In this document: in pieces, positions 1 to 40,110 of the stretch
How positions within the stretch are numbered: the first letter of the stretch is position 1
How the letters are laid out: every line of letters starts with the position of its first letter
From: Gammaproteobacteria bacterium
GTDB lineage: Bacteria; Pseudomonadota; Gammaproteobacteria; Steroidobacterales; Rariloculaceae
NCBI GenBank assembly: GCA_030834065.1
Contig: JAURFX010000004.1
Span: forward strand, 1-40,110
DNA length: 40,110 nt
Direction: 5' to 3'
The notes under the pieces: generated by a model
The model's database searches: none
Told to the model about the DNA's origin: nothing
The model's input: the letters and a program-made list of their open reading frames with translations, nothing else
Position numbers and translations under genes: made by a program

Positions 1-128
1 CAGGCGATAACATAAAAATGAAGGTAGAGTTGATTGCACCGATCGCAATGGAAGACGGTTTACGTTTTGCTATCCGTGAAGGCGGTAGAACCGTGGGCGC
101 AGGTGTGGTCTCAAAAATTATAGAGTAA
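1..128 (+). CDS. tuf: Elongation factor Tu, C-terminal end (truncated by window start)
   Basis: Frame 3 reads [41 protein letters not shown], the typical EF-Tu C-terminus; directly upstream of rpsJ. Confidence 0.95.
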
Positions 129-138
129 GCGGGAAAAC

Positions 139-453
139 ATGGCAGATAATCAAAAAATTAGAATAAGACTGAAAGCATTTGATCATGGTTTGATTGATAA
201 ATCGGCTAAGGAAATTGTTGATACAGCTAAAAGAACAGGTGCAACTGTTAGAGGTCCTATCCCACTACCTACAAAAACTGAGAGATTTACTGTACTAATT
301 TCTCCACATGTTGATAAAGATGCTAGAGATCAGTATGAAATACTTACACATAAGAGGTTGATGGACATTATACAACCGACCGATAAAACGGTCGATGCCC
401 TTATGAAGCTTGAGTTGCCTGCAGGTGTAGACGCTCAAATTAAATTAAATTAG
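139..453 (+). CDS. rpsJ: 30S ribosomal protein S10
   Basis: [45 protein letters not shown] is a conserved S10 sequence. Confidence 0.98.
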
Positions 454-463
454 TTTGATTATT

Positions 464-568
464 ACAGTTTAATTGATAAACTGTGCCACTTTCTGAGTAT
501 TCAGATGTGATATTAAGTTGCCTTTTTATAAATAAAGGGCTGAAGCTCTTACCCAACGAAGTAAGCGC
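464..568 (+). promoter_or_regulatory. Candidate structured leader upstream of rplC (four consecutive potential hairpins)
   Basis: Inverted repeats read directly: ACAGTTTA-ATTGA-TAAACTGT (464-484); TCTGA-GTAT-TCAGA (492-505); GCCTTTT...AAAGGGC with one G-T pair (520-540); CTTAC...GTAAG (548-565) with outer GC/GC. Confidence 0.5.
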
Positions 569-587
569 GGATAAATAGAGGATAAAA

Positions 588-1226
588 ATGAGCTTAGGAT
601 TAGTTGGCCGCAAATGCGGTATGACGAGAGTTTTCTTAGAAGACGGCATATCTGTTCCTGTTACAGTTTTGCACGTGATCCCAAATAAAATCACTCAACT
701 TAGAACTGATGAAACCGATGGCTATAATGCTGTTCAGGTTAGTTATGAATCTGGTAAAGCGAAAAATCTCAATAAATCTATCTCAGGACATATCACCAAA
801 GCAAACCTTCAATCTTGTTCATCGATGCATGAGTTTAGAGTAGAAAGCCTTGCAGAGCTCAATCTTGGCGATGAAATTAATCTGTCCCTCTTTGAATCTA
901 TAACTGCTGTTGATGTTTCTGGAAAAACTAGGGGTAAAGGATTTGCAGGTACTGTAAAAAGGCATAATTTTAGGATGCAAGATGCAACACATGGTAACTC
1001 AGTAAGTCATAGAGTTCCTGGTTCAATCGGGCAAAACCAGACACCTGGAAGAGTTTTTAAAGGAAAAAAAATGTCAGGTCATATGGGTAATGTTAATAGA
1101 ACATCTCCCAATCTTGAGGTTCACAAAATTGATTTAGAAAAAAACCTTTTATTAGTTAAAGGTTCAGTTCCTGGCGCCCCTGGAACAGAAGTAATTATTA
1201 CTCCATCTGTTAAAAGGAAATCTTAA
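588..1226 (+). CDS. rplC: 50S ribosomal protein L3
   Basis: [16 protein letters not shown]...[13 protein letters not shown]...[27 protein letters not shown]. Confidence 0.98.
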
Positions 1227-1828
1227 TGATTATTAAATCAAATACAGCCAAAGAGATTGAAGTTACCGATAAGGCTTTTGCTGTAGATTATAATGAATCT
1301 CTCGTTCATCAGGTTATCGTATCTGAATTCTCTAATAGACGTGCTGGAACAAAAGCGCAAAAAAATAGATCTGCGGTTTCAGGCGGTGGGAAGAAACCCT
1401 GGAAACAAAAAGGTACAGGCAGAGCAAGAGCTGGAACTACAAGATCAAACATATGGGTTGGTGGCGGTAGGGCATTTGCTGCTCAACCACGAGATCACTC
1501 TAAAAAAATTAATAAAAAAATGTATCTGGCTGCTATGAGATCAATCTTTTCAGAACTGTATAGGCAAGAAAGGTTAGTTATAGTTGATGAATTTCAGTTA
1601 GACACTCCAAAAACAAAGAATTTTGTTGAGAAAGTTAAATCTATCGGCATTTCAAATGCTCTTGTTATTGTTGAGTCATTTGATGAAAATCTATGGCTTT
1701 CAGCACGCAACCTTCATAGTTTTGAAGTTTGTTTAACTAGTCAAATTAATCCAATCTCGCTGATAGAATTTGAAAATGTAATTGTTACCTCCAGTGCGCT
1801 TAAAATTATTGAGGAGCGTTTGTCATGA
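1226..1828 (+). CDS. rplD: 50S ribosomal protein L4
   Basis: Conserved L4 motif AGTKAQKNRSAVSGGGKKPWKQKGTGRARAGTTRSNIWVGGG; position in S10 cluster. Confidence 0.98.
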   Translation: MIIKSNTAKEIEVTDKAFAVDYNESLVHQVIVSEFSNRRAGTKAQKNRSAVSGGGKKPWKQKGTGRARAGTTRSNIWVGGGRAFAAQPRDHSKKINKKMYLAAMRSIFSELYRQERLVIVDEFQLDTPKTKNFVEKVKSIGISNALVIVESFDENLWLSARNLHSFEVCLTSQINPISLIEFENVIVTSSALKIIEERLS

Positions 1829-2118
1829 GTACTCATAAAAATGTTGTTTTGGGCGTTGTCATTTCTGAGAAATCTAATATGAATTTTGAGTCATCAAACG
1901 CCATCATATTAAAAGTAAGAAAAGAGGCAACTAAGCTTCAAATCAAAAACGAGATTAACAAATTTATGGGTGTTCAACCATTAAGTGTGCGAACAGCTAA
2001 TGTTCAGGGAAAAATTAAAAGGCACGGTCAAACTTCAGGAAGACAAAAGTCATGGAAAAAAGCTTTTGTTAAATTTTCTCCAGGTACCGATATTAGTCAA
2101 TTTAGTGCTACTGAATAG
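1825..2118 (+). CDS. rplW: 50S ribosomal protein L23
   Basis: 97-aa L23-like sequence (VVISEKSN...[30 protein letters not shown]); between rplD and rplB. Confidence 0.97.
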
Positions 2119-2129
2119 GGCAGAAAATT

Positions 2130-2957
2130 ATGACAATGCAAAAACAAAAACCCACTTCAGCCGGAAAAAGATTCGTCGTTAAAAACGTTCGTAAACATCT
2201 TTCGAGCGAAGGTCCTTACAAACCACTGACAACACCTAAGCCTAAAAATGGCGGAAGAAATAACTATGGAAGGATCACTGTTAGACATCAAGGCGGTGGC
2301 CATAAACAGCTATATAGGGTAATAGACTTTAAGAGAAATAAAGATGGTATTAGTGCTAAAGTCGAAAGGATCGAGTACGATCCAAATAGAACAGCAGAAA
2401 TTGCACTTGTGTTATACAGTGACGGGGAAAGACGTTACATAATTGCACCTAAAGGTCTTAAAGTTGATGATCAAGTACAGTCTGGTGTATCTGCCCCTAT
2501 TTCTGTAGGTAATTCGTTACCCTTAAAAAATATTCCTGTGGGTACTATTGTGCATTGTATAGAGCTTAAACCTGAGAAGGGCGCACAAATGTGTAGAAGT
2601 GCAGGTACCTCAGCACAAATCGTCGCACGTGAGAGCGGCTATGTAACTTTAAGACTTAAATCTGGAGAAATGAGAAAGGTTCTTCAGAATTGTAAAGCAG
2701 TTGTCGGTGAGGTTAGTAACTCTGACCATAACCTTGTGAAGCTTGGTAAAGCGGGTGCAAAAAGATGGAGAGGTGTTCGTCCAACTGTCAGAGGTGTTGC
2801 TATGAACCCTGTTGATCACCCACATGGTGGCGGTGAAGGTAAGACTTCAGGTGGGCGACATCCGGTGACCCCTTGGGGAAGGCCTACGAAAGGCTATAAA
2901 ACAAGATCAAACAAGAGAACTGACACGATGATTGTCAGAGGAAGAAAAGGTAAATAG
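2130..2957 (+). CDS. rplB: 50S ribosomal protein L2
   Basis: [29 protein letters not shown] and [27 protein letters not shown] motifs. Confidence 0.98.
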
Positions 2958-2972
2958 TTAGGAATTTATATT

Positions 2973-3245
2973 ATGCCGAGATCAGTAAAAAAAGGACCAT
3001 TTGTTGATAAACATCTTTCTCAAAAAATTGATAAAGCTGTTGCTGAAAATAATAGAAAGCCGATTAAAACTTGGTCCAGAAGATCAATGATACTTCCAAA
3101 TATGGTTGGGTTAACAATCTCTGTTCATAATGGACGTCAACATGTTCCGATCTTGGTTAGTGAAAATATGGTTGGACATAAGCTTGGTGAATTTGCAGTA
3201 ACAAGAACTTTTAAAGGTCACTCCGGTGACAGGAAAACTAAGTAG
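2973..3245 (+). CDS. rpsS: 30S ribosomal protein S19
   Basis: [15 protein letters not shown]...[28 protein letters not shown]. Confidence 0.98.
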
Positions 3246-3251
3246 GTAGTT

Positions 3252-3593
3252 ATGGCAACTAAAGCTTCACATAGATACGCAAGAATCTCGCCACAGAAGT
3301 GCAGATTGGTCGCTAATCAAATTAGAGGAAAGGACGTCACTTTTGCTATTGATTTGCTTGAATTTAGCAATAAGAAGGCAGCTCGGTTATTAAAAAAAGT
3401 TTTAGAGTCTGCAATTGCAAATGCTGAAAATAATAATGGCTTAGATATTGATGAATTAAAGGTTTCTGAGGTTATCGTATCCACTGCACCAACTTACAAA
3501 AGGTTTAAAGCGCGAGCAAAGGGTAGAGGGGATAGAATTTTAAAGAGAAACAGCCACATTAAAGTCGTTGTTGATACAAATAAAGAGACATAA
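3252..3593 (+). CDS. rplV: 50S ribosomal protein L22
   Basis: [19 protein letters not shown]...[25 protein letters not shown]. Confidence 0.98.
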
Positions 3594-3594
3594 T

Positions 3595-4266
3595 ATGGGA
3601 CAAAAGGTACATCCAAATGGAATTCGTTTAGGCATCACCAAAGATTGGAACTCTACTTGGTATGCATCCTCGAAGGACTACGCAACCTTCATTATGCAAG
3701 ACCATGCTGTAAGAGTTTTTCTTAGAGAGAAGCTTAAAGATGCATCTGTGAGTAAGATACAAATAGAGCGACCTGCTACCAAAGCTATAATTACGATTCA
3801 TACAGCTAGACCTGGTGTGGTCATTGGTAGAAAGGGCGAGGATATTGAGAGTCTTCGTCTAAAAGTTGCCAATATTCTTGAGATGAAATTACAGGATGTA
3901 AGACTTAATATTGCTGAAATCAGAAAGCCTGAGCTTGATGCACATTTGGTTGCTGATGGTATTGCTCAGCAGCTCGAGAGACGCATTATGTTTAGAAGAG
4001 CAATGAAGAGAGCTGTTACCAATACAATGAGACTTGGAGCTGAGGGTATAAAGGTTAAAGTTAGTGGTCGATTGAATGGAGCTGAAATTGCGCGATCTGA
4101 ATGGTATAGAGAAGGAAGAGTACCACTTCATACTTTTAGAGCTGACATTGATTACGGTGTGGCAGAAGCAAAGACTACCTATGGAATTATTGGAATAAAA
4201 GTTTGGATATCCAAAGGAGAAGTTTTTGACAAAGAAAATAAAACTGCTTCTGAAAAGGAAGATTAG
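3595..4266 (+). CDS. rpsC: 30S ribosomal protein S3
   Basis: [14 protein letters not shown]... start at 3595, not the track's upstream 3568; KH-domain [12 protein letters not shown]. Confidence 0.98.
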
Positions 4267-4295
4267 GCAATGAGCTTAGTATAGGAATATAAATA

Positions 4296-4712
4296 ATGTT
4301 ACAACCAAAGAGAACAAAATTTCGAAAGCAATTTAAGGGACGCAACCGTGGTCTTGCCCAAAGAGGAAGTCAGGTGAGCTTTGGTGAATTTGGTCTTAAG
4401 GCCGTTGGTCGTGGACGCCTTACCGCAAGACAAATAGAGGCAGCTAGACGTGCAATGACTAGAGCCATCAAGCGAGGTGGAAAAATTTGGATTCGAGTAT
4501 TTCCTGATAAGCCTATTACCAAAAAACCACTTGAAGTAAGGCAGGGTAAAGGTAAGGGTAATGTTGAATACTGGGTCGCTCAAATTCAGCCTGGAAAAGT
4601 ACTTTATGAAATGGCAGGAGTTGAAGAAGAGGTGGCAAGAGAAGCATTTAAACTTGCGGCAGCGAAACTACCTATTACAACTACATTTGTAACTAGCAGG
4701 CAGGTAGCGTGA
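4296..4712 (+). CDS. rplP: 50S ribosomal protein L16
   Basis: [24 protein letters not shown]...[36 protein letters not shown]. Confidence 0.98.
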
Positions 4713-4903
4713 TGGAAATACAAAAATTACGTGCAATGAAATTAAATGAACTGAGCGATGAGCTATTTAAGCTAAATAAAGAGTTATTTGAGATGAATAT
4801 AAAAAAATCTACAGGTGAAATTGTGAAGCCTCACGAAGTTAAGTCTGTGAAAAAAAATATTGCTAGGGTCAAAACCGTAATTAGCCAAATTGAAAGGGGT
4901 TGA
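4712..4903 (+). CDS. rpmC: 50S ribosomal protein L29
   Basis: [29 protein letters not shown]...VKKNIARVKTVISQ; ATG at 4712 (GTG at 4709 also possible). Confidence 0.96.
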   Translation: MEIQKLRAMKLNELSDELFKLNKELFEMNIKKSTGEIVKPHEVKSVKKNIARVKTVISQIERG

Positions 4904-4913
4904 GATAAGAATT

Positions 4914-5186
4914 ATGAGCTCAATTAATGCAAAAATAGTTAGAACCATTAGCGCTAGAGTTATATCTGAAGCAAAAGATAAAACTGCCAGAGTAGTCGTG
5001 GAGAGAAAAGTACCACATTCAACTCTTGGTAAGACTATTATCAAAAGTTCAAAGTATTTAATTCACGATGAAAGCAATAGCTGCAAATTGAATGATGAAG
5101 TAATCATTCAATCCTGCACTCCAAAATCTAAGAATAAAACTTGGGAGCTTGTAATGATTACTAAAGGCTCAGAGGAAGAAAACTAA
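4914..5186 (+). CDS. rpsQ: 30S ribosomal protein S17
   Basis: S17-like [31 protein letters not shown] at 4914 preferred over the track's TTG at 4890. Confidence 0.95.
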
Positions 5187-5187
5187 A

Positions 5188-5556
5188 ATGATACAAATGC
5201 AATCAAGATTAAGCGCGGCCGATAATAGCGGAGCTAGAGAGGTCATGTGTATTAAAGTCCTTGGTGGGTCAAAACGACGCTATGCTTCAATTGGCGATGT
5301 CATTAAAGTCAGCGTTAAGGATGCTATTCCAAGAGGCAAGGTGAAAAAAGGTGAAGTTTATAACGCAGTAATAGTAAGGACTGTGAAAGGTGTTAGACGA
5401 GCTGATGGGTCACTCATAAGATTTGATGGTAATGCAGCAGTATTATTAAATGCTCAACTACAGCCAATCGGAACGAGAATTTTTGGCCCGGTAACCAGAG
5501 AACTTAGAAACAATAAATTTATGAAAATTATCTCACTTGCGCCCGAGGTTATTTAA
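5188..5556 (+). CDS. rplN: 50S ribosomal protein L14
   Basis: [57 protein letters not shown]. Confidence 0.98.
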
Positions 5557-5559
5557 AAG

Positions 5560-5874
5560 ATGAACAAGATTAAACAAGGAGATACTGTTGTTGTCATTGC
5601 TGGCAAAGATAAAGATAAGCAAGGCACAGTAACGAGTATTTATAATGGCAAGGCAGTTGTTGAGGGTATTAATATTGCCAAGAAACATCAAAGGCCAAAT
5701 CCTAACTTAGGAATTGCCGGTGGTATTGTAGATATTGAAAAGCCGATTAATATCTCAAACCTAATGGTATTAAATCCTGCAACAAATAAGGGCGATAGGA
5801 TTGGAATTAAAAAATTAGAAGATGGAAGAAAAGTTCGCTTCTTTAAATCTAATGGAGAGGTATTGGAGTCATAA
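5560..5874 (+). CDS. rplX: 50S ribosomal protein L24
   Basis: KOW motif [36 protein letters not shown]. Confidence 0.97.
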
Positions 5875-5875
5875 T

Positions 5876-6415
5876 ATGGCGCGTTTAGCAAAAATTTATC
5901 TAGATACAATCAAGCCTGCACTGAGAGAAAAGCTTGGCATTGCTAATGATATGGCTATCCCTAAGATTACTAAGATTACGATCAACATGGGCTTAGGTGA
6001 GGCTGTAACGGATAAGAAAGTCATTGAAAAAGCAGTTGAAGATTTGAGAAAAATTTCAGGTCAGCAGCCGGTTGTATGTAATGCGAGAGTTTCTGTTGCT
6101 AGTTTTAAACTTAGAGAAGGATTTCCAATCGGATGCAAAGTGACGCTGAGAAGAAATAAAATGTATGAATTTCTAGACCGCTTAGTCTCTATTGCTCTTC
6201 CTAGGGTGAGAGACTTTAGAGGCTTAAATGCAAAAAGTTTTGATGGAAGCGGTAACTACAATCTAGGCATTAGAGAGCAAATAGTTTTTCCAGAGATAGA
6301 TTATGATCAAATTGATTCGATCAGAGGTCTCGATATCGCAATTACAACTACAGCAAAGACTGACAAAGAAGCCAGAGCGCTACTTGAGGAATTCGGTCTC
6401 CCACTGAGGGGTTAA
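5876..6415 (+). CDS. rplE: 50S ribosomal protein L5
   Basis: [21 protein letters not shown]...[16 protein letters not shown]...[11 protein letters not shown]; start at 5876 rather than 5822. Confidence 0.98.
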
Positions 6416-6420
6416 GAACT

Positions 6421-6726
6421 ATGGCAAAAAAATCAATGATTAACAGAGAAATTAAGCGCGCAAAGCTTGTAGAAAAATATAAAGACAAAAGAGCATTGCT
6501 CAAAGAGATTATAAGCAGTCCAAAGACTAGCTCTGAGGAAAAATATGACGCGCAAATGAAATTACAAACCCTACCTAGAGACTCTAGTCCAAGTAGAGGA
6601 AGAAATCGTTGTGCCTTGACGGGTCGTTCTCGAGGTGTTTATAGAAAATTCGGTCTTGCAAGAACTAAGTTAAGAGAAGCAACTATGAGAGGTGATCTTC
6701 CTGGTTTGTCTAAGGCCAGTTGGTAA
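6421..6726 (+). CDS. rpsN: 30S ribosomal protein S14
   Basis: [16 protein letters not shown]...[41 protein letters not shown]. Confidence 0.98.
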
Positions 6727-6735
6727 GGAGTTTTT

Positions 6736-7131
6736 ATGTCATTTAATGATCCAGTTGCTGATATGTTAACAAGAATTAGAAATGCACAATCAGCAAGAAA
6801 GTTTAATGTTGAAATACCGTATTCAAAACTGAAGGCTTCAATTTCAGAAGTGCTTTTGAGCGAAGGTTATATTAAAAGTATTGATAGCAAGGGCGAAGGA
6901 ACAAAGAAAATGATTGCTATCGAGCTTAAATATTTTGAAGGAAAGCCAGTTATTGACTTTATTGATAGAGTGAGCAGACCTGGTCTCAGAGCATATAAAC
7001 CAAAAAATGATCTGCCGAATATTCTTGGTGGTCTAGGATGCGCTATTGTCTCAACATCGCAGGGCTTGATGACAGACAGGGAAGCCAGACAGAAAGGAAT
7101 TGGTGGAGAAGTTTTGTGCGTAATTTCATAG
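6736..7131 (+). CDS. rpsH: 30S ribosomal protein S8
   Basis: MSFNDPVADMLTRIRNAQ...VSRPGLRAYKPKNDLPNILGGLGCAIVSTSQGLMTDREARQKGIGGEVLCVIS. Confidence 0.98.
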   Translation: MSFNDPVADMLTRIRNAQSARKFNVEIPYSKLKASISEVLLSEGYIKSIDSKGEGTKKMIAIELKYFEGKPVIDFIDRVSRPGLRAYKPKNDLPNILGGLGCAIVSTSQGLMTDREARQKGIGGEVLCVIS

Positions 7132-7140
7132 GAAACTAAG

Positions 7141-7674
7141 ATGTCAAGGTTAGCAAAAAGACCAGTTGAGTTTAACAAAGATACTTCAGTTACGATATCT
7201 GAGGGAGTGTTATCTGCTAAGGGAAAATTAGGAGAGCTCGTACTCGAAATCCATCCTTTAATTGATATCATTCAAGATGAATCATCTTTATTTGTCAAAG
7301 CTAAAGATGAATCAGTTGAAGCAAAAGCTTTGTCAGGTACATTCAGGGCTCTTGTAAGCAATGTGATTGAAGGAGTTTCAAGTGGATTCCAAAAAAGCAT
7401 GACTCTTGTTGGGGTTGGATACAGAGCTCAAGCACAAGGAAACAAGCTTAATTTAACACTAGGTTTTTCTCATCCAGTCGAATTTGATATTCCTGAAGGA
7501 ATCACCATTGAAACGCCAAGCCAAACTGAATTATTAATTAAAGGCATTGATAAGCAAAAAGTTGGACAAGTAGCTGCCAATATAAGAAAGTTTAGACCAC
7601 CTGAGCCTTATAAAGGGAAAGGCATTCGTTTTACAAATGAAAGGATAGTTTTAAAAGAAGCTAAGAAAAACTAA
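7141..7674 (+). CDS. rplF: 50S ribosomal protein L6
   Basis: MSRLAKRPVEF...FQKSMTLVGVGYRAQAQGNKLNLTLGFSHPV...IRKFRPPEPYKGKGIRF. Confidence 0.98.
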   Translation: MSRLAKRPVEFNKDTSVTISEGVLSAKGKLGELVLEIHPLIDIIQDESSLFVKAKDESVEAKALSGTFRALVSNVIEGVSSGFQKSMTLVGVGYRAQAQGNKLNLTLGFSHPVEFDIPEGITIETPSQTELLIKGIDKQKVGQVAANIRKFRPPEPYKGKGIRFTNERIVLKEAKKN

Positions 7675-8024
7675 TGAGTAAAAAAATTTCCAGAATTAGA
7701 CGATCAAAAAAGACGAGAAGTCGAATTAGAATTCAAAAGGTTGAAAGACTGATGATACATAAAACACCAAAGCATATTTATGCCTATTTGGTTGATAAGG
7801 ATGACCGTGTAATCACCTCTGTATCTTCCCAATCTAAAGATATCCGAGATAAAGTGAAATACACCGGTAACTGTGAAACTGCAGCTGAGGTCGGTAAGTT
7901 ATTCTCATTAAAAGCCCAAGAGCTTGGCATAAAAAAAATTGCCTTTGATCGATCTGGTTTTAAATATCATGGAAGAGTTTTAGCTCTTGCAAATGCTGCT
8001 CGTGAAGCAGGTATGGAGTTTTAA
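7674..8024 (+). CDS. rplR: 50S ribosomal protein L18
   Basis: KHIYAYLVDKDDRVITSVSSQSKD...KIAFDRSGFKYHGRVLALANAAREAGMEF. Confidence 0.98.
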   Translation: MSKKISRIRRSKKTRSRIRIQKVERLMIHKTPKHIYAYLVDKDDRVITSVSSQSKDIRDKVKYTGNCETAAEVGKLFSLKAQELGIKKIAFDRSGFKYHGRVLALANAAREAGMEF

Positions 8025-8525
8025 ATGGAAGTTGAAGTACTTAAAAGCGAAGAACTAGTTGAAAAGTTAGTTTCTGTAAACAGAGTAGCCAAAGTAGTAA
8101 AAGGCGGTAGAGTTTTTGGATTTACTGCACTAACGGTAGTCGGGGATGGAAATGGCTCGGTTGGTTTTGGCTATGGAAAGGCTAAAGAACTCCCTATTGC
8201 TATTCAAAAAGCAATGCAGTCAGCAAAAAAAGAAATGAAACAAATTTCGCTTAATAAAAATACTATTTATTATCCAATTAAAGGTAGACATGGTGCTTCA
8301 AAGGTTTATATGCAACCTGCTCCTGACGGAACAGGCATTATTGCTGGAGGGGCCATGCGTGCAGTCTTCGAATGTGCGGGAGTTTCAAATGTGACAGCTA
8401 AAAGCTTTGGCTCTAGTAATCCAATCAATATTGTTAGGGCTACTATGAATGCTTTAGAGAACATTAAGTCCCCAGAGTATATGGCAAAGAAAAGAGGAAA
8501 GCAGGTAAACCAAATTTTAGGTTAG
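8025..8525 (+). CDS. rpsE: 30S ribosomal protein S5
   Basis: [55 protein letters not shown]. Confidence 0.98.
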
Positions 8526-8528
8526 AAC

Positions 8529-8717
8529 ATGGCAGATAAAAAAATTAGAGTTACCTTGGTTAAGAGTAGATTTGGAAGATCTCCAAATCATAATCACTGT
8601 GTATTAGGGCTTGGATTAAAAAAAATTCATCAAACAGTAACAGTAATGGATACACCACAAAATAGGGGCATGATCAATAAAGTGTCATATCTATTAAAAG
8701 TAGAGGATTTATCATGA
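8529..8717 (+). CDS. rpmD: 50S ribosomal protein L30
   Basis: [54 protein letters not shown]. Confidence 0.97.
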
Positions 8718-9157
8718 AATTGAATTCACTAAGTTCTGCACCTGGATCAAGAAAGAAGGGTAAGAGAGTCGGCAGAGGGATCTCAGCCGGTCAAGGGAAA
8801 ACCTGTGGTCGAGGTGTAAAAGGACAAACCTCTAGGTCAGGTGGATACCATAAAGTAGGATTCGAGGGCGGTCAAATGCCTATTCAAAGAAGACTCCCTA
8901 AAGTTGGCTTCACCTCAAAGGTTTCAAGTGAGCATGCAGAATTAAGGATATCGGAACTAAATTTAATATCAGAGGAGATTATTGATATTAATCTCTTAAT
9001 TAAAAAGCATCTTGTTCCACAATCTACAATAAAGGTTAAAGTGTTTTTATCAGGTGAGCTGACTAAAAAGGTTCAGCTTGGATCTGGCATTAAGGCAACA
9101 AAGGGCGCAAGAGCCAAAATTGAAGAGCTTGGAGGGTCAATTACCGACAATGGCTAG
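8714..9157 (+). CDS. rplO: 50S ribosomal protein L15
   Basis: [63 protein letters not shown]. Confidence 0.98.
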
Positions 9158-10493
9158 AATTCCCCAATCCAACCCACAAGGACTCCTTGAGCAAGCATCT
9201 AAGCTTACTGAGCTCAGGCAAAGGTTCCTATTTTTGATTGGAGCATTGGTGGTTTATCGAGTCGGTACCTTTATTCCAGTACCTGGCATTGACCCAGTTG
9301 CGCTAGAACAATTTTTTCAGGCTCAATCAGGAACTATTTTAAGTATGTTTAACATGTTCTCTGGTGGAGCTTTGTCCCGTTTGTCAATTTTTGCACTCGG
9401 GATTATGCCATATATTTCTGCGTCAATTATCATCCAGATGGCAACGCATATTGTCCCTGGACTAACTCAGTTAAGAAAAGAAGGCGAATCAGGAAGACGA
9501 AAAATAATTCAATACACCAGGTATAGTACTGTGCTTTTATGTGCTTTTCAGGCTATGGCCGCAGCATCAGCACTGCAGAGTCAAAATGTTGTGATCAATC
9601 CCGGAACCTCGTTTGTAGTTGTTGCTACTATCACATTGGTTACTGGAACTATGTTCCTAATGTGGTTGGGGGAGCAAATTACTGAAAGAGGTATTGGAAA
9701 TGGAATTTCAATGATTATTCTTGCAAGTATCATTTCTGGCCTTCCGTCCGCAATTGGGGGAACGTTAGAGCTTGTAAGTACAGGAGGTATGAATCAAGCC
9801 ATGCCTCTTATATTAGGTATTTTAATAGTAGTCATTACCGTCTTTGTTGTATTTATGGAGCGTGCACAAAGAAGAATTACTGTTAATTATGCAAAAAGAC
9901 AACAAGGCAGAAGAATGTTTGCTGGCCAAACATCTCACCTGCCATTTAAGATTAACATGTCCGGTGTCATACCTCCGATTTTTGCTAGTTCTATTATATT
10001 GTTTCCCGCAACCATTGCTGGATGGTTTGGTGGGGGTTTTGCTGCTGGACAGTCTGCAAATACGCTTCAAAGAATTGCAGCAACACTAGCCCCAGGTCAA
10101 CCTTTGTATATTCTTTTGTATGCACTTTTAATTATGTTTTTCTGTTTCTTTTATACATCATTAGTTTTTAACGCTAAAGATACATCAGAGAATTTAAGAA
10201 GATCAGGTGCATTTATTCCTGGCATTAGGCCTGGTCAGCAAACTGCAGAATACATTGATAAAGTCCTTACAAGATTGACACTTTGGGGTGCTTTTTATAT
10301 TACATTTGTATGTTTACTCCCTGAGTTTATGATTTATCGATTTAGCGTTCCCTTTTATTTTGGAGGTACTTCGTTACTTATCATTGTAGTTGTGTCAATG
10401 GATTTTATGTCACAGCTGCAAGCTCATATGATGAGCCATCAATATGAAGGGCTCATGAAGAAAGCAAATTTAAAGGGCTACAGCAAAGCTTAG
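9150..10493 (+). CDS. secY: Preprotein translocase subunit SecY
   Basis: [10 protein letters not shown] start at 9150; [10 protein letters not shown]...[15 protein letters not shown]...[13 protein letters not shown]...[13 protein letters not shown]. Confidence 0.98.
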
Positions 10494-10504
10494 GTAGGAT
10501 TGCA

Positions 10505-10618
10505 ATGAAAGTTAGAGCATCAGTAAAAAAAATATGTAGAAATTGTCGAATTATTAGACGTCATGGGGTACTTAGAGTAATTTGCTCTGACCCAAGACAC
10601 AAGCAAAGACAGGGATAA
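10505..10618 (+). CDS. rpmJ: 50S ribosomal protein L36 (below the ORF-track length cutoff)
   Basis: Own translation: [37 protein letters not shown]. Confidence 0.97.
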
Positions 10619-10620
10619 TT

Positions 10621-10977
10621 ATGGCTAGAATAGCAGGAATAAACATACCAGATCAGAAGCATGTCCTTATTGCCTTGACTCATATTTATGGCGTAGGCAA
10701 AACAATGGCAGGTTTAGCATGTGAGGCTGCTTCTATAAATCCTTCTATGAAGGTTAAAGATCTTACCGAGGATCAATTAGAGCAACTCAGATCTTTTCTG
10801 GCACAACATTTAACTGAGGGAGATCTTAGAAGAGAAGTTGCGATGAATATTAAACGACTTCAAGATCTTGGCTGCTACAGAGGAATAAGACATCGACGAG
10901 GGTTACCTCTTAATGGCCAAAGAACAAGAACCAATGCAAGAACCAGAAAAGGCCCTAGAAGGGCGATTAAGAGGTAA
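10621..10977 (+). CDS. rpsM: 30S ribosomal protein S13
   Basis: [28 protein letters not shown]...[31 protein letters not shown]. Confidence 0.98.
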
Positions 10978-10986
10978 GTTAAATTT

Positions 10987-11376
10987 ATGGCTCAAGCTGA
11001 TAAAAAAACAAAAAAGAAAATAAAAAAACAAGTGACTGATGGTGTTGCGCATATACACGCATCATTTAACAATACCATTGTTACTATTTCTGATAGACAG
11101 GGCAATACACTGGCTTGGGCAACTTCTGGAGGATCCGGTTTTAGGGGCTCACGAAAGAGTACACCTTTTGCTGCACAAGTAGCAGCAGAACGTGCCGGAC
11201 AAACTGCTAGAGAGATGGGTATGCTAAATCTGGAGGTAAAGGTAAGAGGGCCTGGACCTGGCAGAGAGTCAGCAATTAGAGCGTTAAATGCAGTAGGATT
11301 TAAGATTAATGAAATACATGACGTCACACCAATCCCTCATAATGGTTGTAGACCTACTAAAAAGAGAAGAGTTTAA
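10987..11376 (+). CDS. rpsK: 30S ribosomal protein S11
   Basis: [50 protein letters not shown]. Confidence 0.98.
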
Positions 11377-11391
11377 TTAAAGGATAATATA

Positions 11392-12012
11392 ATGGCGCGA
11401 TATACAGGACCATCATGTAAGTTAGCAAGAAGAGAAGGTACTGATCTTTTCCTCAAAAGCAAAGCCAAATCTATTGAGTCTAAGTGTAAATTTAATGTTA
11501 CACCCGGAGGTCAAAAACAGGGAAGGGGTCGCCTTTCTGATTATGGTTTACAGCTAAGAGAGAAACAAAAACTCAGAAGAATGTACGGCATTCTTGAGAG
11601 ACAATTCAGACGTTACTATAAAAAGGCAGCCCAGAAAAAAGGAGCAACAGGCGAAAATTTGTTAAAGCTTCTTGAAGGTAGACTGGATAATGTAGTATAC
11701 AGAATGGGATTTGCTACCACACGCGCTGAAGCGAGACAAATTGTTAGCCATAAAGGCATTACAGTGAATAATGAGCTTGTTAACATACCTTCCTTTCAAG
11801 TAAAGGCTGGAGATGTTATTGAAGTGAGAGAAAAAGCAAAATCTCAAGATCGGATAAAAGCAGCTGTTAGCATAGCTGGACAGCTTGGCTTGCCAGAGTG
11901 GGTTGAAGTAGATGAGAAGAAACTACAAGGAACCCTAAAAGCATTGCCAGAGAGAAATGAGATTCTTCCAGATATAAATGAGAATCTGGTTGTTGAGTTA
12001 TATTCAAAGTAA
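11392..12012 (+). CDS. rpsD: 30S ribosomal protein S4
   Basis: [23 protein letters not shown]...[33 protein letters not shown]. Confidence 0.98.
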
Positions 12013-12030
12013 TAAGTTAGAGGAAATATC

Positions 12031-13023
12031 ATGTCAGAGTTTATATCAGATTTTTTAAAGCCTAGAAGCGTCAAGGTTAATTCTGAAAGCGATTTTAGTG
12101 GAAAGATTTCAATTGAACCTTTTGAGAGGGGATTTGGACATACTCTTGGGAATGCAATGAGAAGGGTATTACTCTCATCTATCCCAGGAGCTGCCATTAC
12201 TGAAGTTGAGATTGAAGGAGTACTTCATGAGTACACAAGCGTTGATGGTGTGCAGGAAGATATTATTGAAATCTTACTCAATCTCAAAGGTGTTGCTATC
12301 AGATTGCATGGCACGAAGGCCTCGCAATTAACAATCAATAAAGAAGGGCCTGGAGTGGTGACTGCAGGAGATATTGTTGGTGAGCTTGATGTTGAGGTAA
12401 TCAATCCAGATCACGTGATCGCAAATCTTAACAAGAATGGCAGATTTGTAGCGACATTGAAGGCAGAGATTGGTAGAGGTTATCGTCCAGCAAAAACTCA
12501 ATCAAAATTTGATGAGGAGACACAAACTATTGGTAAATTATTCTTAGATGCAAGCTTCAGCCCTGTTAGAAAAGTTACCTATTCAGTTGAAAGCGCTAGG
12601 GTTGAACAACGAACCGATTTAGATAAGTTGATTATTGATCTAGAGACCAATGGAACGATTGATCATGAAGAAGCTGTAAGACGTGCTGGAAGTATTATTA
12701 AAAACCAACTTGATATCTTCATAGACTTAGAGGATGAAAGCGAAGTTTTAGCCAAAGAAGCAGAAATTGAGGTTGATCCAAATCTCCTCAAGGCAATAGA
12801 TGAATTAGAACTTACTGTAAGATCTGCTAATTGTTTAAAAGCAAAGAATATTAACTATATTGGTGATTTAGTTCTGAAGACAGAGATGGAATTATTAAGA
12901 ACACCCAATCTAGGGAAAAAGTCACTAACAGAAATTAAGCACGTGCTTGAGCAGCATGGATTTACTCTTGGGATGCACTTAGAGAATTGGCCACCTGCCT
13001 CAATTATGCCTAAGGATTTATAA
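12031..13023 (+). CDS. rpoA: DNA-directed RNA polymerase subunit alpha
   Basis: [39 protein letters not shown]; alpha-[24 protein letters not shown]. Confidence 0.98.
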
Positions 13024-13039
13024 GATACGGTAAAAAACT

Positions 13040-13417
13040 ATGAGACATAGAAAGTCTGGCAGAAAACTTGGACGTAATAGCTCACATAGAAAAGCTATGT
13101 ATAGAAATATGGCATCTTCTCTTATTGAGCATGAAGTCATAAGTACCACACTGCCAAAAGCGAAAGAATTAAGAAGATTTGTTGAGCCTCTAATTACTCT
13201 TAGCAAAGAGGATGGTGTCGCTAAAAGAAGGCAGGCATTTGATAAGCTAAGAAGTAAAGAAGCCGTAGGTAAATTGTTCCAGGACCTCGGTCCTAGGTTT
13301 AAAGAAAGACCTGGTGGATATCTGAGAATTATTAAAGCAGGCTTTAGGCCTGGAGACTGTGCTCCTAAGGCAATCGTACAGCTAGTAGACCAAGCATCAG
13401 AAAATCATTCGACCTAA
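13040..13417 (+). CDS. rplQ: 50S ribosomal protein L17
   Basis: [56 protein letters not shown]. Confidence 0.98.
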
Positions 13418-13431
13418 GAATAAGCTTATAT

Positions 13432-14070
13432 TTAAAAGAAATATTTTTTTAGAATCTTTTCGATTCGAGTAAGTTTGTAAATCTTTTTGTCATCATCACT
13501 AAGATGATTATAATTTTTGTCATATTTTATTTTGATATAGGCATTCAAGTCGGTTTGTTTTAGAAGATTGAATAGAGGTTGGAAAAAGCGCTTCCTACAT
13601 CTATAACTAATACCAAAATCAAGAATTACAAAAGATTGATCTTCTAATATTAAGATATTTTCTTTGCGCTTAAGATCACAATGCGCAATACCCATATTGT
13701 GTAAATTTTGAATAGTTTGTAGAAGCTGGGCATAAAATTCATTCTTAAATTCAGTATGGATATTCATGTAGTCGCGTATATTTACTCCATTATAAAACTT
13801 CATAAAGATTCCTTTGTTATAGAAAAAAACCTCTGGTACACCTTTGATATGCTGTATTCTTTTTAAGATTTTGTACTCTCTTTTAATAAGAAATGCATTA
13901 ATAGTTTTTACAATGAAATTACTTCCAGATGGTATTTTATAAATAAAAGTGTCAAATTCAGTCTGAATTTTATAAATTTTAGACTGATTGCCTTCCTTGA
14001 AGGGTATAGCTGAATTGAGATTTATTTTATTTTGGCGAAACCGCTTCAGAGCTTCTTCATGTTCAGTCAT
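13432..14070 (-). CDS. Protein-kinase-fold small-molecule kinase, Kdo/WaaP/RIO-like
   Basis: P-loop-like GNQSKIYK, catalytic-loop HCDLKRKENIL, metal-binding LDFGISY; ATG at 14070 overlaps the upstream stop (TAATG), so preferred over 14091. Confidence 0.75.
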   Translation of the reverse strand: MTEHEEALKRFRQNKINLNSAIPFKEGNQSKIYKIQTEFDTFIYKIPSGSNFIVKTINAFLIKREYKILKRIQHIKGVPEVFFYNKGIFMKFYNGVNIRDYMNIHTEFKNEFYAQLLQTIQNLHNMGIAHCDLKRKENILILEDQSFVILDFGISYRCRKRFFQPLFNLLKQTDLNAYIKIKYDKNYNHLSDDDKKIYKLTRIEKILKKYFF

Positions 14071-14639
14071 TAGGTTGCAACATAAGCCCAAATAAAGACA
14101 TATAACAATATGACTGGCTCACCATTAAGTTTAAATGAATTCCTCAATGACCAATTTGAAAATAAATCTAGCACTAATTTCTTAGGTATCAAGGCTGGTG
14201 TATTTTGAGCCCATTCCTTCCATTGATCATTGAAAATATTCTTTAGTTTTTCATCCTCATACTTTATTGCAGGTGGATAATAAAAGATAATAAAAGCACT
14301 CAATAAGACATACCAAGTAATCATATTCGCTAAACAAGCAAAACCAATGAGAATTAAAAGATTGCCGGTATAAAGCGGATGTCTCACTAAGGAATAAATT
14401 CCAATTGTACAAAGCTCTTTATTTTTTACGATGACACCGCTAGCAATGAGTCTAAATATGGCGCCAAAGATGATTAATATTAGAGCTAAGTTAATAAAAT
14501 GTGGGTCTGCATAAGCAGCGAGTGACATGAGTGCAATAAAAATAAAGGCAAGAATTTGTCTTGAAGCTTCATGATTTTGTAATAATTTAATGAAATTAGC
14601 CTCTCTACTATTTTGTTCGGTGTTTATTCGATGTTTCAT
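14070..14639 (-). CDS. Integral membrane methyltransferase, isoprenylcysteine carboxyl methyltransferase (Ste14/ICMT)/PEMT-like family
   Basis: Several hydrophobic segments and the C-terminal signature YSLVRHPLYTGNLLILIGF...YEDEKLKNIFNDQWKEWAQNTPALIP. Confidence 0.8.
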   Translation of the reverse strand: MKHRINTEQNSREANFIKLLQNHEASRQILAFIFIALMSLAAYADPHFINLALILIIFGAIFRLIASGVIVKNKELCTIGIYSLVRHPLYTGNLLILIGFACLANMITWYVLLSAFIIFYYPPAIKYEDEKLKNIFNDQWKEWAQNTPALIPKKLVLDLFSNWSLRNSFKLNGEPVILLYVFIWAYVAT

Positions 14640-14713
14640 ATCAATACTTATAAGAATTCTACATTTATACTTTAAGTCATGTTAGTTAAAATAACTACTT
14701 TGATAATGAAATA

Positions 14714-16354
14714 ATGCAAAGACCATACACTAAAATATTTTCATCGCGTTCTGTTGCGTTTGGTAGAAACGGAATGGTTGCAACCAGTGAACCTTTAGCA
14801 ACTAGCGCAGGAATCAATGTATTAAAAAAGGGAGGCACTGCTATAGATGCTGCCATTGCTGCCAATGCTATGCTTGGATTGGTTGAGCCTTGTAGTTGCG
14901 GTGTCGGCGGTGATCTATTTGCAATCATATGGAATCCAAAGTCTAAGAAATTAGAGGCTATAAATGCGAGCGGACCTAGTTCAAATTCAATAGACATAGA
15001 CCGTATCACTAAGGAGAATAAAATTTTACCTCAGAGAGGCGGAATCACTGTTACAGTTCCGGGGTGTGTAAAAGGATGGGAATATTTACACAAAAAATTT
15101 GGAAAATTAGATTTAAAAGAGATCTTTAAGCCTTCGATAAATTATGCATTAGATGGATTCCCAGTTTCTGAGACGATTGCAAAGCAGTGGGCCCTTGAGT
15201 CGAACGTACTCAAAACATACCCATCATTTGCAAATATCTATTTGCCAAATGGCAGTCCACCCAAGGCAGGAGCTATTTATAGGAATGAAAATTTAGCAAA
15301 ACTTTATCAGGTTATTTCATCTGAGGGGTTAAATGTATTTTATGATTCTGATATCTCAAAAGAGATTATTAAGTCAGTCCAAAAATTAAATGGCTATATG
15401 ACAGATGATGACTTGAGTGGATTTTCGCCCGATTGGATCGAGCCAGTATCAACCAAGTATCGTGACTATGATGTATGGGAAATTGGACCAAATAATCAGG
15501 GATTAACGGTTCTACAAATGCTAAATATCTTAGAATTTTTTGATTTTCATAAGTTTGATGGACCAAGCGACCCAAGATATCTTCATATTCTTATTGAGGC
15601 AAAAAGATTAGCCTTTGAGGATAGAGCAAAATATTATTCTGATCCTAAATTCAATGATCTGCCCATTGAGCATTTAATTTCTAAGGGCTATGCGGAAGAT
15701 CTAGCAAAAAAAATTAATCCCAGCCAAGTATTAAAAATAGATCCGCATTTCCCTGATATTAATCATGGAGGCGATACTGTGTATTTAACGGTGGCCGATA
15801 GTGATGGACTTATGGTTTCTCTCATACAGAGCAATTATCGTGGATTTGGTTCAGGTGTTATTGTTGAGAAATATGGCTTTGGACTTCAAAGCAGGGGCGA
15901 GCTTTTCTCACTTAATAAAAATCATGCGAATAGAATTGAGAAAGCTAAAAGACCTTTTCATACCATTATTCCCGGTTTTCTGACAAAAGGTAATGTTCCT
16001 CTGTTTAGTTTTGGTGTGATGGGTGCTGATATGCAACCGCAAGGCCATACACAGATTTTAGTTAATCTGATCGATTTTGGCCTAAACATACAACAGTGTG
16101 GAGATATGCCTCGCGTGCGACATGAAGGATCTAGCAATCCAAAGGGAGAATTTTCAATATCCTATGGTAAGTCATTTAGTGAATATTCTCTTCCTAAAGA
16201 GTCTTTAGATTACCTTTTAAAATTAGGTCATAATATTGAGTATTCTAATGACGGTCTCTTTGGAGGGTATCAATCAATTTGGCGTGATCCTGATTCATTA
16301 GTTTATTCAGGGGCTTCTGAATCAAGAAAAGATGGATTAGCATTGGGCTATTAA
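14714..16354 (+). CDS. ggt: Gamma-glutamyltransferase family protein (Ntn hydrolase), no obvious signal peptide
   Basis: ATSEPLATSAGINVLKKGGTAIDAAIAANAMLGLVEPCSCGVGGDLFAI; candidate catalytic Thr in NHGGDTVYLTVADSDGLMVSLIQSN; YwrD-like rather than exported Ggt (inference). Confidence 0.9.
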   Translation: MQRPYTKIFSSRSVAFGRNGMVATSEPLATSAGINVLKKGGTAIDAAIAANAMLGLVEPCSCGVGGDLFAIIWNPKSKKLEAINASGPSSNSIDIDRITKENKILPQRGGITVTVPGCVKGWEYLHKKFGKLDLKEIFKPSINYALDGFPVSETIAKQWALESNVLKTYPSFANIYLPNGSPPKAGAIYRNENLAKLYQVISSEGLNVFYDSDISKEIIKSVQKLNGYMTDDDLSGFSPDWIEPVSTKYRDYDVWEIGPNNQGLTVLQMLNILEFFDFHKFDGPSDPRYLHILIEAKRLAFEDRAKYYSDPKFNDLPIEHLISKGYAEDLAKKINPSQVLKIDPHFPDINHGGDTVYLTVADSDGLMVSLIQSNYRGFGSGVIVEKYGFGLQSRGELFSLNKNHANRIEKAKRPFHTIIPGFLTKGNVPLFSFGVMGADMQPQGHTQILVNLIDFGLNIQQCGDMPRVRHEGSSNPKGEFSISYGKSFSEYSLPKESLDYLLKLGHNIEYSNDGLFGGYQSIWRDPDSLVYSGASESRKDGLALGY

Positions 16355-16355
16355 T

Positions 16356-17345
16356 ATGAAAAGAGTCTTAACAGGAATCACAACAACCGGCATACCGCAT
16401 TTGGGTAATTATATTGGAGCCATAAAACCATCTATTGCGGAGAGTAATGATGATGGTATTAAAAGCTACTTTTTTCTTGCTGATTATCATGCCCTTATTA
16501 AGAGCCATGATCCGCAATTAATAAGAGAATCCTCGTTTAAAATTGCAGCTACCTGGTTAGCTTTAGGCCTGAGTGATCGATCCTCTTTTTATAGGCAGTC
16601 TGATATACCAGAAATTTTTGAACTTACTTGGATCTTAACTTGCTTTACTGCCAAGGGGTTGATGAATAGAGCCCATGCTTATAAGGCTGCTGCAGATTTA
16701 AATATTGAAGATGGCAATGATGTAGATAAGGCAATTACCATGGGCTTATATTCTTACCCGATCCTTATGTCTGCTGACATATTAATGTTTAAAGCTAATG
16801 AGGTTCCTGTAGGGAAAGATCAAGTTCAACATGTCGAAATGACGAGAGATATAGCGCTAAGATTTAATCATAATTATGGAAATATCTTTACCATTCCCGA
16901 GGCGGTCACTAATCATAGTCAAGAGACTATCATTGGTCTTGATGGTAGAAAAATGTCAAAAAGCTATAACAACATCATCCCAATTTTTCTTGAGGAGAAA
17001 CCATTAAGAAAATTAATTAACAAGATCAAGACGAACTCCCTAGAGCCTGGTGTACCTAAAGAATATAAAGATTGTACATTGTTTGCTCTTTATACCTATT
17101 TTGCCACTTCAGAAGAAATTGAGTCTATCAAGAAGATGTACGCTGAAGGAATTGGTTGGGGGGACATGAAGTCTATTTTATTTGAGAAAATATTTAATTT
17201 TTTTGACCCCTATAGATCAACTTATATGGAATATTTAAGAGATGAGGCATTTCTTGAGAAGCGTCTTAGATTAGGCGGAGAGCAAGCAAGGGAGGAAGCT
17301 TCAGCTTACTTGAAAGAAATAAAATCTGCGATTGGTATCAAATAA
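16356..17345 (+). CDS. trpS: Tryptophan--tRNA ligase
   Basis: GITTTGIPHLGNYIGAIKP (HIGH-like) and GRKMSKS motifs. Confidence 0.95.
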   Translation: MKRVLTGITTTGIPHLGNYIGAIKPSIAESNDDGIKSYFFLADYHALIKSHDPQLIRESSFKIAATWLALGLSDRSSFYRQSDIPEIFELTWILTCFTAKGLMNRAHAYKAAADLNIEDGNDVDKAITMGLYSYPILMSADILMFKANEVPVGKDQVQHVEMTRDIALRFNHNYGNIFTIPEAVTNHSQETIIGLDGRKMSKSYNNIIPIFLEEKPLRKLINKIKTNSLEPGVPKEYKDCTLFALYTYFATSEEIESIKKMYAEGIGWGDMKSILFEKIFNFFDPYRSTYMEYLRDEAFLEKRLRLGGEQAREEASAYLKEIKSAIGIK

Positions 17346-17347
17346 TA

Positions 17348-20137
17348 TTAAAGAAATTTTGCTGTGTGTGATAATTTGCATGATTTAATACCCTCATACG
17401 GCCCCTGATAAATGACCTCTCCTCCTTTATCACCGCCCTCTAAGCCAAGATCAATAATCCAATCAGAGCATCTAATAACATCAATGTTATGCTCAATGAT
17501 GATGATTGTATTTCCTTGATCTCGGAGCTCAGTAAGGACTTTGGTTAATTTTTTTATATCTTCAAAATGAAGACCGGTGGTTGGTTCATCTAAAATATAT
17601 AGACTTGATCCGGTCGAGCGCTTTGAAAGCTCTTTGGAAAGCTTTATCCTTTGTGCTTCACCTCCGGAAAGAGTAGTAGCACTCTGACCCAATTGAATAT
17701 AAGACAGCCCAACTTGCTGGAGCGTAGATAATTTATCTCTGATTGATGGTATGTTTTCAAAAAAATCTAAGGCTTCTGAGACAGTTAAGTCTAATACCTC
17801 TTTAATATTTTTCCCTTTATATTTGATACTAAGTGTCTCTCGATTATATTTGCCCCCTGAGCACACATCACATGAGACATAGATATCAGGAAGAAAATGC
17901 ATCTCAACTTTTATCATGCCATCTCCCTGGCAGCTTTCACACCTTCCTCCTTTTACATTAAAGCTAAACCTACCTACCTTATAGCCCCTTGACTTAGATT
18001 CTGGCGTCATAGAAAAAAGATCTCTAATGGGTGTAAAAATTCCTGTATAAGTAGCTGGATTAGACCGAGGTGTTCTTCCAATCGGACTTTGATTGATATT
18101 CACGATTTTGGTTATTTTCTCTAGGCCCTTAACATCTGCAATCGGTTTGAATGTTTTCCCCTGAAAATAATCTTCCGCAACCTTTAGCAGAATATCATTC
18201 ACAAGAGTTGATTTTCCTGAGCCAGAGACTCCGGTTACAGAAGTGATAACGCCCAAAGGGAAGTCCACATTAATGTTTTTTAGGTTATTTAAGGAGGCAT
18301 TTTTTATTGAAATAAAATTCGGATTTTTAAGTAATATTTTTTTAGGAGGGTCGATGGTAAGTTTTTTTGATAAATATTTCCCAGTGATCGAGTTTTTTGA
18401 GGCAATTATTTTTTTTGCGTCACCTTGAGCAACTATAAGACCGCCATGCTTTCCTGCGCCAGGACCGATATCAATAATATGATCTGCCTCAAGCATCATT
18501 TCTTCATCATGCTCAACTACGATCACTGTATTTCCTAATTCTTTTAGTTTTTTTAGCGTGGAAATAAGTTTTTGATTATCTCTTTGATGCAGTCCAATTG
18601 AGGGTTCATCAAGTATATACATCACTCCAACCAAGCCAGAACCAATTTGTGAGGCTAATCTGATTCTTTGTGCCTCACCTCCTGAAAGTGATTCAGCACT
18701 TCGACTAATTTCTAAATAACTTAAACCGACATCCTGAAGAAAAATTAGCCTATTTTTAATTTCTTTAATAATTTTTGTGCCAACATCTTTACGCCAGCCA
18801 ATTAGATTTAGTTTTTTGAAAAAATCGATTAAATTTTCAACATTTAGATTACATACTTCAGATATATTTCTATCTGAAATAAAAACATTTCTAGCATTAT
18901 CATTTAATCTCGTTCCAAGGCATTTGGGGCAGCTTTTTAGGCTTCTGTATCTTGAAAGTGACATTTTGACAGCCATTGAGTCTGTTTGAATATAGCGTCG
19001 CTCCATAGAGGGGATGATTCCCTCAAAAGCTTGTATTCGACTTTCTTTAGCCCCTTTTTTATTAATAAAATAAAAAGGGATTTTTTCTTCGGTTCCATAA
19101 AGAATGATCTTTTGTTTTTCTTTTGCAATAGTATTGAAAGGCTTTGAGAGTGAAAAATCATAAAAAGTAGCCAACGAAGACATCGACTCAATAAAAAGTA
19201 AGTTATTTTTATCCCAGCCTCTAATTGCTCCGGCATTTATTGAAATATCAGAATTTATAATGACTTTTTCTTCGTCAAAAAAATATTTAGTACCCAAACC
19301 ATCGCAATGATTGCAAGCGCCTGATGGGCTATTAAATGAGAATAATCTAGGTTCTACTTCTTCAAGACTGTAGCTGCAGTCTGGACAGGCAAATAAAGTT
19401 GAAAATATCTCTTTTTTCTCCTGAGATGAAATCTTGACAGTACTTTTAGAGACATGTAAAGCGGTTTGAATAGAATCTGTGATCCTATCTCTATTTTTTT
19501 CTTCTATCGTTAATCTATCAATAATGACATCTATGGAGTGCTTAATATTTTTATCTAACTTTGGAACCTCATCAGCCATATAGATTTTTCCATCTACCAG
19601 AAATCGCATAAAGCCTAAAAGCGAAAGCTCTTTAAAAAGATTTTCGTATTCTCCCTTTTTTTGCTGAATACAAGGCGCCAGAATCTGAACTTTTTCATCG
19701 GAAAACTTTTTTATTGTTTCGTCTACAATTTGAGATATTTCTTTTGCTTCTAATGTAACCAAATGTTCAGGACATTTTGGAGATCCGATACGCGCAAAAA
19801 GCAATCTAAGGTAATCATAAATTTCAGTGACTGTTCCAACGGTTGACCTAGGATTATGTGAAGAGGACTTTTGTTGAATTGAAATTGCTGGTGATAAGCC
19901 CTCAATAGCATCAACCTCAGGTTTTTCCATCATTGAGAGAAATTGCCTTGCATAGGATGAGAGTGATTCTACATATCTCCTTTGCCCTTCGGCATAAAGA
20001 GTATCAAAGGCTAGTGATGATTTGCCTGATCCGGACAGTCCTGTAATTACTACTAATTTATCTCTTGGTATCTCAACATCGATATTTTTTAGATTATGGG
20101 TTTTTGCACCCTGAATGATTATGTTTTTTGAGGTCAT
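17348..20137 (-). CDS. uvrA: Excinuclease ABC subunit A
   Basis: Two Walker A ([25 protein letters not shown]), two ABC signatures ([24 protein letters not shown]), CxxC zinc fingers. Confidence 0.98.
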
Positions 20138-20218
20138 TGAGAAAATTAACTTATAAAAGTAAACTCCTAATTATATCTGAATCTCATAATTTGATGCTAT
20201 CTGTGGTAAAGGACTTGG

Positions 20219-20227
20219 TGTTATAAT
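20219..20227 (+). promoter_or_regulatory. Putative extended -10 promoter of ssb (TGtTATAAT)
   Basis: TG-T-TATAAT at 20219-20227, 6 nt before the ssb ATG at 20234; perfect -10 consensus with TGn extension. Confidence 0.65.
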
Positions 20228-20233
20228 TTATTT

Positions 20234-20647
20234 ATGTCAGGAGTAAATAAAGTCATTTTAGTTGGAAACCTTGGTGCTGATCCGGATATCCGTGAAATGC
20301 CCACTGGGGGTAGTGTAGCAAGAGTAAGCATAGCTACCAGTGACGCTTGGAAAGATAAGGTTACCGGCGAATCTAAAGAGAGAACCGAATGGCATCGAGT
20401 GGTTTTTTTTGGTAAGAGAGCTGAGACGGTATCTCAATATTTAAAAAAAGGCTCCAAGATTTATGTAGAAGGAAGCTTAAGAACCAATAAGTGGCAAGAT
20501 CAAGATGGCAAGGATAGGTATACCACAGAGGTCATAGCAGATAATTTTCAATTTCTTGATTCCAGGGGTAGCTCAGACTCAAGCGAAAGCCCAAATATTA
20601 CATCGGCCTCTTCCGATGATCCATTTGATGACGATATACCTTTTTAG
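20234..20647 (+). CDS. ssb: Single-stranded DNA-binding protein
   Basis: [37 protein letters not shown]...[14 protein letters not shown]; acidic C-terminal tip [10 protein letters not shown]. Confidence 0.98.
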
Positions 20648-20653
20648 TTTTTA

Positions 20654-22003
20654 ATGATCAACAAGGCGTTTATACAGACATTTGGTTGCCAAATGAATGA
20701 ATATGATTCTGAAAAAATCATAGACCTTCTGAAAAATCATTTTGCCGCAGAGGCTACATTAGCCGCAGATCAAGCTGATATTCTTATTATGAATACATGC
20801 TCTATCAGAGAAAAGGCTCAAGAAAAGGTTTTTTCTTTGCTTGGTAAATGGAAAAAACTTAAGCAAAAAAATCCTGACATTTTAATTGCTGTCGGAGGAT
20901 GTGTCGCGTCTCAGGAGGGAGATGCCATTATTAAAAGGGCACCCTATGTGGATATTGTTTTTGGGCCACAGACACTTCATAAATTACCTCATCTTGTTAG
21001 TGAGTCAAAACTACATAAAAAGAGAGTGGTAGATATCAAATTTTATAAAAATGAAAAGTTCAGTTATTTACCCAATGCGATAGACATTAAGCCTACTGCA
21101 TTTGTATCGATTATGGAGGGGTGTAATAAATTTTGCGCATTTTGTGTAGTCCCTTATACCAGAGGTGAAGAACTGAGCAGACCAGTTGAGGATATACTCG
21201 ATGAGATTGTTCATCTTACTCAGAAAGGAGTGAGCGAAATTAATCTTTTAGGACAAAATGTGAATGCCTATAAGAGTCAATTAGTAAATGGCAAACAAGT
21301 AAAATTCTCTTTTCTATTAGAGCTTATTGCTTTGATTGATGAAGTTAAAAGAATACGTTTTACAACCTCACATCCAATAGATTTTGATGCAGATTTAATT
21401 AATGTCATAACTTCAGATTCAAAGTTTGGAAGCTATCTTCATCTGCCAATTCAAAGTGGATCAAATAAAATTTTAAAAGCGATGAAGAGGGGTTATAGCA
21501 GAGAATACTTTTTAAAAATTGTTGAAAAATTAAAATCTAGAAACCCAAAATTATCACTGTCTTCTGACTTTATTGTAGGTTTTCCTGGAGAGACAGCTAG
21601 TGACTTTGAGGAGACACTCAATGTAATTGATCACGTTGGATTTGATCATAGCTTTAGTTTTTTATACAGCCCAAGGCCTGGTACACCAGCATCCATGCTA
21701 AATGATGAAGTATCTATCGAGGAGAAGCAAAGAAGGCTTGAAATTTTACAAGCAAAAATTAATAGCAATGCCCAAAGGATTAGTCAGGATATGGTTGGAT
21801 CGGTAGAGAAGGTTTTAATAGAAAATCTATCTAAGAAAAATAAAAACGAAATTACTGGGAGAACAGAAAACAATAAATGGGTTAATTTACCTGGAGATCA
21901 TCAATTTATCGGAAAAATAATTGAAGTTCAGATTACCCACGCTATGTCTAATTCATTACGAGGCAGAATGGCATTACCAGCACAAGAGCGAATCTATGCT
22001 TAA
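20654..22003 (+). CDS. miaB: tRNA-2-methylthio-N6-dimethylallyladenosine synthase MiaB
   Basis: [16 protein letters not shown]; radical SAM CxxxCxxC in [31 protein letters not shown]. Confidence 0.97.
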
Positions 22004-22961
22004 TAATTTTGAAGTATCAACTATTACCTTTGATCTCACTCCAGAGGTTCCAAAGGGAATATTGAATCTATGTGGAGAATTTGATCAAAATATAAAGCTG
22101 ATTGAAAAAGAATTAAATGTTGAAATAAGAATCAGGGGCTATAGGATTGAAATTGACGGTAAGGCAGATTTTAGTCTTAATGCTAAAAATCTTATTTTAG
22201 AGTTATATCAGCTCGGCTCAGTCGGGGAAATTAGCAAAGAAAAATTTAATTTTATGTTGAGGCAATCTCTTGGTATGCCCGAGCCAAATACTAAACCCAT
22301 CAAACTGATTAAAACAAGAAGAAGAAAAATTGATGTAAGAGGCGCTAATCAACTTACATATATTAATAATATCCAAGAATTTAATATTAATTTTGGGATT
22401 GGACCTGCCGGAACAGGAAAAACATATCTAGCCGTTGCATCTGGTGTACAGGCTCTTGAAAACGAAGAGGTTCATAGAATTATTCTTGTAAGACCTGCAG
22501 TTGAGGCGGGTGAAAAACTTGGATTTCTACCTGGTGATTTAAGTCAAAAAGTTGATCCATATTTAAGGCCCATGTTTGATGTGCTTTATGAACTACTAGG
22601 TTACGAGACAGTTGCAAGGATGATGGAAAGGCAGATCATCGAAGTTGCACCATTGGCCTATATGAGAGGCAGAACGCTCAATGAATCATTTATCATACTG
22701 GATGAGGCACAAAATACGACGATAACTCAAATGAAAATGTTTCTAACCAGAGTAGGATTTAACTCTAAAGTTGTTGTTACGGGTGATATTACTCAAACTG
22801 ACCTCCCAAATGGAACGACCTCAGGTTTAATTCATGCCATTGAAATACTAGAATCTATCAAAGAGATTGGATTTACTTTCTTTGACTCAAAAGATGTAGT
22901 TAGACATCCATTAGTAAGAAAAATTATTGATGCCTATGAAATGATAAGTAAGAAAAAATAA
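21996..22961 (+). CDS. ybeZ: PhoH family protein (YbeZ-like ATPase)
   Basis: Walker [37 protein letters not shown] at 21996 overlaps the end of miaB (track start 21921 rejected). Confidence 0.95.
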
Positions 22962-23435
22962 ATGTCTCTAGACGGTTCAGCACTTAATATTGAAATAATT
23001 AATGATGAGAAGATGGCAAATATTCCGGATAAATATAATTTAGTATCGGCAGTTATTAAGTCACTCGATATTGTGCATAACACAAGTATATGCATTAAAT
23101 ATGCAAGCCTTGCAGAAATGAAAAAAATTAATCAACAATATAAAAAAAAGAATAAACCTACTAATGTTTTATCTTTCCAAGGATATAAATATTCTCAAGA
23201 AACAGGAGAAGAGATGGAGCATCTGGGTGATTTATTGCTTTGTCCTGATTATATTGATAAAGAAGCTCGAATGAATCATTTAAATATAGATAAGCATTGG
23301 GCTCATATGATAGTCCATGGTGTCCTTCATTTATTAGGATATGATCATGAGGTTGAGTCTGAGGCGCTTATAATGGAAGCAAAAGAAATTAATATACTCT
23401 CAAAGTTGGGTTATTCTGATCCTTATATACAATAA
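22962..23435 (+). CDS. ybeY: Endoribonuclease YbeY
   Basis: NVLSFQ and zinc motif HGVLHLLGYDH; next to phoH. Confidence 0.96.
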   Translation: MSLDGSALNIEIINDEKMANIPDKYNLVSAVIKSLDIVHNTSICIKYASLAEMKKINQQYKKKNKPTNVLSFQGYKYSQETGEEMEHLGDLLLCPDYIDKEARMNHLNIDKHWAHMIVHGVLHLLGYDHEVESEALIMEAKEINILSKLGYSDPYIQ

Positions 23436-24263
23436 ATGAGTAAATCAAATAAAAATATTCTTAGACTCTTTCTTAATAAACTCGGTATTGGGAAAGCTCA
23501 TAATGAAAAAGAAAAGGCTGAAGATCTTTTGCGTTCACTTGAGCAAGATAATTTAGTTTCAAATGATGTTCTAAAAATGATGCTTGGCGTTTTAGAAGTT
23601 GTTGATATTAATGTCAGAGATATCATGATACCTAGATCTCAAATGGTTGTTCTCGATCGAGACGATACGATTGATGAATACATTAAGATTATTTCGGAAT
23701 CCGGGCACTCAAGATTTCCAGTGATTGGGGAAGATAAAGATGAGGTATTAGGTATATTTCTAGCAAAAGACCTAATTAAATATGCAATCTCTACTGAGAA
23801 AGAGATTTTTGATATTTCAGATAATCTAAGACAAGCAATTTTTATACCTGAGGGAATGAAGCTGGACAAGCTACTTGCTCAATTTCGAGCAAGTAGGAGT
23901 CATTTAGCAATAGTAGTGGATGAGTTTGGCGGTGTATCAGGTCTAGCTACGATTGAGGATGTGCTCGAACAAATTGTAGGCGATATAGATGATGAGTATG
24001 ATATAGAGGAAACAGATACCATTGTTGAGCTTTCTGAAAATTTATACAAAATTAAAGCCCAATACAGAATCGATGAATTTAATGAATTTTTTAAGGTTAA
24101 CTTTGATGATGCTGATTATGATACGTTAGGTGGTTTAGTGGTGCATCATCTAGAGCGATTGCCAAAGAAGGGTGAATCCATAGAGTTTGAGAAATTTATT
24201 TTTAAAGTAGTTAGTGTCGATAGAAGAAGGATACACTTTATTGAAGTATCAAAAGTTTCATAA
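23436..24263 (+). CDS. corC: CorC/HlyC family CBS-domain protein
   Basis: VRDIMIPRSQMVVLD...GHSRFPVIGEDKDEVLGIFLAKDL; CorC-HlyC C-terminal domain; position before lnt. Confidence 0.93.
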   Translation: MSKSNKNILRLFLNKLGIGKAHNEKEKAEDLLRSLEQDNLVSNDVLKMMLGVLEVVDINVRDIMIPRSQMVVLDRDDTIDEYIKIISESGHSRFPVIGEDKDEVLGIFLAKDLIKYAISTEKEIFDISDNLRQAIFIPEGMKLDKLLAQFRASRSHLAIVVDEFGGVSGLATIEDVLEQIVGDIDDEYDIEETDTIVELSENLYKIKAQYRIDEFNEFFKVNFDDADYDTLGGLVVHHLERLPKKGESIEFEKFIFKVVSVDRRRIHFIEVSKVS

Positions 24264-24269
24264 AGCTAA

Positions 24270-25730
24270 ATGTATTTTATAATTCTCTTTTTTCTCGGGG
24301 CGTTGCTTAACCTTGCATTTCCTCCATTTAATCTTTGGTTTTTTATTTTTTTATTTATTTATCCGTTAGTAATTTTTCTTAAAATTCCTAGCAATGCATA
24401 CTTAAAATCATTTTTTATCGGATTTTTATTTGGCCTAGGATTGTATTTACCAGGTATTCATTGGGTCTTCATAAGCATTCATGAATACGGACAAGTATCT
24501 ACGTTAATAAGCATATTTCTTGTCATTTTATTGGCTTGCTATATGGCTCTTTTTATTGGTCTTAGTTTTTTATTTACGAAATTAATGATAAAGAATAGAG
24601 AGGGAAATTTTGTTTTTCTCTTTCCAATTGTTTTTGTTCTTTTTGAGTATTTAAGGTCCATTATTCTTGGGGGCTTTCCTTGGTTTTCAGTTTATCAGAG
24701 TCAGTTGTATTCAGTTTTTGGCTCTTTATTCCCAATCATTGGGGGAATCGGAGTTTCATTTTTTATAATCTATATTTGCTCTTGTATATTAATGTTATTT
24801 CGAATGAAACAAAAAAAATCAATGATAATTTGGATGTTTGGATTGGTGATCATGAGTTTATCTTTATCTAGCATTGATTGGACAAATCCCATTGATAATT
24901 CAATTAGGTACTCAATCATTCAGACTGGAATTGATCAATCAGCACGATTGTCGGGTACTAATTACAATCAAATTGAAATGAATAATTTAAATAAAATTAC
25001 ACAAGAGAGTAGTTTTTCAGAAATCATAATTCTTCCTGAGGCAACCTTTATACTTCCAGATGAAACGATATTCAATCAACTTGTAAGCAGTAATAGTGAT
25101 ATTATTTTTGGAGCACTGAATAGAGGACAAGATCCTAGGTATAGCTCCAATGAGTTAATATCATTGACCCATGAATCAAAGCAAACTTACTTTAAGAGAA
25201 GGCTAGTACCTTTTGGAGAGTATATCCCTCTAAGTGACTATTTTTCTAGTATTTTTAACAATATAAGGGTGCCTATTCCTCTTATCGAAAAGGGAGACGA
25301 TACTCAAAGTTTTATCTTAATAAAAGATATATACTTTGCCCCATCCATTTGTTTTGAGGATGCATTTTATGAGACTTTTTTTAGCAACCAGGAATCAAAT
25401 ATTTTTCTCAACATTACTAATGATGGTTGGTTTAATGATTCGTCGGCACTGAGCCAGCATTTTAGTTTTTCTCAAATTAGAGCCAAAGAATTTGGTAAGC
25501 CTCTCTTAAGATCGGCAAATACAGGAATTTCTGGACATATTAATCCTGATGGCAGTATTGCATCAAAACTTCCTATACAATCTCAAATGATTCTGAGGGG
25601 AGAAGTCAATGGCACAATAGGAAAAACGCCTTTTGGTGAATTTGGTTTACTTAGCACCTTAGTTTTTATATCAATAATTTCAATAATTCAATTTTTTATC
25701 ACAAAGTTCAGGATCCTTTTTTCAACATAG
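24270..25730 (+). CDS. lnt: Apolipoprotein N-acyltransferase
   Basis: N-terminal membrane segments plus nitrilase domain with LPEATFI (Glu), [14 protein letters not shown] (Lys), PSICFEDAF (Cys). Confidence 0.95.
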
Positions 25731-28276
25731 ATCGTCTTAACTAATTCACCTCCAGAAATATATTTAGCAATAGAAGGTTCCTTTTTAGCGAGGTTTATAA
25801 CGGTATCCTTATCCTGGTCAATATTGAACGTGAGCTTACCCCTTACCTTTCCATTTACCTGTATAGGAAGCTCATATGCATCCTCGACAAGATAATGTGA
25901 ATCAGCTATCGGCCATGATTCATAAGCTATAGTCTCAGCATGACCTAGTCTATTCCATATCTCTTCAGATATATGTGGAGCTAGAGGAGATAAGAGTAAC
26001 AGAAAGTTTTCCACTGTATTGAAGCTAATAGACTCCAGTTTATAAAGAGCATTTAGAGCTTCCATTAAGCTTGAGATTGCAGTATTAAATCTAAACGCTT
26101 CGATATCTGAGGTAACTTTTTTAGTTACCTTTGCCAAGATTCTTTTTTCAGATTCTTCTCCCTCATTATCATGAATATGATTTTTTATACTTGCACTTTC
26201 ACTATCTATGAAAAGATTCCAAACCCTATTTAAGAACCGATAAGTACCTTCTACGCCACTGGTGCTCCAGGGCTTTACCTGCTCAAGTGGACCCATAAAC
26301 ATTTCATAGAGTCTAAAAGCATCAGCTCCGTATTTGTTTACTATCTCATCAGGATTGACAACATTACCTCTACTTTTGCTCATTTTTGAGCTTTTAAGTT
26401 CAAGCTGAATATTTGAGTAATCCCTTAAGAAATAAAAACCATCTTTCTCAACTACATCAGTCTCATCAATTTTTATTTGTTTTAAATCTTGAGACTCATG
26501 AATCTCTTTAATATTTTTTGAAGATATAAATTTACCTCCATCCTGATAAGCATAGTACTCAGCTTCACCAAGTATCATCCCTTGATGCACCAATTTTTTA
26601 AAAGGCTCTGGAGTTGAGGTTATACCAATATCATAAAGAAACTTATGCCAAAATCTTGCATATAGTAAATGTAGAACGGCATGCTCTGACCCACCTACAT
26701 ATAAATCTACTGGCATCCAATATTCTTCCAATTCTTTATCAATTAATTGTGTATGATTTTTTGGGTCTATGTATCTTAGATAGTACCAACAGGATCCAGC
26801 CCATTGAGGCATAGTATTTGTTTCACGAAATAGTTCTTTACCATCCTGCTTTACTGTCAGCCAATCCTTGGCTTTAATTAATGGCCCTTCTGGTGAACCG
26901 CTAGGCTTAAAGTCCTCTAGCTCGGGAAGTGTTATTGGAAGCTCAGCTTCATCAATAGGAACAATGATGTCGTTATCAAAGAGAATTGGGAAGGGCTCTC
27001 CCCAGTATCTCTGTCTTGAGAAAAGCCAGTCTCTTAATTTATAATTAATTTTCTTATTACCAATATTATTCGACTCAATATATTCAATAATTTTCTTTTT
27101 TGAATCTTCAATATTTAAACCATTAAGAAAGTTGCTATTTATAGAGATACCCTCTCCGGTATAAGCTTCACCATCAAATTCAGGTGGAGGTTGAACGGTC
27201 CTTATAATTTCAAGGTTATACTGAACAGCAAATTCCCAATCTCTCTGATCTTCCCCGGGGACAGCCATAATTGCACCGGTCCCATAGTGCGCAAGTACAT
27301 AATCAGCAATCCAAATTGGAATTAACTTTTTACTAACAGGATTTATCGCATAGCTACCAGTGAAGGCACCAGATTTTTCCTTGGTTTGGGCAGTCCTCTC
27401 TAGATCAGATTTTTTTGCCGAGAGATTAATATATTTCTCAATATCTAATATGAATTCATCCTTTGTAATTTGCCTTACTAATTCATGCTCCGGTGACAGA
27501 ACAATATATGTTGCACCAAAGATAGTATCAGGCCTTGTCGTAAAAATTGAAATAATCTCGTCACTTTTCTCTACTTTAAAATTTATTTCTGCGCCAATAC
27601 TTTTACCTATCCAATTCTTTTGCATTTCAATGGTGCTTAGAGGCCAATCCAGAGAATCAAGTCCCTCTAAGAGTTTTTCAGCATAATTGGTAATTTTTAA
27701 CATCCACTGCTTTAGTGGTTTACGCTCGCACTGAAAACTGCCAACTTCAGATAACCCATCAGTAACCTCTTCATTTGCGAGTGTCGTACCAAGTTGTTCG
27801 CACCACCAAACAGGCATATTGGATTGATATGCAAGATTATGTTTAAACATTTGTAAAAATATCCATTGAGTCCATTTGTAGTAATCTGGATCGGTCGTAT
27901 TTATCTCAAGGTCCCAGTCGTATGAAAATCCAAATGACTTAAGCTGCTTTTTAAATCTATTAATATTTTTTTCAGTAGTAATTTTTGGGTGAGTACCTGT
28001 TTTAATTGCATACTGCTCTGCAGGAAGGCCAAAAGCATCCCACCCCATCGGATGAAGTACATTAAAGCCTTGCATTCGCTTGAACCTAGCAATAATATCT
28101 GAGGCAGTATATCCCTCTGGATGGCCCACATGGAGCCCATCACCACTTGGATATGGGAACATATCAAGAACGTAGTATTTTGGCTTAGATTTATCAATAT
28201 CTTTTGGTACTTGAAAAGTCTTATTCTTCTCCCAGTAAGTTTGCCATTTATTCTCTATGTCTTTAAAAGGGTACAT
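25688..28276 (-). CDS. leuS: Leucine--tRNA ligase
   Basis: [65 protein letters not shown]; 3' end overlaps lnt by 43 bp. Confidence 0.97.
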
Positions 28277-28301
28277 ATGTAATACTGTTTAGGCTAAATT
28301 T

Positions 28302-28781
28302 ATGAATCAATACCAAAAAATAATTTCCGTAATTATAACCGTAATATTTACTTCTAGCTGTGGATTTGTACTAGAAGAGCAAGCATACAGTAGCGAGTAT
28401 ATTAATTCTTATGGTATTGATTTTATAAGCATTGCCCCAAATTCACTTCTTTCTCAAGAGATGAGGCGACTTATTGAATTATCAGAATTCAGGCCTAATA
28501 GTTCCGGAGAAGGATTAAGAATTAATATTAGAGATGAAGCGCTCAATGAAGAGATCTTTACTCTATCGCTTAATAATCTCCCGACAGAGTATGAAATAAC
28601 TTATACCGTAAGTTTTGAGGTACTTTTAGAGGGAAGAGTTATAAGGTCATTAGACACAATTACACTGAGCAGGGTCTATGGGTTTGATCTAAATAATCTC
28701 ATTGCAAAACAAAGAGAATCGCTACAAATTCAACGAGAATTAGCCAGAGGTTTAGCAGATAGGATTCTTCAACAGCTTTAG
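28302..28781 (+). CDS. lptE: LPS-assembly lipoprotein LptE
   Basis: Lipoprotein signal with lipobox-like FTSSC-G; LptE-like size and pattern; next to leuS. Confidence 0.8.
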   Translation: MNQYQKIISVIITVIFTSSCGFVLEEQAYSSEYINSYGIDFISIAPNSLLSQEMRRLIELSEFRPNSSGEGLRINIRDEALNEEIFTLSLNNLPTEYEITYTVSFEVLLEGRVIRSLDTITLSRVYGFDLNNLIAKQRESLQIQRELARGLADRILQQL

Positions 28782-29252
28782 TTATAAGATCGTAGGATTA
28801 GGTGAGTCACCATAAACTTCATTAGGATCAAAGGTCTTTTCTTTTTCAGTAAATTCTAGATGAATGCTTCCATTTGCATTTTGACTTACTTTTCTGTAGA
28901 AGCATGACCTATAACCAACATGACAACTTGCACTTCCTTCAACTTCAACTTGAATCCAAATGGCATCTTGATCATCATCAATTCGCATTTCTCTAATTTT
29001 TTGGATCAGTCCACTGGTTTTCCCTTTATGCCATATTACCTTGCGACTTCTACTATAGTAGTGAGCTTCACCTGTTTTAATACTAAGCTCAAAACTATCC
29101 TTATTCATATAGCCGAGCATGAGTATTTCTTTGCTGTGAACATCCATAGTGATGACAGGGATTAGCCCTTGTTCATCAAATTTTGGAGCTAGCTCAGTGC
29201 CTTCCTCTACTTGTTCAATTGAGATTCTTTTTTGAAATAACTTATCTTTCAA
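28782..29252 (-). CDS. hisI: Phosphoribosyl-AMP cyclohydrolase (monofunctional HisI)
   Basis: VITMDVHSKEILMLGYMN...GEAHYYSRSRKVIWHKGKTSG...RIDDDQDAIWIQVEVEGSASCHVGYRSCFYRKV. Confidence 0.95.
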   Translation of the reverse strand: MKDKLFQKRISIEQVEEGTELAPKFDEQGLIPVITMDVHSKEILMLGYMNKDSFELSIKTGEAHYYSRSRKVIWHKGKTSGLIQKIREMRIDDDQDAIWIQVEVEGSASCHVGYRSCFYRKVSQNANGSIHLEFTEKEKTFDPNEVYGDSPNPTIL

Positions 29253-29311
29253 TATTGATATCCATTAAAATTAGTAATTGATTTTAACATTAATTTAAGA
29301 TTGGGTTTAAG

Positions 29312-30688
29312 ATGCATTTGTTTAATACGCTAACCAAAAAAAAGGAAGAGTTTAAGCCAATCTCTCAGGATAGCGTAAAAATGTATGTCTGTGGACCGAC
29401 GGTTTACAACCACCCACATATTGGTAATGCGAGACCCCCAGTGGTCTTTGATATCTTAGCAAGGCTACTCGAGAGAAAGTTTAATTTAACCTATGTTCGA
29501 AATATTACTGATGTCGATGACAAAATAAATGATGAGGCCAAGAGAAGGGGAATAAGTATTGAAAAACTAACAACCCAATACATTGATATTTATAGAAAAG
29601 ATATGGCTGCATTAGGTGTAAGAAGTCCTAGTATTGAACCAAAGGTTACAGATCATATTGAGTTGATTATTGATTTTATTGAGCAACTTAAATTAAAGGA
29701 TTTTGCATACGAGTCTGATAACCATATCTATTTCGATATTAGTAAATTTGGTGAGTATGGAAAATTATCAGGAAGAAATATTGATGAGCTAATCTCTGGT
29801 GCAAGAGTAGAAGTATCAAAGAATAAAAAAAATCCTGGTGATTTTGTTCTTTGGAAGCCATCGGATAAAGATACGATTGGATGGAGTAGTCCATGGGGGT
29901 ATGGACGACCTGGATGGCATATTGAATGCTCTGTAATGGCTTATCAACATCTAGGTGAGACGATTGATATACATGGAGGTGGCTCAGATCTTATTTTCCC
30001 TCATCACGAAAATGAGATTGCTCAAAGTGAATGCGGATTAAGTATCACAAGGTTTGCTAATTATTGGCTTCATAATGGTTTAATAAATGTGAAATCAGAG
30101 AAAATGAGTAAGTCACTTGGTAATGTGCTTCTTGTGAGTAACTTACTAAATGAGGCAAATGGCGAAGTCATTAGAATGGCCTTAATCGGAACACATTATC
30201 GTCAACCTTTAGATTGGACTGATAGTATTTTAGAGGAGTCAAAAGACAAGCTGGATAGAATGTATGATGCCTTACTTAAATTTGAAACAGATGTTCAGCC
30301 TGATGAAGCAAAGGTTAATCAAATTTGTAAAAAGTTTTTTGAGGCCTTAGAGGATGACTTAAATACCCCTAAGGCTTTAGCTGAAGTTTTTGCAATCGTT
30401 AAGCAATTAAATTCTCAAGGCAATGAGGCTGAGCGTGTTGCATTAATTGCTGCAATAAAAAAATGTGGCGATTTTCTTGGTATTCTCAGCTATTCCCCTA
30501 AGCAGTGGTTTCAGGAAAATAATAATTTAAAGCTAACTGAAGAAGAAATATTAAACCTTTTGGAGCTTAGAAATATTGCAAGAAGTAAAAAAGACTTTAC
30601 AGAGTCTGACAGAATCAGAGATGACTTACTCTCACAGGGAATTAGTATTGAAGATACAAAAGAAGGCACAATTTGGAAATATTTATAA
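29312..30688 (+). CDS. cysS: Cysteine--tRNA ligase
   Basis: [79 protein letters not shown]. Confidence 0.97.
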
Positions 30689-30693
30689 GTAAA

Positions 30694-30909
30694 GTGAGAT
30701 TTTTGATAGCTAAAATCTTTATTTGTATCATACGAATTTACCAATATTGTATTTCACCTTTATTCCCACCATCTTGTAGATATCATCCCACTTGCTCACA
30801 ATATATGATTTTTGCTATCAAAAAAGAAGGCCCCCTAAAAGGAGTCTTCATCGGCTTAAAGAGAATAATCACTTGTCACCCATGGGGAGGCGCTCAAAGT
30901 GAAGATTAG
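30694..30909 (+). CDS. yidD: Membrane protein insertion efficiency factor YidD
   Basis: [54 protein letters not shown]; start uncertain (GTG 30694 or TTG 30673, both in frame). Confidence 0.93.
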
Positions 30910-31915
30910 TCTAAATTCGATGAATCAAGACCTTTTAGACACTAAATGTAATATTTACCTAGTTTCAAGTAATGAACTGCTACTTTCCCAAGACGTAGAG
31001 GATATGATTTCAAAGTCACTCATCTCTAGAGGATATACATTTGGCACAAGAGAAAGTCATTCTCGGACGTTTGATATTCTTAGTTGGGCGGAGCGTATTT
31101 TTTCGCCTTCACTTTTTGCCTCAGCAGAATTTCATTTCCTACACCTTAATAGTTTTTCTATAAAAGAGGATGAGCTGATCAGTATTTTAAATAGGCTTAG
31201 GGAATCAGGTTTAGAAAATACCTCAATAATCATTCATGCCCCCTTTGTTACTTACCAATATGAAAATAAAGCATGGATAAAATTTGTTATAGAGCATGGC
31301 TTATTAATTCAATGTTGGCCAATTCAAGATAAGGATTTTCCTGCCTGGATTCAAAGTAGAGCCAAAAAACTAAATATTACCCTTACAATAAATGCAGCAA
31401 TTACGCTTGCTAGCTTGTCAGAAAATAATCTATACGCAGCAAATAATCTCATCCATACATTATCTCTAGACCCCCTAAAGGTTAACTTTGATGAAAATGA
31501 TGTAATAAAGATAAGTGATAATGCCTCTAGTTTTGATGCTTATAAATTGGCTGATGCAGTTCTTGAATGCAATGAAAAAAAAATATTTAGGATCTACTAT
31601 ACGCTGAGGAAGGCAAATGCCCCTCTGCCTCAAATATTATTTGCAATATTTAGGGATTTTAAGATTCTATATAATATTATTTTGGATCAAACTGATATAA
31701 AAAATAGAAACTTAGATCTTTCTAAATACGGTGTTTGGAAGAAAAGACAACCAATATTTCATCTTGCGCTACAGTATTATGATAAAAGCTTCATTGAACT
31801 TATGTTTCATAAAATTTTTATTCTAGAAAAGTCAATTAAGGGAGTAGCGGATTCTTCTGGCTGGGATGAGCTTACCAAGTTTTTGAATTCCATTGCCCTC
31901 AAAAAAGCTTCTTAA
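30899..31915 (+). CDS. holA: DNA polymerase III subunit delta
   Basis: HolA-like ([17 protein letters not shown]...; NLIHTLSL); GTG start with GGAGG about 8 nt upstream; just before nadD. Confidence 0.85.
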
Positions 31916-31921
31916 GAAAAA

Positions 31922-32518
31922 ATGAAGAAAGAAAATATCTTATTGTATGGAGGAAGTTTTGATCCAATCCATCTTGGTCACGAGGAAGTCATTAAGTCAG
32001 TTCATAAAGAGTTAAACTTAAATCGAATAATTCTTGTTCCTAATTATCAATCACCATTAAAAGATAAGGCATTTTTAAGCCCTATTGATCGATTATTATG
32101 TATTGATCAAGTATTAAAACGTTATCCTTACCTAGAGCTTAGTACTTATGAAATTAAGAAGGAGGCTATCTCCTATAGCTATGAGACAGTAAAATTTTTT
32201 ATAGAATCTTATGTAAACTCAAATATTATTTTTTTAATTGGAGCTGATAACTGGGAGAATAGATCAAAATGGAAAAATTTTGATTTTATTCTAAGAAAAT
32301 CACATGTGCTTATTGTAGGTAGGCCTGGAGTTAACATAGAACAATTAAATAAATATCCGTATGAACCTAAATCATTTGGAGAACCAGGAGGAATCACATA
32401 TTTTGAGGGCCCAATGATTGATATGTCATCGACTCAAGTAAAAGAAATAATAATACAGGATATGAATTTATCAAATGTTCTGCATCCAGATATAATACCT
32501 ATTGTAAAAAACAGATGA
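31922..32518 (+). CDS. nadD: Nicotinate-nucleotide adenylyltransferase
   Basis: LLYGGSFDPIHLGHEEVI nucleotidyltransferase motif; IFLIGADNWENRSKWKNFDFIL; SSTQVKE. Confidence 0.94.
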   Translation: MKKENILLYGGSFDPIHLGHEEVIKSVHKELNLNRIILVPNYQSPLKDKAFLSPIDRLLCIDQVLKRYPYLELSTYEIKKEAISYSYETVKFFIESYVNSNIIFLIGADNWENRSKWKNFDFILRKSHVLIVGRPGVNIEQLNKYPYEPKSFGEPGGITYFEGPMIDMSSTQVKEIIIQDMNLSNVLHPDIIPIVKNR

Positions 32519-32865
32519 AAACAGAAGATTTAAACCAATTGATTTTTGAGATCTTAGACGAGGGAAAAGCAACTGATATTATCCTTTTAGATCTCAATAA
32601 TTTATCAAATATGATCGATTATATGTTTATAGTCACAGGAAGATCTAATAGGCATATTTCTTCGTTAGCCGATAAGGTTTCTGACGCTGTAAAAAAGCAA
32701 TTTAATATTAAGTCAATGGTTGAGGGTGAGCGAATAAGTGATTGGATATTGATCGATACTTTCACAACGACTGTTAATCTTATGACTCAAGATGTTAGAG
32801 AATTCTATGCACTTGAGAAGCTTTGGGGTGCATCAGGCAAAAGCAATTATGTAGCTCTTAAATGA
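32515..32865 (+). CDS. rsfS: Ribosome silencing factor RsfS
   Basis: KATDIILLDLNNLSNMIDYMFIVTGRSNRHISSLADKV...VEGERISDWILIDTFTTTVNLMTQDVREFYALEKLWG. Confidence 0.95.
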   Translation: MKTEDLNQLIFEILDEGKATDIILLDLNNLSNMIDYMFIVTGRSNRHISSLADKVSDAVKKQFNIKSMVEGERISDWILIDTFTTTVNLMTQDVREFYALEKLWGASGKSNYVALK

Positions 32866-33308
32866 AATTTAACCTGCATATCGATCAGGATAAATTTCCT
32901 AAATGGATTTATGCTGGCTTTGATAATTATGCAGATAAATTTAGATTTCCATATGAGCTTGTATTAGTTGAAAAATCTTTGCTCTACAAAAATCTTATTA
33001 AATATTCCAATATAGCTAAGCCATTTTCCAAACCGACGGGACATTACTATATTGGCCTTGATTCGCCCTCAAGGGTATTAGATAGTCAACAGCTCAGCAA
33101 CCATTTGCAGTCATTATCTCAAGGGTTTTCAGAGTTACATTTTTTTATTGGCTCAGCATATGGACATCCTAATAACGTTAAAAGCTATTTTGACGAAAGT
33201 TTAAGCCTCTCAAGCTTAACTTTCGGTCATCAAATTATGATACCTATAATGGCTGAAGTGATTTATAGAAGTTATACTTTAATGATTGGTCATCCTTATC
33301 ATAAATAA
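32862..33308 (+). CDS. rlmH: 23S rRNA (pseudouridine1915-N3)-methyltransferase RlmH
   Basis: FFIGSAYGH...SLSSLTFGHQIMIPIMAEVIYRSYTLMIGHPYHK, SPOUT C-terminus; next to rsfS. Confidence 0.93.
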   Translation: MKFNLHIDQDKFPKWIYAGFDNYADKFRFPYELVLVEKSLLYKNLIKYSNIAKPFSKPTGHYYIGLDSPSRVLDSQQLSNHLQSLSQGFSELHFFIGSAYGHPNNVKSYFDESLSLSSLTFGHQIMIPIMAEVIYRSYTLMIGHPYHK

Positions 33309-36300
33309 ATGAAATTCTTTTTACGCTTAACAAAGTTTCTTGCCTTTAGTATGGGGGTCATGGTTATTTTTATAGCCCTAACTTTTGCTGCACTAAAGCT
33401 TATAATTGAGCAAAATATGACTTTTCAAAACTATTTAAGAAGTCAGATAAGCAATATTTCAAATAACCAATTTCTTTATGATGATGTTACTTTGCAGTGG
33501 CAGCTAAGAGGGCCCGAGCTAGGCTTTTCAAACATTCAAATTATTAATCAAAATAAAATTAAATTTAGTACTAATTCTGAATTAATTTTTAGACCAAATT
33601 TATGGAATTTTCTTTTCAATGATAATGCGCCAATAGGAGCTTTAATAATAGATCAGGGGGTCATTGATTTCGATAATGGAACTTTAATAGAAAATCAGCA
33701 ATCTTTAAATCAAGTGAATAGCGTAATATTTGTGCCATTAAATTGCACACTGCTAATTAATCATTTAGACCTCAATATCAATAGTAGCAATCAAGAATTT
33801 AATTTCTCTGATCTCGTATTGTTTTTACAATTCGGAACGGAACAAATTACAGTCAATATTATTGGAGAAAATATTCTTGGTATAGATGAAGTTGAGGTAT
33901 TTGTAGAGTCACAGGATATTAGGCTTGAAAGTTATGATTTTTTTATTGAGGCAAGAGGCGCTAGCGATAAAGATATCTTAATCTTGTTAGAAGATTATAT
34001 AAATGAAGAGATTTTTTCAGGCAGTTTCAATGCATCAATTTGGGCGGGCTATCGAGAAGGCAGTGTAGCAACAGGAAGCTTAAGTTTTCAGTCTATAGAC
34101 AACATAAATTTGCTAGGTTCTGCATTTGATAATATTGCATTTCAAATGGAATGGGAGCGATTAAATTCATCAACAAATTTATTCTTTTCTAATATTGATT
34201 TTAATCATGAGAATACTTTTTGGGCTGAAAATGCCTATTTAGATTTAAATTTAACTCGAAATCGAGAAATATCTTCATTTGGGATTACTGGTAATTATTT
34301 TGATGCAACCTTTTTGAAACTTTTATCAGAGAATTTTCTGAATACGAATGCTAATTCATTTGAAATGCTTTCAGGGCTCAATGTTGAAGGTATGATCGAG
34401 GATTATGAGTTGTTCGGCAGGATAGATTTAGAGAGGAAAATTAAAATTGAAAGTATCCGTGCCGATCATTTTAATATTTCAGTTCAAAATGATCAATTTT
34501 CATTGATAAACCTCAGTGGGGTGTTAGATTACTCAGATAATCAAATTGATCTAGGAATTAATGCAGCAGATATATCATTAAATTATGGTAATTCTGATAT
34601 CTATTTTGAAGAGCTCCGTGGTCAAATAACGTATGCCTATGAAGATGATAAAGAAGTTTTTTCGATTATAGGTTTATATGCACTAAACGATGATGAGGTA
34701 ATTAACTTAAGTTCTGAGCTATCGATCAATGACAAAAATTTAAATTCCATAGCTTTAAATACTCAGCTGAGCAATCTTTCGCTTAATAAATATGTAGATT
34801 TTATTGGTCCCCTTGGAGAGGATATTTTTGAATTTGAGTTGCTTGATGGGCAGATAGAAAATTTAGATCTAGAAGTACAATTTACAAATAATGATAATTT
34901 TCTAGATGATGCAATATTTGGATCATTTAATGCCTCTTTTATGCAATTGAGCTCTCCTGTCATCAATCGTGAAATAAATTTTAATAATACACACGGGCAG
35001 TTCTTTGAAAGAGATATTTATATAGAGGGAAAAGGTGGCGTGTTCTCAAGAGATGATATTTTTCGACTAAATCTTAATTTTTCTGATACTCCAATATTTA
35101 ATATTGTCAGCATGAATGTTGCTAATGCTTTTGATCTTCATGACGTTTATCTTGCGCTTGCACGATCAATCCCAACAATGAGATATGAGGATCCATCTTT
35201 TGAGTTTACTGATGGAGATATCAATTTAAATATTAGTATCACAACAGAGCTTTTTCCTTTAAATATAATTGATTATCAAATAGATTCAAATTTTACTGAT
35301 CTTGAGCTCGAATTTATAAATAACAGTCTTCGAGTTAATAATATTGCGGGCAGCATATTCATTTCACCCCTTGGGATTCAAAGCTCAAATATGGAAGCAA
35401 AAATTTATGAGGAATTAATTGAAATTGAAATCAGTGAGATCTATGAGTTTCCTTATGATTCAGAATGGATTTTAAATGGTAGGCTATTTACCAATGAGAT
35501 TATGGCTATCTATTTTCCTGATTGGGCTCCATTTATTGAAGCTAATGCCTATGGCTCAATAGCAATTAAGCGCCCAAGTATATTTCGTGAACTTGATGAT
35601 CAATCACCTAAAATGTTAATCGAGATAAGTTCTGACTTAGAAGATTTTTCTATTAGTATGCCAGAGCCATTTTCTAAGACGGGACAACAATCTTGGAATC
35701 TATTTTTAAATACAACCTATTTTAATAATAATCAAATCAAATCCATAGGCAGCCTTAATGATGAGATCTTTATCAATATGAATTACAGAGGCCTTCAGAA
35801 TCAATCGATAATTTTTGAAAATGGTGTCATTCAGCTCAATCAATCACTTGATCTAAGCCCTGTAGAGGAAGGTCTTTTTATCATCGGTTCAACACAAACA
35901 ATGGACTTAGCAGATTGGATTGTTTTTAATTCTCAACAAAATGCTAACTCAAATATCAAGGAAATTGATATTGACATTATCAATGCCCGCATGAATGGAG
36001 TCCCCATTGGTACTACCAGCATTCATTTTATTAATGACGTTGGAAATGCAAGTTATGAGATCTTTGGTGATGATATTATTGGTAATATTAGCTTAACTGA
36101 GGGTTTGTCAGGTTCTAACTACCAGATCGAGCTTCAAAAAATGGCTTTTCATCCTGATCAAGTATTTCGGTTAGCCCCCGGTGAAAGCTTAGATAATTTT
36201 AGTATCAATATTAAAAATTTTTACTGGCAAGATAGACTCATAGGGAATTTAGAAATAACAGCTAATACTGAAAATGACATACTAAAGATTGATGATCTAA

Positions 36301-37019
36301 CGTTAGTAAATCAGAGTTATATTATTGAAATGAATGGAATTCAAGTGGGATCTGATGATTCAGAGTATTCTTCTCAGGTAAATTTTCAATTAACTGCATC
36401 TGATGTATCAAATACTTTGGATAATCTTGGTGTTGATCTAGCAATCGAAGGAAATTACCTATATTTAAATGGTGAGCTCCTTTGGCAGGACAATCTATCA
36501 AATTGGCAATCAGATACTTTGGAGGGACAGATTCAAATAAATTTATCCGATGGGTTACTGCCTAATCTTGAACCCGGGGCAGGCAGGATTGCAGGGCTGA
36601 TGAGCTTTACAGCATTGCCTAGAAGATTAGCTTTTGACTTTAGGGATGTCTTTTCGCCTGGCTTATCCTATGACGAGATAAGCGCAGACTATTTAATTAG
36701 TTCTGGTATAGCCTACACGGAAAATTTTCTATTATCTGGACCGATAGCAGATATATCGATTACTGGTAATCTTGATATTGTAAATGAGAACTATCTTCAA
36801 CTTGCTTTGGTATCTGATGATGCGGGAGACGCGCTACCATCTATTGGATTTTTTGCAGGACCTGGAGTAGGGACAGCATTATTGTTGTTTTCTCAAATAT
36901 TTAAACAGCCAATTCAGGGTATAAGTCGTGCAGCTTACTGTATTTCAGGAAATTGGGAGGATCCTTTAGTTGAGTTAATTACAGGAGAAATTGCTAACTC
37001 AAATTGTCAAAGTTTATAG
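33309..37019 (+). CDS. yhdP: YhdP-like/AsmA-like large envelope protein
   Basis: 1236 aa, N-terminal TM helix, C-terminal LPNLEPGAGRIAGLMSFTALPRRLAFDFRDVFSPGLSYDEISADY; next to tldD. Confidence 0.85.
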   Translation: MKFFLRLTKFLAFSMGVMVIFIALTFAALKLIIEQNMTFQNYLRSQISNISNNQFLYDDVTLQWQLRGPELGFSNIQIINQNKIKFSTNSELIFRPNLWNFLFNDNAPIGALIIDQGVIDFDNGTLIENQQSLNQVNSVIFVPLNCTLLINHLDLNINSSNQEFNFSDLVLFLQFGTEQITVNIIGENILGIDEVEVFVESQDIRLESYDFFIEARGASDKDILILLEDYINEEIFSGSFNASIWAGYREGSVATGSLSFQSIDNINLLGSAFDNIAFQMEWERLNSSTNLFFSNIDFNHENTFWAENAYLDLNLTRNREISSFGITGNYFDATFLKLLSENFLNTNANSFEMLSGLNVEGMIEDYELFGRIDLERKIKIESIRADHFNISVQNDQFSLINLSGVLDYSDNQIDLGINAADISLNYGNSDIYFEELRGQITYAYEDDKEVFSIIGLYALNDDEVINLSSELSINDKNLNSIALNTQLSNLSLNKYVDFIGPLGEDIFEFELLDGQIENLDLEVQFTNNDNFLDDAIFGSFNASFMQLSSPVINREINFNNTHGQFFERDIYIEGKGGVFSRDDIFRLNLNFSDTPIFNIVSMNVANAFDLHDVYLALARSIPTMRYEDPSFEFTDGDINLNISITTELFPLNIIDYQIDSNFTDLELEFINNSLRVNNIAGSIFISPLGIQSSNMEAKIYEELIEIEISEIYEFPYDSEWILNGRLFTNEIMAIYFPDWAPFIEANAYGSIAIKRPSIFRELDDQSPKMLIEISSDLEDFSISMPEPFSKTGQQSWNLFLNTTYFNNNQIKSIGSLNDEIFINMNYRGLQNQSIIFENGVIQLNQSLDLSPVEEGLFIIGSTQTMDLADWIVFNSQQNANSNIKEIDIDIINARMNGVPIGTTSIHFINDVGNASYEIFGDDIIGNISLTEGLSGSNYQIELQKMAFHPDQVFRLAPGESLDNFSINIKNFYWQDRLIGNLEITANTENDILKIDDLTLVNQSYIIEMNGIQVGSDDSEYSSQVNFQLTASDVSNTLDNLGVDLAIEGNYLYLNGELLWQDNLSNWQSDTLEGQIQINLSDGLLPNLEPGAGRIAGLMSFTALPRRLAFDFRDVFSPGLSYDEISADYLISSGIAYTENFLLSGPIADISITGNLDIVNENYLQLALVSDDAGDALPSIGFFAGPGVGTALLLFSQIFKQPIQGISRAAYCISGNWEDPLVELITGEIANSNCQSL

Positions 37020-37023
37020 TTTT

Positions 37024-38481
37024 ATGCCTTCAGATTTCACAAATAAAATCATTAATGAATTAGAGAACACCTCACCAATATCAAGAGGAAATTTAAATAC
37101 CTATTTAGGCCGGCTTTTTTCAAAGCAGACGGAATTTGCAGATTTTTATTATCAATATAAAGAAATTGAGAGCTGGTCACTTGAAGATAGCATAATCAAA
37201 AATGCAAGCTTTAGTATCGATCAAGGGATAGGTATTCGAACTATCGAAGGAGAGAAAACAGGTTTTTCTTATACGAATAATTTGGATAACAAAAGCATAA
37301 ACAATACTATCAATCTTGCTCACAACATAAATAATCTTGCTTATTCAAGAGAAATTAGACCTACGAGGATTAATAGATCAGATAGTCTTTATACCTCATC
37401 AAATATTATTTATGAGATGAAAGAAAATGAAAAAGTTAATTTATTGTCACTTTTAGATAAAAAGGCTAGAGATAAGGATAATCGAGTCAAGCAAGTGCAG
37501 GCTAGTTTAAGTTTTACATTTGAGAAAGTACTGATTTGTAATTCTGAGGAAGAATTTATTGGAGATATTAGGCCACTTGTTAGGCTTAACCTTAGTATAT
37601 TGTTATCTGAGAATGGTAAGAATGAGCAGGGCTATGTTGGAGTTGGAGGTAGGTATTCTATTGAGGAATTTAAAGCAAAAACTCATAACTTAGATTCTAT
37701 TATTGATGAAGCCATTAGGATCGCCTCAGTGAATCTAAATGCAGTCGAATGTCCAAGTGGAGAGCAAACAGTAGTGCTTGGTAATGGTTGGCCAGGAATT
37801 TTATTGCATGAGGCAATTGGGCATGGTCTTGAAGGTGACTTTATCAGAAAAAAAACATCCTCATTCAATCAGCTACTCGGAGCAAAGATTGCTTCAAAGG
37901 AAGTTACTGTTTTTGATGATGGAACATTACCAGGAGAAAGGGGGTCGTTAAATTTTGACGATGAAGGGCAACCCTCTAATCAGACAATATTAATTGAGAA
38001 TGGGAAGCTTGTGAATTTTATGCAAGATAAACAAAATGCGAATCTTATGAATGTGAGTGCCACTGGTAATGGAAGAAGAGAGAGCTATGCGCATATACCA
38101 ATGCCAAGAATGACAAATACATATATGATCGGACAAGATAAAACCAAAGATGAAATTATTGAGAGTGTAAAAAGTGGAATTTATGCCCCTGGATTTTCTG
38201 GTGGTCAAGTTGATATAACTTCGGGTAAGTTTGTTTTTGAAGCAAGTGAGGCATATTTGATTGAAAACGGAAAAATACAATCTCCTGTCAAGGGCGCTAT
38301 GCTTATAGGGGACGGACCAAGCGTTTTAAAAAGAATATCAATGGTGGGTAATGATTTTAAATTAGCACCGGGCATTGGTATTTGCGGCAAGGATGGTCAG
38401 TCCGTTCCAGTTGGAGTAGGTCAGCCAACCGTAAGGATCGATAAATTAACCGTAGGTGGAACTAGTTTACAAGAGCAATAG
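37024..38481 (+). CDS. tldD: Metalloprotease TldD
   Basis: HExxxH in LLHEAIGHGLEGDFIRKKTSSF; VTVFDDGTLPGERGSLNFDDEG; ATG at 37024. Confidence 0.95.
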   Translation: MPSDFTNKIINELENTSPISRGNLNTYLGRLFSKQTEFADFYYQYKEIESWSLEDSIIKNASFSIDQGIGIRTIEGEKTGFSYTNNLDNKSINNTINLAHNINNLAYSREIRPTRINRSDSLYTSSNIIYEMKENEKVNLLSLLDKKARDKDNRVKQVQASLSFTFEKVLICNSEEEFIGDIRPLVRLNLSILLSENGKNEQGYVGVGGRYSIEEFKAKTHNLDSIIDEAIRIASVNLNAVECPSGEQTVVLGNGWPGILLHEAIGHGLEGDFIRKKTSSFNQLLGAKIASKEVTVFDDGTLPGERGSLNFDDEGQPSNQTILIENGKLVNFMQDKQNANLMNVSATGNGRRESYAHIPMPRMTNTYMIGQDKTKDEIIESVKSGIYAPGFSGGQVDITSGKFVFEASEAYLIENGKIQSPVKGAMLIGDGPSVLKRISMVGNDFKLAPGIGICGKDGQSVPVGVGQPTVRIDKLTVGGTSLQEQ

Positions 38482-39531
38482 CTGTTTGATCGCCTGGATC
38501 TGAGCATTATTCAATGAAACCCCATTAATATGTCCTATTTTTCGATTTTCTCTTGGGCTTTTTTTGTAATCATGGATAAATATATTAGTTTCCGTGCTCA
38601 ATGATGCTAAGTTAGGCATAGATCCTAGAATATTAAACATTTGTACATCCTGTATTTGTATTTCATGGGGAATTTCAAGATTAGTGATGCACCTTAAGTG
38701 TAGTTCAAATTGACTGCAATTAGCTCCATCAATTGTCCAATGCCCTGAGTTATGAACTCTTGGTGCTATTTCATTCACAATTAAATTTCCACTTACGTTA
38801 AAGAACTCTATACCCATCACCCCGATATAATTACTGCTCCCCATTATCTTTCTAGCAATATCCTCAGCTTGTTTTTGCAATGCAGGATTATTTAAGAGTT
38901 TGGTATGAATTAAAATTCCATTATGGTGAAGATTTTCTGTGATTGGATAAAAAAAATATTCATCAGATTTATTTCTACCAACGATAATTGAGCACTCAAA
39001 ATCGAATTCTATACATTGCTCTAATATTGCAGGTAAGCATTCAAATTTCTGAAAGCCTGTAATTAAGCTTTTTTGGTCATTAACCTTTAATTGACCCCTC
39101 CCATCAAATCCAGATTTTCTGAGCTTAAGAAAACAATCGGAATCAAACTGAATATTTTCTATATCCTCAATTGAGCTTATAGGTCGGAAATTAGCTGTAT
39201 CAATATCGAGATCGTTAATATATTTTTTTTCTAGTAATCGATCTTGTGCAATTTTAAGTATTTTAAGATTTGGAAAAACTTTCTTAGGGTCGAGTACCGA
39301 GCTTAATATTTCAAGATCTAAGTGTTCGAGCTCATAGGTTATGATGTCGCAACTATTTGATAGCTCTTCCAGAGCTTTTGGATCATTGAGCTCTGCGATA
39401 ATTGATTCACCAATTAGGCCCGCCGGAGAATTTTTTTTTGGATCCAAAATAACTGTGTCTAGAGGAAGTCTCGATGATGCCTGAATCATCATTCTGGCAA
39501 GTTGACCACCACCAATAATGCCAACTTTCAT
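38467..39531 (-). CDS. purK: 5-(carboxyamino)imidazole ribonucleotide synthase
   Basis: MKVGIIGGGQLARMMIQAS; ATP-grasp KLRKSGFDGRGQ; EIAPRVHNSGHWTIDG. Confidence 0.96.
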   Translation of the reverse strand: MKVGIIGGGQLARMMIQASSRLPLDTVILDPKKNSPAGLIGESIIAELNDPKALEELSNSCDIITYELEHLDLEILSSVLDPKKVFPNLKILKIAQDRLLEKKYINDLDIDTANFRPISSIEDIENIQFDSDCFLKLRKSGFDGRGQLKVNDQKSLITGFQKFECLPAILEQCIEFDFECSIIVGRNKSDEYFFYPITENLHHNGILIHTKLLNNPALQKQAEDIARKIMGSSNYIGVMGIEFFNVSGNLIVNEIAPRVHNSGHWTIDGANCSQFELHLRCITNLEIPHEIQIQDVQMFNILGSMPNLASLSTETNIFIHDYKKSPRENRKIGHINGVSLNNAQIQAIKQLLLL

Positions 39532-40020
39532 TTAATCTTTTGGATTCGGATTATCTAGAATAGTTTGTGTTTGTTCTTTTCTAAAGGCTTGAAGCTTGAA
39601 TTTTACCTCTTCATTAGTTAGAGCAATAATAGAAGCTGCTAGCAGAGCGGCATTTATGGCACCTGCCTCACCAATTGCAAGCGTTCCTACTGGGATACCT
39701 TTAGGCATTTGTACAATAGAGTAAAGCGAGTCTAATCCTTTTAATGATTGGCTTTCTATGGGAACACCCAGTACAGGGATTTGCGTAAGAGAAGCAGTCA
39801 TCCCAGGCAGATGCGCAGCACCTCCAGCACCAGCGATAATAACTTTCAAATCCCTAGATTCAGCAGACTGGGCATATTCGTAGAGTAAATGAGGCGTACG
39901 ATGAGCAGACACAATTTTACATTCATGAAAAATTGATAGATTGTCGAGGGTTGCGCTGGCATGGGATAATGTATCCCAGTCAGATTGAGAACCCATTATA
40001 ATTCCTATTAAAGGCTTCAT
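39532..40020 (-). CDS. purE: 5-(carboxyamino)imidazole ribonucleotide mutase
   Basis: [14 protein letters not shown]...[14 protein letters not shown]...[17 protein letters not shown]. Confidence 0.97.
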
Positions 40021-40057
40021 TTATATATTTTACAGTAATTATAAGAAATTAATAAAG

Positions 40058-40110
40058 ATGTTGATTCAAAACAATAAAGAAATTGAAAATAAGAAAAATT
40101 TACTATCAGA
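40058..40110 (+). CDS. Possible 5' end of a CDS divergent from purE, truncated by window end
   Basis: Open frame from ATG at 40058: MLIQNNKEIENKKNLLS; too short to identify. Confidence 0.2.
   Translation, partial: MLIQNNKEIENKKNLLS

Follow-up and report, generated by a model that had tools for sequence, protein, structure and literature searches.

The 5′ end of the window, by which we mean the whole 40,110-nt stretch of DNA analysed here, carries tuf, rpsJ, a spacer, rplC and rplD, followed by the remaining S10-spc-alpha cluster (Table 1). The rpsJ-rplC spacer is the sole long non-coding gap within the ribosomal cluster, where other neighbours are separated by -5 to 29 nt; the 127-nt gap between secY and rpsM (10494-10620) encodes rpmJ (L36), which is absent from the list of open reading frames because of its 60-aa limit. 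The sequence-only reading of this DNA had singled out the 134-nt spacer against short gaps elsewhere and had placed rpsJ 10 nt behind tuf, and both descriptions are accurate. The tuf end (1-141) also starts another contig (L002, G000:C82), probably because a second tuf copy broke the assembly.

Table 1. Features of the tuf-rplD region (window coordinates)
Feature	Position	Strand	Details and basis
tuf (EF-Tu), 3′ end	1..128	+	truncated at contig start; stop TAA 126-128, 10 nt ahead of rpsJ
rpsJ (S10)	139..453	+	104-aa ORF; S10 homologues in relatives (tblastn)
rpsJ-rplC spacer with putative leader element	454..587	+	134 nt, non-coding
Hairpin 1 (predicted)	464..484	+	8 bp, 5-nt loop, ACAGTTTA-ATTGA-TAAACTGT; sequence, RNAfold
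Hairpin 2 (predicted)	492..505	+	5 bp, 4-nt loop, TCTGA-GTAT-TCAGA; sequence, RNAfold
Hairpin P1	520..540	+	GCCTTTT...AAAGGGC, then TGAAGC; 7 pairs including one G-U; RNAfold, family comparison
Hairpin-E-like, candidate L4-type element	545..568	+	best match of model R1; covariation in relatives
Shine-Dalgarno sequence of rplC, AGAGG	577..581	+	sequence; aligns with (A)GAGG of relatives; 8 nt 3′ of the hairpin
rplC (L3)	588..1226	+	212-aa ORF; first gene downstream of the element
rplD (L4), presumed regulator	1226..1828	+	200-aa ORF; 1-nt overlap with rplC; identity from sequence and gene order

The four inverted repeats originally described in the spacer are exact in their coordinates, and all four are returned by RNAfold. 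The most 3′ of them comprises a stem of 5 bp (548-552/561-565, CTTAC/GTAAG) closing the loop CCAACGAA (553-560), plus 2 bp (545-568 and 546-567) across a U x C mismatch; its 3′ end lies 8 nt from the Shine-Dalgarno sequence and 19 nt from the ATG of rplC. In the minimum-energy fold, UUAAGUU (513-519) pairs with the first rplC codons (about 591-598), a predicted interaction that would enclose P1, the 545-568 hairpin and the Shine-Dalgarno sequence. The folding energy of 454-600 is -31.3, compared with -25.5 +/- 3.1 for shuffled sequences (z -1.88; 7 of 200 shuffles equal or better). As z is only -1.9, structure alone is weak evidence, and it is the comparison with relatives that decides.

Conservation of the rplC-proximal hairpin

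A short or unstructured spacer in close relatives had been named as an observation that would speak against a leader. Sixteen members of the window's family have spacers longer than that of the window (213-426 nt), and these bear hairpins; one further member, with an 18-nt gap, is the exception. Before rplC these 16 genomes carry GCCAG...CTGGC, TGAAG, a second hairpin, GCGGAT and an AGG-type Shine-Dalgarno sequence. The window follows this plan with GCCTTTT...AAAGGGC, TGAAGC, CTTAC-CCAACGAA-GTAAG and CGCGGATAAATAGAGG. Its hairpin P1 matches the family's GCCAG...CTGGC-TGAAG in place and flank, and pairs 4 and 5, which are U-G and U-A in the window and A-U and G-C in the family, keep their pairing. 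Relatives also possess longer GC-rich hairpins near the place of hairpin 1, a correspondence of position only.

Elsewhere in the order, outside this family, the second hairpin is more sharply defined and takes the form stem-C-CAAUCGAA-G-stem. This order-wide conserved hairpin has an 8-pair stem and a CAAUCGAA-like loop and lies ~20-30 nt ahead of rplC, with the loop starting 28-39 nt upstream of the gene in most spacers; the loop of the window starts 36 nt ahead of the ATG, matching the sister families. Among 63 spacers from the other families, 37 contain the hairpin, where dinucleotide shuffles give an expectation of 0.27, and its rate in shuffles of the window spacer is 0.00. The loop of the window, CCAACGAA, has C at 554, a position at which A is invariant in 64 relatives. 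Loops within the window's own family are divergent, yielding a weak match at best and in some members only.

Alignment of the spacers, proposed together with the original candidate, revealed strong covariation among the relatives' hairpins. In an ungapped alignment of 64 sites, pairing is seen in 95.1% of cells compared with 70.7% after shuffling, double changes number 100 against 23.8 in shuffles, and slid controls reach 26-47% pairing. Even the loop-closing pair covaries (59 C-G and 5 U-A among the 64). Because these sites had been chosen with a pairing rule, the count was repeated on 57 sites chosen by loop sequence only: pairs 2-7 were formed in 53-57 of the 57, exceeding all 1000 shuffles. 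The same covariation was found in a separate class-level set of 18 sequences from outside the order.

Covariance model R1 was built from 64 hairpins, none of them from E. coli, the window or its family. Within the 40-kb window it scores highest at 541-575 on the + strand, with 19.0 bits and an E of 6.3e-4, ahead of a runner-up at 12.6 bits. Across all 1.17 Mb of the genome this segment again comes first: its E is 0.018, that of the runner-up 2.6. By its R1 ranking the window hairpin fits the hairpin-E class (loop CAAUCGWA-like), with one deviating position among the invariant loop positions. R2, a class-level model independent of R1, missed the window element. Hairpins that arose by chance in AT-rich filler, with no conserved element, would be compatible with a z of only -1.9 for the whole spacer; we nevertheless consider them extremely unlikely, given that an independent model ranks the element first in the genome at a syntenic position and that the hairpin has a rate of 0.00 in shuffles of this spacer.

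Within a set of 274 genomes of the class, 45 contained a site matching R1 with an E of 0.05 or lower. In 20 of the 30 best loci, representing 13 families, the match falls between rpsJ and rplC, just ahead of rplC (one of the 20, G301, was located via rplC coordinates). When one genome per family was sampled with most known positives omitted, 4 more hairpins appeared in 79 loci, none of them in the E. coli-like place before rpsJ. The element is widespread yet patchy across the class. The term 'relocated' used in the sequence-only reading holds relative to E. coli, but at least 13 families have the element before rplC, a position common in the order. Rfam 15 returned nothing above the gathering threshold in the window and only tRNAs in the loci of 20 relatives, which is uninformative since the E. 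coli S10 leader was also unmatched.

One of the sampled families is probably Woeseiaceae, as its spacers agree letter for letter with records bearing that name (L028 = L111, L033 = L167). Two tandem hairpin-E-like elements precede rplC in 25 spacers, mostly from this Woeseiaceae-like family (L028, L031, L033, L048, L066, L070, L080, several of L111-L132, and L167-L169), with loops roughly 72-96 nt and 28-30 nt upstream of rplC. This tandem arrangement suggests dual binding sites. Some Woeseiaceae-like family members with smaller genomes (L106 and L110, from G107 and G180) have ~355-nt rpsJ-rplC spacers of conserved sequence with no hairpin of the hairpin-E class, possibly another type of leader.

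Relation to the E. coli S10 leader and to 23S rRNA

The S10 leader of E. coli, ahead of rpsJ, contains CCCAUCAAUCGUAAUGGG, in our reading the upper portion of the attenuator hairpin (stem E). Of all sites in 40 kb of E. coli sequence, CCCAUCAAUCGUAAUGGG is the top match of R2 (14.9 bits, E 0.12; next 11.5) and also of R1 (11.2 bits, E 0.26), the next chance match of R1 being nearly equal. In addition, the ten-letter loop UCAAUCGUAA is identical in E. coli and several members of the class. This match, top-ranked but weak, suggests that the hairpin next to rplC and hairpin E of E. coli are members of one class. The upper hairpin E, CCCAU-CAAUCGUA-AUGGG, shares its loop and stem architecture with the order-wide element; further likenesses are a second hairpin upstream, an operon under control that includes rplC-rplD and, in the relatives, a TATAAT promoter ahead of the leader. 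P1 occupies a place equivalent to that of E. coli hairpin D and is conserved within the family, and the two are likened by position alone. In contrast to the E. coli leader, the window element is situated between rpsJ and rplC, not before rpsJ; its hairpin is not followed by a U-run, so that there is no attenuator at this site, and has the Shine-Dalgarno sequence within 8 nt; its loop is CCAACGAA, and the window lacks a recognisable promoter.

In E. coli, L4 binds the S10 leader and acts on both transcription and translation, its 23S site competing for it (PMC10931766). Stem D is required for L4 control and stem E is the attenuator hairpin; L4 separately affects rpsJ translation (PMC10578931). 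The structured ribosomal-protein leader that the sequence-only reading had placed between rpsJ and rplC is supported by the conserved rplC-proximal hairpin, and its proposed ligand, L4, remains our best guess because this hairpin appears to fall in the class of E. coli hairpin E. Alternatively, a conserved leader of this kind might be bound by L3, L2 or another protein of the operon, as several ribosomal proteins serve as regulators across lineages (PMC7247131) and the first controlled gene is rplC, which encodes L3. We judge this quite unlikely, since the hairpin class appears to be shared with the L4-binding E. coli leader and the loop UCAAUCGUAA is letter-identical there and in several class members. 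A candidate L4 leader over rplC and rplD has likewise been described in Archaeoglobi, although it is archaeal (PMC7247131). The rpsJ motif of Peptostreptococcaceae is, as here, a structured 5′ UTR of the S10 operon, but it lies upstream of rpsJ and in Firmicutes (PMC11109978).

By eye, TGAAGC...GCGGATA resembles helix 20 of 23S rRNA, which had raised the idea that the window element mimics 23S; local alignment ruled this out. Against the whole E. coli 16S and 23S rRNAs, the best match of the window is in 16S, with z 0, and a best rRNA match at 23S 290-365 that beats shuffles occurs in 1 of 16 spacers of the family and 1 of 63 of the order. The organism's own 23S was sought in its incomplete genome and gave no match.

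The rpsJ-rplC spacers of Pseudomonas and relatives contain no hairpin of the hairpin-E class. In 31 of 31 Pseudomonas-type spacers, the best rRNA match overlaps 290-365 of E. coli 23S (median z 9.4); these spacers were picked for carrying the 23S-like string GCCCCGTAC, and the figure thus describes the GCCCCGTAC-bearing group, not all spacers. For the cases listed, the match falls within 278-346 of E. coli 23S, as exemplified by GGGTGAAAGCCCCGTACAC compared with GGGTGACAGCCCCGTACAC of 23S. Loci of this kind (L032, L043, L046, L047 and others), in Pseudomonas, Stutzerimonas and Cellvibrio-like genomes, have spacers of about 80-110 nt that nearly copy the stretch ~280-343 of E. coli 23S, and no Rfam family covers this form. 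The region ~295-343 of E. coli 23S is, we presume, the domain I region of L4 and L24, and hence the L4 site. The Pseudomonas-type spacer looks like a second, unrelated form of L4 control at the same place. L4 would be the ligand common to the domain I segment and the leaders of the window, its family and its order, which have no sequence match to that segment.

Transcription of the region and a model for control by L4

The sequence-only reading had proposed a promoter at 455-482 (TTGATT-16-TAAACT). The letters are present, but they agree with the consensus at only 8 of 12 positions, and a consensus scan of 300-700 on the + strand detected no promoter-like site; we regard this promoter as unsupported. 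Among the relatives, 14 of 16 family members have TATAAT in the spacer, where 0.48 would be expected, as do 47 of 61 genomes from the rest of the order (4.4 expected); the motif stands 145-416 nt ahead of rplC. Their S10 operon transcript thus probably starts inside the rpsJ-rplC spacer. TATAAT was also looked for in the window spacer, which is shorter than those of the relatives, and is absent. The suggestion that the S10 operon starts at rplC is supported for the relatives but not for the window, where we infer that the region is probably read from the upstream tuf-rpsJ transcript.

The missing TATAAT, the altered invariant loop base and a spacer of 134 nt, compared with 213-426 nt in all but one of the measured family members, could also point to a degenerate remnant: genome reduction in the window species would have removed the promoter and some of the leader, leaving a hairpin without regulatory function. 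Such decay appears unlikely to us: the 134-nt spacer has been retained although gaps in the cluster stay under 30 nt, the stems of P1 and 545-568 still pair, with the differences in P1 keeping the pairing, and the distance to the ATG is preserved.

A scan of 300-700 for terminators found no terminator-like site, and GGATAAATAGAGG, not a U-run, directly follows the hairpin. In some relatives, L009 and L125 for example, terminator-like hairpins with T-runs were seen by eye just 5′ of the element. Together with the NusA-dependent attenuation by L4 in E. coli (PMC10931766), they would fit a leader of the same kind on which L4 acts mainly on transcription, by stabilising a paused RNA polymerase and causing premature termination. 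For the window we hold this to be improbable, given the lack of a terminator-like site and of U residues after the hairpin. Translational repression is favoured because there is neither U-run nor terminator and because a protein bound to the hairpin would overlap the footprint of the initiating 30S subunit.

On the basis of these observations, we propose, with a probability of roughly 0.7, that the 3′ half of the spacer (~512-590) is an autoregulatory element of the same type as the L4-bound S10 leader of E. coli, situated ahead of rplC and acting by translational repression. The proposal draws on the conserved position and loop, the covarying stem of the relatives, the first rank in the genome and the apparent membership in the hairpin-E class; L4 as the ligand and translational rather than transcriptional control are its inferred parts. 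Free L4, the product of the nearby downstream rplD, would bind the 545-568 hairpin, probably assisted by P1, and would then block the access of ribosomes to the Shine-Dalgarno sequence of rplC. Synthesis of L3, L4 and the products of translationally coupled downstream genes would fall, coupling being expected because several genes of the cluster overlap by 1-5 nt. In this model, rpsJ would escape L4 control and follow the tuf transcript.

Placement before rplC and possible L4 control in Gammaproteobacteria

Whereas the L4 leader of the E. coli S10 operon is known, its placement before rplC appears to be new. We found no description of an rplC-proximal L4 element in Gammaproteobacteria in the literature searched, key subscription papers aside, and an earlier description is possible. 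For a broader proposal the odds seem about even: in many Gammaproteobacteria that are not E. coli-like, a translational operator for L4 feedback would lie in the rpsJ-rplC spacer. It would have at least two forms unrelated to each other, namely hairpin-E, sometimes doubled, and a long copy of a segment of 23S domain I in Pseudomonas and relatives. S10 would then escape feedback by L4, and the arrangement seen in E. coli may be derived. No Rfam model exists for the hairpin-E form or the 23S-like form before rplC. The data suggest that the element has been overlooked because it lies one gene further downstream, and that L4 control extends well past the relatives of E. coli. Its natural variants, with a single hairpin, a double hairpin or the 23S-like form, allow the recognition of unlike RNAs by one ribosomal protein to be tested.
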